Part shown: piece by piece, positions 1 to 64,000 of the stretch
Layout: each line of letters begins with the position of its first letter
Numbering within the stretch: position 1 is the stretch's first letter
Source: Bacteroidota bacterium
GTDB lineage: Bacteria > Bacteroidota > Bacteroidia > 2-12-FULL-35-15
NCBI GenBank assembly: GCA_029237775.1
Contig: JAQZBR010000007.1
Location: forward strand, 1-64,000
Length of the DNA: 64,000 bases
Direction of reading: 5' to 3'
Made by a program: the position numbers and the translations under genes
The notes under the pieces: generated by a model
What the model was told of the DNA's origin: nothing
Databases searched by the model: none
What the model saw: only the letters and a program-made list of their open reading frames with translations

Positions 1-3350
<3,350 letters not shown>

Positions 3351-3360
3351 GTCAATTTTT

Positions 3361-3570
3361 TTACAATTTTTTATATCCACAGCTACCTGCGGGAACGAAT
3401 ATCTTTGAACAATCAATGAAAGGCGAAGTAGTCGAAGATGCTTTAACAGCGATACATTTAGAAGATCCCAGGCATACAGAATAACAGGAAATAAAAATAA
3501 ACTTCACGTTGCCCGGAAGCTGTGAGATTAAAAAAAATAACAATAAAAAATTGAGTAAATTTTCTGACAT
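3361..3570 (-). CDS. Doubtful small Cys-rich secreted ORF
   Basis: The 3351-3693 gap between the collagen-like gene and the phosphatase gene holds this 69-codon frame. It has a hydrophobic N-terminus ([14 protein letters not shown]) that could be a signal peptide and five cysteines in the remainder, ending with CGYKKL. I recognise no family. It ends 10 bp before the collagen-like start, so it could be a short upstream gene of the same transcript, or chance. Nothing else is seen in the rest of the gap apart from AT-rich sequence. Confidence 0.22.
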
Positions 3571-3693
3571 GCCTGTTTATGGTAACAAGCTTTAAAAATA
3601 AAACATTTTTTTAGAATAAATCGCTAAAAAAAGAGGTTATTCTTACTTTTTGCCAAAAGTTTTTGGGAAGAATTGAGAAAAGAGTGAATCAGC

Positions 3694-5481
3694 CTATTCA
3701 ATTTTCACTCCAATAACCAGAATATCATCGACCTGATCGAGAGGACCACGCCATTCTTCAATGGTTTTGTTCAGGATATCTTTCTGTTTGTCAATTGGAT
3801 GCTTATGAACATCCAGTAAAAGATCACGGAAGTGATTAGCCATAAATTTTTTCCCGTTGGGCCCTCCAAACTGATCAGCATAACCATCTGAGAAAATATA
3901 AATCACATCACCTTTCATGAGCTGAAAACTATGATTCGTGAATTTTTTCTTTTCCTCACCCAAAAACAATCCGATAGGGAATTTATCCGCTTTTGTTTGA
4001 ATAAGCTGCCCCTCTCTGATCAGATATAAAGGATTGAATGCACCCGCATATTGAAGTTCCATTTTTGCATAATCAATGGTACAGAAGGAAAGATCCATCC
4101 CGTCTTTGGCCTGTGACTCTTCATGTCCGTGGTGCAACGTTTCGCTAACACCCTGGTTAAGTGCATCAAGAATAAGCGAAGGGGTCGTGAAATTATTATT
4201 ATTAACCGAATGCTTAAGAATATTATATCCAACTATACTCATGAATGCACCCGGTACGCCATGCCCTGTGCAATCTACGGCAGCGAACATCGTTTTCCCA
4301 TTCTTCTCGTCAATCCAGTAAAAGTCACCGCTGACTATATCTTTGGGCTTATATAAAACAAAAGAATTTGGCAGAACACGTTTTACAAGACTATCAGGCG
4401 GCAAAATAGCTTCCTGGATCCTTTTTGCATATTTAATACTGTCGGTAACATGCTTATAAAGAACTTCCAGCTCCTGATTCTTGGTTTCAATTTCTTCTTT
4501 CTGACGCACCACTTCTTCGGTACGCTCAATAACCTTTGCTTCAAGAACTCTTTCATTTTCACGAAGATCTTCACGCATTTTTAATAATGCAGCCCCTAAC
4601 GTATCATCTTTACTTAAAGGCCTGTAATGGGAATCGAAATTACCCGACCCGACCTGCTTTGCAAACTGGGTGGTCCTTGCCATCCCGTCAACAAGATCAT
4701 TCAAGGCAATTGACATCTCTCCTATCTCATCATTCCTGTCCTTGATTCGCTCAGTCGGCAAAACTCCTCTTCCCATTGAAAGCAGGATTTTCTTCAACTG
4801 CTGAATTGGCCTAACAATAGATCTTACGGTATAAATAGCAATAAGAATTCCACCAAAAACAAGAATGATTCCAAGCCAAACAACAATTTTCTGAAGCAAA
4901 CTGAACGAACGAAGCATCTCATCCGAATTGTCCGTTGCATTTGAATTCTGCTTATCAATAAGCTTACTCAGATTTTCATTGATTACCTGAAATTGAGGTT
5001 CCAGATCTTCGAATGGCAGCTGTGCAACAAATTTGATGTTTGAGTCATTATAAGTATCAAAAGAATTTAATGTAGCCATTACATCCTCTTTGTAACTTTT
5101 AAACATGCGTTCTACGAGGGAAAGAATGGCTTCAATGCTCTCCTGCTCATCCTTGTTCCAGTTTACCGAATACTTCTTGATCTTCTCTTTAACTGTTGGA
5201 TATTCCTGGTCAAGCAGATTCCTTAAAGCTTTCTTATGTGCGGCATCATCTCCGGTTTGCACATAAAACCATTTAGTGATCAACAACTTGGATCTGTTCA
5301 ATAAGTTATCGAGCTCTTTTAAGGAAGCAACGGATGGATTGAAAATTTCAGTAACCTGATCGGTTTTTTTTCTACTATCGTTGAGGGTGATATTGGTAAG
5401 AAGGAAGGCAATGGTTGTCAGAATAATAATGATGCCGAAGCCCAATCCTATTTTTCTGCCAATTGTAAATCTTAATTTCAT
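3694..5481 (-). CDS. Membrane HAMP-domain SpoIIE/PP2C-type serine phosphatase
   Basis: 595 residues. Two membrane helices (about 11-29 and 196-219) flank a helical extracytoplasmic sensor region of the four-helix-bundle type. A HAMP-like linker (about 220-290, with IRPIQQLKK-like start and EIGEMSIALNDL), a coiled coil (300-355), the signature DSIKYAKRIQEAILPP, and a complete SpoIIE phosphatase domain (385-595) follow. Metal-binding motifs are all present: SGDFYW, DCTGHGVPGAFMS, SDGYADQFGG and QVDDILVIG. Such proteins dephosphorylate Ser/Thr on partner proteins, classically STAS anti-sigma antagonists; no such partner lies next to it. Last gene of an operon with the TPR gene 35 bp upstream and the YfiR-like gene before that, so the ligand signal may come through those proteins. 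Confidence 0.9.
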   Translation of the reverse strand: MKLRFTIGRKIGLGFGIIIILTTIAFLLTNITLNDSRKKTDQVTEIFNPSVASLKELDNLLNRSKLLITKWFYVQTGDDAAHKKALRNLLDQEYPTVKEKIKKYSVNWNKDEQESIEAILSLVERMFKSYKEDVMATLNSFDTYNDSNIKFVAQLPFEDLEPQFQVINENLSKLIDKQNSNATDNSDEMLRSFSLLQKIVVWLGIILVFGGILIAIYTVRSIVRPIQQLKKILLSMGRGVLPTERIKDRNDEIGEMSIALNDLVDGMARTTQFAKQVGSGNFDSHYRPLSKDDTLGAALLKMREDLRENERVLEAKVIERTEEVVRQKEEIETKNQELEVLYKHVTDSIKYAKRIQEAILPPDSLVKRVLPNSFVLYKPKDIVSGDFYWIDEKNGKTMFAAVDCTGHGVPGAFMSIVGYNILKHSVNNNNFTTPSLILDALNQGVSETLHHGHEESQAKDGMDLSFCTIDYAKMELQYAGAFNPLYLIREGQLIQTKADKFPIGLFLGEEKKKFTNHSFQLMKGDVIYIFSDGYADQFGGPNGKKFMANHFRDLLLDVHKHPIDKQKDILNKTIEEWRGPLDQVDDILVIGVKIE

Positions 5482-5516
5482 AAACGGCCCTCAGTAGCGA
5501 ATTTATTGGTCTATGC

Positions 5517-6422
5517 TTATTTATGTTTTTCGATTTCTTCTAATTTCTGCTTATACATATTTGATTTCTCAAATTCGTTCAAGCTGAAATAAATTCCCGA
5601 AAGACCTAATAAAGTTTCTCTGCGTTTTGGATCAAGCTCGTATGCTTTTTCCATGAATGGAAGTGATTCTTTAAACAGATTAATAGAATTATCCTGAATG
5701 TCATTTAATGCAACTATATCAAGGTCATAATCTGATTGATTGATGAGGTTAACTGCCTGGTTATAAAACAGGATACCCATGTTATAATTAGCGAAAATAT
5801 TATTAGGATCAATAGTCAGGATCTTATTATATGCCTCTTTTGCAAGTTTCAGAAATTCTGTTTTTCCTTTTCTGTCGCTCTCAAAGATCTTCGTATATAA
5901 GGATGCGATTGCCAGAGTAAAGTCAATATCCTTTTGTTGGATGTTTGCAGGTGTAGGATCAACTAGCAGATAATATTCCTTAAACTTTCCAAAGTTTCCT
6001 ATTGCAACTTTATATTCAACAGAATCAAGGCTGGCAGCAGCATCATTATATAAGGTGGTGGCAAGATATTTAATGTTTTTTATGCACTCCTGTCTGTTTT
6101 CCTGGGTGGTATCTAAAGAAAGTGATTTTCTGAATGATGAAAGGGCTTCAAGACGTGAAGGAGATAGCTTGTTAACCTTTTCCTGTTTATTATAGATCGA
6201 TTTATAAACAAAACCTCTGAGATACCATGCCTGGCCGTTTGCTGAAGTTTCCGGATGTAAAACAGCTGCATCTATCGAAGCTTTCGCGCTATCCAGCTGC
6301 TCACTCTTCAGGAACGTGTAAGCCGCTGAGACTTTGCTCTGCTGGGCATCGGCAACTACTGCAAGAAGAAGCAGCAGTGCAAGACACATTATTTGTTTTA
6401 GCTTTAACATCTTAATTATCAT
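5517..6422 (-). CDS. Secreted TPR-repeat protein
   Basis: 301 residues, with an alternative ATG at 6410 that gives 297. The signal peptide is clear (LALLLLLAVVADAQQ). The rest is helical with TPR-like units, best visible at about 195-225 (EAYNKILTIDPNNIFANYNM) and 255-295 (PFMEKAYELDPKRRETLLGL). TPR arrays bind proteins or peptides; here the location is periplasmic. Middle gene of a three-gene unit: 16 bp after the YfiR-like gene and 35 bp before the HAMP phosphatase, which suggests a scaffold or sensor feeding that phosphatase. Function is inferred from context only. Confidence 0.85.
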   Translation of the reverse strand: MIIKMLKLKQIMCLALLLLLAVVADAQQSKVSAAYTFLKSEQLDSAKASIDAAVLHPETSANGQAWYLRGFVYKSIYNKQEKVNKLSPSRLEALSSFRKSLSLDTTQENRQECIKNIKYLATTLYNDAAASLDSVEYKVAIGNFGKFKEYYLLVDPTPANIQQKDIDFTLAIASLYTKIFESDRKGKTEFLKLAKEAYNKILTIDPNNIFANYNMGILFYNQAVNLINQSDYDLDIVALNDIQDNSINLFKESLPFMEKAYELDPKRRETLLGLSGIYFSLNEFEKSNMYKQKLEEIEKHK

Positions 6423-6438
6423 GTAAATATATACAATT

Positions 6439-6972
6439 TTATTTAACCTGTACAGCCATCTCCACCAAAGTGGAAGCTACCTTAAGTTTGTACTTTTCTA
6501 TATTAGCTTTATTTAACTCGATCTTTTGCTTATTTTCAACTACAGAAAAGTTTATGCCCGCCCCCTGTTTTGCCATTCCTGCCTTATCGGTAACAATCAA
6601 AGCACTTTTTCCTTTTACTTTTGTAACAACATCAGCTAATTGAGAGGAATTATCAGATAAAATATAAACAATATGGCATGCAGCGGCATCGTTCGGGTTT
6701 GACAGATTTTTGATTTCCAGCTTTTGAGAACCCACCGTTTTGGAAGTCGCCATTTTATTTAGTTCGTTAAGTAAAGGAATATTCGTTCCGAACACTCCAA
6801 TAACAAAGTTTCCTTCTTTATAGTCAGAGGGCCACTCAATGTATTTCGTGAAATTATAAATGTAGATAGCTTTGATCCTGGCTCCCGCTTCTTCAGCCTG
6901 ATCCATCCTGATCGCAGCGCTTTGGGTAAGCAGTACAAGAGGAAATAATAATATGAAAAGTAATTTCTTCAT
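6439..6972 (-). CDS. YfiR family (DUF4154) periplasmic protein
   Basis: 177 residues with signal peptide (LLFILLFPLVLLTQSAA). The family signature is present right after it (KAIYIYNFTKYIEWP), followed by the Rossmann-like pattern FVIGVFG, CHIVYILSD, KSALIVTD and a closing INFSVVENKQKIELN. In Pseudomonas YfiR is a periplasmic inhibitor of the diguanylate cyclase YfiN. Here the downstream genes encode a TPR protein and a SpoIIE-type phosphatase, so the output enzyme is likely a protein phosphatase instead. First gene of the operon; a TATATTTG box lies at 7023-7030. Confidence 0.85.
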   Translation of the reverse strand: MKKLLFILLFPLVLLTQSAAIRMDQAEEAGARIKAIYIYNFTKYIEWPSDYKEGNFVIGVFGTNIPLLNELNKMATSKTVGSQKLEIKNLSNPNDAAACHIVYILSDNSSQLADVVTKVKGKSALIVTDKAGMAKQGAGINFSVVENKQKIELNKANIEKYKLKVASTLVEMAVQVK

Positions 6973-7022
6973 AGTTTTTGCCGCGAAAGCAAATTGTAAG
7001 CCAGCTTATTTTTCTGAGTTCA

Positions 7023-7030
7023 CAAATATA
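7023..7030 (-). promoter_or_regulatory. -7 box TATATTTG for the YfiR-like operon
   Basis: Matches the Bacteroidota TAnnTTTG consensus. A TTTG that could serve as the -33 element lies 16 bp upstream. The box is about 50 bp before the ATG at 6972 and back to back with the sigma-factor promoter. Confidence 0.5.
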
Positions 7031-7086
7031 ACAAATTTGATTAAACCAAAGAGGCTTTCTTTCAGGCAGTGCTTCCACCCCCTCCA

Positions 7087-7117
7087 TTGACAGAACAGAA
7101 ATAAAACCCTATTTTTG
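7087..7117 (+). promoter_or_regulatory. TTG-N20-TAnnTTTG promoter of the ECF sigma operon
   Basis: TTGACA at 7087-7092 and TATTTTTG at 7110-7117 form a full Bacteroidota-type promoter. Only 6 nt separate the -7 box from the ATG at 7124, so the mRNA would be leaderless or nearly so. Confidence 0.6.
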
Positions 7118-7123
7118 TTAAGA

Positions 7124-7711
7124 ATGCATTCCACCCATTTAAATACCCTGGAAGACTTACAGCTGGTTACCTTATATAAAGAAACCGGTGATAATAATTG
7201 TGTTGGAGTTCTTTTTCAACGTTATTCCCACTTAATATTCGGGGTATGTATGAAATATCTCAAAGATGAAGATGATAGCAGCGATGCTTCCATGCAGATC
7301 TTCGAAAAGCTTCTCAAAGACCTTAAAAAGCATGAAATTCAGCAATTCAAGGGCTGGCTTCATATGGTATGCAAGAACTTCTGCCTGATGCAACTCCGCT
7401 CCGGTCAAACGAAGTTAAAACACCAAAAAGAATTGTATAAAGATTTTGCAGGAATTATGGAAAACGACCTTGGCCTGCACCATTCATTGGAATACACGAA
7501 AGAGCTACAGCTCAATTATATGGAAGAGTGCATGAAAGGATTGAACAATGAACAACGATTATGCATCGAACTTTTCTATCTGCAGGAAAAAAGTTATAAT
7601 GAAGTTGCTGCTATGACAAGCTTTTCAATGAATAATGTGAAAAGCTATATTCAAAATGGCAAAAGAAATCTTAAGATCTGCATAGAATCCCAAAGGATTC
7701 CTGAAAAATGA
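7124..7711 (+). CDS. ECF-type RNA polymerase sigma factor
   Basis: 195 residues from ATG 7124; a TTG nine bases upstream is less likely because it lies inside the promoter box. Region 2 is visible at about 25-70 (LFQRYSHLIFGVCMKYLKD, then QIFEKLLKDLKKHEI), with the aromatic-rich promoter-melting part FKGWLHMVCKNFCLMQLR. Region 4 is at about 130-185 (MEECMKGLNNEQRLCIELFY, YNEVAAMTSFSMNNVKSYI), a helix-turn-helix. The stop overlaps the ATG of the anti-sigma gene (ATGA, 7708-7711), typical for a co-translated sigma/anti-sigma pair. Confidence 0.92.
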   Translation: MHSTHLNTLEDLQLVTLYKETGDNNCVGVLFQRYSHLIFGVCMKYLKDEDDSSDASMQIFEKLLKDLKKHEIQQFKGWLHMVCKNFCLMQLRSGQTKLKHQKELYKDFAGIMENDLGLHHSLEYTKELQLNYMEECMKGLNNEQRLCIELFYLQEKSYNEVAAMTSFSMNNVKSYIQNGKRNLKICIESQRIPEK

Positions 7712-9000
7712 GTAAAGAACTGAAACATACAATTTACAACCCGGGGGACTGCATCTCAGAGCAAACAATGTTTGATTACATTGACAATATGCTTTCGGCT
7801 AAAGCGCAACATGTGGTCGAAAAACACGTGCTTGATTGTGAATTTTGCGCTGATGCTTTGGAAGGATTAAAGCTTGTAAAGAACAGAGATCGTATTAAAG
7901 AATTGAACACTGCTGTGAGGTCACGCATGGGAAAAACCTCCGGGCGGGAATCAATGGACCGAAGGACAATTCTATCAATTGCAGCCGGAGTATTGCTTCT
8001 AATCGGTGGGGTTTTTATATTCCGTCAATTCACGAAAAATAAACAAGAAGACATTGCAGAATTAAAAACTTCGTCCGAGAGTTTAAAAGAGAAAGAAAAT
8101 TCAACCCTGAAAGAAGATTCAATATATCCTCCAAATGCTAAAGAAGAAAAACCAATAGCAGATGAACCGCTTGAAATTAAGGGGAAAATACAGTCGAAGC
8201 TAAAGGCCGCTGACAATGAATCATCTATCGATGCTAACCAATCAGTTATTGCTGAGCCCAAAGTTATAAGTACTGAAGAAACAGTTGCAGATGAATTAAG
8301 CCAGGCTGAAAATAAATATTCGCTACCTGACCAGGATGCAAAAAAACAAAGTGAAGTTTCTGATAAAACTGTTTTAAGTGCTCCTCAAAACACTTTGGGA
8401 AATTCTGCACCTGCAATGAGCGGGAAAGATCTCAATAATGCTGAGAATAAAAGAGACGATATAAGCAAAACCAGCAGCGAGCAGGCAAACGATAATGTTG
8501 GCGGCTATTACGATTTGGAGTCAATGACGAAGTCTTCTAAAAAGAATGCGGTAACGTCAAAAGAAAAAGAAAAGCGTGAAGAAAAAAAGGAAATAACGGA
8601 AAAACCAAGCGCTGCGATCAACGAGGATATAGCATTTGGCAACACTAATACAGTTGCATATTCCTGGCAGTCGGACAGTACAATAAAAGCAGATGAACAA
8701 ATCTTTACCATAGTTGATGAAATGCCAAAATTCCCCGGTGGAAATTCAGCTCTGGAAATCTATATCGCTGATAACTCTCAGTTTGTAATAACAAAGGAAC
8801 AGTCGGACAAGACAATCCCTTTACAATTCGTAATATCATCTTCAGGACAAGCGGTGAATGCAAAATCCCCCATGAACATTGACAATAAGAAAAAAGAAGA
8901 ATTAGAACAGCTAATTAAACGAATGCCTGCGTGGGAACCCGGAAAATTAAACGGCAAAAAAGTGCCTGTTTTTTACAATATTAATTTAAAATTACGTTAG
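7708..9000 (+). CDS. Membrane anti-sigma factor with TonB-like C-terminal domain
   Basis: 430 residues. The N-terminal cytoplasmic part carries a zinc-finger anti-sigma motif of the Hx3Cx2C type (HVLDCEFC, about residue 45). One membrane helix follows at about 92-112 (ILSIAAGVLLLIGGVFIF), then a long low-complexity, charged periplasmic linker rich in Lys, Glu, Ser and Asn. The last 100 residues (about 330-430) resemble the TonB C-terminal fold: DEMPKFPGG, LQFVISSSGQAV, MPAWEPGKLNGKKV, INLKLR. TonB C-termini contact outer-membrane proteins, so the protein may sense the state of a partner across the periplasm and release the sigma factor. Translationally coupled to the sigma gene. Confidence 0.85.
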   Translation: MSKELKHTIYNPGDCISEQTMFDYIDNMLSAKAQHVVEKHVLDCEFCADALEGLKLVKNRDRIKELNTAVRSRMGKTSGRESMDRRTILSIAAGVLLLIGGVFIFRQFTKNKQEDIAELKTSSESLKEKENSTLKEDSIYPPNAKEEKPIADEPLEIKGKIQSKLKAADNESSIDANQSVIAEPKVISTEETVADELSQAENKYSLPDQDAKKQSEVSDKTVLSAPQNTLGNSAPAMSGKDLNNAENKRDDISKTSSEQANDNVGGYYDLESMTKSSKKNAVTSKEKEKREEKKEITEKPSAAINEDIAFGNTNTVAYSWQSDSTIKADEQIFTIVDEMPKFPGGNSALEIYIADNSQFVITKEQSDKTIPLQFVISSSGQAVNAKSPMNIDNKKKEELEQLIKRMPAWEPGKLNGKKVPVFYNINLKLR

Positions 9001-9063
9001 GTAATTAACACCAGTCATTTCATAACCTTCTGAACAATCCGGTATTATAGGATAAGCCTGCGC

Positions 9064-9071
9064 TAACTTTG
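9064..9071 (+). promoter_or_regulatory. -7 box TAACTTTG for the NlpC/P60 gene
   Basis: TAnnTTTG match 14 nt before the ATG at 9086, in the 85-bp gap after the anti-sigma gene. No clear -33 element. Confidence 0.45.
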
Positions 9072-9085
9072 GGAAAAGTTAATTC

Positions 9086-9670
9086 ATGAATTTGATAAAA
9101 TGTAAACTTCCAGCCGGGATATTCATCCTTTTTACATTTGCTACGATTTTAAGTTCATGCAGATCTCATAAAGGAGCTCAAAAAGAAACTCAAAGCTCAG
9201 CTGCTGGAAACAAAAACACTGAGATCTCCGGGAATGCGGCAGGCTCAAAAAAAATCACCGCAAAATATTCCGACTTATTAGCCGTTCCGGAAAATCAAAT
9301 TGACAACATTTCTTTGTATAACTTCATTGATGAATGGTATGGAGTTCCTTATAAATATGGTGGTAAAAACAAATCAGGTATCGATTGCTCAAACTTCACC
9401 TCAACACTTTACAAAACCATCTACAACAAGAGCATTTCAGGTTCTTCCTCATCCATTTTTAATCAATGCAACCCCGTTTCACGCAACGAACTGAGGGAAG
9501 GTGATCTGCTGTTTTTCAAAATTGAAAACGATCAGATCTCTCATATTGGTGTTTATTTAAAAAACAACAGATTCGTACATGCCACCACTAAAAAAGGCGT
9601 TATGATCGATGATCTCAACAATCCGTATTATAAGAAATATTTTTTTAAAGCGGGAAGAACAGCAAAATAA
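9086..9670 (+). CDS. NlpC/P60-family cysteine peptidase lipoprotein
   Basis: 194 residues. A lipobox (LSSC, Cys 25) marks a lipoprotein. After a Ser/Ala/Gly-rich linker, the NlpC/P60 domain occupies about 75-190: the start GVPYKYGG, catalytic Cys in GIDCSNF, catalytic His in HIGVYL, and a third polar residue in RFVHAT. These enzymes cut peptide bonds in peptidoglycan stem peptides. Has its own -7 box; the next gene follows after 7 bp. Confidence 0.9.
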   Translation: MNLIKCKLPAGIFILFTFATILSSCRSHKGAQKETQSSAAGNKNTEISGNAAGSKKITAKYSDLLAVPENQIDNISLYNFIDEWYGVPYKYGGKNKSGIDCSNFTSTLYKTIYNKSISGSSSSIFNQCNPVSRNELREGDLLFFKIENDQISHIGVYLKNNRFVHATTKKGVMIDDLNNPYYKKYFFKAGRTAK

Positions 9671-9677
9671 ATAGTTG

Positions 9678-10430
9678 ATGACAAAAGAAAACTCCTGTGC
9701 ACAGATCAAACTAATAACACGAGTACTATCCACCGCCTGCTTGAGTAGCATGTTATTATGCTATAAACTGTGGCTTCCTGACCGTAATTTCCCTCTTACC
9801 CCCGTGTTTGAATTCTCATTGCATAATAATTTGCTCGCTATCTCTATCACAGTGACAGCATTTATTTGTCTTGCCCTGATCATCTTCCTGAGAAATCCAC
9901 AAAGGGTAATTATAATCTTTGTATTCGCATCGGTAGTCCTTGCCCTGTTGGATCTTAATCGTTGGCAACCATGGTTTTTCCAATACACCCTTATGTTTTT
10001 CATCCTTGCCTTTTTTAATTTCCGTTGTGATGATTTAAGATATCAGCAGGCGATTATTAACACATTCAAATTAATGATCGCGGGAATCTATTTCTGGAGT
10101 GGTTTACAAAAATTCAACCCGCATTTTTTAACCGATACTTTTCCTTGGCTTATGGAACCGCTCGGCACCATGTTCGGAACACAAACTTCGGATAATTTTA
10201 ATTTTCTTGGATATGCTTTCCCTTTAATAGAAACCGGTACAGGCATCTGCCTGATGATACCGGCACTTCAGAAGCCAGCAGTTATTACAGCTGCGTCCAT
10301 GCATTGCTTTATTTTGTTAGTTCTTAGTCCTTTCGGGCATAATTATAATCCTGTGGTCTGGCCCTGGAATATCGCAATGATAACTTTTGTTTTCATATTA
10401 TTTTTTCATGAAAGTGCTGAGGGGGATTAA
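9678..10430 (+). CDS. Polytopic membrane protein, N-terminal part (possible frameshifted gene)
   Basis: 250 residues from ATG 9678. Six or seven hydrophobic segments (for example LLAISITVTAFICLALIIFL, VIIIFVFASVVLALLD). The segment IYFWSGLQKFNPHF with nearby PWLMEPLG recalls DoxX/HTTM-like membrane proteins, but I cannot name the family safely. The reading frame ends inside a T-rich tract, and the following gene overlaps it in the +1 frame while continuing with another membrane helix and a soluble tail, which fits one original gene of about 380 residues. Confidence 0.6.
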   Translation: MTKENSCAQIKLITRVLSTACLSSMLLCYKLWLPDRNFPLTPVFEFSLHNNLLAISITVTAFICLALIIFLRNPQRVIIIFVFASVVLALLDLNRWQPWFFQYTLMFFILAFFNFRCDDLRYQQAIINTFKLMIAGIYFWSGLQKFNPHFLTDTFPWLMEPLGTMFGTQTSDNFNFLGYAFPLIETGTGICLMIPALQKPAVITAASMHCFILLVLSPFGHNYNPVVWPWNIAMITFVFILFFHESAEGD

Positions 10431-10812
10431 AAACATTAAAAGTGCTTTCGGATATAACAGTACACGACTCGTGATCTGCATCTTTGTGCTCTTTCCTTTG
10501 TTCAATTTTTTTAATCGCTGGGATTCTTACCTGTCACACAATCTATACTCCGGTAACACTTCGAACGGCCTCATCTATATTTCGGATAATGTCAAAAACA
10601 AACTACCGGTTCATATCAGGAAATATGCTTTAGGAGAAGAAGGGCAATCCCAAATAAATATAAAATACTGGTGCATGCAGGAGCTTGGAGTTCCGGCTTA
10701 CCCGGAAAAAAGAAATTTTACTGTGGTTACGAATACCTTACGTTCCTACACGACAGATTCGTCCGAGATATACTTATTATTCACTCCTAAGCTGACGGTC
10801 AACAGCAAATAA
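10408..10812 (+). CDS. Membrane protein, probable C-terminal part of the preceding gene
   Basis: 134 residues from ATG 10408 (a TTG start at 10387 is possible). One membrane helix (about 18-38, VICIFVLFPLFNFFNRW) and an extracytoplasmic tail with YLSHNLYSGNT. It overlaps the upstream gene by 23 bp in another frame. A one-base change in the T6 run at 10401-10406 would fuse both into a continuous membrane protein. It could also be a separate, translationally coupled gene. Confidence 0.55.
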   Translation: MKVLRGIKNIKSAFGYNSTRLVICIFVLFPLFNFFNRWDSYLSHNLYSGNTSNGLIYISDNVKNKLPVHIRKYALGEEGQSQINIKYWCMQELGVPAYPEKRNFTVVTNTLRSYTTDSSEIYLLFTPKLTVNSK

Positions 10813-10840
10813 AAATGCACCCCTTCGGAGCGCATTTTTT
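10811..10840. terminator. Bidirectional hairpin terminator
   Basis: AAAAATGC (10811-10818) pairs with GCATTTTT (10832-10839), with extra pairs inside (CC/GG around a CTTCGG-like loop). A/T tails on both sides suit termination of the convergent genes ending at 10812 and 10861. Confidence 0.7.
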
Positions 10841-10860
10841 ATCTGAACTAAACTGATTAT

Positions 10861-13800
10861 CTATTTTACCAGCGTAACCGTTCCTATGTAATTGTGCTTT
10901 TTATTAAATACATCAGTTAATTTTACTTTCCACACATAAACATCCTGTTGCGCTACATCCGACCCATTATTTGCTCTACCATCCCATTTTGATGCATCTA
11001 TATTATCACCATGATAAATCATATTGCCCCAGCGATCGAAAATATAAATATCATATTTAATGATTCCGATCCCCTGACCATAGAAGTAATCATTAACTCC
11101 ATCTCCATTAGGAGTGAATGCATTCGGAATGAAGAAAGTAAATTCCGGTCCTATTTCAACAGGATGCTCTACTGTATCAATACAACCATAAGAGTTCTCA
11201 ACTATCAGGGAAGAAATATATGTAGTTGCTTCGCTGTTAGGATACGTATGAATCGGATTTTGAACTCCTGCAATAGTGTCCCCATCGCCAAAATGATAAA
11301 TCCAGCTTATTACATCAGAAGATGATGCATCTGAAAATACAACTTCCGGATCCAGAATAGATGCAGGATTAGGTGCTGCTGAAAATTCTGCCTGAGGAAC
11401 AGGATACACCTCAACCGCGTGCACTTCAGTATAGCTTGCAGTACATCCATTGCTTGAAGTTATGGTTAACGTTACATCATAGAACCCGGTTGAGCCATAA
11501 CAATGAGCAGAAGTAGATTGATTGGTAGAATTCAGATTCGTGGAATCGGGACTTCCATCACCAAAATTCCAGTCCCATGCAGCAATTGTTTCACCTGCTG
11601 TAACATCCACGTTTGAAAGGTTTGTAAAGCTTGCGCAGTGAACAGGACATCCCTTAGGATCTGCTACTGAAAAATTCACAACCGGATTTTTGTAGAAAAA
11701 GAAGGTAACATTGGATGGGGCTGCAGGACAATATCCTCCGGGATCCGTTGATGTTAAGGTCAAAGTAACACTTCCAGCGGCATACTCAGCGGCTGATGGA
11801 GTGTAGACTGCATTCAGCGCAAGATTATCAGGTGTATATGTACCCGAACCTCCACTCCAGCTTCCACTTATTGCAGATCCGCCGACAGCGCCACCCAGCG
11901 TGAGAGAAGTACCTACACAAACTGATTGACTGGAACCTGCATTTGCAGTAGGTAAAGCATCAACAGTCACAACTACCGTGTCTGTTGTAGTGCATCCGGT
12001 TGAAGTGTTGGTCGTAATTACAGCGTAAGTGGTGTTCGTAGGAGAAGAACCTGCATTTGTCAAAGTTGCTACAGGATTTGGTAATGAAGGATCATTTAAA
12101 CCTGCTGCAGGTATCCATAAATAGTTCATCCCCGAACTTCCGGCTGCTCCGATATTTGCATTGCTTCCTGTACAAACAGTAATGTCAGTTCCCGCATTCG
12201 AAACCGGGAGTGGATTGATAGTAACTGTTACAGGATCAAGGTCGCTGCAACCGGCCGGTGAGACTAACTGAATATAATAAGTCCCGCTTGCTGCAATACT
12301 TGACGGACTTAAAAGTGCCTGAGTAGCAGCAGCATCAGTCCAATAAGTATAGATTCCTGTTCCTGTAGTCCCGGCAGTAACAGAAGCTGCTGTTATATCT
12401 ACTGTTGCAGGCGAACACACCGGTGAAGGATTTGTAATTGCCAGTACAGGCAGCGGATGCACTGTTACAGATACAACATCTGTTGAGGTACAGCCGGTAG
12501 CTATAATAGTAGTGGTTACAGTGTAATTGGTCACTATCGGTGATCCGGTAGCGTTGGTTGTAGTATTGTTCGGATTCGCAGAATTATATGAATCAAGGCC
12601 GCTTGCTGGCAACCAGTCATAACCATACCCTGGCGTTAATGGTACACCTACACTCGCTGGTGTACCGGTACAAATAACTACATCAGCTCCGGCATTTGAA
12701 ACAGGTAAAGGATTTATTGTTACAACGACAGGATCGATATCTGTACAACCACCCGTAGCTGTTACTTTTATATAATAAGTACCGCTGGTTGCAACAGCTG
12801 TTGGTGCTGCAAGTGCTGAAGTGGCAGCAGCGTCCGTCCAATAAGTAAATGTTCCTCCACCGGTGCTTCCTGACGTTACAGCAGCAGATGTTATGTTTAC
12901 TGTGTTTGGAGAACAAACGGCCGCTGGATTTGTAATGGTTAAAACCGGTTGTGGATTTACGGTGACGTTTACATTATCTGTTGTCGAGCATCCTGTTGAA
13001 ATGACACTTGTTGTTACTGTATAAAGAGTAACGATCGGAGTCGTTCCGTTGTTAACGGTGGTGATCGATGGATCTGAAACATTTGATGCGCTGAGTCCGG
13101 TTACCGGTGACCAGGAATACCCATTCCCCGCTACAGCAGGAGCACCGATACTTGCTGGAACTCCGGAACAAATAGTAACATCTGTTCCGGCATTTGAAAC
13201 AGGTAAAGGATTTATCATTACAACAACAGGATCGATATCTGTACAACCACCCGTAGCTGTTACTTTTATATAATAAGTACCGCTGGTTGCAACAGCTGTT
13301 GGAGCTGCAAGTGCTGAAGTGGCAGCAGCGTCCGTCCAATAAGTAAATGTTCCTCCACCAGAGCTTCCTGAGGTTACTGCAGCAAGTGTAATGTCAACAG
13401 TGTTCGGGGAACAAACTGCAGCAGGATTTGTAATGGTTAAAACCGGTTGCGGATTTACAGTTACGCTTACATTATCTGTAGTCGAGCATCCTGTTAAAAT
13501 CACACTTGTTGTTACGGTATAAAGAGTTACAATAGGAGTTGTTCCATTGTTAATTGTAGTGATCGATGGATCTGAAACATTTGATGCGCTGAGTCCGGTT
13601 ACCGGTGACCAGGAATAACTGTTCCCCGCTACAGCAGGAGCACCGACACTTGCAGGAGCTCCCGAGCAAATTGTTACATCAGTTCCTGCATTTGAAACAG
13701 GTAAAGGATTTATCGTTACAACAACAGGATCAATATCTGTGCAACCGCCCGTGGCTGTTACTTTAATATAATAAGTACCGCTGGTTGCAACAGCCGTTGG

Positions 13801-15990
13801 AGCCGCAAGTGCTGCAGTTGCAGCAGCATCGGTCCAATAAGTAAATGTTCCTCCACCTGTGCTTCCTGCAGTTACTGCAGCAAGTGTAATATCAACAGTG
13901 TTCGGAGCACAAACCGCAGCAGGATTTGTGATGGTTAAAACAGGTTGCGGATTTACAGTAACAGTAACTACATCAGTTGAAGTACAAGCTCCGATTGAAG
14001 CTGTAACAGTATAAGTGGTAACAATAGGGGCGGCTCCACTATTAACTGTTGTTACTGAAGGATTAGAAACGTTTGATGCGCTTAAGCCTGTAGCAGGTGA
14101 CCATGAATACGTATATGAAGCATTATTTGCAGCACCTACAGTTGCGGGTGCTCCCGAACAGATTGTCACATCAGGCCCTGCATCCGCAACAGGGACTGTA
14201 ATAATATCTATGATCGCATTAGCACTTCCTGAACAAGCGCCTGTAGTAGTGTATGTTATAGTATTATTTCCCAAAGCAGCTTGTGAAGGATCGAAGGTTC
14301 CACCGGCAGCACTCGTTATTCCTGCACCGGACCATGTTCCACCGGTTGGATTAGCGGCAAGCGTAACAACAGGAGATGTTGCGCAAAAAGGGCCGGCAGG
14401 CGTGATCGTTGGCGCGACTCCCGGGTTAACTGTAATGTTTTGTGTAACTGTAGCTACGCACTGTCCTAAAGTCACTGCAAGAGAAACAGGATATGTTCCG
14501 GCTGCAGGAAAGATATGCGAAGGATTTTCTGTATTGTCATCGGTTACGCCATCTGCATCAAAATCCCAGGCCCAGGCGCTTATACTGCCGGGACTTGAGG
14601 TATTATTAAAAACAGTAGGTGCACCCGCGCAAACGGTTGTGTTGGTAAATGAAGGGTTCGGATTCTGAGGGCTTGAACCCACAGTAATTGTGAGGGTTGT
14701 AGTACATGTCGGTCCGGAAACTGAAGTGATAACAACCTGATATGTTCCTCCCTGATTCACAATGCAAGTCTGCCCTGTTGTTGAACCAACGATCCCTGTT
14801 GTACCCCCTGCCTGATTAGACCAAGAATAAGCGGCTCCTCCTGCAGGAGCAGTAAGTGTAACGCTATTCCCGGCACAGACTGCAGGTGATGAAGAAACGA
14901 GATTCAGTGGATCACAGTCAGCATCAATGTATGCATAACCGTAATGTCCTCCCTGGGAGCAATCGGAGGAGGTAAACTGAATAGTAACACATTGACCGAT
15001 GTATGAACTTAAAGGAACAAAGACTGAAGTCCATGTTCTGTACCAGACAGTACTTCCCGGTGATGTCTCCGTAAATCCTACAATTGGCGGCTTCGCTACA
15101 ACCTCATAATCACCGCAAGGAACAACGTTTCCACTGGCATCCCTTAAACGTACATTAAAATAAGGACGCTCCGGATCTGTGTGACCCGACACTGGATCCT
15201 GAAGAACCACTGCATATTTATAAGAAAAATTTGCATTTGCGGCAGAAACTGTAAATGAAATACTTGCACGCGAAGCGTAACCACCTGTAACCGGTCCATC
15301 TCCCAGCATTAATGAATTGTTTCCTCCGCCCGGAGGAACAACAGGAAGAGCGGCACCTACTGCCGGATCATTGCCTCCGACAGTCTGGATCTGATGCTGG
15401 GTTGCACTGTATCCTGCCACGAGGTTACATGGATCGGATGTGGAACCTGCACAAGCTGTGCCTGACCAATAGTCCCAGAAACCGGTACCGGCTTCAAAAC
15501 CGGGGTTAGTACAAGGTGAACCACAATTTAGTACGACCGGAGTCGTTCCGCCTGAAGGCGCTCTGTATGTTTGTTCTTCAATTATTTTATCACGGTTTAG
15601 CTGAAATTCTTTAAATAATTTTATATACTCGGGTTGACGTGAAGCCATAAAGCTTCTGACTTCTGATACATTTTTTATAACCCCTGTTCCAACACGGTAT
15701 ACAAGCTCTTCTTTATCTTTTCTCTTCTGTTTATGAACAAATACCTGGAAATATGACTTATCTGCAAGATTACCATCGTTTGTAAAAATGACGTAATTCA
15801 TGAAACTTCCTGCCTCCGCATCCTTCAACAGATCCTCCGTTTTGGCATAATATGTCTCCCATGTTTTGTCTGGTATGCCGTAGCTGTTCTCAGTATGCGA
15901 CTGAGTTTGAGCAAGGGTGGAAAAAGTAATGAAGATGCATAGGGCAAGAACACTTCTTTTAACAATTGCAACCGGATAAAATTTCTTCAT
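10861..15990 (-). CDS. Giant T9SS type-B sorted surface protein with PKD and Ig-like repeats
   Basis: 1709 residues. Signal peptide (about 1-27). An N-terminal globular part to about 140 is followed by a beta-rich, Cys-containing domain (150-350, NPGFEAGTGFWDYWSG), an Ig-like unit, a PKD domain near 450-525 (SAWAWDFDADG, HIFPAAGTYPVSLAV), then a long series of alternating Ig-like modules (620-1290) with signatures CSGAPASVGAP, YSWSPVTGLSASNVSDPS and FTYWTDAAATSALAAPTAVA. PKD-like units with WNFGDGSPDS and IYHFGDGDTI follow. The last 90 residues are the gliding-motility-associated type-B sorting domain: FIPNAFTPNGDGVNDYF, YDIYIFDRWGNMIY, WDGRANNG, YVWKVKLTD. It should be exported by Sec and T9SS and attached outside. 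Candidate adhesin; ligand unknown. Confidence 0.9.
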   Translation of the reverse strand: MKKFYPVAIVKRSVLALCIFITFSTLAQTQSHTENSYGIPDKTWETYYAKTEDLLKDAEAGSFMNYVIFTNDGNLADKSYFQVFVHKQKRKDKEELVYRVGTGVIKNVSEVRSFMASRQPEYIKLFKEFQLNRDKIIEEQTYRAPSGGTTPVVLNCGSPCTNPGFEAGTGFWDYWSGTACAGSTSDPCNLVAGYSATQHQIQTVGGNDPAVGAALPVVPPGGGNNSLMLGDGPVTGGYASRASISFTVSAANANFSYKYAVVLQDPVSGHTDPERPYFNVRLRDASGNVVPCGDYEVVAKPPIVGFTETSPGSTVWYRTWTSVFVPLSSYIGQCVTIQFTSSDCSQGGHYGYAYIDADCDPLNLVSSSPAVCAGNSVTLTAPAGGAAYSWSNQAGGTTGIVGSTTGQTCIVNQGGTYQVVITSVSGPTCTTTLTITVGSSPQNPNPSFTNTTVCAGAPTVFNNTSSPGSISAWAWDFDADGVTDDNTENPSHIFPAAGTYPVSLAVTLGQCVATVTQNITVNPGVAPTITPAGPFCATSPVVTLAANPTGGTWSGAGITSAAGGTFDPSQAALGNNTITYTTTGACSGSANAIIDIITVPVADAGPDVTICSGAPATVGAANNASYTYSWSPATGLSASNVSNPSVTTVNSGAAPIVTTYTVTASIGACTSTDVVTVTVNPQPVLTITNPAAVCAPNTVDITLAAVTAGSTGGGTFTYWTDAAATAALAAPTAVATSGTYYIKVTATGGCTDIDPVVVTINPLPVSNAGTDVTICSGAPASVGAPAVAGNSYSWSPVTGLSASNVSDPSITTINNGTTPIVTLYTVTTSVILTGCSTTDNVSVTVNPQPVLTITNPAAVCSPNTVDITLAAVTSGSSGGGTFTYWTDAAATSALAAPTAVATSGTYYIKVTATGGCTDIDPVVVMINPLPVSNAGTDVTICSGVPASIGAPAVAGNGYSWSPVTGLSASNVSDPSITTVNNGTTPIVTLYTVTTSVISTGCSTTDNVNVTVNPQPVLTITNPAAVCSPNTVNITSAAVTSGSTGGGTFTYWTDAAATSALAAPTAVATSGTYYIKVTATGGCTDIDPVVVTINPLPVSNAGADVVICTGTPASVGVPLTPGYGYDWLPASGLDSYNSANPNNTTTNATGSPIVTNYTVTTTIIATGCTSTDVVSVTVHPLPVLAITNPSPVCSPATVDITAASVTAGTTGTGIYTYWTDAAATQALLSPSSIAASGTYYIQLVSPAGCSDLDPVTVTINPLPVSNAGTDITVCTGSNANIGAAGSSGMNYLWIPAAGLNDPSLPNPVATLTNAGSSPTNTTYAVITTNTSTGCTTTDTVVVTVDALPTANAGSSQSVCVGTSLTLGGAVGGSAISGSWSGGSGTYTPDNLALNAVYTPSAAEYAAGSVTLTLTSTDPGGYCPAAPSNVTFFFYKNPVVNFSVADPKGCPVHCASFTNLSNVDVTAGETIAAWDWNFGDGSPDSTNLNSTNQSTSAHCYGSTGFYDVTLTITSSNGCTASYTEVHAVEVYPVPQAEFSAAPNPASILDPEVVFSDASSSDVISWIYHFGDGDTIAGVQNPIHTYPNSEATTYISSLIVENSYGCIDTVEHPVEIGPEFTFFIPNAFTPNGDGVNDYFYGQGIGIIKYDIYIFDRWGNMIYHGDNIDASKWDGRANNGSDVAQQDVYVWKVKLTDVFNKKHNYIGTVTLVK
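12206..14190 (-). repeat. 498-bp tandem repeats within the T9SS cargo gene
   Basis: The word GGTAAAGGATTTAT recurs at 12704, 13202 and 13700, exactly 498 bp (166 residues) apart, and long stretches between are almost identical. A more diverged copy lies at about 12206-12703. Each unit codes for a pair of Ig-like modules. The period is a multiple of three, so unequal crossing-over would change length without breaking the frame. Confidence 0.85.
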
Positions 15991-16232
15991 GTGAATGCAG
16001 ATTTTGGATTCTTAACGAAAATAGTCTAATAATAAGTAAACTAAAAATTATCAGGCTCCTATTTTTGTTCTAATAAGCGACAAAATGTTAGACAAATATT
16101 CTCTTTTTAAAGAGGAAACCTGGTAAGTTACACACAAAGCCTCGATAAACGAGATACAATCTCCTTAAGAAAGGTTGCATTTCGAAGGCAACGAAAAAAT
16201 AAATATACGTCTTGCTTAATTTTTCGGCAGGG

Positions 16233-17132
16233 TCAGAGGCGATCGATACCTTTTTTAAGATGGGAAAGGGTAAATTCTTCGGGGCTGCCTCTATCAGGAG
16301 TGTAATTATACTGCCAGCCGGCTGTTTCAGGCAAACTCATCAAAATTGATTCGGTACGTCCATTTGTTTCAAGGCCGAATTTCGTTCCCTTATCATAAAC
16401 TAGATTAAACTCCACATACCGGCCTCTTCTCAACAGCTGCCATTGTTTATTATCTTCAGTGAAAGCTTTGGATTTGTTCCGGTTCATCAGACTTGTATAA
16501 ACCGGAGCGAAAGTGTTTCCGACCTCTTTAACGAAACCGAACAACTCTTCTTTTGACTTACCTGATGCAGAATTCAGTTTATCGAAAAAAATTCCGCCCA
16601 CTCCCCTGGTTTCTTTGCGATGAGGGATATAAAAATATTCGTCAGCCCACTTTTTAAACTCCGTATAATAAGTCGGGTTATGATTGTCGCAAGCCTGTTT
16701 GAGAGCGCGATGAAAAAATCCCGCATCATCTTCAACTACATAATGGGGAGTAAGGTCGATTCCCCCGCCAAACCACCATGTTCCATTGCTCATCTCAAAA
16801 TACCTCACATTCATGTGAATGATTGGAACCATAGGATTAGAAGGATGAATAACTATGGAAACGCCTGTGGCATAAAATGTATGCTGATGATCGGAAAGTT
16901 TCGTTTCTTTGGAAAGGAATTCCGGAACAGGGCCATGAACTGCAGAAAATAAAACTCCGCCCTTCTCAATCACATTTCCGTGCTGAATAATTCTGGTTCG
17001 TCCTCCTCCGCCTTCTTCACGCACCCAGTTATCTTCCAAAAATCTCCCTTTCCCGTCCTCTGTTTCAAGAGCCTTACAAATTGAATCCTGAAGTGATTTG
17101 AACCATTCGGTAATTTCCTCCTTCGTAAGCAT
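16233..17132 (-). CDS. hemF: Oxygen-dependent coproporphyrinogen III oxidase
   Basis: 299 residues, the usual length for HemF. It converts coproporphyrinogen III to protoporphyrinogen IX with O2 in haem synthesis in the cytoplasm. Family landmarks are all present: GGGGRTRII, FYATGVSIVIHP, IIHMNVRYFE, WWFGGGIDLTPHY, CDNH, RGVGGIFFD, RRGRYVEFNLVYDKGT and RTESILMSLP. Third gene of an operon, one base after the LysM gene and downstream of guaA. Presence implies aerobic growth. The 242-bp gap below it (15991-16232) holds only a weak hairpin (GTTGC 16174-16178 / GCAAC 16188-16192). Confidence 0.96.
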   Translation of the reverse strand: MLTKEEITEWFKSLQDSICKALETEDGKGRFLEDNWVREEGGGGRTRIIQHGNVIEKGGVLFSAVHGPVPEFLSKETKLSDHQHTFYATGVSIVIHPSNPMVPIIHMNVRYFEMSNGTWWFGGGIDLTPHYVVEDDAGFFHRALKQACDNHNPTYYTEFKKWADEYFYIPHRKETRGVGGIFFDKLNSASGKSKEELFGFVKEVGNTFAPVYTSLMNRNKSKAFTEDNKQWQLLRRGRYVEFNLVYDKGTKFGLETNGRTESILMSLPETAGWQYNYTPDRGSPEEFTLSHLKKGIDRL

Positions 17133-17133
17133 A

Positions 17134-18822
17134 TTAATTGGCCTTTACAAGTTTATAATCCTTGTACTGAAGAATATGTACAAATCGATTTTCGAATCCG
17201 CTATCAGAAGGGAAACGGGAGAAGCTGAAACTTGTCTCGATGCATTTCTGCTTATTTTCCGAAAGTGTATTAAGAAATGCTTCACCCTCTTTTTGAAGTG
17301 CACTTAAAAAATACCAGGTCACGTCAAACCCCTGAAAGGAATAGTTCTCAGGCTCGGTTTTATACTTTTCGCGATAAGCCTTAATAAAAGTTTTTGCTCC
17401 CGCATTTTCGTAATCAATGAAGGTGTTTGCCGGTGTATGAAGATTCAGATTATTTAAATATTCGATATCCAGGTTATCATAACCGATCCAGTTCTGAAGC
17501 CCGAATAATACAATATCGTATTTCTCCTTCATCACATTCAGCTTCCCAATAAACTCGGTAACATAAGATTGATTGTTAGAAGGCAAAACAACAATATTCC
17601 GTTTAGTGCTGCTTATTACATTTTGAATTCCGCCTAAACCTAAAACCTCTTTTACCGAATCAGCCGGAGCCATGCCTTTGGCAATAAGAGCCTTATTAGC
17701 TGCAGTTTTAAAAGCTGAATACAAAGCCGCCTCCTTCGCACTTGCATTATTAACAAGTATGATATTCTGAAGCTGAAAGGTATCTGTAACAAAATTAGCC
17801 ATCTGTTCAATCTGTAAAGTTACCGAAGGGGAAACCTTGCATACATAAGGGTTGTTGAATAATATTTTATTAACCTGAGTGAAAGGAGAAACAATTGGAA
17901 TCTCATGTTCCTTCGCGAATTTTGAAAAAGGGATAAAGCTCGAGCCATACAATGGACCGATCATAAGATCCATTTCAGCAAGCTCCGGTTTCTTTAATAT
18001 ATTCTGCAAACTCATTGAATCCGAATCATCGATATCATACACAAAAACCTTTGCATTAAAATGTACTTTTTTTAATGAATCCAGTGCGATCATAGCACCT
18101 TCATAAAACTGAAGGGCGACATTTGTTTTTGCGGGTAATTGAATATCCCCTTTTATTAATTTCTCATGGTCCAGTGATGACACTTCTGTCGCATGAAAAG
18201 GCAGCAAAAACGCAATATTGTACTGATCCTTTTTTTCGCCTTTATATACAGTAACGGTTTGCGGAGTAACATGGTCTGCGGCTTCAGGAATTACAGCTGT
18301 AACCGGAGGAATAACAACAGGTGGTGTTTTACCCGCGGCCAGCACTTCGGGCTTCGGCTTTGAATTATTTGGAATCCGAAGCGATTGTCCGCTTTTAAGT
18401 CCATCCTTTAACTCAGGATTCAGCAATTTAATTTTTTCTACGTCCACTCCATACTGTTTTGAAATCGAGTATAAAGTCTGGCCCTGTTCAACTCTATGGA
18501 TGATGCAGTTGGTTGTATCGATAGAAGCTGCTGTGATCTTTTTCTTTTCAACCGGGATCTTCAATACCTGGCCCGGCTTGATACCATCGATTGCATTCGG
18601 ATTTTCTATCACAAGATCATTAACATCGATGCTGTAAAATTTTGCAATAGCGAACAAGGTCTGGCCTTTTTCAACTGTATGGAGATAATACTTTACACCA
18701 CCAATTGTAGCCGAGCTGCGTGTTTTATGCACTTCAGCAGATTCCTTTTCCTGAGCGGACAAAGCTGGGCCTATCACAAAACAGAATGTAAAAAAGATAA
18801 TATGATAAAAAAAAGATCTCAA
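17134..18822 (-). CDS. Two LysM domains plus periplasmic-binding-like (amino-acid ABC type) domain, non-ATG start
   Basis: 562 residues. Signal peptide to about 22 (FFTFCFVIGPALSAQ). LysM repeats at about 45-90 (HTVEKGQTLFAIAKFYSIDV) and 107-152 (HRVEQGQTLYSISKQYGVDV) should bind peptidoglycan. A Pro/Ala-rich linker leads to a type-1 periplasmic binding-protein-like fold (205-530: NIAFLLPFHA, LMIGPLYGSSF, IPIVSPFTQ, NYSFQGFDVTWYFLSAL), as in LpoA-type activators of penicillin-binding proteins. There is no in-frame ATG before residue 200, so translation must begin at TTG 18822 or another non-ATG codon in the 28-bp gap after guaA. Middle gene of guaA - this - hemF. Role in wall synthesis is inferred. 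Confidence 0.85.
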   Translation of the reverse strand: MRSFFYHIIFFTFCFVIGPALSAQEKESAEVHKTRSSATIGGVKYYLHTVEKGQTLFAIAKFYSIDVNDLVIENPNAIDGIKPGQVLKIPVEKKKITAASIDTTNCIIHRVEQGQTLYSISKQYGVDVEKIKLLNPELKDGLKSGQSLRIPNNSKPKPEVLAAGKTPPVVIPPVTAVIPEAADHVTPQTVTVYKGEKKDQYNIAFLLPFHATEVSSLDHEKLIKGDIQLPAKTNVALQFYEGAMIALDSLKKVHFNAKVFVYDIDDSDSMSLQNILKKPELAEMDLMIGPLYGSSFIPFSKFAKEHEIPIVSPFTQVNKILFNNPYVCKVSPSVTLQIEQMANFVTDTFQLQNIILVNNASAKEAALYSAFKTAANKALIAKGMAPADSVKEVLGLGGIQNVISSTKRNIVVLPSNNQSYVTEFIGKLNVMKEKYDIVLFGLQNWIGYDNLDIEYLNNLNLHTPANTFIDYENAGAKTFIKAYREKYKTEPENYSFQGFDVTWYFLSALQKEGEAFLNTLSENKQKCIETSFSFSRFPSDSGFENRFVHILQYKDYKLVKAN

Positions 18823-18850
18823 TTTTCAGATTTCAAATTAATAAACGGAA

Positions 18851-20380
18851 TTATTCCCATTCAATTGTTGCCGGTGGTTTAGAGCTGATATCGTACACCA
18901 CGCGGTTAATCCCTTTTACCTTATTTATGATCTCATTGGATACTTTTCCCAGAAATTCATATGGCAAATGACACCAGTCTGCAGTCATACCATCAGTACT
19001 GGTTACAGCACGTAAAGCAACAGCATTTTCATAAGTACGTTCATCTCCCATTACACCAACGGATTGCACAGGTAAAAAAATTGCTCCCGCCTGCCAAACA
19101 TCCTTATATAAATTCGCTGATTTCAGATTACCGATAAAAATGGAATCCACTTCCTGCAAGATCCGTACCTTTTCAGCAGTAATATCTCCTAAAATACGAA
19201 TTGCCAGTCCGGGGCCCGGGAAAGGGTGACGGTTAAGGATCGCATCATCGATGTCTAAGGTTTTTCCCACCCTGCGAACCTCGTCTTTAAAAAGAGTATT
19301 TAAAGGCTCTACAATCTTTAACTTCATATAATCGGGCAAACCACCCACATTGTGGTGTGATTTGATTGTTGCTGAAGGACCTTTAACAGAAACGGATTCG
19401 ATCACATCAGGATAAATCGTTCCCTGAGCAAGCCATTTTACATCTTCTATCTTATGAGACTCCTGATCAAAAACATCGATAAAAACCTTTCCAATTGCTT
19501 TACGCTTTTTCTCCGGATCAGAAATCCCGGCCAGGGCTGTATAAAAAAGATCTTTCGCATTCACTCCTTTCACATTCAGTCCCATGTGCTTGTACGATTC
19601 AAGCACGGTTTCAAATTCATCCTTTCGAAGTAAACCGTTATCAACAAAAATGCAATACAGATTTTTTCCGATCGCTTTATGCAACAACACTGCTGCAACA
19701 CTTGAATCAACTCCGCCACTTAATCCCAATACAACCTTATCGTTGCCGATCTTTTGCTGGAGTTCCTTCACCGTAATTTCAACAAATGAATCAGGAGTCC
19801 AGTCCTGCTTACAACCGCAAATATCCACTACGAAATTTTTAAGCAATACTGAACCTTCGGTTGAATGATACACTTCAGGATGGAACTGGATACCATAGGT
19901 TTGTTCCCCTTTGACCTGATAGCCTGCAAACTTTACATCTTTAGTGCTGGAGATGATCTCGTAGTTATCAGGGATCTTTGTGATCGTATCGGCATGACTC
20001 ATCCACACCTGGGAACTATCACTGACACCTTTGAAAAGTATATTATCTGCCTTAACAAAAGAAAGATTTGCACGGCCATATTCGCGGTGTTCAGAAGCCT
20101 GAACTTCTCCGCCAAACTTATGAGCCATCAGCTGAGCGCCATAACAAACTCCCAATAAGGGCAATTTGTTTTTGAATGATGAAAGATCCGGATTTGGTGC
20201 ATCCGTGGCTCTTACAGAGAATGGCGAGCCCGAAAGAATAACACCTTTGATATACTTTGTTATCTCCGGAATTTTATTGTAAGGATGGATCTCGCAATAT
20301 ACGTTCAGCTCACGCACCCTGCGCGCTATCAGCTGTGTGTACTGAGAACCGAAATCTAAGATCAAAATGGTTTCCTGCAT
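18851..20380 (-). CDS. guaA: GMP synthase (glutamine-hydrolysing)
   Basis: 509 residues from ATG 20380. An upstream in-frame ATG at 20407 would place the start before the promoter box and add nine non-family residues. Converts XMP to GMP with glutamine and ATP. Class-I glutaminase domain: nucleophile Cys in [10 protein letters not shown], His/Glu pair in [13 protein letters not shown]-loop ATPase: [16 protein letters not shown]-terminal dimer domain: [15 protein letters not shown] and the closing KPPATIEWE. First gene of the guaA-LysM-hemF operon; a TATCTTTG box lies 5 nt before the start. Confidence 0.97.
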
Positions 20381-20385
20381 GCGCG

Positions 20386-20393
20386 CAAAGATA
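20386..20393 (-). promoter_or_regulatory. -7 box TATCTTTG for guaA
   Basis: TAnnTTTG match with only 5 nt to the guaA ATG at 20380, so the transcript would start at or within a few bases of the start codon. It supports the 20380 start over 20407. Confidence 0.55.
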
Positions 20394-20526
20394 CAAATTG
20401 AAGGCATCTGCGCGTATAAAAAGGTAAGATTTTATTGGAAGGCAAATGAGTTCAGCTTTCCTCAATTCATTGAGAACCAGCTGGCATAGTGTTTTCATCA
20501 TTTTAAATGTATCAACGGTTTTTAAA

Positions 20527-22086
20527 ATGAAAAAACACTACTCACTTTCACTTTTGCTTTTTATCATTCAGACATCGATATTTGCGCAGCAATGGGAATG
20601 GTCAAAAGTACTTCCTAAACTTCCCGGATTTTATTATGACTATTACGAGAACATGGTTTCTTCTTCTTCAGGAGATAATTATTTTCTTTATCGCAGCACC
20701 AATAATTTCCCCGTACCCCTTTCAAAGATAATTCACATAGATCCTAACGGAAATTTAGATTCGCTTACTCTTAATTTCAGGATCGAAAAATTCAACATTG
20801 ATAAAAATGGAAATTATATTATTAACGGTTCTTTTTCAGGAAGCTTTTCTTATCAGGGGCAGACGGTAAACAGCCGGGGAGGTAATGATGATTTTTTACT
20901 TAAAATCTCACCGGCCGGAACACTCATTTTTCTGAATTCTATTGGAAGCCTGTCTAACGATAATGGCTTTGGAGGAATTGCATCTGATAATTCAGACAAA
21001 ATTTTGGTCAGCTTGAATCTTCTAGGAACAACCTACGCGAATAATGACTCCATAGTTCACGACACTAACTTTCATCAAATTGCCTTATGTATCTTTAACA
21101 GTGACGGAAGCTTCAACACCTCAAAAGTAAGTTCATTTCAACGGCATGAGTACGGTTATTACGCTGCAGGAAGAATCTTTCTGAGTACAAATGGAGAAGT
21201 TTTCGAAAGCGTTGAACATTGCTTCCCGAACGAGTGCGCTGAGCAGATTGCATATTTTTCACCCACCTATGACAGTTTGAATTCATTCTATACAGGAGTG
21301 CTTTTTCATCCGGGGGCAAGCATCGACCAAGACATCGAAAACATATATTATCTCACTAATCCATCAGGGCACTATGGATGGGAACCTGTAATACATAAAA
21401 AAAGGACATCTGACAACAGAGAAGTTTGGCAGAAACCGCTTGGTTATTCATATTCTCCGTTCGACCTGGTACCCTTACTGTTACCTGGAAACAAAATATT
21501 ATGTTATGGCCGCGGAGGAGGATATTCAGGTTTCAGTCAATCGGGGCCTGCTACTTTTGATGACACCACACTCACATTCGGAAATGACACCGAAATGCTC
21601 CTTTCACTAATGGATACGAGCGGACATTTTACGTATGTCAGGCAAGAAAGTGTTCCGGCTACCCGGTTCAATTATGCAGGTTATGACAATTCGGGAGGTG
21701 CTTACCTGCTGTCGAGATGGGCTACGGATACAACTTACACCATGGGTAATTCTTTCGTCACGACAGCTTCCGACTCAGACCCCGACTTTGTACTATCAAA
21801 ATTAAGATATATGGAAGTTATTGCGGGGGTAAACAAGATAGAATCAAAAAATCAGATATCAATATACCCTAACCCTTCGAAAGGAAAGTTCAATATTAAG
21901 ATAGACAACATCTCTCAAAAAACAACCATCTGTGTATATGATATTTTAGGAAATTGTATCCTTTCGCAAGCAACCAACGGAAACGAAATTAATAAGCTTG
22001 ATCTTAGTCTGCACGCAAATGGAATTTATTTTGTGCAGATAGATACCGGTAAAGAAAAGCTTAATAAGAAGATCGTAATAAATTAA
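20527..22086 (+). CDS. Secreted protein with T9SS type-A sorting domain
   Basis: 519 residues from ATG 20527, which opens a good signal peptide (MKKHYSLSLLLFIIQTSIFA); the 27 residues upstream in frame do not look like one. The body resembles beta-propeller-like repeats of secreted Bacteroidota proteins (ILVSLNLLGTTYANND, DFLLKISPAGTLIF). The C-terminal 75 residues form the type-A sorting domain: ISIYPNPSKGKFNI, VYDILGNCILS, LDLSLHANGIYFVQI, KKIVIN. Exported through T9SS. Ends 11 bp before the convergent TPR gene. Substrate or role unknown. Confidence 0.85.
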   Translation: MKKHYSLSLLLFIIQTSIFAQQWEWSKVLPKLPGFYYDYYENMVSSSSGDNYFLYRSTNNFPVPLSKIIHIDPNGNLDSLTLNFRIEKFNIDKNGNYIINGSFSGSFSYQGQTVNSRGGNDDFLLKISPAGTLIFLNSIGSLSNDNGFGGIASDNSDKILVSLNLLGTTYANNDSIVHDTNFHQIALCIFNSDGSFNTSKVSSFQRHEYGYYAAGRIFLSTNGEVFESVEHCFPNECAEQIAYFSPTYDSLNSFYTGVLFHPGASIDQDIENIYYLTNPSGHYGWEPVIHKKRTSDNREVWQKPLGYSYSPFDLVPLLLPGNKILCYGRGGGYSGFSQSGPATFDDTTLTFGNDTEMLLSLMDTSGHFTYVRQESVPATRFNYAGYDNSGGAYLLSRWATDTTYTMGNSFVTTASDSDPDFVLSKLRYMEVIAGVNKIESKNQISIYPNPSKGKFNIKIDNISQKTTICVYDILGNCILSQATNGNEINKLDLSLHANGIYFVQIDTGKEKLNKKIVIN

Positions 22087-22097
22087 GCTCTTTACTC

Positions 22098-23111
22098 CTA
22101 TTTTGCTTTTCCTAATGCTACTTTCGCAGGAGTATATTCAGGGCTTAGCGACAAGCAGGTTTGAAATTCGGCTGACGCTTTTTTAGATTCATTGAGTTGC
22201 TGATAGCAAAGTCCTCTGCCATAGTAAGCCTCCACATATTTCGTATCAATATTAATTGCACCGGTAAAATATTCAAGGGCCTTGTTATAATCCTTTAATC
22301 CCAAAAGATGGATCACACCTAAATTGTAAAACGCATTTTTATTGTTCTCAATTTTCAGAAGCGTTGTGTATGTGCTAATAGCCTGATCCCAATCCTGCAT
22401 GTCCTGATAGAAATAACCAAGCGCATACAATGCTTCAGAGCTTTTCGGCTGGATCCTTAATGCATTTTTATAATAATCGACAGCTACCTTTTTCCTTTGC
22501 GCTGCAGAGAGTAGCCCCAACTGCATGTAGGCATTATAATATTGTTGGTCCTGCTCCACCGCTGTTTGCATGCTCGAAACTGCACGTGCTGTGTCCTTCA
22601 GGTCTTTGTAATTCATCCCTTTCATGAAATACGCCTTTGCGTTGTACTGATCTATCTTTAATGCCTGATTGATGTATTCGATAGATTTGTCATTTTTGCG
22701 TACGTATAAATAAAGCTCGGCAAGCTTCAAAAGAGCTTCGGTGTTCTTCGGATCAATTGCAATACACTTCTCAAGTGAATTCTTTGCATCACCCGAGCGG
22801 TTAACCAAAAAATAGAGATTGGAAATGGTAAGATAATATTCAGCTTTCGAAGAATCAATGTTAAGCACGCGGTTCATATCCGCCAGACCCTCATCAAATT
22901 TTTTATTCTCAAGATAATACTTAGCACGTTTATGATACAGTTCAGGATCATTGGGCTTGGTCAGAATTTCCTCATTTATTGTTTTTAGTTCAAGAGGTTC
23001 GGTTACGGCAACTGTATCCGTTGTTACAACTTTATCTTTCGGATCATTGTTACCACAGGAAGAGAGTAATAAAACAGCGGCTAAAAATGCAATGGTGAAT
23101 GTTCTGATCAT
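22098..23111 (-). CDS. TPR-repeat lipoprotein
   Basis: 337 residues from ATG 23111. A lipobox (LLSSC, Cys 19) follows a hydrophobic stretch; the longer upstream in-frame reading is unlikely because the -7 box lies inside it. About eight consecutive TPR units fill residues 45-330 (for example AKYYLENKKFDEGLADMNRV, AYYGRGLCYQQLNESKKASA). Probably a periplasmic scaffold anchored in a membrane. Similar to general TPR lipoproteins of the phylum; partner not visible. Confidence 0.88.
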   Translation of the reverse strand: MIRTFTIAFLAAVLLLSSCGNNDPKDKVVTTDTVAVTEPLELKTINEEILTKPNDPELYHKRAKYYLENKKFDEGLADMNRVLNIDSSKAEYYLTISNLYFLVNRSGDAKNSLEKCIAIDPKNTEALLKLAELYLYVRKNDKSIEYINQALKIDQYNAKAYFMKGMNYKDLKDTARAVSSMQTAVEQDQQYYNAYMQLGLLSAAQRKKVAVDYYKNALRIQPKSSEALYALGYFYQDMQDWDQAISTYTTLLKIENNKNAFYNLGVIHLLGLKDYNKALEYFTGAINIDTKYVEAYYGRGLCYQQLNESKKASAEFQTCLSLSPEYTPAKVALGKAK

Positions 23112-23118
23112 AGTGATG

Positions 23119-23126
23119 CAAATGTA
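23119..23126 (-). promoter_or_regulatory. -7 box TACATTTG for the TPR lipoprotein gene
   Basis: TAnnTTTG match, 7 nt before the ATG at 23111; predicts a leaderless or very short leader. Confidence 0.5.
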
Positions 23127-23175
23127 AATAAATTTTACTCTAATGTGGTGTGGCCGTTGATACTGAATCAAACGA

Positions 23176-23216
23176 AACATCCCCAAAGCAATGCATGCAT
23201 TACAATTGGGGATGTT
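23176..23216. terminator. Long inverted repeat downstream of recA
   Basis: AACATCCCCA (23176-23185) and TGGGGATGTT (23207-23216) are perfectly complementary around a loop that itself contains the palindrome ATGCATGCAT. On the minus strand it is followed by a moderately T-rich stretch (TTTCGTTTG). A terminator for recA is likely; an operator for the TPR lipoprotein gene is possible. Confidence 0.5.
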
Positions 23217-23253
23217 GTATTTAAAGAGCTTTTCGCTCCGGAATTGTATTCTA

Positions 23254-24327
23254 TTATTTCACAGCAAGAGCAGGAGCTGCAACAGCTGCTTCTACAGCAC
23301 CACCGCTTAAAGCAACTCTGATCTTGTTCTCGATCTCTTCCATCAGATCAGGATTATCATTGAACAATGACTTAACTGAATCACGTCCCTGGCCTAATTT
23401 AGTATCACCATAGCTGAACCACGATCCACTTTTTTTGATGATGTTATGTTCAACACCAAGATCCACGATTTCACCGACTTTGGAAATTCCTTCTCCATAC
23501 ATGATATCAAATTCTGCCTGACGGAAAGGAGGTGCAACTTTGTTCTTCACGATCTTAACACGTGTACGGTTACCAACCACAGCATCGCCTTCTTTGATCT
23601 GGCCAATTCTTCTGATATCGATACGAACCGAAGCATAGAACTTGAGCGCATTTCCACCGGTTGTAGTTTCCGGGTTACCGAACATCACACCGATCTTTTC
23701 ACGAAGCTGATTGATAAAGATGCAGCAGCATCCGGTTTTATTGATAGTACCAGTTAATTTACGCAATGCCTGAGACATTAAACGCGCCTGTAATCCCATT
23801 TTGGAATCCCCCATCTCACCTTCGATCTCACTTTTTGGAGTTAAGGCAGCTACGGAGTCGATAACGATAATGTCAATTGCTCCCGAGCGGATCAGGTTTT
23901 CTGCAATTTCCAATGCCTGCTCACCGTTATCGGGCTGAGAGATCAATAGATTTTCTGTATCCACGCCAAGCTTTTCAGCGTACACGCGGTCGAAAGCATG
24001 CTCAGCATCAATGAATGCAGCAATACCACCTGCCTTTTGAACTTCAGCAATAGCATGAATTGTTAATGTAGTTTTTCCGGAAGATTCAGGTCCGTAGATC
24101 TCTATCACACGACCTTTAGGCAATCCACCGATTCCCAAAGCAATATCAATCCCAAGTGAACCGGTTGGGATCACTTCAACATTATCTACAGGAGCATCGC
24201 CCATTTTCATGATCGCGCCTTTTCCGTAGGTCTTTTCCAGTTTGTCAATCGTTAATTGTAAGGCTTTCAGCTTTTCTTTGTTTACCGATTCCTTCGCGCT
24301 TTTTGAGTCTTTACTTTCTTTGCTCAT
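23254..24327 (-). CDS. recA: Recombinase RecA
   Basis: 357 residues. ATP-dependent strand exchange and LexA-type coprotease in DNA repair. Walker [22 protein letters not shown], Walker [31 protein letters not shown] with the RecA signature, and C-terminal DNA-binding part are all complete. The N-terminus is Lys/Ser-rich as in other Bacteroidota. The tail is short and Ala-rich rather than acidic. No TAnnTTTG box is evident in the 179-bp upstream gap, which instead contains short TTG-rich repeats (24436-24500). Confidence 0.98.
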
Positions 24328-24506
24328 CTTATATATAGGGTTATTAGTTACTTTTTTTAATTACGAATTGGAGAGATGGAGAATTAGAAAATTGAAATTC
24401 TACACCTGAATTAACATTCCGCTTCGTAAGCTGTTGTTTAATGTTTGTTGTTTGTTGTTTTATTTTACTCCCCTGCTCCTCTTTGTCTATTGTCTAATGT
24501 CTACTT

Positions 24507-24983
24507 TTATAACTCCACCCCTTCTAATATCTGCTCCGTATGATTTTTCGAATCCACTTTAGTAATTACCTGTTCAATGATTCCTTTTTCACTTATTACA
24601 AATGTTGTCCGGACCAACCCGTCATAAATACGTCCCATGAATTTTTTTGTTCCCCAAACATCGTATGCTTCAATGATCTTTCTGTCTGTATCAGCAATCA
24701 GAGGAAAAGGAAGATTGAATTTATCAATGAACTTTCTGTGCTTTTTTTCATCATCAGGGCTTACACCAATTATAGCAAAACCTTTCTTTTTTAACGCTGA
24801 AAAATTGTCTCTTAAATTACATGCTTCATTCGTACAAGTAGGAGTATTATCCTGCGGGTAAAAATAAAGGATCAATTTTTTTCCTTTAAAATCTTTCAGA
24901 GAAACTGACTTACCATCCTGGTCTATCCCTTTAAAATCAGGTACTTTATCACCTTTTTTCAGACTTGTTATATGGTTTGTCAT
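24507..24983 (-). CDS. bcp: Thioredoxin-dependent thiol peroxidase (Bcp/PrxQ)
   Basis: 158 residues. Reduces hydroperoxides in the cytoplasm. Peroxiredoxin motif with peroxidatic and resolving cysteines five residues apart (TPTCTNEACNLRD), preceded by LILYFYPQDN and followed by GVSPDDEKKHRKFI. Lies upstream of recA on the same strand, separated by 179 bp. Its -7 box TAATTTTG is 10 nt before the ATG. Confidence 0.95.
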   Translation of the reverse strand: MTNHITSLKKGDKVPDFKGIDQDGKSVSLKDFKGKKLILYFYPQDNTPTCTNEACNLRDNFSALKKKGFAIIGVSPDDEKKHRKFIDKFNLPFPLIADTDRKIIEAYDVWGTKKFMGRIYDGLVRTTFVISEKGIIEQVITKVDSKNHTEQILEGVEL

Positions 24984-24993
24984 TTTTCTTTTT

Positions 24994-25001
24994 CAAAATT
25001 A
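24994..25001 (-). promoter_or_regulatory. -7 box TAATTTTG for bcp
   Basis: TAnnTTTG match 10 nt before the ATG at 24983. Confidence 0.45.
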
Positions 25002-25060
25002 GGAGATAAAATCCTAGTAAAAAAACAGATTGCCATTTTTTATTAACAAAAGGGGCATAA

Positions 25061-25153
25061 TGCTACATAACGTAGCAAAATGATGTTCTTTTCACCACGA
25101 AGAAGCGAATACCCGATATTTTTTTTCCACCACTAAGGCACTAAGGACACAAG
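25061..25153. repeat. Intergenic repeat-like words and a small palindrome between nth and bcp
   Basis: TGCTAC-ataac-GTAGCA (25061-25077) is a 6-bp stem hairpin. TTCACCACGAAGAAGCGAA (25091-25109) and CCACCACTAAGGCACTAAGG (25127-25146) look like noncoding words that recur between genes in many bacterial genomes, although a search is needed. The 267-bp gap carries no gene. Confidence 0.4.
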
Positions 25154-25250
25154 AACTGCTGATAGAAAGATGGCTTGATTGTAAGATCGGACAATTGGCT
25201 TAATTTAGATCAACCAATAACCATTAACTTTTAACTTTTAACCTTTTCGA

Positions 25251-25904
25251 TTAGATCTTGCCCTTTTTTCTCAACTCCTGAAAATACTTACACCATTGGG
25301 TAAGCGGACAAATATCACATTTAGGAGCACGGGCAATGCAGATATAACGGCCATGAAGAATCAGCCAGTGATGGGAAATAGCGACCTTATCGAGAGGAAT
25401 GAATTTCATTAATTGTTTCTCAGTATCAAGCGGAGTTTTCGAATTCGTAGTCAGACCTAATCTTGCAGACACCCGAAATACATGCGTATCCACCGCCATT
25501 GCCGGCTTTTCATAAACCACGGAAGCAATGACATTCGCGGTTTTTCTTCCAACTCCCGGCAGCTTTTGGAGTTCTTCCACATCCGAAGGAACAACTCCTT
25601 TAAATTCATCGATGAGCATTTTAGCCATGCCAACCAAGTGCTTAGCTTTGTTATTCGGATAGCTGATGCTTTTGATATATTGAAATACTTCATCACTGCT
25701 AGAGGCTGCTAAAACTTCAGGAACCGGGAAAGCTTTAAATAAGGCAGGCGTAACTATGTTCACCCGCTTATCAGTGCACTGAGCGGAAAGAATCACAGCA
25801 ACAAGTAACTCATAAGGATTAGAATACTGAAGTTCCGTTTCAGCGATCGGCTGGTGTGTGCTGAAATAGTCTATTATATTTTCGAACCGTTCTTTTTTAG
25901 TCAT
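25251..25904 (-). CDS. nth: Endonuclease III (DNA glycosylase/AP lyase)
   Basis: 217 residues, usual length. Removes oxidised pyrimidines and nicks abasic sites. Helix-hairpin-helix LPGVGRKTANVI with the catalytic Lys region, catalytic Asp in VDTHVFRVSARLGL, and a C-x6-C-x2-C-x5-C iron-sulfur loop (CIARAPKCDICPLTQWC). Divergent from the GDPD-like gene; recA, bcp and nth lie on the same strand. Confidence 0.96.
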   Translation of the reverse strand: MTKKERFENIIDYFSTHQPIAETELQYSNPYELLVAVILSAQCTDKRVNIVTPALFKAFPVPEVLAASSSDEVFQYIKSISYPNNKAKHLVGMAKMLIDEFKGVVPSDVEELQKLPGVGRKTANVIASVVYEKPAMAVDTHVFRVSARLGLTTNSKTPLDTEKQLMKFIPLDKVAISHHWLILHGRYICIARAPKCDICPLTQWCKYFQELRKKGKI

Positions 25905-25972
25905 GCTGCATTACTCCGATAATCACCGGTAAAGAATTTAGAAATATATTATCTTGCTATAAAATCTGCTGT

Positions 25973-26821
25973 ATGAAGTTACTGATTTATTCAATAAGCG
26001 CCTCCTTACTTTTATGTTTACTAATTTCCTGTGAACGTGATCCCCTGCTGTATGAGATCAGCAATCTAAACGGAAACAAGATCTCAGCGTTCGGGCATGG
26101 CGGCATGGGTATTAAATTTAAGTATCCGATCGATTGTACGGAATCTATCGACTCCTGCATGGAATTTGGAGCAGACGGAACGGAAATGGACATCCAGCTT
26201 ACTAAAGATAGCGTCCTTGTTGTCCATCACGGGCAAGATCTCAACGAATCCACTTTATGTGACGGAATGATCAACGATAAACTATGGTCTCAGATCTGGG
26301 GCTGTCATTATGTTTCTCCTTTGTCTTACCGACTGGCCTTAACTTCTTTGCATGACGTTTTTGAATCGCTATCAGATTACGATGGAATCTACACCCTCGA
26401 TTGTAAGCTATATTCTAACAGCTCTGATCCTCATGCGTTTAAATTGAGGTTTGCGAATGCCATCATCAGATTTATTGACGATAACCATGTTGATGCATCA
26501 AAAATATTTATTGAAAGCCAAGATACCACTTTCTTACGAATGCTGATCAATAAGAACAGGGATCTTAAACTATTCTTTTACCCTCAAAACTTTAGTGACG
26601 GGCTTACGATAGCAAAAAAAATGAATCTGTTTGGCATTACTATTTCAAATGAAAACATTACCAAGGATCAGGTAGCGTATGCTCATGAGAATGGCATCAG
26701 GGTTACCTTATGGAACACAAGAAATCAAAAGGAAAACCTTAATGCGATCACCAAAAGCCCCGACTTCATTCAGTCAGATGACATAATTTATTTGCTTAAA
26801 GTTTTCGGAAAGTTAAAGTAA
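25973..26821 (+). CDS. Glycerophosphodiester phosphodiesterase-like lipoprotein
   Basis: 282 residues with lipobox (LLISC, Cys 20). The GDPD-type TIM barrel is visible: GHGGMG (usually HRG; the Arg is Gly here), GADGTEMDIQLTKDSVLVVHH with the E-x-D metal pair and second His, IYTLDCKLYS, KIFIESQD, LKLFFYPQN and IRVTLWNTRN. The family releases glycerol-3-phosphate from glycerophosphodiesters. Loss of the Arg could change specificity. Stop codon is two bases from the convergent operon end. Confidence 0.75.
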   Translation: MKLLIYSISASLLLCLLISCERDPLLYEISNLNGNKISAFGHGGMGIKFKYPIDCTESIDSCMEFGADGTEMDIQLTKDSVLVVHHGQDLNESTLCDGMINDKLWSQIWGCHYVSPLSYRLALTSLHDVFESLSDYDGIYTLDCKLYSNSSDPHAFKLRFANAIIRFIDDNHVDASKIFIESQDTTFLRMLINKNRDLKLFFYPQNFSDGLTIAKKMNLFGITISNENITKDQVAYAHENGIRVTLWNTRNQKENLNAITKSPDFIQSDDIIYLLKVFGKLK

Positions 26822-26823
26822 AC

Positions 26824-27552
26824 TCACTTTTTCAATCTCTGCAGGACACTACTTATATAACTATCTGTGGGCAACTGTGAATGCTGGATGCGTTTTGCGT
26901 ATCTGATGCTATCGATGATCTCCTTTTGCTTTTCTTCAAGCTCTTTATGTTGTAGCTCAATCTGCTCAAGAGAGCTCTTTAATTTATCCTCTGTTTCTTT
27001 CCTGTAGATCACTTCCTTTTTAAACTTCTGATTCCACGAGATCATTCCAAGTCCCAAAACAATAACGCCTGTTATTGACATTATATCAGCATAAGGCCAA
27101 TGCTGGATCTTAAACACCATTCCAAGCAACAGCAAAGCAATTCCCAAAAAGTCAAACATACTTAAAAAGAAAGCATCCCATTTGGAACGTGCGAAGATCT
27201 TCCATTTTTCATATTTATTTTTAAATACCAAGGTGCCATAAAAGAAACAAAGAATTAGTACTCCTAATATGATTTCAATTCTGCCACCTGGTAATTTAGC
27301 ATAAAAACTTATTGCACCTGCTCCTATCAAGAGAAGGGAAATTATCAAGGCTCGTTTCTCTATCTTCTTTCTGATGATCTCACTATTTGAAAGCAAGGAA
27401 ATGGCCGGGCCTGCAAATAAAAAAATAGTTCCAAAAATAAATGCCGGAACAGTGAGGCCCACAGGCAACGTCTTTGACCCAAACAGATCGTAAGTCGAAA
27501 GGGCAAATAACAAACCCGCGACCACTGTTATCAGAATTCCTTTTTGTTTCAT
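26824..27552 (-). CDS. Membrane protein ending in a phosphatase-type linker motif (catalytic domain absent)
   Basis: 242 residues with about six membrane helices. The pair around 140-165 (FKIQHWPYADIMSITGVIVLGLG) recalls the GldL-like motif of a helix followed by KIQHWP. A coiled coil (about 170-215, LEQIELQHKELEEKQKEII) leads to DSIRYAKRIQHSQLPT and the chain stops at YISSVLQRLKK. The same end occurs in the two TPR genes upstream, and the DSI-YAK part precedes the catalytic domain of the complete phosphatase next to it. Last gene of the operon, 26 bp after the phosphatase gene. Likely assembles with it. Confidence 0.8.
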   Translation of the reverse strand: MKQKGILITVVAGLLFALSTYDLFGSKTLPVGLTVPAFIFGTIFLFAGPAISLLSNSEIIRKKIEKRALIISLLLIGAGAISFYAKLPGGRIEIILGVLILCFFYGTLVFKNKYEKWKIFARSKWDAFFLSMFDFLGIALLLLGMVFKIQHWPYADIMSITGVIVLGLGMISWNQKFKKEVIYRKETEDKLKSSLEQIELQHKELEEKQKEIIDSIRYAKRIQHSQLPTDSYISSVLQRLKK

Positions 27553-27578
27553 GTTTTGATTTTGACAGCGACTTATGA

Positions 27579-29996
27579 TTAAATCCGGATCCCTATAACA
27601 ACTATATCATCCACCTGCTCCATATTGCCTTGCCAGCTAACAAGCACTTTATCCAGATATTCTTTTTGCTCTTTCAATGAAAGATGCGCAATATTTAGCA
27701 AGACACTTTGCAATTGCTTATACTTGAATTTTTTTCCCATCGGCCCGCCAAACTGATCAGCATAACCATCCGAAAAAGTATAGATCAAATCGTCTTTCTG
27801 CAATTTGATTTCCGATTGTGAAAACGGCTTAAGCTTGTCCCCGTAAATTCCGACCGGCTGCTTATCGCCTTTAAACTGGAAAAGCTCAAACACTTCTCTA
27901 TCATTTTTCCTGACAATATAAAAAGTATGGTTTGCCGCAGAATACATAAGGTTCATTTCCTTTTTGTCGATCACCATTAATGTAAGATCCATCCCATCCT
28001 GATGTTCGCCACTCACGCCTTTTTGTTTAAGAGAGGTGATCACTTTCTTTCTCAGCTTGCTCATTACAAGAGCAGGTTCGGTGAGTGCATACTCATTGAT
28101 AATTTCGTTAAGCAGTGATATTCCAAGCATGCTCATAAAGCCGCCCGGAACGCCATGGCCTGTACAATCCGCAGTAACAAAAATCACTTTACCTTCTTTA
28201 TCAGAGATCCAGTAAAAGTCACCGCTGATAATGTCTTTGGGTTTAAACAAGATAAAACTGTCATCAAAGTATTTCTCAAAATCAAGAGTGGTCGGAATCA
28301 GGGAAGTCTGAATATTCTTTGCATAAAAAATACTATCAGTGATCTCCCTGTTCTTTGTTTCAATGAGTTTATGCTGGTTTTCAATTTGTTCATTTTGCCT
28401 TTGCAGCTGCGACTTTTGTGCGGTAAGCTCAACGTTAAGCTTATTAAGAAACAAGTTTGATTCTTTTTTCTGATTGAATGCCCGATAAACAAGAAAAAGG
28501 ATTAAGCCTATCAGAGCCAGTCCCAGGAATAATCCGTTTCGGATATACTTCTGCTCCTGGATCTTTTTATCTGCCTCCACATCTTTTTTCTCCTGCACGA
28601 GCTTTTCCATTTGCTGCTGTTGGGAGAATTCAAAACTTAATTGTTTTTTCGTAAGCTCCTTCGTTGTTTCGATATTGTATACACTATCACGGATTGAAAT
28701 GTATTGTCTGTAATTTTCATATCCATTCTTATAGTCGTTAAGGGCCAGATAATTTTTACTCAAAAGCTGATAAGCTTCCATCTCTGTTGAAGTTAGGCCT
28801 GCACCTTTCGCTGTCGCCAGGGATTTTTCTGCTGCTTCAATACCTTTTTTGTAATCAGCTGTCTGATAATAAGCATTCGACATAGTGAGATAACACTCTG
28901 CTATACCTTCGGGGTCGTTCAGCAGTTTTCTTATAACAAGACTCGAATCAATATAGCTAAACACTTCATTTTTTTTATTTAGCTTCAGATAAGTTTTTGC
29001 GATATTATTTAGAACCAGAGCTTCCCGATTTCTGATCCCTATCCTTCTGCTGATAGCAAGCGCTTTAAAGTGATATTCAAGTGCCTCATCATATTTTCCC
29101 AGGCGCAGGTATAAAGCTCCAATATTGGTGAATCTGCCTGAGACGCATTGCTCGTCTTTGATTTCGTTGCACAACTCAAGGCTTTTTAATTCAGATTCAA
29201 GTGCCCGCGCCCACTCCTTCATCACATAGAATATTTTGTATTGGCTTAGGAATGAATTGGCGAGGCCCCGCTTATCATTTATCTTCTTCCTGATTACAAT
29301 ACTTTTCTGAATGTAATCCAGCGCTTTTGAATAATCTCCGAGGTACGAATAGTTCAAGCCCAGAAAAGAATACGAAGCGCCAAGTCCGATCGTATCTTTT
29401 ATCTCTGTTCGCAGATCAAGACTTTTCTGAAGATAGATCCCCGCCTCCGGATATTTTCCATTATCGTTAAGAAGAGAGCCGCGTAAATAATAATTATAGG
29501 CCAGTCCGGGCTTATCATTGGCTTCAATCGCTTTCTTTTCCGAAATATTTAATAAGTCGAATGCTTCAGAATACTTGTTAAGAGCACCAAAAGCTTTTGC
29601 TTTGTTATTCAATGCTTTAATTTCACCTTCTTCATTGTCAGCCGATTGAAAGATCTCGTAAGCTGTATCAAGGGACGCAATTGAGCTTTCATATTTACTT
29701 TGATTATAAAGTATGATCCCACGATAGCACAAGGCGGAAGCTTTTCCCTCAGAATGCTTAATCTTCTTTGATAAAGCAATCGCAGAACCGATGTAAGTAT
29801 TTGCACTATCGTATTTCCCATATAGAATATACAGATCAATAATTTTAAGCTCAGCAGAAACTTTGGAAGTATCCTCCGGAAGCTTCGATAAACTACGGAT
29901 AAGGGAATAAAGATTGTCGGCCTGTACTGTCTGAATAAACAATAGGCATACAATCGTAAATATCCATTTATTTATATTTGACAAGCGCTTCGACAC
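27579..29996 (-). CDS. TPR-containing membrane SpoIIE/PP2C-type phosphatase
   Basis: 805 residues; begins with GTG at 29996 (no suitable ATG nearby). Signal peptide-like N-terminus (WIFTIVCLLFIQTVQA). Eight or nine TPR units at about 35-430 in the periplasm, one membrane helix at about 487-507, a coiled coil (510-560), the linker DSIFYAKNIQTSLIP, then a full SpoIIE domain (575-805): SGDFYW, DCTGHGVPGGFMS, GEHQDGMDLTL, SDGYADQFGG, QVDDIVVIG. Expected to remove phosphate from Ser/Thr of a cytoplasmic partner when the TPR region receives a signal. Third gene of the operon 33085-26824, 69 bp after a TPR gene. Confidence 0.9.
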   Translation of the reverse strand: MSKRLSNINKWIFTIVCLLFIQTVQADNLYSLIRSLSKLPEDTSKVSAELKIIDLYILYGKYDSANTYIGSAIALSKKIKHSEGKASALCYRGIILYNQSKYESSIASLDTAYEIFQSADNEEGEIKALNNKAKAFGALNKYSEAFDLLNISEKKAIEANDKPGLAYNYYLRGSLLNDNGKYPEAGIYLQKSLDLRTEIKDTIGLGASYSFLGLNYSYLGDYSKALDYIQKSIVIRKKINDKRGLANSFLSQYKIFYVMKEWARALESELKSLELCNEIKDEQCVSGRFTNIGALYLRLGKYDEALEYHFKALAISRRIGIRNREALVLNNIAKTYLKLNKKNEVFSYIDSSLVIRKLLNDPEGIAECYLTMSNAYYQTADYKKGIEAAEKSLATAKGAGLTSTEMEAYQLLSKNYLALNDYKNGYENYRQYISIRDSVYNIETTKELTKKQLSFEFSQQQQMEKLVQEKKDVEADKKIQEQKYIRNGLFLGLALIGLILFLVYRAFNQKKESNLFLNKLNVELTAQKSQLQRQNEQIENQHKLIETKNREITDSIFYAKNIQTSLIPTTLDFEKYFDDSFILFKPKDIISGDFYWISDKEGKVIFVTADCTGHGVPGGFMSMLGISLLNEIINEYALTEPALVMSKLRKKVITSLKQKGVSGEHQDGMDLTLMVIDKKEMNLMYSAANHTFYIVRKNDREVFELFQFKGDKQPVGIYGDKLKPFSQSEIKLQKDDLIYTFSDGYADQFGGPMGKKFKYKQLQSVLLNIAHLSLKEQKEYLDKVLVSWQGNMEQVDDIVVIGIRI

Positions 29997-30065
29997 GAGT
30001 ATAAAAATCCGTATTTAATCTGTATAAAAAAAGAAAATTGAATGTTTAATTGCCTTTAGGCAGCC

Positions 30066-31583
30066 TTAGTTTCCTCTTTTTAAACGCTGGAAGGAATTAT
30101 GGATATACGACTCGGTCGGCAATTGCGACAACTGAATTCTTTTGGCATAAGTAATACTGTCGATAATCTCCTTCTGATGTTCCTCCACTTTCATTTTTTG
30201 ATACTCCATCTCATCTTTCTGAAGAGCTACAAGATTCCGCTGCTCTTCAATGATATTTTTCTGAGCCCGTGTGATCCTTAATGTCCGCAGGATGTAAAAA
30301 GTGAACATAAGTACCAGAAAAAGCCCGCCTGCAACAGACCCAATGATAACCTTCTGCTTCCTGTCTTTCTCCTCAGCAAGCGCCTGCATTTTCTCAAGCT
30401 CTTTTTTATGCTCTGCTTCTGCGATAGCCTCTTGCTTTTCAAAATCAAAAGTCATCTGACTCTGAATGGTTTTTTTTCGCGATTCTTCGTTGTCCAGACT
30501 ATCTCTGTAAAGAATGTGCATTTTATAATTTTCAAAAGCACCCTTGAAATCAGAATGTGAGCTATCGATATGCGCTAGTGCATTATATATCTGGCTCAAA
30601 CAATCCTTAGAGCCTATTTTCTCAGCGACTTGTTTAGAGATTGACAGGTGCTTAGAAGCTTCGCTATATTTTTTCTGCTTTGTAAAGAAAGTACCCACAT
30701 GAAGATTAGAGATGGCAATACCTAAGCTGTCTTCGATCTCCTCCTGAATTTTTAAGGAAGCCATGTAATACTCGTACACTTCAGAAAAATTGCCTTGCAC
30801 TTCATGCACCAATCCAATAGCATCATAATTTTTTGCCAGCCAGTTTAAATTCTGAAGCTGTTTATTGATTTTCATTGCCTCAGAATATTTCCTGAGTGCG
30901 GCCGCATAATCATTCTGTGCGAAATATATGTTCCCGATATTATGATAAGAGCTGGCCAGCGTTTCCGTTTCGTTTAATGCCTTCCGGATCTCCAACGCTG
31001 CCAGTTGGTTTTTTAACGCTTCAGGAAACTTTCCCATATCGTAATACAGATTCCCGAGATTATTATAAGATGAAGCTATACCTTTTCTGTTCCTGAGATT
31101 ATGAGGCTCTTTAACTGCGATAGCATTTCTGATCTTCAGCGATTCCAGAAAGTTTTTTAAGGCTTCGGGATAATTTCCCTGTGCATTAAATACCAATCCA
31201 ATATTGTTTAATGCTATTGCAATGCCATGCGAGTCATTCCTTTTTCTATTGATATTGAGTGCTTGAAAATAACTGTTAAGCGCCTCCTGAAAATTTCCTC
31301 TGTCTTCAGCATGATAACCGAACAAGACATAAGTGTCACCAATAAGCTTGTCATCATTGATCTTTTGCGAAAGTTCCAAAGCCCGGTTCAAATATTCTTT
31401 CGCCTTTTCATCATCGGAAAACTCATATTCCAGAAAAAGCTCATGGTAGCTTAATATTTTAAGTGTATCATCTTTTGCTTCTTTCACAAAAGATAAAAGA
31501 GAGTCAACCCTGTTCGATTGTGAATATACCATCTGCGAAAGAACAGAAAAGGTGATCAAAAAAATTACAAAGACCTTTTTCAT
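30066..31583 (-). CDS. TPR membrane protein with coiled coil and short conserved tail, no catalytic domain
   Basis: 505 residues. Signal peptide (VFVIFLITFSVLSQMVYS), about eight TPR units (45-330), a segment YRDSLDNEESRKKTIQSQM, coiled coil, one membrane helix (about 402-422), a second coiled coil, and the ending DSITYAKRIQLSQLPTESYI followed by a short QRLK tail. The DSI-YAKRIQ part equals the linker that precedes SpoIIE domains, but the chain stops before a catalytic domain would begin. Close paralogue of the upstream gene (ATGA overlap, 31580-31583), probably by tandem duplication. Likely a sensor subunit of the downstream phosphatase. Confidence 0.85.
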   Translation of the reverse strand: MKKVFVIFLITFSVLSQMVYSQSNRVDSLLSFVKEAKDDTLKILSYHELFLEYEFSDDEKAKEYLNRALELSQKINDDKLIGDTYVLFGYHAEDRGNFQEALNSYFQALNINRKRNDSHGIAIALNNIGLVFNAQGNYPEALKNFLESLKIRNAIAVKEPHNLRNRKGIASSYNNLGNLYYDMGKFPEALKNQLAALEIRKALNETETLASSYHNIGNIYFAQNDYAAALRKYSEAMKINKQLQNLNWLAKNYDAIGLVHEVQGNFSEVYEYYMASLKIQEEIEDSLGIAISNLHVGTFFTKQKKYSEASKHLSISKQVAEKIGSKDCLSQIYNALAHIDSSHSDFKGAFENYKMHILYRDSLDNEESRKKTIQSQMTFDFEKQEAIAEAEHKKELEKMQALAEEKDRKQKVIIGSVAGGLFLVLMFTFYILRTLRITRAQKNIIEEQRNLVALQKDEMEYQKMKVEEHQKEIIDSITYAKRIQLSQLPTESYIHNSFQRLKRGN

Positions 31584-33085
31584 ATCTCTTTGCTTTTTCG
31601 ATTTTTCAATCGCATTAAATTCCTGCTTATATATTGTTCGGTCGGAAACTGCGAGAGCTGTATTCTTCGTGCATAAGTAATACTGTCAATAACCGCCTGC
31701 CGATGCTCCTCAACCAGATGCTTCTGCATTTCCACAACATGTTTCTGAGCCTCCACAAGATCTTTTTGCTCCTGGATCAGCGATTTCTGTCTGCGGGTTA
31801 TTCTCAAGGAACGCAAAACATAAGCGACAAATAGAAGCACTATGAACAAGGAGCAGGCAGCAAAAGTTATTATTACGGACTGCTTCCGGCTTTTAACATC
31901 AGCCAATGCGTTTTGCTTCTCCAGCTCTTTCTTGTATGCTGCTGCGGCTACCGCTTCCTTCTTTCCAAAATCATAAGCCATCTGGCTCTGAATTGTTTTT
32001 CTTCTGGTTTCTTCATTATCAAGGCTGTCACGATAAAGCACATACATCCGCATGTTCTTATAACTTGATTTAAAATCACCTTTGGCGCTGTCGAGAGTCG
32101 TAAGTGCTTTATAGATCTCACGCAGATATTCTTTATTTGCAGACTCCTCCATCATCTTTTTAGCTGAAAGAAAATATTTCTCTGCTTCATGAAAGTTCTT
32201 TTGTTTCATAAACATATCACCGAGATTTATGTAGCTTCCCGAAATCCCGACCCTGTCACCGATTTCCTGACGTACTTTTAAAGACTTAAGAAGATATTCC
32301 TGAGACTTCTTGTATTCTTTCAGATCGGAATATACGTTACCGATATTATTGTACGAGGAAGCCACTCCCCGTACGTTTCCTATAGATTGATCTATTTTAA
32401 GGGATGAAAAGTAATTGTTCAGAGCTTTCTGGTAGTTTCCATCAGCACGGTAAATGATGCCGAGGTTATTGTATGAGAGCGCAAGACCGCTCTTGTTATC
32501 CTGCTCCTGATAAATCTTTAAAGATTTGTTATAATGTTCAAGTGCTTTCTTGTAGTCATCCTGACTTGAATATATTAGTCCGATATTGTTGTAAACATCA
32601 GCACTGCCGTTCTTATCGTTTAACGATTCCTTGATCTTCAACGCCAGAAAATAATTCTTTAAGGCTTCCGGATAATTTCCAAGATCAAAATGAATGATAC
32701 CGATATAATTGTTTGAATTGGCCATTCCCTGCTGATCCTTCATCAGACGATAGATCTCCAGAGCATTGGTATAATTTTCAAGAGCTTTTAAATAATCGCC
32801 TTTATCTTCAGAATAGTACCCGTAAAAAGTGATGGTTGCCGCGATGCCTTTTTGATAATTGATCTTTTTCGCAAGAGTGAGAGCCTGATCGAGATAGGCT
32901 TTCGCTTTCTTCCCATCAACGAATTCGAATTCCAGGAAAAGCTTATTTAATGAGTCTACTTTTGCTGAGTCATTAAGAGATTCAATAGAAACTTGCTTTA
33001 TTGTAGTTGAAGAAGAATTTTGAGAAAAGACATTCAGGGATATTAGAATGGATCCTAATATTAATACATGATATTTTGATCGCAT
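31580..33085 (-). CDS. TPR membrane protein with coiled coil and short conserved tail, no catalytic domain
   Basis: 501 residues from ATG 33085, which starts a signal peptide (YHVLILGSILISLNVFS); a TTG at 33112 is less likely. About eight TPR units with the alternating pattern YNNIGxxY, YRDSLDNEETRRKTIQSQM, membrane helix at about 395-415, a Gln/Glu/Val-rich coiled coil (QKDLVEAQKHVVEMQKHLVE), and the end DSITYARRIQLSQFPTEQYI plus MRLKNRK. Same plan as the next gene, which it overlaps by four bases. First gene of a four-gene operon. Ligand and output are not known. Confidence 0.85.
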   Translation of the reverse strand: MRSKYHVLILGSILISLNVFSQNSSSTTIKQVSIESLNDSAKVDSLNKLFLEFEFVDGKKAKAYLDQALTLAKKINYQKGIAATITFYGYYSEDKGDYLKALENYTNALEIYRLMKDQQGMANSNNYIGIIHFDLGNYPEALKNYFLALKIKESLNDKNGSADVYNNIGLIYSSQDDYKKALEHYNKSLKIYQEQDNKSGLALSYNNLGIIYRADGNYQKALNNYFSSLKIDQSIGNVRGVASSYNNIGNVYSDLKEYKKSQEYLLKSLKVRQEIGDRVGISGSYINLGDMFMKQKNFHEAEKYFLSAKKMMEESANKEYLREIYKALTTLDSAKGDFKSSYKNMRMYVLYRDSLDNEETRRKTIQSQMAYDFGKKEAVAAAAYKKELEKQNALADVKSRKQSVIITFAACSLFIVLLFVAYVLRSLRITRRQKSLIQEQKDLVEAQKHVVEMQKHLVEEHRQAVIDSITYARRIQLSQFPTEQYISRNLMRLKNRKSKEI

Positions 33086-33169
33086 CTTTTTTTCCTTATA
33101 CGCTTTCTTCAAATCAATTTATTTCGAACTAACCTTCTACAGGTTTAGAAGCCGAGAACAAAAAAGAAA

Positions 33170-35167
33170 CTAATAATTGATGAGCTGCATCAACTGCTTT
33201 TCAAATCTTGCCTTCGGAAGGAAATTCCATTCAAGATCGGCATTCATTGGTACCGGTGTATCCAGACTCGCAGAACGCATGACAGGCGCATCAAGATTTT
33301 CAAAGCAGTTTTCTGTGATCACAGCTGCCAGCTCACCACCAAAACCTCCGATAAGTGTATCTTCATGAAGAATGATTGCTTTACCTGTTTTGTTAACTGA
33401 ATCAAGGATCGCTTGTTTATCATATGGAAGAAGTGTTCTAAGATCAAGCAGATCGGCAGATATCTCCGGATTCTTATCCAGAATTTCCATTGCCCAGTGT
33501 ACCCCGATTCCGTAAGTGATAATGCTTACCGATTCTCCTTCGCTTACCAGCTTTGCTTTTCCGATCGGCACGTTAAAATAATCATCCGCTACATCTTCAG
33601 TAATACTTCGGTATAAAGCTTTTTGCTCAAAGAACATTACAGGGTTCGGATCCTCGAATGAAGATAACAGCAAACCTTTTGCATCAGAAGGAAATGCAGG
33701 ATAAACAACCTTAAGGCCTGGAGTATGCGTAAACCACGCTTCGTTGCTTTGTGAATGGAAAGGACCCGCTGCAACAGCAGCCCCTGTAGGCATCCTTACA
33801 ACAACATCAGCATTTTGTCCCCAACGATAGTGAGATTTCGCCAGATTATTCACGATCTGATTAAAACCTTCTGTTACGAAATCAGCAAACTGCATTTCCA
33901 TCATCGCTTTCATTCCATTGATAGATAATCCGAAGGCACTACCCACGATCGCTGATTCACATAATGGAGTGTTTCTCACTCTCTTTTTTCCAAACTCTTC
34001 AACGAAACCTTCCGTGATCTTAAAAACACCACCGTATTCAGCAATGTCCTGTCCCATTAAAACCAGATTCTCATGCTTGCGCATTGCCAGTTTCAAGCCA
34101 TCAGAAATGGCATCTATCATTCGTTTATTTGTTTTGCTGCCTGAAGGTTTGATCTCCTTAAAATCAAAAGGAGCGTACATATCGGCAAGTTCTTTCTCAG
34201 TGTCGGGAGGAGGCAATGTTTCTGCATACGCAAGCTCCAGTCCCTGCTCGATCTCTTCTTTTATTTCAGTGCGAAACTCCTCGATCATCTTTTCATCCAA
34301 CACACCTTCTTTAAGTAAGAACTTTTCGTAATTGTTCAGGGGATCTTTTTTACCCCAGATCTCCAGCAGCTCCTTTGGAACATATTTGGTTCCCGAAGCT
34401 TCTTCGTGTCCACGCATTCTGAATGTGATCAGCTCCAGCAAAACAGGTTTTGGATTTTTACGCATTGATTCTGCAATACGCTTAACAGTGTCATACACTT
34501 CAAGGATATTATTCCCATCAACCTGGACAGCCTCCATTCCATACCCTATTCCTTTATCAATAAATTGCTTGCAGCGAAATTGTTCGTTGCTCGGAGTTGA
34601 TAATCCGTATCCATTATTCTCAATCGCAAAAATAACCGGGAGATCCCAGACTGCAGCCACATTCAGCGCTTCATGAAAATCACCTTCACTCGCTCCGCCA
34701 TCACCCGAATAAACGAGGGTAGCCTTGTTGTTTTGTTTCAACAGGTTTCCTAATGCAATACCATCAGCTAATCCAAGCTGAGGGCCCAGATGTGAGATCA
34801 TTCCGATGATCTTATATTCCTGCGTTCCGAAGTGGAATGAACGGTCGCGCCCCTTTGTAAAGCCGCTTGGCTTGCCCTGAAACTGGCAGAATAAACGATT
34901 CAAAGGAATACCTCTTGATGTAAACACACCAAGGTTTCTGTGCATCGGTAGAATATATTCTTCTCTATCGAGCGCCATTGCAGCACCAACCGAGCCAGCC
35001 TCTTGTCCGATACCGCTGAACCATTTAGCAATACGGCCCTGACGCAGAAGAACAAGCATCTTTTCTTCGATCATGCGGGGTTTTAAAATCCCCTTGTATA
35101 AAGAAATAAGGGTTTCATCCTTATATTTTTTTCTATCGTATCGTATTGCGGTTTCAGCTGTTATCAT
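33170..35167 (-). CDS. 2-oxoacid dehydrogenase E1, fused alpha and beta subunits
   Basis: 665 residues. Thiamine-diphosphate-dependent E1, probably for branched-chain 2-oxoacids (2-oxoisovalerate type). The alpha part (1-330) has the ThDP motif GDGGASEGDFHEALNVA ... AIENN and the phosphorylation-loop region RMRGHEEASGTKYVP. The beta part (345-665) has MGQDIAEYGGVFKITEGF, NTPLCESAIVG, EMQFADFVTEGFNQIVNN and GGFGGELAAVI. In most bacteria these are two genes; the fusion is usual in Bacteroidota. E2 and E3 genes are not in the window. Its -7 box TAATTTTG is at 35194-35201. Confidence 0.93.
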   Translation of the reverse strand: MITAETAIRYDRKKYKDETLISLYKGILKPRMIEEKMLVLLRQGRIAKWFSGIGQEAGSVGAAMALDREEYILPMHRNLGVFTSRGIPLNRLFCQFQGKPSGFTKGRDRSFHFGTQEYKIIGMISHLGPQLGLADGIALGNLLKQNNKATLVYSGDGGASEGDFHEALNVAAVWDLPVIFAIENNGYGLSTPSNEQFRCKQFIDKGIGYGMEAVQVDGNNILEVYDTVKRIAESMRKNPKPVLLELITFRMRGHEEASGTKYVPKELLEIWGKKDPLNNYEKFLLKEGVLDEKMIEEFRTEIKEEIEQGLELAYAETLPPPDTEKELADMYAPFDFKEIKPSGSKTNKRMIDAISDGLKLAMRKHENLVLMGQDIAEYGGVFKITEGFVEEFGKKRVRNTPLCESAIVGSAFGLSINGMKAMMEMQFADFVTEGFNQIVNNLAKSHYRWGQNADVVVRMPTGAAVAAGPFHSQSNEAWFTHTPGLKVVYPAFPSDAKGLLLSSFEDPNPVMFFEQKALYRSITEDVADDYFNVPIGKAKLVSEGESVSIITYGIGVHWAMEILDKNPEISADLLDLRTLLPYDKQAILDSVNKTGKAIILHEDTLIGGFGGELAAVITENCFENLDAPVMRSASLDTPVPMNADLEWNFLPKARFEKQLMQLINY

Positions 35168-35193
35168 AAAAGTGCGGAATGTTGAATCAGCCG

Positions 35194-35201
35194 CAAAATT
35201 A
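35194..35201 (-). promoter_or_regulatory. -7 box TAATTTTG for the E1 gene
   Basis: TAnnTTTG match 26 nt before the ATG at 35167, divergent from the box at 35237. Confidence 0.5.
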
Positions 35202-35236
35202 TGAATTTTAAGGACTTTAGCCGGGATATTTTTCCG

Positions 35237-35244
35237 TAAATTTG
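35237..35244 (+). promoter_or_regulatory. -7 box TAAATTTG for the small CxxC gene
   Basis: TAnnTTTG match with just 3 nt before the ATG at 35248, so a leaderless transcript is expected. Confidence 0.5.
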
Positions 35245-35247
35245 TAT

Positions 35248-35400
35248 ATGCTTCAGCACGCTTTTACATATCTGATCCTCTCCGCAGCAATCGCCTATGT
35301 AGGCTTTCGCTTTTACGCTTCCATTAAAAAGAAGCAGGCCTGCGATAAATGTGAGCTTATGAAAGCTGCTAAGCAAAATCAGAAAAATAAGTTGGCTTAA
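35248..35400 (+). CDS. 50-aa membrane protein with CxxC (FeoB-associated-type small protein)
   Basis: 50 residues, ATG at 35248 and TAA at 35398-35400. One membrane helix (about 5-24, AFTYLILSAAIAYVGFRFYA), basic residues after it (SIKKKQ), then CDKC and a Lys-rich tail. This matches the plan of small Cys-rich membrane proteins annotated with FeoB, although no feo gene is in the window. The next gene begins two bases after the stop, and the -7 box lies directly before the ATG, so the gene is probably real. Function unknown; metal or thiol chemistry is a guess. Confidence 0.65.
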   Translation: MLQHAFTYLILSAAIAYVGFRFYASIKKKQACDKCELMKAAKQNQKNKLA

Positions 35401-35402
35401 TC

Positions 35403-35960
35403 ATGAAACGTTTCTCAATTTTAATTTCTTTTTTCCTTCTCTTTCTTCTGGAAATTTCCGCACAGGATTCCACTCGAACCGGACTACTATACGGATTTAA
35501 CAACGCATATTATTTAAGCGCACCAATTGGTTGGGTGATGGATAACGAAAGCGGAAAAGAAGAAGGCCTCACAGCTGTTTTCTATCCGAAAGGCTCATCC
35601 TGGGCGGAAGGAGAAACTGTGATGTATAGTACTTTCATTAATTTCGATTCAACAAAAAATGAAACAGTTGCTGATATTATAAAAGGTGACAGTGTGAAAT
35701 TCAAAGAGCATTCACCCGGGTTGGTTATTAGCCGGCAAAAGCCCATAACCATAGGGAAAAAGAAAAAGGTTCCCGTAATGGGATATTCTGGCGAGAAAGA
35801 AAGTTATTATGAAAATGTTGCCTACATTCCTGAGAAGAAAGGCGTTGTACTTATCATCATCTCTTCACATAATAAAAACGGCTGCATCAATCATCACAAG
35901 GACTTTGAAGCACTGATCAAATCGTATCGTTTCCTTACGGACAAGGTGAATATTAAGTAG
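35403..35960 (+). CDS. Secreted protein of unknown function
   Basis: 185 residues with signal peptide (LISFFLLFLLEISAQ). The body is beta-strand-like: APIGWVMDNESG, LTAVFYPKGSSWAEGETVMY, PVMGYSGEKESYYENVAYIP, GVVLIIISSHNK. The pattern recalls proteins that quantify a post-translational envelope response, but I do not recognise a family. Follows the 50-aa CxxC gene by two bases, so they are co-transcribed. Confidence 0.8.
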   Translation: MKRFSILISFFLLFLLEISAQDSTRTGLLYGFNNAYYLSAPIGWVMDNESGKEEGLTAVFYPKGSSWAEGETVMYSTFINFDSTKNETVADIIKGDSVKFKEHSPGLVISRQKPITIGKKKKVPVMGYSGEKESYYENVAYIPEKKGVVLIIISSHNKNGCINHHKDFEALIKSYRFLTDKVNIK

Positions 35961-36174
35961 TCGGGAGTTCGTAGTTCGTAGACAGTTCGCCTGAAGATTT
36001 ATACTTAAAATTTATTGATAGATATGGAATTATATTCATTCGGCTAACTGTCTACGAACACCTCCTACAGAACTACCAGCCACGAACGACACGCCTTTCC
36101 ATTCGGCTTATTCTTCAAAACAAAATCCTATCGGCTAACCGTCTCTGAACTAAAGACTAAATACTACGAACTAA
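35961..36174. repeat. Intergenic region built of repeated TTCGTAG/CTACGAA words with a 14-bp inverted repeat
   Basis: GTTCGTAGACAGTT (35974-35987) is exactly complementary to AACTGTCTACGAAC (36046-36059). TTCGGCTAA / CGGCTAAC words recur at 36040 and 36130. It lies between convergent genes. No ORF; no run of T typical of a terminator. Confidence 0.6.
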
Positions 36175-36900
36175 CTACCAAAGACCAAACATACTCTTGA
36201 TCATTTGTTTGCCCCAGGGATTTTTTCCAAAATCTTTTTCGAGCTTCGCCTTAATTTCAGCAGTCTTATAGATCTTGTTTTTTCCTTTCACAGGTGTCAT
36301 TTCAACGGGGTTCGGTTTTGTGACCTGCACCGTTTTAGCAAAATAGATCACTCCGCCATCTTCAGTTGCAAGTCCGAGTATAACTCCCGGTAAACCATAA
36401 AAGCTTTCAGGACCGGTACTTGCCATAAGCTCTTCGGAATACCAGGCATAGATCCGTGTTGTATCATTCGCCTGCCAGATCGCTTTGGTACAGTTATATC
36501 CTGCAATATTTCTTTTACTTTCAGTGATTTTCCATTTACGCTCCCAAAGGCTATCCTCTACATAAAATTTTTCTCCCCAGAGGTCTTTAACGGTCAATCT
36601 TTTTTTACTCACAAAATTCTGATACACTACATTTTTATCCGTTGCCCAGCTCATGCGTTCCTTGAGTTCACTTTCCTGTGGCTTAAACAGCGAGATGGTA
36701 TCATTGAAGTACAATTCAAAAACATCAACCTTGTTTTTGTCCTCTTCTCTGAGCCATTCTTTTACATCATCACCTTTAAATTTTTTGTAAAGGTTGGTTT
36801 TACGCTCATACGTGACTTTCCCGCTGCTGATCTGTGCAACAGAAGAACTGAAAACAAACAGGAGAAGTACATGTAGATATCTAGAAACCAAAGTCGTCAT
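36175..36900 (-). CDS. GLPGLI family protein
   Basis: 241 residues with signal peptide (HVLLLFVFSSSVAQ). The family signature YGLPGVILGL is at about 180, within the usual setting (WYSEELMASTGPESFYGLPG). GLPGLI proteins are secreted Bacteroidota proteins of uncertain role, often encoded beside an outer-membrane beta-barrel gene, as here: it overlaps the preceding barrel gene by 20 bp, so both are translated from one transcript and probably act together. Confidence 0.88.
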   Translation of the reverse strand: MTTLVSRYLHVLLLFVFSSSVAQISSGKVTYERKTNLYKKFKGDDVKEWLREEDKNKVDVFELYFNDTISLFKPQESELKERMSWATDKNVVYQNFVSKKRLTVKDLWGEKFYVEDSLWERKWKITESKRNIAGYNCTKAIWQANDTTRIYAWYSEELMASTGPESFYGLPGVILGLATEDGGVIYFAKTVQVTKPNPVEMTPVKGKNKIYKTAEIKAKLEKDFGKNPWGKQMIKSMFGLW

Positions 36901-39619
36901 TATCCTTAGTTTTAGTGCTGTTGAATTTATAGGTCAATCTTAATAAAAAATAGCGGCTGATGATGTTAGTCCTCGTATCAGTGATCACATTGTCCTGAAC
37001 ATCACGCTTGGTGCTGATATTTTGATTCAAAATATCATTTCCGTATAAGGTGACAAGAAGGTTCTCATTCTTGAAGAAAGCTTTTGTGATACTTGCATTC
37101 CACAAAACATAATTGATGTTGTATCCTTCGGCACGCTGGCTGTTAATGTTATATTCAGCATTCGTTTCCAGCGACATTTTAAATGGAAGCCTTAACACCA
37201 ATTGTGCATTGAATTGTTGAAATGAATAAGGTTTATTGCTGGCATTGCTTAAAGTTGATCTCGGGATATTGTAATCATAATTATATCCGATCCCAAATTC
37301 CAGTGTATCAAGTTCTAAATCGATCTTAAGTCCGGCATTGGCATTCAGGGTTTGAGTTGTATTTTTCAATCCGTTCACAAATCCAGAATAACTGCTATAG
37401 TTGCTGCTGATATTAGGTTCCAACTTCAATTTCTGACCAATAACCGGAAGTCCTCCACCTACATAAAAATTCGCATTCTTATTTCCATCCACATTAACTG
37501 TCTTGCTAATTGTTCGGCCCAAACTGTCATAAACAATGGAGTTAGCAAAAGCATTATCAATAACCGAGAAATTCCCGTTCATCCACATATATTTCCCGCT
37601 GATAGGCTTGTAGGTATTGAATGATAAATTCAGGTTGTGACTGAATGTTGGAAGCAATGCGGGATTTCCTATCCTTATCTGATTTGGATTGCTGTTATCC
37701 GGAATCGGCTGCAGCTGATCGATCGATGGTTGGTTTGAATTAGTGGTGTACCGGAAATTTAAGCGGCTGTTCTCACTGAATTTATACATATAACCTAAGA
37801 AAGGAAGTACGTTATTAACAGATTGCCTGATCTCCTTCTGCGTTATGAGATTTGAATTAATGATTGAAACATTCCGAACCTTGGCCCCAACATTAAAGCT
37901 TTGCTTCTTAACCTCATAAATGAATTTCGCCCCCAGACGGTTTGTGATCCTTGAATTTTCAAACTTATTGGTAAGGGAGGAATCGTACTCCGAATATTCT
38001 CCCGATATAAAATTCTGAGCCTTTTTACTCTGAATACTCATATTGTAATTGTAATTGTATTCAAATTCAAGTTTTATTTTTTTGCTTAATGGTTCTGTAT
38101 ATATCACAATACCGTTATGTGATTGAGCGCTTCCTTCATTGGTCTTCCTCTGATCGATACTATCGTTAGGAATGAATGAATTATAAAAAGTATTGTAAGA
38201 TTTTAACGTTCCCTCCGATTCATCATTATTTAAGGTCAAATTATAAGTCATTCTTAAAAGCCTGTCCCTGTTTTTAAAGCGCCTGGTCAACCGTGCGGTG
38301 GTATTGATATTATAACCTTTTGCCTTGCTCTCGTTATTAATGTCGGTCTGATGTATAAGGGTATCATCTGAAGTCAGGAATTTTGTCACCTGACTGTTAT
38401 TCTGAAGGTTCCCGTTCAGCTTAAACTTCGGCTCAATGACAAGATCCGTAAGGGAATCCAGCTTTTGTGTTAATGAAAAATTCAGGTTATGTGATTCGGA
38501 TCTTTGAAAGTTGTTGTTGGTATTATCCGTAACATAACTGGTATCCGGAAGGAAGAACTGAGAATGTGTTGATCCTGAAGCGCGAAGCTCATTGTTATTG
38601 TATGAATAATTGAAGCCTATTTTTGATTTTTTAGAGATCTTATCGTTATAATAGATACCAGCCTTGAAGGTTTGTGGAATACCCTGTGGGGTTTCGTTAC
38701 CGTTACCATACCAGTACATATTTCCATCATCATCGGTATTGGTGTTCATTTCATTATTCAAACCATATTTATACATATCTCCCCAGCCAAACCCGGAACG
38801 CGGTGTATTGCTGCCGAGGGCAAAGACGGAGATCTTTTGAGAGCCTTTGAATTTGTTGGCAAGCAGTTCTCCTTCATAAAAGTTCTTAAAATCGCTTGCA
38901 GCAGAAACTTTTCCGAAATATCCTTTTTTAGCGTCCTCTTTCATCTTCAGGTTCATTACCTGAATCGTTTCTTCACCACCTTCGGCTGCATTATCGTTCT
39001 TTTTCTCGTACACTTCCACCGACTCTACACCTTTTGCAGCAAGATTCTTTGTTGCTACAGTAGGATCAGCACCAAAAAATTCATCACCATCTACGAGTAC
39101 CTGACTTACCTCCTTGCCTTGCGAAGAGATCTTCCCCTGAGCATCCACCTTCATTCCCGGAAGCTTCTTTATCAGATCCTCTACCGTTGCATTAGGCTTT
39201 ACTTTGAATGAATCTGCAGTATAAACGAGTGTATCTCCTTTATAATAAACAGGATCTTTGAAAGCGTAGATGATAACTTCATTTAACTGCTCGCTTTTTG
39301 AAGGCAACACAATTTTACCAAAATCAAATTCCCTGTTAGTATTGCTTCCGAAAACATAGAAGGTTTGTTCGCCAAAGCGGGGATTTGTAACCGTAACCCT
39401 TACAGTATCGATGGGTAAGCCTTTTATGTAAAAACGTCCATTGGCATCTGTACGGGTAAAGGCCACTAAAATAGAATCTTTAATACGCACAGCGGTTGCC
39501 AGACTAAAAGGCACAGGTGTTTTTGCAACTGTATCGATCACAGTTCCGGAAATATTCATTTCCTGGCCGACACCTTTAAGTGAAAGCAGAAGAATACATA
39601 CAAAGAAGAGCTTGCGCAT
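36881..39619 (-). CDS. Outer-membrane beta-barrel protein with carboxypeptidase-like N-domain (TonB-receptor-like)
   Basis: 912 residues from ATG 39619 (signal peptide KLFFVCILLLSLKGVGQ); the in-frame ATG at 39640 adds seven residues and lies in the promoter. N-terminal carboxypeptidase-regulatory-like domain (about 20-110: ISGTVIDTVAKTPVPFSLAT). A plug-like part follows (about 115-215: VEDLIKKLPGMKVDAQGKIS, VSQVLVDGDEFFG, LAAKGVESVEVYEKK), then a long barrel of beta strands rich in Asn and Tyr. No TonB box is obvious, as in the related outer-membrane-barrel family. Paired with the GLPGLI gene. Substrate unknown. Confidence 0.88.
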   Translation of the reverse strand: MRKLFFVCILLLSLKGVGQEMNISGTVIDTVAKTPVPFSLATAVRIKDSILVAFTRTDANGRFYIKGLPIDTVRVTVTNPRFGEQTFYVFGSNTNREFDFGKIVLPSKSEQLNEVIIYAFKDPVYYKGDTLVYTADSFKVKPNATVEDLIKKLPGMKVDAQGKISSQGKEVSQVLVDGDEFFGADPTVATKNLAAKGVESVEVYEKKNDNAAEGGEETIQVMNLKMKEDAKKGYFGKVSAASDFKNFYEGELLANKFKGSQKISVFALGSNTPRSGFGWGDMYKYGLNNEMNTNTDDDGNMYWYGNGNETPQGIPQTFKAGIYYNDKISKKSKIGFNYSYNNNELRASGSTHSQFFLPDTSYVTDNTNNNFQRSESHNLNFSLTQKLDSLTDLVIEPKFKLNGNLQNNSQVTKFLTSDDTLIHQTDINNESKAKGYNINTTARLTRRFKNRDRLLRMTYNLTLNNDESEGTLKSYNTFYNSFIPNDSIDQRKTNEGSAQSHNGIVIYTEPLSKKIKLEFEYNYNYNMSIQSKKAQNFISGEYSEYDSSLTNKFENSRITNRLGAKFIYEVKKQSFNVGAKVRNVSIINSNLITQKEIRQSVNNVLPFLGYMYKFSENSRLNFRYTTNSNQPSIDQLQPIPDNSNPNQIRIGNPALLPTFSHNLNLSFNTYKPISGKYMWMNGNFSVIDNAFANSIVYDSLGRTISKTVNVDGNKNANFYVGGGLPVIGQKLKLEPNISSNYSSYSGFVNGLKNTTQTLNANAGLKIDLELDTLEFGIGYNYDYNIPRSTLSNASNKPYSFQQFNAQLVLRLPFKMSLETNAEYNINSQRAEGYNINYVLWNASITKAFFKNENLLVTLYGNDILNQNISTKRDVQDNVITDTRTNIISRYFLLRLTYKFNSTKTKDNDDFGF

Positions 39620-39637
39620 TGGAATAGTCTGTAAATG

Positions 39638-39645
39638 CAAAGTTA
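39638..39645 (-). promoter_or_regulatory. -7 box TAACTTTG for the beta-barrel/GLPGLI operon
   Basis: TAnnTTTG match 18 nt before the ATG at 39619. Confidence 0.5.
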
Positions 39646-39727
39646 TAATTCAAATCGAATTAAAAGTCACAATATTAATAAAAGGAAGTCTGGGCTGTCG
39701 GGAGGTAAAAAGCACTGAGAAGTGGTA

Positions 39728-39762
39728 AAAAAAAAGAGCTCCGGACGTCCGAAACTCTTTTT
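39728..39762. terminator. Hairpin terminator after the decayed lipoprotein copy
   Basis: AAAAAGAG (39731-39738) pairs with CTCTTTTT (39755-39762) and CGGAC with GTCCG inside. On the minus strand the stem is followed by nine T residues, a classic intrinsic terminator 20 bp past the stop at 39782. Confidence 0.8.
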
Positions 39763-39781
39763 AAGTCATGCAAAAAGAAAA

Positions 39782-40027
39782 TTATTTCTTTTTACCTTTT
39801 GAAGCTGCATCAATTGAATCTTGAGTAGCTTTTGCTTTAGCTTCTTCAGCAGCTGTGTAAGCAGCAGTTGAATCAGCAGTAGCCTGTGCTTTAGCAGCTT
39901 CTTCAGCAGCGTGAGCAGCTTCTACAGCAGCAATTGAATCTTGTTTTGCTTTTTCCATAGCAGCTTTTTCTTCAGCTGAAGGACCGCAAGCTACTAACGC
40001 AGAGATAGAAGCTACAGCAACTGAATC
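39782..40027 (-). pseudogene. Decayed tandem copy of the Ala/Glu/Lys-rich lipoprotein gene (start lost)
   Basis: Read on the minus strand it encodes about 80 residues nearly identical to the intact gene just upstream: VACGPSAEEKAA, QDSIAAVEAA, ATADSTAAYTAAEEAKAK and QDSIDAA, ending in KGKKK. The lipobox cysteine region is kept (LVACG), but the coding for the first seven residues and the start codon are missing. An in-frame TAA (40028-40030) lies directly upstream, in sequence unlike the intact copy. Its own hairpin terminator is retained at 39728-39762. It lies 40 bp after the stop of the intact gene, so the tandem pair arose by duplication and this copy is probably not translated. Confidence 0.75.
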
Positions 40028-40066
40028 TTATGAGAAGATCCCCGCTTTTTTAAAAGATTCTAAGTA

Positions 40067-40399
40067 TTAACCTCTTCCCTGACCTGGCTTAACCTCTTTT
40101 GGAGCTTCTTCCTTAGGCTTAGGAGCTGTTTTTGGCTTAGATGAACCGCCTTTTGTTTTAGCAGCATCAATTGAATCTTGTGTTGCTTTTGCTTTAGCTT
40201 CTTCAGCAGCAGTGTAAGCAGCAGTTGAATCAGCAGTTGCCTGTGCTTTTGCAGCCTCTTCAGCAGCTTTAGCAGCTTCTACAGCAGCAATTGAATCCTG
40301 GGTTGCTTTTTCTTTTGCAGCCTTTTCCTCAGCAGATGGTCCGCAAGACACTAGTGTTGACATAGAAGCGATAGCTACTAACGTAAATACTTTTTTCAT
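40067..40399 (-). CDS. Small Ala/Glu/Lys-rich helical lipoprotein
   Basis: 110 residues with signal peptide and lipobox (TLVSC, Cys 19). The mature chain is a repetitive helix of Ala, Glu, Lys and Gln (EEAAKAQATADSTAAYTAAE), then a Lys/Pro/Gly-rich tail (KPKTAPKPKEEAPKEVK). It could be an Lpp-like spacer or a wall-associated coiled-coil protein, but no homology is certain. A TATTTTTG box lies at 40431-40438, giving a leader of about 25-30 nt. A defective copy follows downstream. Confidence 0.8.
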   Translation of the reverse strand: MKKVFTLVAIASMSTLVSCGPSAEEKAAKEKATQDSIAAVEAAKAAEEAAKAQATADSTAAYTAAEEAKAKATQDSIDAAKTKGGSSKPKTAPKPKEEAPKEVKPGQGRG

Positions 40400-40430
40400 T
40401 TTGTTTGTTTTTTTTATTGGTTAACCGCTG

Positions 40431-40438
40431 CAAAAATA
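40431..40438 (-). promoter_or_regulatory. -7 box TATTTTTG for the small lipoprotein gene
   Basis: TAnnTTTG match 31 nt before the ATG at 40399; divergent from the next box. Confidence 0.5.
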
Positions 40439-40483
40439 AACTTTTTTCTATACTAAAAAATAAATTTTAGAGCTTAATATCTT

Positions 40484-40491
40484 TATATTTG
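40484..40491 (+). promoter_or_regulatory. -7 box TATATTTG for the DUF5011-type lipoprotein gene
   Basis: TAnnTTTG match 49 nt before the ATG at 40541. Confidence 0.5.
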
Positions 40492-40540
40492 CACTTATTA
40501 AATTAGATAAGTTTTAAACCCATAAAAAATTAAACTACAA

Positions 40541-41176
40541 ATGAAAAAAGTAATCTTAAACGCTGCCTTATTAGCTGCAGTATTAATCACAGGTTGTAAA
40601 AAGGATGATGTTACAGCACCGGAAGTAACCTTGATCGGTAATGAGACGCAAACTATTTCTCTACAGGGGACTTATGTTGAGCAGGGAGCTACAGCTTCTG
40701 ATAACAAAGATGGTTCTATCAGCCCTACTACAGAAGGTTCAGTTGATGTAAACCACACCGGAACTTATACAATCACTTACACCGCTACTGATGCTGCCGG
40801 TAACACAGGAACTGCTACAAGAACTGTAATCGTTAAAAATGATGCAGACAACATGAATGGTACTTACACTTGTACTATCCAGGGTTCACCAAACTATGTT
40901 TACACTCAGACTATCACAGCTTCACCTACTGTAAACAAGCGTATCACTTTCAGCAAATTTGGTGATTATGCTGGAAACACAGGCATCTACGCTGATGTTA
41001 TTGGTTCTTCAATCAACTTACCTAGCCAGACAGCTGTTGCTGTAGGTTCTCCTGCGACTAACAGAACTTTTGCAGGAACAGGTGCTATCGCTTCTTCTAC
41101 AACTTTCGGTCTTAACTATACTGAAATGACTAGTGCTGGTACAATCAACACTGTTGAAACTTTCGTTAAGAACTAA
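40541..41176 (+). CDS. Lipoprotein with Ig/cadherin-like (DUF5011-type) domain
   Basis: 211 residues. Lipobox LITGC (Cys 19). Residues 27-100 form a DUF5011-like Ig fold: APEVTLIG, YVEQGATASDNKDGSI, VDVNHTGTYTITYTATDAAG, TATRTVIVKN. The rest (110-211) is a beta-rich domain of unknown type. The codon use is strongly biased to T-ending preferred codons, a hint of high expression. Followed by a good terminator at 41199-41228. Probably a surface-exposed lipoprotein. Confidence 0.85.
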   Translation: MKKVILNAALLAAVLITGCKKDDVTAPEVTLIGNETQTISLQGTYVEQGATASDNKDGSISPTTEGSVDVNHTGTYTITYTATDAAGNTGTATRTVIVKNDADNMNGTYTCTIQGSPNYVYTQTITASPTVNKRITFSKFGDYAGNTGIYADVIGSSINLPSQTAVAVGSPATNRTFAGTGAIASSTTFGLNYTEMTSAGTINTVETFVKN

Positions 41177-41198
41177 TCCTTCTTCTCATTACATAAAG

Positions 41199-41228
41199 AA
41201 GCCTTTCCCTAACCGGAAGGGCTTTTTT
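41199..41228 (+). terminator. Intrinsic terminator of the DUF5011-type lipoprotein gene
   Basis: AAGCCTTTCC pairs with GGAAGGGCTT around CTAACC (41205-41220 core), followed by six T residues, 22 bp after the stop. Confidence 0.8.
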
Positions 41229-41256
41229 ATTTAACGGTTAAGTTTCCCTATTTTTT

Positions 41257-41264
41257 TACCTTTG
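41257..41264 (+). promoter_or_regulatory. -7 box TACCTTTG for the LtaS-like gene
   Basis: TAnnTTTG match 22 nt before the TTG start codon at 41287. Confidence 0.5.
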
Positions 41265-41286
41265 CCAATCTAAAACAAACACAACA

Positions 41287-43185
41287 TTGCATAACCCTTC
41301 ATATATCCGGGCTATTGTTTTATTAAAAAGAATCGGTGGGCTGATGATTCTTTATTCATTGTGCAGGATCCTCTTCCTTCTCTTTAACCTCAGCCATTTC
41401 CCGGGCCTTTCTTTTTCAAATCTTATTTCTGTTTTATTCTACGGCTTGTATTTCGATGCATCAACCGTGGCGATGCTCAACCTATTCTACATTTTTCTTT
41501 TCCTACTCCCTCTGCCCTTTCGCTCTAACCCCTATTATAATTTACTCCTGAAGTGGATCTTTGTTATTATAAACAGCATCGGGCTGTTGGCTAATTGTGC
41601 CGATCTTGTTTATTTTCAATTCACTATTAAACGAACCACCGCTGACGTATTTAACTTTTTCCATGGTGGAATGGGAAACGATCTTGGCAGGTTGCTTCCA
41701 GTTTTTTTTAAAGACTACTGGTATGTATTTCTGATCTGGGCAGTTCTTATCTTTTTACTGATCAGATGGTATAACCGTACAGAAAAAAAAGAAATCCTAC
41801 AGTGGGATCTCAAACAATATGGTATTCAGTTCTTACAGCTTGTTCTTTTTACCGGCTTCTTCATTCTCATTTATCGCGGGGGATTCCAGCTTCGGCCTAT
41901 AGGAATAGTGAATGCCGGAGAATACACAGAAAGCAAATATGTTCCCCTGGTGCTTAACACACCGTTTTCAATTATCAAAACCATTGAAGTGGAAGGCTTG
42001 GAACCTCACATTTATTTTCAGCATCCGGAGGAAACCGGAAAATACATTAACCCTTACCATCCTGCAGACACAGGAGCATTTCGTAAACTAAATGTTGTGA
42101 TCATTGCCCTTGAAAGTTTTTCTAAGGAATATGTAGGAGCGCTTAATCCCGGAAGACCAACATACACGCCATTTCTCGACTCACTCATCGCGGAAAGCTA
42201 TACATGCACTAACGCCTTTTCAAACGGAAAAAAATCAATCGAAGGGATACCTGCTATAATTGCCGGAATCCCCAGCTGGAGCAATGAGCCTTTTATCACT
42301 TCACGATATGGCAACAACCAGATCAATTCACTGGCAGACCTTCTGAAAACTGAAGGTTACACTTCTGCCTTCTTCCATGGAGGAACCAATGGTACAATGG
42401 GATTTGATGCGTTTGCGGGACTCGCAGGATTTGATGATTATTATGGACGTTCAGAATACGACAATGAAAAACATTTTGATGGACACTGGGGCATCTGGGA
42501 TGAAGAATATCTTCAGTATACGGCAGGTGAGATCAACAAAAAAGCGGAACCATTCTTTGCATCTGTTTTTACGTTGACATCTCATCATCCCTATGAGATA
42601 CCGGAACGTTATAAAGAGATCTTTAAAGAAGGGCCCCTGGAGATCCATAAAACAATAAGATATACAGACAATGCCCTCAGGAGATTTTTCGAAACTGCTT
42701 CAAAGATGTCCTGGTTCAAAAACACCTTATTCGTTCTGGCAGCAGATCATACAGGCATTTCCCATGACCCGTTTTATACAACTCGACTTGGTAATTTTGC
42801 GATCCCGATCATTTATTATTTACCCGGCTCCGGACTTAAAGGGCTGGACAGTACCGTGACGCAACAAATTGACATTATGCCCTCGGTATTGGATTATCTG
42901 AATTATAATAAACCGTATTTTGGCTTTGGAAATAGTGTGTTCGACAAACATGCGAAACACTATTGGCTCGGCTTCAGCTATGAATGCTACCAGATGTATG
43001 AAGGTGAATATGTTTCCCAGTTTGCTGACAACAGAAAAACAAATCTTTATCACTTCAGTACTGACAGCCTATGTGATCATGACATAAATTTATCGGAACC
43101 GGTGATAACAAACTACATGGAGAACAAAACAAAAGCTATTCTTCAGAGTTACGAGCAAAGCATCATTAATAATAAAATGCATTGA
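41287..43185 (+). CDS. LTA-synthase-like membrane sulfatase-fold phosphoglycerol transferase
   Basis: 632 residues; starts with TTG at 41287 (first in-frame ATG is at 41344, inside the first membrane helix). Five membrane helices fill residues 8-205. The extracytoplasmic catalytic domain (about 265-600) has the sulfatase/LtaS pattern: VVIIALESFSKEY, TPFLDSLIAES, NGKKSIEGIPAIIAG with the nucleophile position, TSHHPYEIPERY, and AADHTG. Enzymes of this class transfer glycerol-phosphate from phosphatidylglycerol and leave diacylglycerol. The stop overlaps the next gene, a diacylglycerol-kinase-like enzyme, which would recycle that product. The acceptor polymer is unknown. Confidence 0.85.
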   Translation: MHNPSYIRAIVLLKRIGGLMILYSLCRILFLLFNLSHFPGLSFSNLISVLFYGLYFDASTVAMLNLFYIFLFLLPLPFRSNPYYNLLLKWIFVIINSIGLLANCADLVYFQFTIKRTTADVFNFFHGGMGNDLGRLLPVFFKDYWYVFLIWAVLIFLLIRWYNRTEKKEILQWDLKQYGIQFLQLVLFTGFFILIYRGGFQLRPIGIVNAGEYTESKYVPLVLNTPFSIIKTIEVEGLEPHIYFQHPEETGKYINPYHPADTGAFRKLNVVIIALESFSKEYVGALNPGRPTYTPFLDSLIAESYTCTNAFSNGKKSIEGIPAIIAGIPSWSNEPFITSRYGNNQINSLADLLKTEGYTSAFFHGGTNGTMGFDAFAGLAGFDDYYGRSEYDNEKHFDGHWGIWDEEYLQYTAGEINKKAEPFFASVFTLTSHHPYEIPERYKEIFKEGPLEIHKTIRYTDNALRRFFETASKMSWFKNTLFVLAADHTGISHDPFYTTRLGNFAIPIIYYLPGSGLKGLDSTVTQQIDIMPSVLDYLNYNKPYFGFGNSVFDKHAKHYWLGFSYECYQMYEGEYVSQFADNRKTNLYHFSTDSLCDHDINLSEPVITNYMENKTKAILQSYEQSIINNKMH

Positions 43186-44054
43186 AAAAAAAGATCTGTT
43201 TTATAGTTAATCCTATCTCCGGGGTCGGCCGTCAGAAGGTGATCGAAAAGCTTATTGATGAAGAGCTTGACAGGTCGCTTTATGAATACGAGATTGCCTA
43301 TACTAAAGCTGCAAAACATGCAATTGAACTCTCTCGTGATGCTGCTTCAAGAAATGTTGATGTTGTTGTTGCAGTAGGTGGTGATGGCTCGGTGAATGAA
43401 ACCGCGAAAGGACTCGTGCACACAGCGTCCGCAATGGCAATAATCCCAACCGGCTCAGGGAATGGACTTGCACGGCATCTAAGGATCCCACTAGACCTTA
43501 AAAAGGCAATGCACATCATTAATCAGGGGAAAATACAGAGTGTCGATTCAATTAGAATGAATGACGAAACATTTGTGAATGTTGCAGGTGTTGGTTTTGA
43601 TGCACATATCGGATGGGAGTTTGCAAAGTTTGGCAAGAGAGGATTATCATCTTACATTAAAGTGATCGCAAGGGAATTCCCGAAATATAAAGCTCAGGAT
43701 TTCGAGCTGACAATTGACGGAAATACAACAAAGAAAAACGCTTATCTGATCAGTTTTGCGAATGGCTCTCAATGGGGCAATAACGCTTATATTGCTCCCA
43801 CAGCCGATATTGCTGATGGTGTGATGGATATTGCAATCTTAAAGGATTTTAATCTCCTTAGCGGAATTGGGATCGGTTTCCATTTATTCAGAAAAACTCT
43901 GGAAAGAAGCGGTTATCTGGAAGTGATCAAAGCGAAAGAAGTGATTTTAAAACAAACAGGGATCATTGCGCACATTGATGGCGAACCGATAGAGATAGGA
44001 AATGAATTAAGAATTAAGGTTGATCCCTTATCTTTGAAAGTTATTGTACCTTAA
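43182..44054 (+). CDS. Diacylglycerol kinase family lipid kinase (YegS/DgkB-like)
   Basis: 290 residues; TTG start in a TTGA overlap (43182-43185) with the LtaS-like gene, hence translationally coupled. DAGK catalytic signature: FIVNPISGVGR at the N-terminus, VVAVGGDGSVNE, IIPTGSGNGLARHL, and the C-terminal region GVGFDAHIGW, GNNAYIAPTADIADGVMDI and HIDGEPIEIG. Phosphorylates diacylglycerol or a related lipid. Context with the phosphoglycerol transferase suggests it returns diacylglycerol to phosphatidate. Confidence 0.92.
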   Translation: MKKKICFIVNPISGVGRQKVIEKLIDEELDRSLYEYEIAYTKAAKHAIELSRDAASRNVDVVVAVGGDGSVNETAKGLVHTASAMAIIPTGSGNGLARHLRIPLDLKKAMHIINQGKIQSVDSIRMNDETFVNVAGVGFDAHIGWEFAKFGKRGLSSYIKVIAREFPKYKAQDFELTIDGNTTKKNAYLISFANGSQWGNNAYIAPTADIADGVMDIAILKDFNLLSGIGIGFHLFRKTLERSGYLEVIKAKEVILKQTGIIAHIDGEPIEIGNELRIKVDPLSLKVIVP

Positions 44055-44194
44055 ATGCATTGATCTTCCAATTCGAAATTTGTTAACCAGGTCGGCTTAG
44101 TGATTATGTAATGGAAGATTTAAAGTCAACACGAGGCTCTTTCAAACACAGCCTGAATAACTAATAACAAATAACCATTAACTATTCCCAGTCG

Positions 44195-44533
44195 ATGTCA
44201 AAAAAGAATAATAAAGACGGCTTTGTATTCTCAACCAACAAAGATTTCAAGTTTGAATCTGATAATGCAGAACCCCAAAGCTCTCTTCCTCCGCAGCAGC
44301 AAAATCTGAAAATATTTCTTGACAGGATGGGCGGTGGAAAGCTTGTCAGCAGGGTTACCGGTTTCATTGGTACAGAACAAGATCTTGAAACCCTGGGTAA
44401 AATGTTAAAACAAAAATGTGGTGTGGGCGGAAGTGTTAAAAATGAAGAGATACTGCTGCAGGGCGATCACAGGGATAAAATCCTGAAGCTTTTAACCGAT
44501 GCAAATTACAAGGCAAAAAAGGCCGGAGGATAA
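44195..44533 (+). CDS. SUI1/eIF1-family translation factor (YciH-like)
   Basis: 112 residues. The SUI1 domain (about 37-112) is complete: [57 protein letters not shown]. Bacterial homologues affect start-codon selection or initiation under stress. A Ser/Gln/Pro-rich N-terminus of 35 residues precedes the domain. About 140 bp separate it from the lipid kinase gene, so it probably has its own promoter. Conspicuous because several genes nearby use non-ATG starts, though no link is shown. Confidence 0.9.
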
Positions 44534-44591
44534 TTTCACAGTAAAAACATCAGGCAAGTTTTTTTACTGAGGACTGATAAAAAAAGAAATT

Positions 44592-45197
44592 ATGCGCTGT
44601 ACTCTCATTATTCTGTTTTTTCTTTACGCCTCTGTCTGTCCTGCGCAAAAGGACTCTCTTAGAACCATTCAGGTTCATTTCCTTTATGGCTCAAAACCCC
44701 TTCATAAATATAGGGCAACAGAGAAAAAATATTTTGGCGGCTTACACGGTGGGCATGTAAGCATTGAAGTTGACAGTGTGGATTATGGTTTCGGGCCGCA
44801 AGGTAAGTTCCACGTCTTTGCGCATAAAAACAATTGTCACAGTATTTTCACGATTAAACAAACCAAAGGATTGTCCGTTTACCCTGCCGACTCAAAAGTG
44901 ACCACATTCTTTATTCCTGTCACAAATGAAGCTTATTATAAGTTCCTGAATATTGTTAATGATTACTGCAACAGCACACCATATGACTATGCCTTTATTG
45001 GAATGCGCTGTGCTGCTGCCGCTCAAGACGTTCTGGGACAAATGGGCGTTGTAAAGCCACGTAAAAAACTTAAGAACATCTTTACCACTTTTTATCCTAA
45101 AATGCTCCGTAAAAGAATGTTCAGGCTCGCCAAAGAGAAGAATTACAAATATGTTCAGCAGGAAGGCAGAAAAACCAGAAAATGGGAAAAAGATTAA
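44592..45197 (+). CDS. Secreted protein, possible permuted NlpC/papain-like fold
   Basis: 201 residues with signal peptide (LIILFFLYASVCPAQ). A His-containing strand (GGHVSIEVDSVDYGFGP) comes before a Cys-containing helix (YDYAFIGMRCAAAAQDVLG). A His-before-Cys order is that of circularly permuted papain-like enzymes (YiiX/LRAT-like), so it may be such a hydrolase. The basic C-terminus (RKRMFRLAKEKNYKYVQQ) resembles nothing I know. Ends overlapping the convergent bshA by four bases. Function unproven. Confidence 0.75.
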   Translation: MRCTLIILFFLYASVCPAQKDSLRTIQVHFLYGSKPLHKYRATEKKYFGGLHGGHVSIEVDSVDYGFGPQGKFHVFAHKNNCHSIFTIKQTKGLSVYPADSKVTTFFIPVTNEAYYKFLNIVNDYCNSTPYDYAFIGMRCAAAAQDVLGQMGVVKPRKKLKNIFTTFYPKMLRKRMFRLAKEKNYKYVQQEGRKTRKWEKD

Positions 45198-46348
45198 ATC
45201 GAAAGTTTTTTCGCTTTACTTTTTTCAAGGACTTCTTTATACAGCTGCTCATACATCGGTAAGATTTTTCCTATTTCAAATTTCTGAGCCTGTTCGTATG
45301 CATTTGTCTTGAATCCGGCAAGTGTTACATCATCCTTTAAAATCGCTATCGCATTTTTTGCCATATCGTCAACGTCTCCAACGTTACTCATAAAACCGGA
45401 ATAACCATTTACGTTAACCTCAGGAAGACCACCGGAATTCGTTGAAATTACAGGGACTTTGGCCGCCATAGCTTCGAGCGCAGCCAAACCGAAACTCTCT
45501 GTTTCCGAGGTGAGTAAAAACAGATCGGCAATACTCAGCACCTGTTCCGGGTTCACGATCTTACCTAAGGAACGAATGTCACTGCAAGTGTCAAGCTCTC
45601 TGCAAAGCTTCTCTATGTTTGGCCTTTCCGGCCCATCTCCCACTAAGATGAGTTTCGAAGGAATTACCTTTCTCACTTTATCAAATACTCTTAACACGTC
45701 TTCCACTCTCTTCACCTTTCTGAAATTCGAAACGTGGATCATTAATCGTTCACCCTTAGGTGCATACATTTTCTTCTGGCACTGGCCATTCTGCTCAAAC
45801 ACATAATCTTCTAGTCTGATAAAATTGGGTATGACTTGTATCTCTTTTTTTACATTAGGAAAATTTTTGTACGTATCCTGTTTCAGGCTCTCTGAAACGG
45901 ATGTAACAGCATCGCTTTCATTAATTGCGAATGTAATTGCAGGCTCAAAGGAAGGATCTTTTCCTACCAGTGTTATATCTGTACCATGTAATGTTGTAAT
46001 AAATGGGATATGTATACCCTGAGAAGCGAGGATCTGCTTTGCCATGTAGGCTGCTGAAGCATGGGGTATGGCATAATGCACATGCAGAAGGTCGAGCTTC
46101 TCATATTTTACAACATCAACCAGCTTGCTTGATAACACCAGCTCATAGGGCTGATACTCAAACAAAGGATAATCGGAAACAGATACTTCATGATACACAA
46201 GATTCTCAGAAAAGAACTCAAGCCTTACCGGCTGGCTATATGTAATAAAATGAACCTGATGGCCTTTCTGAACCAAAGCAATTCCCAATTCGGTTGCCAC
46301 TACACCACTTCCGCCAAAGGTCGGATAACAAACAATTCCAATTTTCAT
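45194..46348 (-). CDS. bshA: N-acetyl-alpha-D-glucosaminyl L-malate synthase
   Basis: 384 residues. GT-B glycosyltransferase that joins L-malate and GlcNAc, first step of bacillithiol synthesis. Family marks: MKIGIVCYPTFGGSGVVATELG, HFITYSQPVRL, HVHYAIPHASAAYMAK, TTLHGTDITLVG, and the C-terminal LTSETESFGLAALEAMA and NSGGLPEVN. BshB and BshC are not in the window. A TAAATTCG, one base from the -7 consensus, lies 18 nt before the ATG (46367-46374). Confidence 0.95.
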   Translation of the reverse strand: MKIGIVCYPTFGGSGVVATELGIALVQKGHQVHFITYSQPVRLEFFSENLVYHEVSVSDYPLFEYQPYELVLSSKLVDVVKYEKLDLLHVHYAIPHASAAYMAKQILASQGIHIPFITTLHGTDITLVGKDPSFEPAITFAINESDAVTSVSESLKQDTYKNFPNVKKEIQVIPNFIRLEDYVFEQNGQCQKKMYAPKGERLMIHVSNFRKVKRVEDVLRVFDKVRKVIPSKLILVGDGPERPNIEKLCRELDTCSDIRSLGKIVNPEQVLSIADLFLLTSETESFGLAALEAMAAKVPVISTNSGGLPEVNVNGYSGFMSNVGDVDDMAKNAIAILKDDVTLAGFKTNAYEQAQKFEIGKILPMYEQLYKEVLEKSKAKKLSI

Positions 46349-46516
46349 ACTCTCATCAATTTGATACGAATTTACAAATCTAACTCTGATGCTATTAACA
46401 AGTTTGACATGATTTTGTTCTTATCGTTTTTTATGCGGTGATCCCCAAAACTTCCAACCTGTGTAATATCTGAAATTCCACTGGAGGTGGGATAAAAATG
46501 AATAAAAAATATAAAC

Positions 46517-46524
46517 TATATTTG
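46517..46524 (+). promoter_or_regulatory. -7 box TATATTTG for the type-B T9SS cargo operon
   Basis: TAnnTTTG match 43 nt before the ATG at 46568. It supports ATG 46568 over the TTG at 46541. Confidence 0.5.
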
Positions 46525-46567
46525 ACATGGATAAAAAGAGTTGATAATCAACCATATCAGTTTTAAA

Positions 46568-49500
46568 ATGTTAAACAGAGCCAATAATTTATTGATTCTT
46601 ATAATTATCTTTTGTCTTTTCCCGAAAGATCAGAAAGCGCAATCGTTGTATATGCCAGCAGCGACTAACTGGGTTTCTGTTGGAGATCTGGACGTTCCGG
46701 GCGACCAGCTTACGGTTGAAGCATTGATATACTACACCGGAGCTTCAGTCGATATTGTTTCCAAACATACAAATCCGGGGGATGTTAATTACCTTTTACG
46801 CATAGGAAGCTTTGAAATAACTACAACTTCCGGCTTCGCGGCCTTTGGAGGAGTGGCAGCTGCAGGAGTTTCATTGGTTCCAAACAGAATGTATCACGTA
46901 GCTGCTACTTACGATGGCAGTACTCTTAAATATTACGTGAATGGGTGTATGACCGGGTCGATGCCATGGACAGGCTTTATGGTTCAAAACGATCTTATCA
47001 CAGCTATTGGAAATATGTCTACTTGTCAATGCGAACAATTCACCGGTTATATTGATGAAGTGAGGATCTGGAATGTAGCCAGAACACAGGCTGAGATCTC
47101 TGCCAACATGATCAATCTTCCAAGCCCTACCACTCAACCGGGATTGCTTGGATACTGGAAATTTGATGGAAACTATATTAATTCACAGGGCAATGCAGTT
47201 TTTGACGGTTCACCAATCGGAGCTCCGGTTTTTCAACAGGTACCGCTGCCTTATCCGTCCACGCTGCATGAAAGTGTGACAAGCTCCAACCCGGTTTGCG
47301 CAGGAGAAGCGAATGGTGTGATCAATGTTTCTGCTTCCGGTTATTACACTCCATACGAATACTCTCTTGACGGAACTAATTACGGATCCTCGTCACAATT
47401 CAGTAATCTTTCCTCGGGTTCCTATACAGTTTACACTCGGCCACAGAATAATAACGGATGCGCAGTTTCTTCTGTTATCAGTATTTCTGACCCTGCTGTG
47501 ATGAATGCAAATCTTACTACCACGAACGTTAACTGTAATGGAAGCGCCACCGGTAGTGCAGCAGTTGCACCTTCAGGGGGGGACGGCCCTACTTATCATC
47601 AGATCTGGCAACCATCGCTGAGCACTTTATCGTCTATCAATAATTTAAGTGCCGGTAATTATTCGGTTACACTGATAGATACATGCAAAGCTTCGGGCGC
47701 TGAACTTGTTGTTAACGGACATTTTGAAGATGGCAATACTGGCTTCACCAATGGTTACGCTTGCTGTTCAGGTGGTCCCGGAAATTTTGCAGTTGATGTC
47801 GATCCTAATTTTTACAATGCCGGACATTTCGGTTCCGGATATGGAGGCGGAGGAAATTATCTGATAGTTGATGGAAGCACTATTCCCGGAACAAGCTTCT
47901 GGTGCCAGACTATACCTGTCAGTCCGAATACTTATTACACCTTATCCGCTTTTGTTGCTTCAAATTATACAGGTGCAACTGCTATTGTTGAGTTCGATAT
48001 TAACGGGGTGTCTGTCGGTACATTAAATGCACCTGCGGTTTTATATCAATGGGATCCTTTCAGCACCGTTTGGTTTTCCGGTGCGAATACTTCTGCAAGC
48101 ATTTGTATGATCGATCAAAACACTATCGGTGGAGGGAATGATTTCGGTGTAGATAATATTTCATTCAAATCATGTACAAGCTGTTCGGCAACAGTACCAT
48201 TCACCATTATTGAGCCGGCCGCATTAACTGCAACAACCACTCAGACGAATATTGTCTGCAGCGGAGGGAATACAGGAAGCGCAACCGTGACAGCAGCCGG
48301 AGGCACCGGAGCATATTCATATTCCTGGAATACTGCACCTGTACAAACCACAGCAACAGCAAGTAATCTTGCAGCAGGCAGTTATACGGTTACAGTGACA
48401 GACGCTAATCTATGCTCAGCTACAGCTTCGGTGACTATAACGTCAACTTCATCAATATCAGCATCGATAAATACTCAAACTAACGTCAGCTGTAATGGCG
48501 GTAGCAACGGCACTGCAACAGTCTCGATAAATGGCGGAACCGCACCTTTTACTTATTCGTGGAATACCACTCCTGTTCAGACAGGAGCCACTGCATCGAG
48601 CCTTGCAGCAGGATCGTATACAGTCACCGTCACAGATAATAATACTTGCAGCGCCACAGCATCCGTTACCATTACAGAACCGCTGTTACTGACATCCACA
48701 ATAAGCAACTCCACTAACGTTACATGTAATGGCAACAATAACGGAAACGCAACGGTAACTGCAAATGGCGGTGCGACTGGATACAGTTATTCATGGAGCA
48801 CTTCACCGGTTCAAACAAATTCAACCGCTTCAAATTTATCTGCTGGCAATTACACTGTTACTGTAACTGATTTTAATTCCTGCTCAACAACGTCTTCTGT
48901 AATTATTACTGAACCTACAACATTAAGTGTGTCAATTACATCACAAACGAATGTTAGCTGCAATGCCGGGAGCAACGGAACTGCAACTGCTTCAGCCACC
49001 GGAGGCACTTCGGGATACACTTATTCCTGGTCAACAAATCCGGCTCAGTCCACAGCGAGTGCCAATAATCTTCCGGCCGGGACATACACTGTAACTGTTT
49101 CTGATGCAAATACCTGTTCCGCGACAAACACTGTTACCATAACAGAACCAACCGATCTGAGTCTTATACTTGCCTCCAGAACTCATCCAACATGCTTTGG
49201 TTCTATCAATGGAATAATTAACACTACAGCTTCGGGCGGAACGGGAGCATACACTTACACATGGAATCCTTCTGTATCCACAGCCAATTCCGCAACAAAT
49301 CTTGCAGCGGGCTCATATGATATTACAGTGACTGATGCCAACCTTTGCACGCAACTATTGAATGTAACTTTAACTGACCCTCCGTTACTGACTGTGAATG
49401 CAAGTAACAATTCAAGCATATGCAAAGGGTTAAGCACCAACATATCCGCAGTATCGGCAGGCGGAACACCGGGTATAAATTATTCCTGGAGTAATTCTGT

Positions 49501-50806
49501 GACGACTGCATCACAAACAGTACAGCCGATTTCTACAACCAACTATACTGTTACAGTTACCGACTCGAAAAATTGTACTGCAACAGACAGCACTCTCATA
49601 ACTGTTTTTCAACCCTTGATCGTAGATCTCGGAAATGATACAGCAATTTGTGCAGGCGATGTGCTGGTCCTTGATGCAGGAGCCGGTTTCAATTCTTATT
49701 CGTGGCAAAACGGATCATCTTCCCAAACCCTTAACGCATTTGTTGCAGACCAGTACTTTGTCACTGCAATTGATCCGAATGGTTGTATTTCAAAGGATAC
49801 AATTCTTTTAAGTATTAACCCACTTCCGGTGATAGGATTGCAGGATACTTTAAGGATTTGTCCGGGCACCACCGGCAATCTTAACGCTAATCCCGGCTAC
49901 GTAAACTATGCATGGAATACAGGTGAGTTGACATCGTCCATTAACGTCAGCTCAATTGGTATGGAAAAGGTGATAGTGCAGGATGTAAATGGTTGCATCA
50001 ATATGGATTCGACTTACATATTGTTTCATCCGATCCCATCTCTTGCTCCGGACGCTTCGCCTCTTGCAGGCTGTGAGCCACTAACAGTAACAACTATAAA
50101 TAATTCGATTTTGAATGGTTCTAACGTTGTCGGCTGGAACTGGACAATAGGACCGGAATCAGCTATTGGAATGAATCCTACTGCGACTATTATGAATGCC
50201 GGCCTATATGATCTTTACATGCAGGCGGTAACCGACAGCGCATGTACAGTTGATACCCTTATGCAGGATTATATTCTCGTAAATCCAATGCCGGTGCCTC
50301 TTGTAGTTCCTGAGTCCCTTGAATATGAGCTGACAGATGACTTTATTACTATCAATAATCAATCGATGCTCGCAGATACGTATTCATGGTCGATTTGGGG
50401 GGACTCAATTTCGAACCTTACGGATATGATCTACCCGATAAATGACACAGGTGTTTATGAATTTGAATTACTCGCAATGAATCAGTACGGATGTAAAGAT
50501 TCTGTGAGCATTTCAATTATTGTCAATCCAAGCTTCGCAATCTATTTCCCTGATGCCTTTAGTCCAAATGGTAACGGGAATAACGACAGATACATGCCAA
50601 AGGGTTACGGGATCAGTACTTTTGAAATTATGATCTACGATCGTTGGGGAAATATGGTTTATAAATCAACGGATATTACTGAAGGCTGGGATGGTACTTT
50701 CGGAGGAGCACCTCCTTTCCGTGACGTATATGTATATAAATGCAAGATAAGGGATATTAAAGGTGATCCGCACTATTACAGAGGAAAAATCACATTGATC
50801 CAATAG
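46568..50806 (+). CDS. T9SS type-B sorted adhesin-like protein with LamG and SprB-type repeats
   Basis: 1412 residues from ATG 46568 (signal peptide NLLILIIIFCLFPKDQKAQ). A LamG/concanavalin-like domain (about 25-225: VEALIYYTGAS, YHVAATYDGSTLKYYVNG, YIDEVRIWNVARTQAEIS). About six SprB-like repeats of about 80 residues follow (VSCNGGSNGTATVSINGG, FTYSWNTTPVQTGATASSLA, GSYTVTVTDNNTCSATASV). Between the first repeats lies a jellyroll-type insert (NGHFEDGNTGF). PKD-like units with FNSYSWQNG come next. The end is the type-B sorting domain: IYFPDAFSPNGNGNNDRY, FEIMIYDRWGNMVY, WDGTF, YVYKCKIRD. SprB repeats are found in gliding adhesins. Same strand as the lipoprotein 14 bp downstream. Confidence 0.9.
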   Translation: MLNRANNLLILIIIFCLFPKDQKAQSLYMPAATNWVSVGDLDVPGDQLTVEALIYYTGASVDIVSKHTNPGDVNYLLRIGSFEITTTSGFAAFGGVAAAGVSLVPNRMYHVAATYDGSTLKYYVNGCMTGSMPWTGFMVQNDLITAIGNMSTCQCEQFTGYIDEVRIWNVARTQAEISANMINLPSPTTQPGLLGYWKFDGNYINSQGNAVFDGSPIGAPVFQQVPLPYPSTLHESVTSSNPVCAGEANGVINVSASGYYTPYEYSLDGTNYGSSSQFSNLSSGSYTVYTRPQNNNGCAVSSVISISDPAVMNANLTTTNVNCNGSATGSAAVAPSGGDGPTYHQIWQPSLSTLSSINNLSAGNYSVTLIDTCKASGAELVVNGHFEDGNTGFTNGYACCSGGPGNFAVDVDPNFYNAGHFGSGYGGGGNYLIVDGSTIPGTSFWCQTIPVSPNTYYTLSAFVASNYTGATAIVEFDINGVSVGTLNAPAVLYQWDPFSTVWFSGANTSASICMIDQNTIGGGNDFGVDNISFKSCTSCSATVPFTIIEPAALTATTTQTNIVCSGGNTGSATVTAAGGTGAYSYSWNTAPVQTTATASNLAAGSYTVTVTDANLCSATASVTITSTSSISASINTQTNVSCNGGSNGTATVSINGGTAPFTYSWNTTPVQTGATASSLAAGSYTVTVTDNNTCSATASVTITEPLLLTSTISNSTNVTCNGNNNGNATVTANGGATGYSYSWSTSPVQTNSTASNLSAGNYTVTVTDFNSCSTTSSVIITEPTTLSVSITSQTNVSCNAGSNGTATASATGGTSGYTYSWSTNPAQSTASANNLPAGTYTVTVSDANTCSATNTVTITEPTDLSLILASRTHPTCFGSINGIINTTASGGTGAYTYTWNPSVSTANSATNLAAGSYDITVTDANLCTQLLNVTLTDPPLLTVNASNNSSICKGLSTNISAVSAGGTPGINYSWSNSVTTASQTVQPISTTNYTVTVTDSKNCTATDSTLITVFQPLIVDLGNDTAICAGDVLVLDAGAGFNSYSWQNGSSSQTLNAFVADQYFVTAIDPNGCISKDTILLSINPLPVIGLQDTLRICPGTTGNLNANPGYVNYAWNTGELTSSINVSSIGMEKVIVQDVNGCINMDSTYILFHPIPSLAPDASPLAGCEPLTVTTINNSILNGSNVVGWNWTIGPESAIGMNPTATIMNAGLYDLYMQAVTDSACTVDTLMQDYILVNPMPVPLVVPESLEYELTDDFITINNQSMLADTYSWSIWGDSISNLTDMIYPINDTGVYEFELLAMNQYGCKDSVSISIIVNPSFAIYFPDAFSPNGNGNNDRYMPKGYGISTFEIMIYDRWGNMVYKSTDITEGWDGTFGGAPPFRDVYVYKCKIRDIKGDPHYYRGKITLIQ

Positions 50807-50820
50807 TCAAACGAAGAAAC

Positions 50821-51384
50821 ATGAAAGCAGCAGTATTAAGTTTGAATTGTTTGATCCTTCTTTCCTTGTTGGCTTGTAACACGTCCACTGAAACGATCAA
50901 TAAAACCATCGGTATTGAAAACAAAGGATGCAAGCCATACTTTGATTTTGATAAAATCGAGCATTATTACCTAAATATCAGCGAAGACAAGGTTTACAAC
51001 CCTGATTCGATCAATGATAAGACAGAAAAAGAAAAACGGAAGCTTGACCTGTTAACAAATCTTGCGAGCCCGCAAAAGCTCGCTGATACTTCTGAATTTG
51101 CCAACCTTGAGAGTTTTGACTTTACAAAAGCAGAAGTTCCTTCAGCCAAATTCGATTTAATTAATGGACTTTTTTGTGAAAAGACCCATGAGAATGCTCA
51201 ATATTCAGCGTGTGCTCCTGTATACAGGGACATATTAATTTTCAGAAAAGATGCAAAGATTGTAGGGATGGCCAAGATCTGCTTCACCTGCGATCAGCAT
51301 GTTATAGTCGGAACAACGAGAAATACAGAAGAGTTCGGCCAGTCCGGGGATTACGATAAATTAAAAAATATCTTACATCATTAA
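50821..51384 (+). CDS. Lipoprotein of unknown function with CxxC
   Basis: 187 residues with lipobox (SLLAC, Cys 19). Several cysteines: GCKPYFDFDK, FCEKTHENAQYSACAP and a CFTC pair near 160 (KICFTCDQH). No family recognised. It follows the T9SS cargo by 14 bp and has no separate promoter box, so it is co-transcribed. It may help fold or anchor the cargo. Confidence 0.8.
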   Translation: MKAAVLSLNCLILLSLLACNTSTETINKTIGIENKGCKPYFDFDKIEHYYLNISEDKVYNPDSINDKTEKEKRKLDLLTNLASPQKLADTSEFANLESFDFTKAEVPSAKFDLINGLFCEKTHENAQYSACAPVYRDILIFRKDAKIVGMAKICFTCDQHVIVGTTRNTEEFGQSGDYDKLKNILHH

Positions 51385-51428
51385 CTTGCAGACATAGTAA
51401 AAGAATTAACAAGTTCAATTACACTTGC

Positions 51429-54374
51429 CTATTTTAAGGAATCATAGATCAACTGGTGGATCTTTCCTCTTATCCCTGATTTTGAAAGCTTATTATCTTC
51501 CGCGTCCGGATACACACGATTGGATAAAAATACATACACCAAACCATTTACAGGATCCACCCAGGTCAATGTTCCCGTAAATCCTGCATGACCAAAGCTT
51601 TCGGGAGTTGCGCTCAAGCAAACCGGACTCTCTTTTCCGGCAGTCATCTCGGGCTTATCGAAACCAAGCCCTCTTCTATTCGCAAAACAAAACTGGCATT
51701 TAGTGAATTCATGAACAGTATTTGAATCAATAAAGAATTGTCCGCCATACTTTCCATCGTTCAAATACATCTGCATCATTATAGCAAGATCATTGGCGTT
51801 TGAAAACAATCCTGCATGTCCACCAACTCCACCTAACATTGCCGCACCCTGATCATGCACATCACCATGTACCTGCTGCTTTCTAAACTTTGCGTCAAAT
51901 TCTGTCGGGATCAAACGGCTTAACGGAAAATGTTCGCGCGGTTTGTAACCCATTGTTGTCAGACCAAGAGGCGCATAAAATGTTTTCCGGACATATTCAT
52001 CTTCAGTCATTCCTGTTTGCTTTTCAATAATTCTTTTCAGAAAATAATAACCGAGATCACTGTACAGGTAAGTACCACGGCCTTTTACCGGTGATTCAGC
52101 GATCTGCTTGTAGATTGAATCCTCATAATTTTTATTGATAAACAATTTCTCCGCAACTCTTTTTGAGTAAACATCATTCGGAGTGACATTATAAACTCCT
52201 TCTTTATATTCCCCGCCCTTTTGCACAGTCTTGTGCCAGAAAGGAATCCAGTCGCGCAAACCGGCCTGATGTGTCATCATATCACGAAGACCAATATTTT
52301 CTTTATTAGTACCAATGAGCTCAGGAAGATAAGTCCCAAGATGTTCATCGAGATTTATTTTCTTCTCATGTGTAAGTTTCATCAGACTTGCGGTTGAGGC
52401 CACAATTTTCGTGATAGAAGCGAGATCATACAGATCTGTATTTTTCACCGGGATCTTATCTTCGTATGTGTGATAACCGAATGACTTCTGATAAAAAACT
52501 TTTCCATCTTTCGCGATCAGGACTTGGCATCCCGGATATACTTTATCCTTCACGCCTTTTGCCGCGATACTGTCGATCTTGCTTAACACCGAAATGTTCA
52601 GATTGAGCTCTTCTGGAATTGTGTATTTAAAACGTGTAGGTACAGTTTTGATCCCTGTTCCTATCTTATACAAATTACTTGCAGTCACCGGAAGCTTGCC
52701 ACTTGCCCCTATTCCACCAAAGATCAATTGAGCAGTGTAATTCTGACTGAAATCATTGTCTTCATAACTCATGATAACAGCTGCTGCGTTGTTCAAGCTA
52801 TCTAGTTTCGAGAGTATATACGGATTGGCGGAAACGTTAATGATCACTTTATTCTGCTTCAATAGACTCCGAAGTATTGTTTTAACCGGAGCAGTCAGGC
52901 CGAAATCTTTATCCGGTTTATTGTTAGTATTATTAAGATGAACGATCACTAGGTTAAAACTTTTCAGCTGAGATAATGCGCTGTCGAACGCAGGCTGCTT
53001 TGCGTCTTTATCAATACTGAAATGTGTGACCCTGGTATAATTCTCCATTGTCCTCTGAAAGATATTTGTGTCTTTGTAACCAAGCGACAATGTTGCTATT
53101 CTTAATGTATCCAAGCCTTTCAATGGGATAAGGTCCTCCTTATTCTGCAAGAGCGTTAACGAAGCTTCGGTCAGCTTTCTGTTGATTAACTCAGCCTGTT
53201 TTGTATTGAGATCTTCATAAAGATTCTTCAGTTTTGTTTTCTGATAATGATCTAAGCCAGACCATTGTTTTACCAGCAGCACTTTCATACAACGTCTGTC
53301 GATCTCTTCCTGCGAAATTTCTCCTCTTTCGATCGCAGCTTTTATTTCTTTAATGCCTGTCGGAACATCTTCAGGAAAAAGTAAAACATCGTTACCTGCT
53401 ATTAAAGCCTTTACATCCACTTCCCCCGGTTTGTAAAACTTGCTTACCCCTTTCATATTAAGGGCATCTGTAAAGATCAAACCTTTAAACCCAAGCGTAT
53501 CCTGAAGTAATCCGGTTACAATACTTTTAGTAAGCGTTGATGCCTGATTTTTTGTGGTATCAAGTGAAGGAATGCTCAAATGCGCCACCATCATACTTCC
53601 CAACCCGTTAGACACGAGCTCCTTGAAAGGAAATAGTTCGAGCGTATCTAACCTTGCGCGTGATGATTTTATTGTGGGTAAAGTTTTGTGCGAATCACTG
53701 TCGGTATCACCGTGTCCCGGAAAATGTTTCCCGCAAGCCAACACATGATTGTCCTGCATCCCTTTCATGTATTCCATTGCCTTGCGGGTAACATTGAATT
53801 TATCTTCACCGAAAGAACGATTTCCGATCACAGGGTTCAGCGGATTATTATTGATATCAATATCCGGAGCAAAATTTACCTGCATCCCGATACGTTTTGT
53901 CTGACGAGCGATTTCCGCTCCCATCTCATAGATCAGGCTATCATTTTGAATAGCACCCAAAGTCATTTGTCTCGGGAATTTCGTTGTGCTGTCGAGACGC
54001 ATAGCAAGTCCCCACTCCGCATCCATCGCCATAAGCAAAGGCACCTTTGAACAAGATTGATAAGTATTTGAAAGCGATGCTTGTCTTAACGGCCCTCCCT
54101 GAAAAAAGATCAGTCCTCCGATTTTATATGTCTGGATAAGCGTTTTTATTTCTTTTACATGAACTTTATCCCTGTTTGAGTATGCGGCAACCATAAACAA
54201 CTGAGCGATTCTTTCATCCGGACTCAGAGTTTTAAAAACCGAATCGGCCCAACGATGGTCCATGAGATAAAAAGGAGGATCATTAAGCTTTTTAGGTTCC
54301 TCTTTAGGAATAAAGCCTGAAAGGATAGCCGCAATAAAACAAAGGAAAAATATAGAGAGGGAAGATATTTTCAT
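51429..54374 (-). CDS. Glycoside hydrolase family 3 (NagZ-like) fused to a class-C beta-lactamase-like serine hydrolase
   Basis: 981 residues, N-terminal signal peptide or anchor (LSIFFLCFIAAILSGF). GH3 domain (about 45-400): NPVIGNRSFGED, ACGKHFPGHGDTDSDSHKTL with the NagZ-type His, and LIFTDALNMKGV with the nucleophile Asp. A linking GH3 C-domain (400-590) follows. Beta-lactamase-like domain (600-980): SITKIVAST (Ser-x-x-Lys), YSDLGYY (usual position of Tyr-x-Asn), FGHAGFTGT. Predicted to trim GlcNAc-containing wall fragments and act on a peptide or ester bond in the periplasm, in cell-wall turnover. Confidence 0.92.
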   Translation of the reverse strand: MKISSLSIFFLCFIAAILSGFIPKEEPKKLNDPPFYLMDHRWADSVFKTLSPDERIAQLFMVAAYSNRDKVHVKEIKTLIQTYKIGGLIFFQGGPLRQASLSNTYQSCSKVPLLMAMDAEWGLAMRLDSTTKFPRQMTLGAIQNDSLIYEMGAEIARQTKRIGMQVNFAPDIDINNNPLNPVIGNRSFGEDKFNVTRKAMEYMKGMQDNHVLACGKHFPGHGDTDSDSHKTLPTIKSSRARLDTLELFPFKELVSNGLGSMMVAHLSIPSLDTTKNQASTLTKSIVTGLLQDTLGFKGLIFTDALNMKGVSKFYKPGEVDVKALIAGNDVLLFPEDVPTGIKEIKAAIERGEISQEEIDRRCMKVLLVKQWSGLDHYQKTKLKNLYEDLNTKQAELINRKLTEASLTLLQNKEDLIPLKGLDTLRIATLSLGYKDTNIFQRTMENYTRVTHFSIDKDAKQPAFDSALSQLKSFNLVIVHLNNTNNKPDKDFGLTAPVKTILRSLLKQNKVIINVSANPYILSKLDSLNNAAAVIMSYEDNDFSQNYTAQLIFGGIGASGKLPVTASNLYKIGTGIKTVPTRFKYTIPEELNLNISVLSKIDSIAAKGVKDKVYPGCQVLIAKDGKVFYQKSFGYHTYEDKIPVKNTDLYDLASITKIVASTASLMKLTHEKKINLDEHLGTYLPELIGTNKENIGLRDMMTHQAGLRDWIPFWHKTVQKGGEYKEGVYNVTPNDVYSKRVAEKLFINKNYEDSIYKQIAESPVKGRGTYLYSDLGYYFLKRIIEKQTGMTEDEYVRKTFYAPLGLTTMGYKPREHFPLSRLIPTEFDAKFRKQQVHGDVHDQGAAMLGGVGGHAGLFSNANDLAIMMQMYLNDGKYGGQFFIDSNTVHEFTKCQFCFANRRGLGFDKPEMTAGKESPVCLSATPESFGHAGFTGTLTWVDPVNGLVYVFLSNRVYPDAEDNKLSKSGIRGKIHQLIYDSLK

Positions 54375-54525
54375 TTAAAATAAACCGGATTATGATGTAG
54401 AAATAGTTCATGCTAAAATACCTGAATACAACGCGGGCCGGTTCATTTATATTTTAACTTTTCAACTTTAATATGTTAATTGAAAAACCCGCTGAATCAT
54501 TCGAATCACCTGATATTTCCCACCT

Positions 54526-54591
54526 TTGTCTATTGTCTATTGTCTATTGTCTATTGTCTATTGTCTATTGTCTATTGTCTATTGTCTATTG
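54526..54591. repeat. Heptanucleotide tandem repeat (TATTGTC), about nine copies
   Basis: The 7-bp unit TATTGTC is repeated about nine times without error immediately upstream of the ORF at 54602. A shorter relative, TTGTCTATTGTCTAATGTC, lies at 24484-24502 between bcp and recA. Copy-number change of such repeats can alter promoter spacing. Confidence 0.9.
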
Positions 54592-54601
54592 ACCTTCAGT
54601 T

Positions 54602-54979
54602 ATGTTCAAAAGAATTTTCAGTGTAATGGTTTTAATGATCAGTGTGCTAACGGTAAATCTTCTTACCGGTTTCATCACTGATAAGATCGTTCACTACCGT
54701 TTAGGTCTTAACCCAATCAAATTCACTGCAATAGCAATGCTTGTGCTTGTATTTATATTAGTTCCTGCTTACAGCTACATGAGTGAGCGTATTGAGATCA
54801 TTGTTGCCAGAGTATTGCTTTCCGGCAGCGGCTCATTTGGGAAGATTTTCGGATTGCTCGTATCATTTAGTTTAGTTTTCACTCTCCTGTTTGCGATCTA
54901 CCTGTATCAATGGTTTAACATAAATCTGATCACATACCTTTCCACTGCTTTTTCTAAAGGCAGCATCCCCAATCTTTAA
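54602..54979 (+). CDS. Small membrane protein, unknown
   Basis: 125 residues with about three membrane helices (VMVLMISVLTVNLLTGFI, IAMLVLVFILVPAYSYM, FGLLVSFSLVFTLLFAIYLY) and short basic loops. Gene start lies 10 bp after the heptamer repeat and the stop about 80 bp before mutL. No family recognised. Confidence 0.7.
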   Translation: MFKRIFSVMVLMISVLTVNLLTGFITDKIVHYRLGLNPIKFTAIAMLVLVFILVPAYSYMSERIEIIVARVLLSGSGSFGKIFGLLVSFSLVFTLLFAIYLYQWFNINLITYLSTAFSKGSIPNL

Positions 54980-55035
54980 GCTATTATCCTGCCCTTCTGC
55001 GTATTATGAATGAATGACAAATGAGCTATTTTTTG

Positions 55036-55043
55036 TACTTTTG
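55036..55043 (+). promoter_or_regulatory. -7 box TACTTTTG for mutL
   Basis: TAnnTTTG match 17 nt before the mutL ATG at 55061. Confidence 0.5.
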
Positions 55044-55060
55044 CAAGGAAGAAATCCGCC

Positions 55061-56911
55061 ATGTCAGACATAATACAACTCTTACCAGATTCAGTTGCCA
55101 ATCAGATAGCCGCAGGTGAAGTTGTACAGCGTCCAGCTTCCGCAGTGAAAGAGTTAATGGAAAACTCCCTTGATTCCGGAGCGACCAGGATTCAGCTCAT
55201 TATCAAGGACGCAGGAAAAACACTTATCCAGGTAATTGACAATGGTAAAGGGATGAGTGAGACTGATGCCCGAATGAGCTTTGAACGCCATGCGACTTCA
55301 AAGATCCGCAAAGCAGAAGATCTTTTTTCAATCCGCACTATGGGATTTCGCGGTGAAGCCCTTGCTTCTATTGCCGCTATTGCCCAGGTTGAAATGAAAA
55401 CGAGAAGAAACTCTGATGAAGTTGGCGTGAAGATAGAAATTGAAGGAAGTGAGGTCAAATCACAGGAGGCCTGCAATTGCCCTGAAGGGACTAGCATCTG
55501 CGTAAAGAATCTGTTTTATAACATCCCGGCTAGGCGTAACTTTCTGAAAACGGACTCAGTCGAACTCCGCCATATAATTGATGAATTTCAGCGTGTGGCT
55601 ATTCCAAATCCCGAAGTTTCTTTTAGTTTATACAGCAACACGACTGAAGTATTTAATCTCACTGCAGGTAATTTGAAACAAAGGCTAATGAGCATTTTCG
55701 GAAGCTCGTATAATACAAGACTGGTTCCTGTTGAAGAGAACACTCCGATAGTGAACATTAAAGGTTTTGTGATCAAGCCGGAGTTCTCCAAGAAAACGCG
55801 TGGTGAGCAATTCTTCTTTCTGAATAAACGTTTTATCCGCAACGCATATCTGCATCATGCTGTGCAGTCCGCGTTTGAACAATTAATACCTTCCGATAGC
55901 TTTGCATCTTATTTCCTCTTGCTGGATGTAGATCCGAAGAGCATTGATATTAATATTCATCCTACAAAGACCGAAGTTAAATTTGAAAACGAAAAAGCCG
56001 TGTATGCTTTTTTACGATCAACGGTTAAAAAGTCGCTCGGACAATTCAACATCTCACCAAGCCTCGATTTTGATCAGGAAGCGCATTTGTATAACATGCC
56101 TTTGAAACCTGTTGACGGAATTATAAGGGCTCCGACAATCAAAGTTGATCCGGATTTTAATCCTTTCAAAACCGATACTGCTCCTTCGTATAAAAAAAAT
56201 TACTCGGACAGCGAATTATCAAATCGCGCTAACTGGGACAAGATGTACAGTCGCCATGCAGACAACCAGCTGGAGTTCGAGATCAAAAAAGATGATACCC
56301 AGCAATCTGTGGATCCGCAATGGGATGAGCAACTTCATGAAAGCAATAAAAAAAGCACTTATCAGCTTCACAACAGGTATATTCTTTCGCATATAAAAAC
56401 CGGGTTCATGGTGATCGACCAGCAGGGTGCGCATGAAAGAATTTTGTATGAGCGTATCATTGACAGTCTTGAAAAACATAAGTCAGCAACACAACAGGAA
56501 CTTTTTCCAAAGACGATCGAATTGAGCACTGCAGATTTTGCACTAGTTAAAGAGCTGGAGCCTGAAATAAAAGCGATGGGATTTGATATCAGTGAATTTG
56601 GTAAAAATACTTATGTGATACACGGCATTCCGGCAGACACTGCAGATTATGATTCTGCTGCATTGCTCGAAGGCCTTATTGAAAACTACAAACAAAATTT
56701 ACAGGAGCTTCGTTCTGACAAACGTGAAAACCTTGCCCGTGCAATGGCTTTTAACATGGCCGTTAAATCCGGGAAGGACTTACGCCAGGAGGAGATGAAC
56801 AATATTATTGATGAGCTGTTTGCATGTAAGATGCCATACAGCACTCCTTCAGGGAAACCAACGATCACAACTTTTTCACTGGAAGATCTGGATAAGAGAT
56901 TTAAAAAATAA
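55061..56911 (+). CDS. mutL: DNA mismatch repair protein MutL
   Basis: 616 residues. GHKL ATPase N-terminus: VVQRPASAVKELMENSLDSGA, IDNGKGMSE, RHATSKI, TMGFRGEALASIAAI. Transducer domain to about 330 (INIHPTKTEVKFENE). The C-terminal dimerisation domain (from about 425) has DQQGAHERILYE, a variant of the endonuclease motif DQHA(x)2E(x)4E in which His and Ala are replaced by Gln and Gly, while both Glu remain, and a C-x-P-x6-GKP end (CKMPYSTPSGKP). Nicking activity is therefore uncertain. First of a row with two rhomboids and an EEP-family gene, all on the plus strand. Confidence 0.95.
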   Translation: MSDIIQLLPDSVANQIAAGEVVQRPASAVKELMENSLDSGATRIQLIIKDAGKTLIQVIDNGKGMSETDARMSFERHATSKIRKAEDLFSIRTMGFRGEALASIAAIAQVEMKTRRNSDEVGVKIEIEGSEVKSQEACNCPEGTSICVKNLFYNIPARRNFLKTDSVELRHIIDEFQRVAIPNPEVSFSLYSNTTEVFNLTAGNLKQRLMSIFGSSYNTRLVPVEENTPIVNIKGFVIKPEFSKKTRGEQFFFLNKRFIRNAYLHHAVQSAFEQLIPSDSFASYFLLLDVDPKSIDINIHPTKTEVKFENEKAVYAFLRSTVKKSLGQFNISPSLDFDQEAHLYNMPLKPVDGIIRAPTIKVDPDFNPFKTDTAPSYKKNYSDSELSNRANWDKMYSRHADNQLEFEIKKDDTQQSVDPQWDEQLHESNKKSTYQLHNRYILSHIKTGFMVIDQQGAHERILYERIIDSLEKHKSATQQELFPKTIELSTADFALVKELEPEIKAMGFDISEFGKNTYVIHGIPADTADYDSAALLEGLIENYKQNLQELRSDKRENLARAMAFNMAVKSGKDLRQEEMNNIIDELFACKMPYSTPSGKPTITTFSLEDLDKRFKK

Positions 56912-56918
56912 TTCATAA

Positions 56919-56935
56919 TCCCGATACTATCGGGA
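56919..56935. repeat. Palindrome TCCCGAT-act-ATCGGGA
   Basis: A 7-bp perfect stem with a 3-nt loop, 8 bp after the mutL stop. The same type of word is common between genes in some Bacteroidota, but without a T run it is not a clear terminator. Followed by AT-rich TTCGTAATTCGTAG words. Confidence 0.55.
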
Positions 56936-56962
56936 CGTATTTATTCGTAATTCGTAGATAGA

Positions 56963-57808
56963 ATGTCGCAGCAGCAATATCGTCCAACAAGCTTTCAGGT
57001 TCTGCCCTTGGTGGTTAAGAACTTGCTTATCATCAATGCTCTTCTTTTTCTCGCTACCTGGGTATTTCAAAATCAATTTGGCGTTGACCTCACTGATCAT
57101 TTAGGGCTTCATTATTTCAGCTCTGATCTTTTCCGTCCCTATCAGCTTGTAACCTACATGTTCATGCATGGAGGCATCGATCACGTTTTCTTCAATATGT
57201 TTGCCCTTTGGATGTTCGGAAATGTGCTTGAAAATTTCTGGGGATCAAAACGTTTTCTCGTTTTTTATATGGTGACCGGGATTGGTGCCGCATTGATCTT
57301 CATGGGTTTTCAGGCATTTCAATACCAACAGGTTCACAGTGCTGTTGCTAACCTCATTGCCAATCCGGATCCTGGCGCCTATCTTTCTCTTATGCACGAT
57401 CATTTCCGCGCGTTTATGGAAGTACCTGAAGTGAGCACACAGATCAATGCATTTGCGAATGAATGGTCGTCACATCTGACTGAAGAAAGTTATCTTAATG
57501 TTGCAGTCAAGGATATTAATCAATTGCTCTCTTTACAGATCAACACACCAATGGTTGGTGCTTCAGGTGCGGTTTTCGGGGTGCTGCTGGCTTTCGGAAT
57601 GCTTTTCCCGAATACACTTTTATATGTATATTTTCTTGTTCCCATCAAAGCGAAATATTTTGTGATTCTTTATGGAGCCCTCGAATTATACATGGGAATT
57701 CAGAACAATCCCGGAGACAACGTAGCCCACTTCGCCCACTTGGGTGGCATGTTATTTGGTTTTATTATGATTAAATACTGGCAAAAAAAGAGTAACCGTT
57801 TTTATTAA
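56963..57808 (+). CDS. Rhomboid family intramembrane serine protease with long loop insertion
   Basis: 281 residues, six membrane helices. The rhomboid core is intact: GGIDHVFFNMFALWMFGN, catalytic Ser in GASGAVFG (about 196-203), catalytic His in HFAHLGGMLFG. Between helix three and the Ser helix there is an 80-residue soluble insertion (about 118-193, with SLMHDHFRAFMEVPEVSTQ). Two bases separate it from the second rhomboid. Cleaves substrates inside the membrane; targets unknown. Confidence 0.92.
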   Translation: MSQQQYRPTSFQVLPLVVKNLLIINALLFLATWVFQNQFGVDLTDHLGLHYFSSDLFRPYQLVTYMFMHGGIDHVFFNMFALWMFGNVLENFWGSKRFLVFYMVTGIGAALIFMGFQAFQYQQVHSAVANLIANPDPGAYLSLMHDHFRAFMEVPEVSTQINAFANEWSSHLTEESYLNVAVKDINQLLSLQINTPMVGASGAVFGVLLAFGMLFPNTLLYVYFLVPIKAKYFVILYGALELYMGIQNNPGDNVAHFAHLGGMLFGFIMIKYWQKKSNRFY

Positions 57809-57810
57809 TT

Positions 57811-58719
57811 ATGGGAAATCCGATCGTTAACGACATACAACAAAAGATCAGGAATGGTAATCCTATAACCCGGCTGATCATCATCAATGCTGCAGTATTT
57901 CTTCTTATCAGCATCTTCTTTATTATTTTTTCTGTTACAGGTGGTGAAGCTGCCGGCAGATCAATTCAGCGTTTTTTTCTTGAGGTTTTTGCACTTCCTC
58001 TTAGCTTCGAAGGTTTACTACATCGCCCATGGACACTCATAACGTACATGTTCACGCACCTTGGCGTGATGCATATTTTCTGGAACATGATCACCCTGTT
58101 CTGGTTTGGTGAGATACTTTCGCAGTACACTTCAGAAAGGAAGATCATTCCGCTTTATATTCTTGGAGGAATCGCTGGTGGGATTATAACCATCGCACTC
58201 ATCACATTTATTCCACCGCTTCAGCGGGATCTCGGTGCTCCGCTGATCGGTGCTTCAGCTGGTGTCACCGCTATCATCATCGCGGCAGCCACACTTGTTC
58301 CTGAAGTCCGCATGAATATGATGTTCATTGGGCCGGTAAAATTATTATACGTAGCTCTTTTTGTCATTTTTATTGATATTCTCAATGTTGCGTCTTTCGA
58401 GAACATAGGAGGGAACCTGGCACACTTAGGCGGAGCGCTGATGGGTTATCTTTTTATTGTTCAGTACAAAAAAGGAAATGATATGGCGAAGCCGTTTAAT
58501 CGTTTTTTCGACTGGCTAAAGAGTTTAGGTGGTAAATCGGGGAAAGGAAAAATGAAGGTCGTCTACAAGCGCTCTGTCAGCGATGAAGAGTACAACTATC
58601 AGAAAAACATCAATCAGCGACAGATCGATGCTATCCTCGACAAGATCTCTAAGTCCGGTTACGAAAGCCTGAGCAAAGCTGAAAAAGATATTCTTTTTAA
58701 AGCCAGCAATAAGAAGTAA
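57811..58719 (+). CDS. Second rhomboid family intramembrane serine protease
   Basis: 302 residues. Core motifs: LGVMHIFWNMITLFWFGE, catalytic Ser in LIGASAGVTAII, catalytic His in NLAHLGGALMG. There is no long loop insertion, unlike the first gene. A C-terminal soluble extension of about 80 residues (KMKVVYKRSVSDEEYNY, DAILDKISKSGYESLSKAE) ends in a DUF-like helical motif seen at the end of many Bacteroidota rhomboids. Translationally adjacent to the first rhomboid. Confidence 0.92.
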   Translation: MGNPIVNDIQQKIRNGNPITRLIIINAAVFLLISIFFIIFSVTGGEAAGRSIQRFFLEVFALPLSFEGLLHRPWTLITYMFTHLGVMHIFWNMITLFWFGEILSQYTSERKIIPLYILGGIAGGIITIALITFIPPLQRDLGAPLIGASAGVTAIIIAAATLVPEVRMNMMFIGPVKLLYVALFVIFIDILNVASFENIGGNLAHLGGALMGYLFIVQYKKGNDMAKPFNRFFDWLKSLGGKSGKGKMKVVYKRSVSDEEYNYQKNINQRQIDAILDKISKSGYESLSKAEKDILFKASNKK

Positions 58720-58914
58720 GGGTTTGGTGTTTGTGGTTTCATGTTTTTTTTAAGTTCTGTTTGCTTAAAACATGGTCACTTCCCCAATATCTCCGAGTAG
58801 GAGTCGTAAAGTTCGTACACATTCTAATTAGTATATTACACAGATTCGGAAATTCGAAATTCATTCGTTATCCGTACCAAAGATTTGTATATTCGTACTA
58901 ATTAGTGATTCGTT
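58720..58914. other. Noncoding gap with ATTCG-rich words
   Basis: 195 bp between the second rhomboid and the EEP gene. Contains CTAATTAGTA twice (58826 and near 58898), ATTCGTTATCCGTACC (58863-58878), and TATATTCG (58889-58896), one base off the -7 consensus and 18 nt before the GTG start. CATTCGTTATC also appears at 61945, upstream of mtaB. Confidence 0.5.
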
Positions 58915-60054
58915 GTGACAGATCAAAAAGCAATACAGGCAGAAGAAAAAAAAAGGAAAGGTAAACGGCATTTTGTAAACCGTCTTGCCATGCTCTTCAA
59001 TCATATTGCGGTCATCGCTCTGCTGGTCTCATATCTTGCTCCCAGGGTCAGTCCTGAAAACTTCTGGTTTATCGCCTTTGCCGGCCTTGGTTATCCTATC
59101 CTCGTTTTTATTAATATCCTATTCATCCTTTACTGGACGATACAACTTAAAAAAAGAGGTTTATATTCACTGATCGTGATCCTTTCGGGATGGATGATTC
59201 TGCATCGTTTTGTTCAGGTAAGTAACCGGTCGAAGGATGACGCAAGTAATAAGATGATCAAGGTAATGTCTTACAATGTTAAGCTCTTCGACCTTTATAA
59301 CTGGAGTCATAACAAGGAAACACGCTCAAAGATCTTTGACCTGATAAAAGATGAAGCACCTGAAATTGCTTGTTTTCAGGAGTTCTTTCATCGCGACAGC
59401 AGTGATTTCTGCAACTTTGACTCAATAAAGAAACTGCACAAATTTGAATATGCCCAGGTTGAATATACCGCTCATGGAAAATTTCGACAGCACTTTGGCA
59501 TTGCAACATTCAGCAATTATCCTATCATAAGTCAGGGCAAAGTTGATTTCGGGTATAAAGGAAACAATGTTTGTATTTTCGCTGATATCGCAGCAGGCAA
59601 GGATACTTTCCGGGTCTACAATATGCATCTTCAATCAATCGCATTCAGTAAAGGAGATTATAAATACGCAGAAGACCTGCAGAATGATGTCGAGACAGAT
59701 GACATTGAACATTCGAAAAATATTCTAAGGCGCTTAAAGAAAGCTTTTATAAAACGAGCTCAACAGGCCGATATGATAGCGCTTAGCATCGCCTCTTCTC
59801 CTTACCCGGTAATTGTCTGCGGAGATTTCAACGACACGCCATCCTCATACACTTATACAACCATTAGTAAGGATTTACAGGATAGCTTTATTGAAAGCGG
59901 CAACGGATTAGGAAAAAGTTATGTAGGAGCATTTCCATCGTTCCGCATTGATTATATACTCCATGGTAAACAATTTGTTTCGTATAATTTCAGAACGATA
60001 CGGGAGGAATTATCGGATCACTTTCCAATAGTGACGTATCTTGAAGTACGTTAA
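58915..60054 (+). CDS. Membrane-anchored endonuclease/exonuclease/phosphatase (EEP) family protein
   Basis: 379 residues, GTG start at 58915. Two or three membrane helices in the first 105 residues. The EEP domain (115-379) has VMSYNVKLFD, IACFQEFF with the metal Glu, VCGDFNDTP with the catalytic Asp/Asn, and RIDYILHG plus ELSDHFPIVTYL with the final His. Family members cleave phosphodiester or phosphate ester bonds in DNA, inositol phosphates or lipids. Follows the two rhomboids after 195 bp, in the order mutL-rhomboid-rhomboid-EEP. Confidence 0.9.
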   Translation: MTDQKAIQAEEKKRKGKRHFVNRLAMLFNHIAVIALLVSYLAPRVSPENFWFIAFAGLGYPILVFINILFILYWTIQLKKRGLYSLIVILSGWMILHRFVQVSNRSKDDASNKMIKVMSYNVKLFDLYNWSHNKETRSKIFDLIKDEAPEIACFQEFFHRDSSDFCNFDSIKKLHKFEYAQVEYTAHGKFRQHFGIATFSNYPIISQGKVDFGYKGNNVCIFADIAAGKDTFRVYNMHLQSIAFSKGDYKYAEDLQNDVETDDIEHSKNILRRLKKAFIKRAQQADMIALSIASSPYPVIVCGDFNDTPSSYTYTTISKDLQDSFIESGNGLGKSYVGAFPSFRIDYILHGKQFVSYNFRTIREELSDHFPIVTYLEVR

Positions 60055-60093
60055 CGGTTTAAAGGTTATTTGTTAAACGTAATTTTCCTCAAT

Positions 60094-61731
60094 TTAACTT
60101 TTACTTTTCTTCACTCTTTTCAAAGAGAGCATGTTCATCGGATTCGAAGTAAGTCCTTCAACATCATTTTGCACAAGCCTGACAACCTGCCCATAATACA
60201 AAGGCACCACGGGGGCATTATCGATCAGCAGCTGATCCATCTGACGGTAATATTCATAACGCGTTGAATCGTTTAGCTCACTTTGGGATTTTTCATAAAG
60301 AATATCAAATTGCGGATTTTGATAGTGCGTGTAATTGAATCCTTTCGGACTCCAGTTCTTGCTGTAGAATAAAGAAAGAAAATTTTCCGCATCAGGATAA
60401 TCTGCATTCCAGGACTTACGGAAGAAATTAACTTTTTGATTTGCAATCGCTTCAAACAGCACGGATGCTTTTTGAATATCAATTTTCATTTTTATACCAA
60501 ACTCTGAAAGCTGTGATTGAATATATTCAGCTAACTCCAGATATTGTTCCGTTGTCGAGAGAGTGATTTCAGGTAAGTTCTTTCCGTCAGGGTAACCGGC
60601 AAGAAACAATAGCTCTTTCACTTTATCAGGATTGTAATCATACCCTTTAACTTTTGACTCGTCAAACGAGGGTAATCCCGGTGGAACAAAACCTGATGTA
60701 GCAGCCTGTCCTAAATTTTTCCGCAGATACTTAACCATTTTCTTTCTGTCAAATCCATAATTGATTGCCTGACGAAGAGCCTTGATCTTTAATGGAGAAT
60801 TTTTAACAATTGATTTCTGTTCATCAATAAAAAATCCCAGATAATTTGTTTCAAGGAAGGGCTGAGTAAGCATCTTCATGTTACGGGAATATGAATCTTT
60901 TAATTTTCCATCGGCAGTAAGCACTTCATCCGTATTGATCGCATCAACACCGGATACCATATCAAGATCGCCTTTCAGGAAGTTCAGGAAAGAACTTTCC
61001 CGGTCACGGATAAAAGAAACCGAAACGGCATCAAGAAAAGGCAAACGTTCGCTTCCCAGATATTCAAAATACTCTGGATTTTTCACGAATACCAACTTTG
61101 AACCTTCTTCCCACATTTTAAATTTAAATGGCCCTGTTCCGCAAGGTTTTCTCCTGAACTCCTCTCCTTCTGCTTCAACCACTTCCTTAGGAATAACTGA
61201 AAAATATTTCATAGTGAGAATCCCTAAAAAAGGAGTGAATGCTTGTCGCATGTGGATTACAAAAGTGTTGTCGTCAATAGCTTCAAAAGCTTTCCCGGTT
61301 TCACTGTTAACATAGGTAAGCAATGTTGTAGCATTGGACACTTTCGGATCGAGCAATCGGTTAAAACTGTAAACAAAATCAGAAGCGGTAACTCTTCTGC
61401 CTTTACCTTCTTCCCCGAAATGTTCATTGTCATGAAAGAAAACATTTTCGCGAAGATGAAATTTGTAAGTGAGTCCATCTTCCGAGATATCCCAGGAGCT
61501 GGCAATAGAAGGCTCTACAGACAAAGAATCATTCATTTCAACTAAACCGTTATAGATCTGGTTCACCACCCAGATATTTTCAAAGCTGCTCGCTTTTGCA
61601 GGATCCAATGAGGTCACAGCCCCCATTTCATTGTACTTGAATACAGTGCGCGTATCATTTTTGCCTTCGTCACTTGAAGAGCATGAGGCAGCGAAAAGGG
61701 CTAAAAATATATAGACAAAACAATTCTTCAT
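60094..61731 (-). CDS. Peptide ABC-transporter substrate-binding lipoprotein (SBP_bac_5/DppA-like)
   Basis: 545 residues, lipobox FAASC (Cys 17). Type-2 solute-binding fold of the OppA/DppA family: GAVTSLDPAKASSFENIWVV, YNGLVEMND, WDISEDGLTYKFHLRENVFF, VTASDFVYSFNRLLDP, GTGPFKFKMWEEGSKLVF, and RQAINYGFDRKKMVKYLRKN. Binds oligopeptides or a similar ligand in the periplasm or at a membrane surface. No permease or ATPase gene is next to it, so its transporter is elsewhere or it has another role. Convergent with the EEP gene (39 bp apart). Confidence 0.92.
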   Translation of the reverse strand: MKNCFVYIFLALFAASCSSSDEGKNDTRTVFKYNEMGAVTSLDPAKASSFENIWVVNQIYNGLVEMNDSLSVEPSIASSWDISEDGLTYKFHLRENVFFHDNEHFGEEGKGRRVTASDFVYSFNRLLDPKVSNATTLLTYVNSETGKAFEAIDDNTFVIHMRQAFTPFLGILTMKYFSVIPKEVVEAEGEEFRRKPCGTGPFKFKMWEEGSKLVFVKNPEYFEYLGSERLPFLDAVSVSFIRDRESSFLNFLKGDLDMVSGVDAINTDEVLTADGKLKDSYSRNMKMLTQPFLETNYLGFFIDEQKSIVKNSPLKIKALRQAINYGFDRKKMVKYLRKNLGQAATSGFVPPGLPSFDESKVKGYDYNPDKVKELLFLAGYPDGKNLPEITLSTTEQYLELAEYIQSQLSEFGIKMKIDIQKASVLFEAIANQKVNFFRKSWNADYPDAENFLSLFYSKNWSPKGFNYTHYQNPQFDILYEKSQSELNDSTRYEYYRQMDQLLIDNAPVVPLYYGQVVRLVQNDVEGLTSNPMNMLSLKRVKKSKS

Positions 61732-61988
61732 TGAGGGGATTTTTCTAACATCAAGTTTAAGAAATCCTTCAGCCGGAAATGGTTCGGTGAAAATTCAATT
61801 ATTAACAGTGTTTTTAACAATACAGATAACGAATAAACAATCGAATTTACGAATCGAAGCGTGCAACAAATTTTCGTTAAAATGTTGTGAAAAGGCCTCT
61901 CAGAACTCCATATTTCATGGAATACACATTCGTAAATTCGTAAACATTCGTTATCTGTACCCTGATTTTTCGTAAATTCGCGTTCCCA
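61732..61988. other. Noncoding divergent gap with TTCGTAAATTCG words before mtaB
   Basis: 257 bp between the substrate-binding protein and mtaB starts. TTCGTAAATTCGTAAACATT (61929-61948) is echoed by TTTTCGTAAATTCG at 61967-61980, which supplies TAAATTCG, one base off the -7 consensus, 8 nt before the mtaB ATG. No ORF. Confidence 0.5.
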
Positions 61989-63317
61989 ATGAAAAAAGTA
62001 GCATTCCATACCCTCGGCTGTAAGCTGAATTTTTCTGAAACGAGCACTATCGCGCGCCTGTTTCAGGATAACGGTTATGAAAAGGTTGATTTTACACAGC
62101 CTTCGGATGTCTATGTCATAAACACATGCTCTGTCACGGCAAATGCAGATAAAGAATGTAAGCAGATCGTAAAATCAGCGTTAAATGTCTCTCCGGATGC
62201 ATATGTTGTGGTGGTTGGATGTTATGCGCAGTTAAAGCCGGAGGAGATCGCAAACATTGAGGGTGTTGATCTTGTTCTCGGTGCTTCTGAAAAGTTTAAG
62301 CTTCTCAACTACCTGAATGATCTTAGTAAAAAGTCAAAAGCAGAGATTTACAGCTGCGAGATCGAAGAAGCAAACTTCTTTGTGGATTCTTATTCGTTTG
62401 GCGACCGCACACGCGTTTTTCTTAAGGTTCAGGATGGTTGCGACTATAATTGTTCTTTCTGTACTATCCCTCTCGCGAGAGGAAGCAGTCGCAGCGACAG
62501 CATCACCAATGCTGTTAAGAATGCGTATGACATTTCAAAACAGGATGTAAAAGAGATAGTACTGACGGGAGTTAACCTTGGCGATTTCGGTAATAATGCT
62601 TCAAAAAAAGGCAATCGCAAACAGGAAACATTTTTAGATCTTGTTAAAGAGTTGGACAAAGTTGAATCTATAGAAAGATTCCGCATTTCATCGATTGAGC
62701 CCAATTTACTTAAGAACGAAACAATTGAATTTGTTTCCAAATCCAGAAGCTTCGTTCCGCATTTTCATATTCCGCTTCAATCAGGAAGCAACAAGACCCT
62801 AAAAGCAATGCGCAGGCGTTATATGCGTGAGCTCTACACAGATCGCGTTGCGACTATAAAATCACTAATGCCTCATTGCTGCATTGGTGTCGATGTTATA
62901 GTTGGCTTTCCGGGAGAAACTGATGAAGATTTTCTCGAGACATATAATTTCCTCAACGAGCTTGACATTTCATACCTGCACGTATTCACCTATTCAGAGC
63001 GCGATAATACCGATGCTATAAGTCTTCCAAACGCTGTTCCTGTCGCGACAAGAAAGAAGAGAAACAAAATGCTTCGTATTCTTTCTGCAAAAAAGCTTCG
63101 GAGCTTTTATGAAAAGCATTTAGGTGAAACACGTACCGTTCTTTTCGAAGGCGACAACAAAGAAGGCTTTATGCATGGGTTTACAGACAATTACATTAAG
63201 GTAAAAACTCCATTCGATGCTTCACTGGTGAATCAGCTAAGAGATGTTAACCTTTTGTCGCTGGATGCTGATGGGTCAGTGCTTGTTGACGTTCTCACTG
63301 AAGTATTTGCCGGCTAA
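61989..63317 (+). CDS. mtaB: tRNA (t6A37) methylthiotransferase MtaB
   Basis: 442 residues. Adds a methylthio group to t6A37 of tRNA, making ms2t6A. MTTase N-domain cysteines: HTLGCKLNFSE, VINTCSVTANADKE, VVGCYAQLKPEEI. Radical-SAM cluster CDYNCSFC in VQDGCDYNCSFCTIPLARG. Also IPLQSGSNKTLKAMRR and GVDVIVGFPGETDEDF, with a TRAM-like end. Iron-sulfur enzyme with two clusters. Confidence 0.95.
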   Translation: MKKVAFHTLGCKLNFSETSTIARLFQDNGYEKVDFTQPSDVYVINTCSVTANADKECKQIVKSALNVSPDAYVVVVGCYAQLKPEEIANIEGVDLVLGASEKFKLLNYLNDLSKKSKAEIYSCEIEEANFFVDSYSFGDRTRVFLKVQDGCDYNCSFCTIPLARGSSRSDSITNAVKNAYDISKQDVKEIVLTGVNLGDFGNNASKKGNRKQETFLDLVKELDKVESIERFRISSIEPNLLKNETIEFVSKSRSFVPHFHIPLQSGSNKTLKAMRRRYMRELYTDRVATIKSLMPHCCIGVDVIVGFPGETDEDFLETYNFLNELDISYLHVFTYSERDNTDAISLPNAVPVATRKKRNKMLRILSAKKLRSFYEKHLGETRTVLFEGDNKEGFMHGFTDNYIKVKTPFDASLVNQLRDVNLLSLDADGSVLVDVLTEVFAG

Positions 63318-63383
63318 TTTCTACCATCTCAATTATTTCTTATAAATTCTTTTTGTACATTTACTGTGCAAAACATCCCATTT

Positions 63384-63782
63384 ATGTCCGATTTAAAAGA
63401 AAACAAACAGGAATTTGACGGTTCCGTGTTGACGCTACGCCCTGATGGCGTGCTTAATATTTATTTAAAGCCAAATAAGATCATTAAACAATCGGATGGA
63501 GAAGATATTGTGAAAGGCCTTGCATCAATGGGTAATGGCAAAAAATTCCTTCTTTTATTTACTGCCGGTGAAGACACATCGGTGTCAACCGAAGCCCGCT
63601 ATTACGCTTCCACTCCGGAAGCTAACAAATACACCATTGCAAGCGCATTTGTTGTTAAAAGCATTGCTCAAAAACTTTTAGGGAATGCTTATGTCACTTT
63701 CAACAAGCCTGTTACTCCAACAAGGATTTTCACCGATGAGCAGGATGCTTTGAGATGGCTGGAAATTTACAGGAACAAGTGA
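63384..63782 (+). CDS. Small STAS/SpoIIAA-like protein of unknown function
   Basis: 132 residues from ATG 63384 (a GTG at 63366 is possible). The pattern GVLNIYLKPNKI, DIVKGLASMGNGKKFLLLF, VSTEARYYASTPEANKY, FNKPVTPTRIFTDEQDALRW resembles small STAS/SEC14-like proteins (DUF7793-type), which adopt a SpoIIAA-like fold. STAS proteins are typical substrates of SpoIIE phosphatases, of which this window has two, but no link is shown. Lies 48 bp after mtaB. Confidence 0.7.
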   Translation: MSDLKENKQEFDGSVLTLRPDGVLNIYLKPNKIIKQSDGEDIVKGLASMGNGKKFLLLFTAGEDTSVSTEARYYASTPEANKYTIASAFVVKSIAQKLLGNAYVTFNKPVTPTRIFTDEQDALRWLEIYRNK

Positions 63783-64000
63783 ATGGTTTATTGGTTGATT
63801 GGGGTTTAGTTGATTGGGATATTGGGAAATCCTGCAACCTAAAAATTACAGTGTCATCCTGAGCGCAGCCGAATGGATCTTATTCGTTTTAATAAACCGC
63901 TCTCCAGGCGCAGCCTGAAATATGATCAAATCATAATTTATCATCATCGCGCAAGCTATCAATAACTACAACATAAAAATCTGCGTAGATCTGCGGTCCA
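63783..64000. other. Noncoding right end with repeat-like words
   Basis: 218 bp without a clear ORF. TCATCCTGAGCGCAGCCGAA (63855-63874, then TGGATCT) resembles a noncoding word repeated between genes in many bacteria. AAATCTGCGTAGATCTGCGG (63977-63996) is another. Their repetition in this genome cannot be checked here. Confidence 0.4.

Follow-up and report, generated by a model that had tools for sequence, protein, structure and literature searches.

A probable split SpoIIE/PPM-type sensor phosphatase in Bacteroidota, with enzyme-less sensors and a separate catalytic subunit

The usual view of SpoIIE/RsbU phosphatases is that sensor and enzyme form a single chain, in which the linker transmits the signal. 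The RsbU/RsbP-type GSR phosphatases consist of a coiled-coil linker, the helix alpha0 and a PPM domain behind exchangeable sensor domains; the linker dimer passes the signal to an alpha0/alpha1/alpha2 phosphatase dimer, sensor and enzyme share a single polypeptide, whose linker is bound by the trans partner (RsbT, RsbQ) (PMC12143880). At the locus described here, by contrast, the chain breaks off after alpha0, ahead of beta1, and the enzyme itself is the proposed trans partner, one for many sensors. No description of a split or shared SpoIIE phosphatase was found in the literature, subscription papers and preprints being outside the scope of the search.

The window, i.e., the whole stretch of 64,000 nucleotides that was analysed, contains an operon of four tightly spaced genes, all on the minus strand. 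The features are the following:

31580..33085, minus strand: enzyme-less sensor 1, with TPR repeats, one TM segment, a coiled coil and the alpha0 tail; 501 aa from ATG
31583..31687, minus strand: linker-helix end and alpha0 tail of sensor 1 (DSITYARRIQ...RLKNRKSKEI)
30066..31583, minus strand: enzyme-less sensor 2, 505 aa; in the AlphaFold2 model TPR 25-363 and a continuous helix 366-487, with a TM segment near 422
30069..30161, minus strand: linker-helix end and alpha0 tail of sensor 2 (DSITYAKRIQ...QRLKRGN)
27579..29996, minus strand: complete TPR-TM-coiled coil-SpoIIE phosphatase in the same gene row, 805 aa; PF07228 at 69.8 bits
26824..27552, minus strand: enzyme-less sensor 3, 242 aa, with about five TM segments, a GldL_N-like KIQHWP motif (below cut-off), a coiled coil and the alpha0 tail
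26827..26913, minus strand: linker-helix end and alpha0 tail of sensor 3 (DSIRYAKRIQ...QRLKK)

An upstream TTG would extend sensor 1 to 510 aa, in a frame open to 33112. The three sensors stopped approximately 15 residues past the SpoIIE linker helix DSIxYAKRIQ, with the C-terminal ends DSIRYAKRIQHSQLPTDSYISSVLQRLKK, DSITYAKRIQLSQLPTESYIHNSFQRLKRGN and DSITYARRIQLSQFPTEQYISRNLMRLKNRKSKEI, each directly followed by the stop codon. The Pfam search gave no PF07228 match in the 242-, 505- and 501-aa proteins, which end before beta1; with the catalytic domain absent from the chain they are not single-chain RsbU-type enzymes. The coiled-coil linker and alpha0 were present in the window sensors according to alignments and AlphaFold2 models. 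In the model of sensor 2 (pLDDT 90.7 overall, about 63-73 in the tail) the long helix breaks at LPT and is followed by a terminal helix, 491-502.

Seventeen residues were identical in all three tails, and the codons, read from the DNA, differed at 13 of the 17, which rules out recent gene conversion or copying. The stop of the 501-aa gene overlaps the start of the next gene (sensors 1 and 2 overlap by 4 bp) and the stop of the 242-aa gene abuts a convergent GDPD gene, so that no phosphatase frame can be restored. A frameshift or sequencing error is ruled out as the origin of the sensor ends, as the gene boundaries are too tight and the pattern recurs at nine loci of the genome. A preliminary description of this DNA had held that the common end of the three chains was not random truncation; the divergent codons and the nine proteins of this type in the genome (the three in the window and six more) confirm it, and the genes do not join to a phosphatase after error correction.

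The same description took the residues after the proline for extra ones. The common end stands, but the residues align with the mouth segment of complete phosphatases, PTESYIAKVL followed by KESFVLYKPKD, and a foreign element was rejected. Judging from alignments and structure models, the tail is alpha0, the first helix into the phosphatase domain, cut ahead of strand beta1. Counted from the proline, beta1 starts after about 13 residues in complete proteins, and the sensors end after a median of 15. For a complete linker with its catalytic domain, the AlphaFold2 model (pLDDT 95.5) places the linker helix at 2-57, alpha0 at 62-68 and beta1 at 72-77, and by this model the split lies in the alpha0/beta1 joint.

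The boundary was the same well beyond the window. Among the open frames ending within 60 aa of the linker helix at about 150 loci, 176 of 177 carried the sensor tail, the single exception being a spurious 88-aa frame, and 205 distinct tails had the common end. The same tail terminates periplasmic TPR, cytosolic TPR, Reg_prop/Y_Y_Y (beta-propeller) and 5-TM membrane sensors. The consensus of the sensor alpha0 is LPTEKYIxKxLxRLK, and its E-K-Y-I columns carried 2.8, 2.8, 3.9 and 3.7 bits, compared to 1.4, 1.1, 1.3 and 2.4 bits in complete proteins, as would be expected of a docking site for one partner. The conserved tail, suggested earlier as a docking element, is a defined element, and docking is the best reading of its role. 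Among complete phosphatases, the closer the catalytic domain was to the stand-alone type, the more alpha0 resembled that of the sensors, a weak correlation that ignores kinship (rho 0.26, p 0.001).

The missing half is encoded in the same genome, outside the window on another contig (G000:C4:61213-61920), as a stand-alone SpoIIE enzyme of 236 aa that matches PF07228 with 76.9 bits against a curated cut-off of 25. Across genomes the enzyme measures about 232-240 aa and is encoded by one gene per genome. Its N-terminus, METxxETKNFFILYKPKD, starts at beta1, where the sensors stop. The stand-alone enzyme lacks the linker and alpha0: in 47 of the 48 proteins examined the chain begins at beta1, with the start 10-19 residues ahead of KPKD, and one frame is longer upstream, from a TTG. 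The catalytic, metal-binding Asp pattern of the PPM fold was present in 48/48, the Asp columns being invariant in the alignment; by sequence, the protein is a SpoIIE/PPM phosphatase whose predicted active-site residues are intact. A first tree of the stand-alone enzymes showed two clades (44 and 7). This did not establish separate origins, since a single clade was compatible with the data in the AU test (p 0.28).

The distribution of the two genes was compared in 395 genomes of the same class, mostly draft assemblies. Sensor and stand-alone enzyme occurred together in 24 genomes, the sensor only in one and the enzyme only in none, with neither in 370 (p 1.5e-37); the enzyme was present in one copy in each of the 24 genomes that have it, and all 24 had sensors. 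The genus of the window gave the same picture (both 4, sensor only 0, enzyme only 0, neither 11; p 7e-4). At least six families mix presence and absence of the system, with sensor and enzyme concordant in all but G330, where a single sensor lies among complete phosphatases and there is no stand-alone gene. Weak matches of the sensor profile (1e-9 to 1e-10) in genomes without the stand-alone gene were judged by reading a sample. On reading, the apparent sensors in G111, G231, G018, G099, G159, G207, G270, G316, G371 and others proved to be complete phosphatases. No stand-alone gene was found in G003, a 93%-complete draft with about 30 sensors. Several of the sensor arrays there extend as far as the end of a contig, and this could explain the missing enzyme or be unrelated to it.

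A sensor was located within 300 bp of 22/49 stand-alone genes (22/51 before removal of two complete-protein fragments) compared to 0/29 complete phosphatase genes (p 6e-6). About half of the stand-alone genes are not adjacent to sensors, and in the genome of the window the gene has one sensor in its vicinity but lies away from the window genes. Where a stand-alone gene had no sensor in the surrounding 5 kb (18 GTDB loci, some of them from the same genomes), the genome always carried sensors elsewhere. Such co-inheritance could mark a shared pathway, not direct contact.

The layout of the window operon would suit a nearer partner. The preliminary description paired enzyme-free TPR or membrane subunits with the complete phosphatase; the enzyme-free subunits hold, but the neighbouring 805-aa protein does not as their main partner, the sensors tracking the stand-alone gene. 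Heterodimers in which a sensor would join the complete phosphatase encoded beside it by way of the linker coiled coil, and tune or block it, agree with G330, where the single sensor gene is overlapped from either side by complete SpoIIE genes, and with the finding of complete SpoIIE genes within 3 kb of 18/59 sensor clusters, where 5.5 are expected by uniform chance. This proximity of truncated ends to SpoIIE genes is only part of the picture: about 70% of the clusters have no complete SpoIIE gene within 3 kb, and complete genes cluster together equally (17/46 within 5 kb in the genome of the window). They are also abundant in genomes without any sensor, whereas the stand-alone gene tracks the sensors almost perfectly, and the alpha0 of the 805-aa protein, PTTLDFEKYF, has no EKYI motif and is unlike that of the sensors. 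We consider such heterodimers unlikely.

An RsbX-like arrangement, in which the stand-alone enzyme acts as a feedback phosphatase in its own right and has a common target with the sensors without contact, or with the sensors as dominant negatives, is quite unlikely. PPM enzymes without a regulatory domain do exist (RsbX, 3w40, is among the fold matches), and in many genomes the stand-alone gene is not beside the sensors; however, this explanation accounts neither for chains that end and begin at the same joint, nor for an alpha0 in every sensor that is more conserved than in complete enzymes, and among solved structures the stand-alone profile matches by sequence only SiaA, not RsbX. The basic end of the tail (RLK) and the resemblance of the 242-aa sensor to a GldL membrane motif would suit a terminal helix that docks elsewhere, e.g., on a kinase or a cytoskeletal partner, the stand-alone enzyme being linked otherwise. 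The tail is nevertheless homologous to the phosphatase mouth and the co-occurring gene is the missing half, making another partner very improbable. Hardly credible at all is decay, with the sensors as truncated duplicates of complete phosphatases without a function of their own: tandem arrays of sensor paralogues and in-frame stops in a few relatives are set against a single end in so many distinct tails, synonymous drift with the residues kept, as many as about 30 intact copies in one genome, one tail on several sensor architectures and co-occurrence with the detached enzyme.

We think it likely that these genes encode a split SpoIIE/PPM-type sensor phosphatase, made of enzyme-less sensors and a separate catalytic subunit, for which we propose docking through alpha0. 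Nearly every sensor genome has one enzyme that starts where the sensors end; therefore many sensors probably share one detachable phosphatase, the best reading being that one catalytic subunit serves 2 to about 30 sensors. It is also reasonably probable, if slightly less so, that in a phosphatase divided between alpha0 and beta1 up to about 30 sensors per genome compete for that subunit via the terminal helix. The sensor subunit would be a TPR or membrane sensor, usually with one TM segment, a dimeric coiled-coil linker and a terminal alpha0, which would dock on the catalytic subunit at the site that alpha0 occupies in cis when the phosphatase is complete. A sensor dimer would bring together two catalytic subunits as the alpha0/alpha1/alpha2 dimer, the state in which enzymes of this kind are turned on, and in this way many sensors would tune one shared enzyme, which may act on phospho-STAS-type targets; the genome has STAS proteins encoded by 115-aa genes near G000:C8:128576 and C11:257470. 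The common boundary of the split, the intact catalytic motifs, the co-occurrence and the variety of sensor types are observed, and from them we infer that sensor and enzyme bind, that binding activates and does not inhibit, and what the substrate is. If true, the natural alpha0/beta1 split would isolate the element coupling linker and enzyme, make that coupling testable with two soluble pieces, and give a function to hundreds of Bacteroidota genes described only as TPR proteins in the libraries used.

Of the solved catalytic domains, that of SiaA from Pseudomonas aeruginosa (6k4e, NF038263) is closest in both sequence and fold, and the linker region of SiaA matches the sensor tail. Aligned to the NCBIfam SiaA model, sensor 3 spans positions 382-431 and is followed by the stand-alone enzyme at 437-656; all matches were far under the 700-bit cut-off of NF038263. 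Unlike the split system, SiaA carries its linker and PP2C domain on one chain. RsbX resembles the stand-alone subunit as an enzyme without a regulatory domain, but the stand-alone profile did not match it at E<=1e-3 among solved structures, where only 6k4e was found; we know of no sensor family ending at the first strand of RsbX. Sensors 1 and 2 resemble FimS-like TPR histidine kinases in their TPR region, with matches to NF053520 that stay below cut-off; unlike FimS, the chain ends at alpha0, and Pfam gave no histidine kinase domain in the window sensors. The 242-aa sensor was not identified as GldL/PorL, both matches being below cut-off (GldL_N 23.6 bits vs 24, TIGR03513 19.3 vs 68.3). A defence system was rejected, as PADLOC matched generic TPR models and, weakly, RTasSLATT in the 242-aa protein, and gave no match for the stand-alone enzyme. 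Chemoreceptors share one CheA kinase through a common conserved coiled-coil element. The likeness is an analogy only, without homology, CheA being a kinase; in both cases many sensors lead to one enzyme, and the many-to-one phosphatase network proposed here, if true, would be comparable in layout to chemoreceptors and CheA.

On the minus strand of the window, a row of four genes encoded three enzyme-less proteins and one complete phosphatase.

Genes of the row
33085-31580, minus strand: sensor 1, 501 aa, no catalytic domain
31583-30066, minus strand: sensor 2, 505 aa, no catalytic domain
29996-27579, minus strand: complete TPR-TM-coiled coil-SpoIIE phosphatase, 805 aa
27552-26824, minus strand: sensor 3, 242 aa, no catalytic domain

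The preliminary description had reported that the three proteins devoid of a catalytic domain carry one common tail, and a domain search together with a comparison of the ends bore this out. The 501-, 505- and 242-aa proteins shared the terminal consensus DSIxYAK/RRIQ-S-Q-L/F-PTxxYI...RLK, with 17 residues identical in all three. The codons differed at 13 of these 17 residues, which rules out recent copying as the origin of the common ends, and adjacent genes overlapped or abutted the stops, which rules out a read error. Nor, within the fetched loci, was the common end produced by the tail profile, since 176 of the 177 open frames ending there at most 60 residues from the linker helix possessed the tail.

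The sensor tails matched the complete phosphatases as far as ...PTESYIxKxL and then ended; the linker-to-catalytic stretch of one complete phosphatase of the same genome reads DSITYAKRLQEAILPTESYIAKVLKESFVLYKPKDIVAGDFYW. The AlphaFold2 model of the linker and catalytic domain of this complete protein (73-sequence alignment, pLDDT 95.5) displayed the linker helix at 2-57, an LPT break, a short helix at 62-68 and the first strand of the domain, beta1, at 72-77. The model of the 505-aa protein (overall pLDDT 90.7, with lower values for the tail) comprised TPR repeats, a continuous helix (366-487) spanning the membrane segment, the LPT break and a terminal helix (491-502). Sequence and models together indicate that the sensors retain the linker and alpha0, the helix leading into the phosphatase domain, and have lost everything from beta1 onward.

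Among the loci, a SpoIIE protein of 232-237 aa was found without sensor or linker, its N-terminus (METxxETKNFFILYKPKDIVSGDFY) corresponding to a start at beta1. The catalytic Asp pattern was present in 48 of 48 such stand-alone proteins. On the NCBIfam SiaA model, the match of sensor 3 spanned 382-431 and that of the stand-alone enzyme 437-656; the two halves therefore abut. One copy was located in the genome of the window:

G000:C4:61213-61920: stand-alone enzyme gene

Upstream of it came a complete phosphatase and a cytosolic TPR sensor ending in the shared tail, and these two genes separated it from an aldehyde dehydrogenase/dehydratase-like gene (whole region G000:C4:56092-61923; L034 2093-7924). 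This neighbour is retained elsewhere: in loci L174 and L175 an aldehyde dehydrogenase/dehydratase-like gene of 681 aa directly preceded the stand-alone gene.

In 395 genomes of the same class, the stand-alone profile separated cleanly: 24 genomes carried a single copy (E <= 1e-117) in a frame of 236-277 aa, and long complete proteins came next. The sensor search flagged 33 genomes, eight of which held complete phosphatases only; true sensors occurred in the same 24 genomes plus one, G330. A second profile, built on the tails of 60 diverse sensors, gave the same outcome; in 15 further genomes the best matches that were read proved without exception to be complete proteins. Thus 24 genomes had both partners, one the sensor only, none the enzyme only and 370 neither (p 1.5e-37); the corresponding counts in the window's genus were 4, 0, 0 and 11 (p 7e-4). 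Presence was patchy within at least six families, yet concordant each time but for G330; the link therefore cannot come from common descent alone. Outside this sample, both partners also occurred in G001 and G006; in the draft assembly of G003, likewise outside it, no stand-alone gene was found despite about 30 sensors. Within GTDB, the contigs on which the stand-alone family was found were all classified under Bacteroidota or its subgroups, bar one labelled Candidatus Saccharibacteria (L202); its Bacteroidota-type gene and the sensors in its genome suggest a mislabelled or mixed assembly.

Of the 51 stand-alone genes, 25 had a sensor in the fetched locus and 22 had one no more than 300 bp away, although two of the 51 were fragments of complete proteins and 49 is the fairer denominator. 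The complete-phosphatase loci from the same search gave 1/29 and 0/29, respectively. All 18 stand-alone loci without a sensor within 5 kb came from genomes with sensors elsewhere, some of which also belong to the class sample. The preliminary description, which proposed the adjacent 805-aa phosphatase as partner, suggested testing whether genes for such truncated proteins neighbour SpoIIE genes. The excess was real (a complete SpoIIE within 3 kb of 18 of 59 sensor clusters, against 5.5 expected), but it may reflect side-by-side growth of paralogues, because complete SpoIIE genes were just as clumped among themselves (17/46 within 5 kb of one another in the window's genome).

The window's genome (4.08 Mb) contained 46 SpoIIE domains and nine enzyme-less sensors; one SpoIIE gene (L037, G000:C1:191520-192110) had an in-frame TGA inside the profile match; it may be a pseudogene, or the stop may stem from a read error. 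Relatives had from 2 to about 30 sensors, frequently in tandem arrays. At least about nine consecutive sensor genes were present at G003:C58:92279-106253 (L073, L074) and G403:C16:14696-29879, and some arrays ran to the contig end. The one tail was joined to TPR sensors, periplasmic ones and one cytosolic, to 5-TM proteins and to a Reg_prop/Y_Y_Y protein. The Reg_prop/Y_Y_Y beta-propeller (L073 10395-13349) belongs to a class of sensor commonly seen in hybrid histidine kinases, but here it ends in the phosphatase tail; the 5-TM sensors (window 26824-27552; L098 9278-10111) carried a GldL-like KIQHWP motif and might sense the gliding/T9SS motor. Conservation in alpha0 (columns E, K, Y, I and K/R) was 2.8-3.9 bits in sensors against 1.1-2.4 in 157 complete proteins. 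Complete enzymes with a catalytic domain nearer the stand-alone type also had an alpha0 closer to that of sensors (rho 0.26, p 0.001; uncorrected for kinship), a weak hint that alpha0 and the enzyme surface change in step.

The halves are complementary and the catalytic motifs intact; the two genes co-occur almost perfectly and are often adjacent, alpha0 is constrained, and the sensors are exchangeable. We propose that the sensor alpha0 would sit on the separate enzyme at the position that alpha0 holds in cis, that the dimeric sensor coiled coil would bring two enzyme copies together, and that the signal would switch the paired copies. Active RsbU-type dimers are held together via alpha0, alpha1 and alpha2, beneath crossing linker helices (Baral et al., PMC12143880). 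Activation is favoured over inhibition solely by analogy with RsbU. By analogy with the family, the targets are probably STAS proteins; the window's genome had about five for its 46 phosphatase domains, so that targets of the known type are few per phosphatase. The literature searched contained no report of a split at the alpha0/beta1 joint or of many sensors sharing one SpoIIE enzyme. The components themselves are of a known kind, the enzyme being a PPM/SpoIIE phosphatase and the sensors SpoIIE-type sensor modules.
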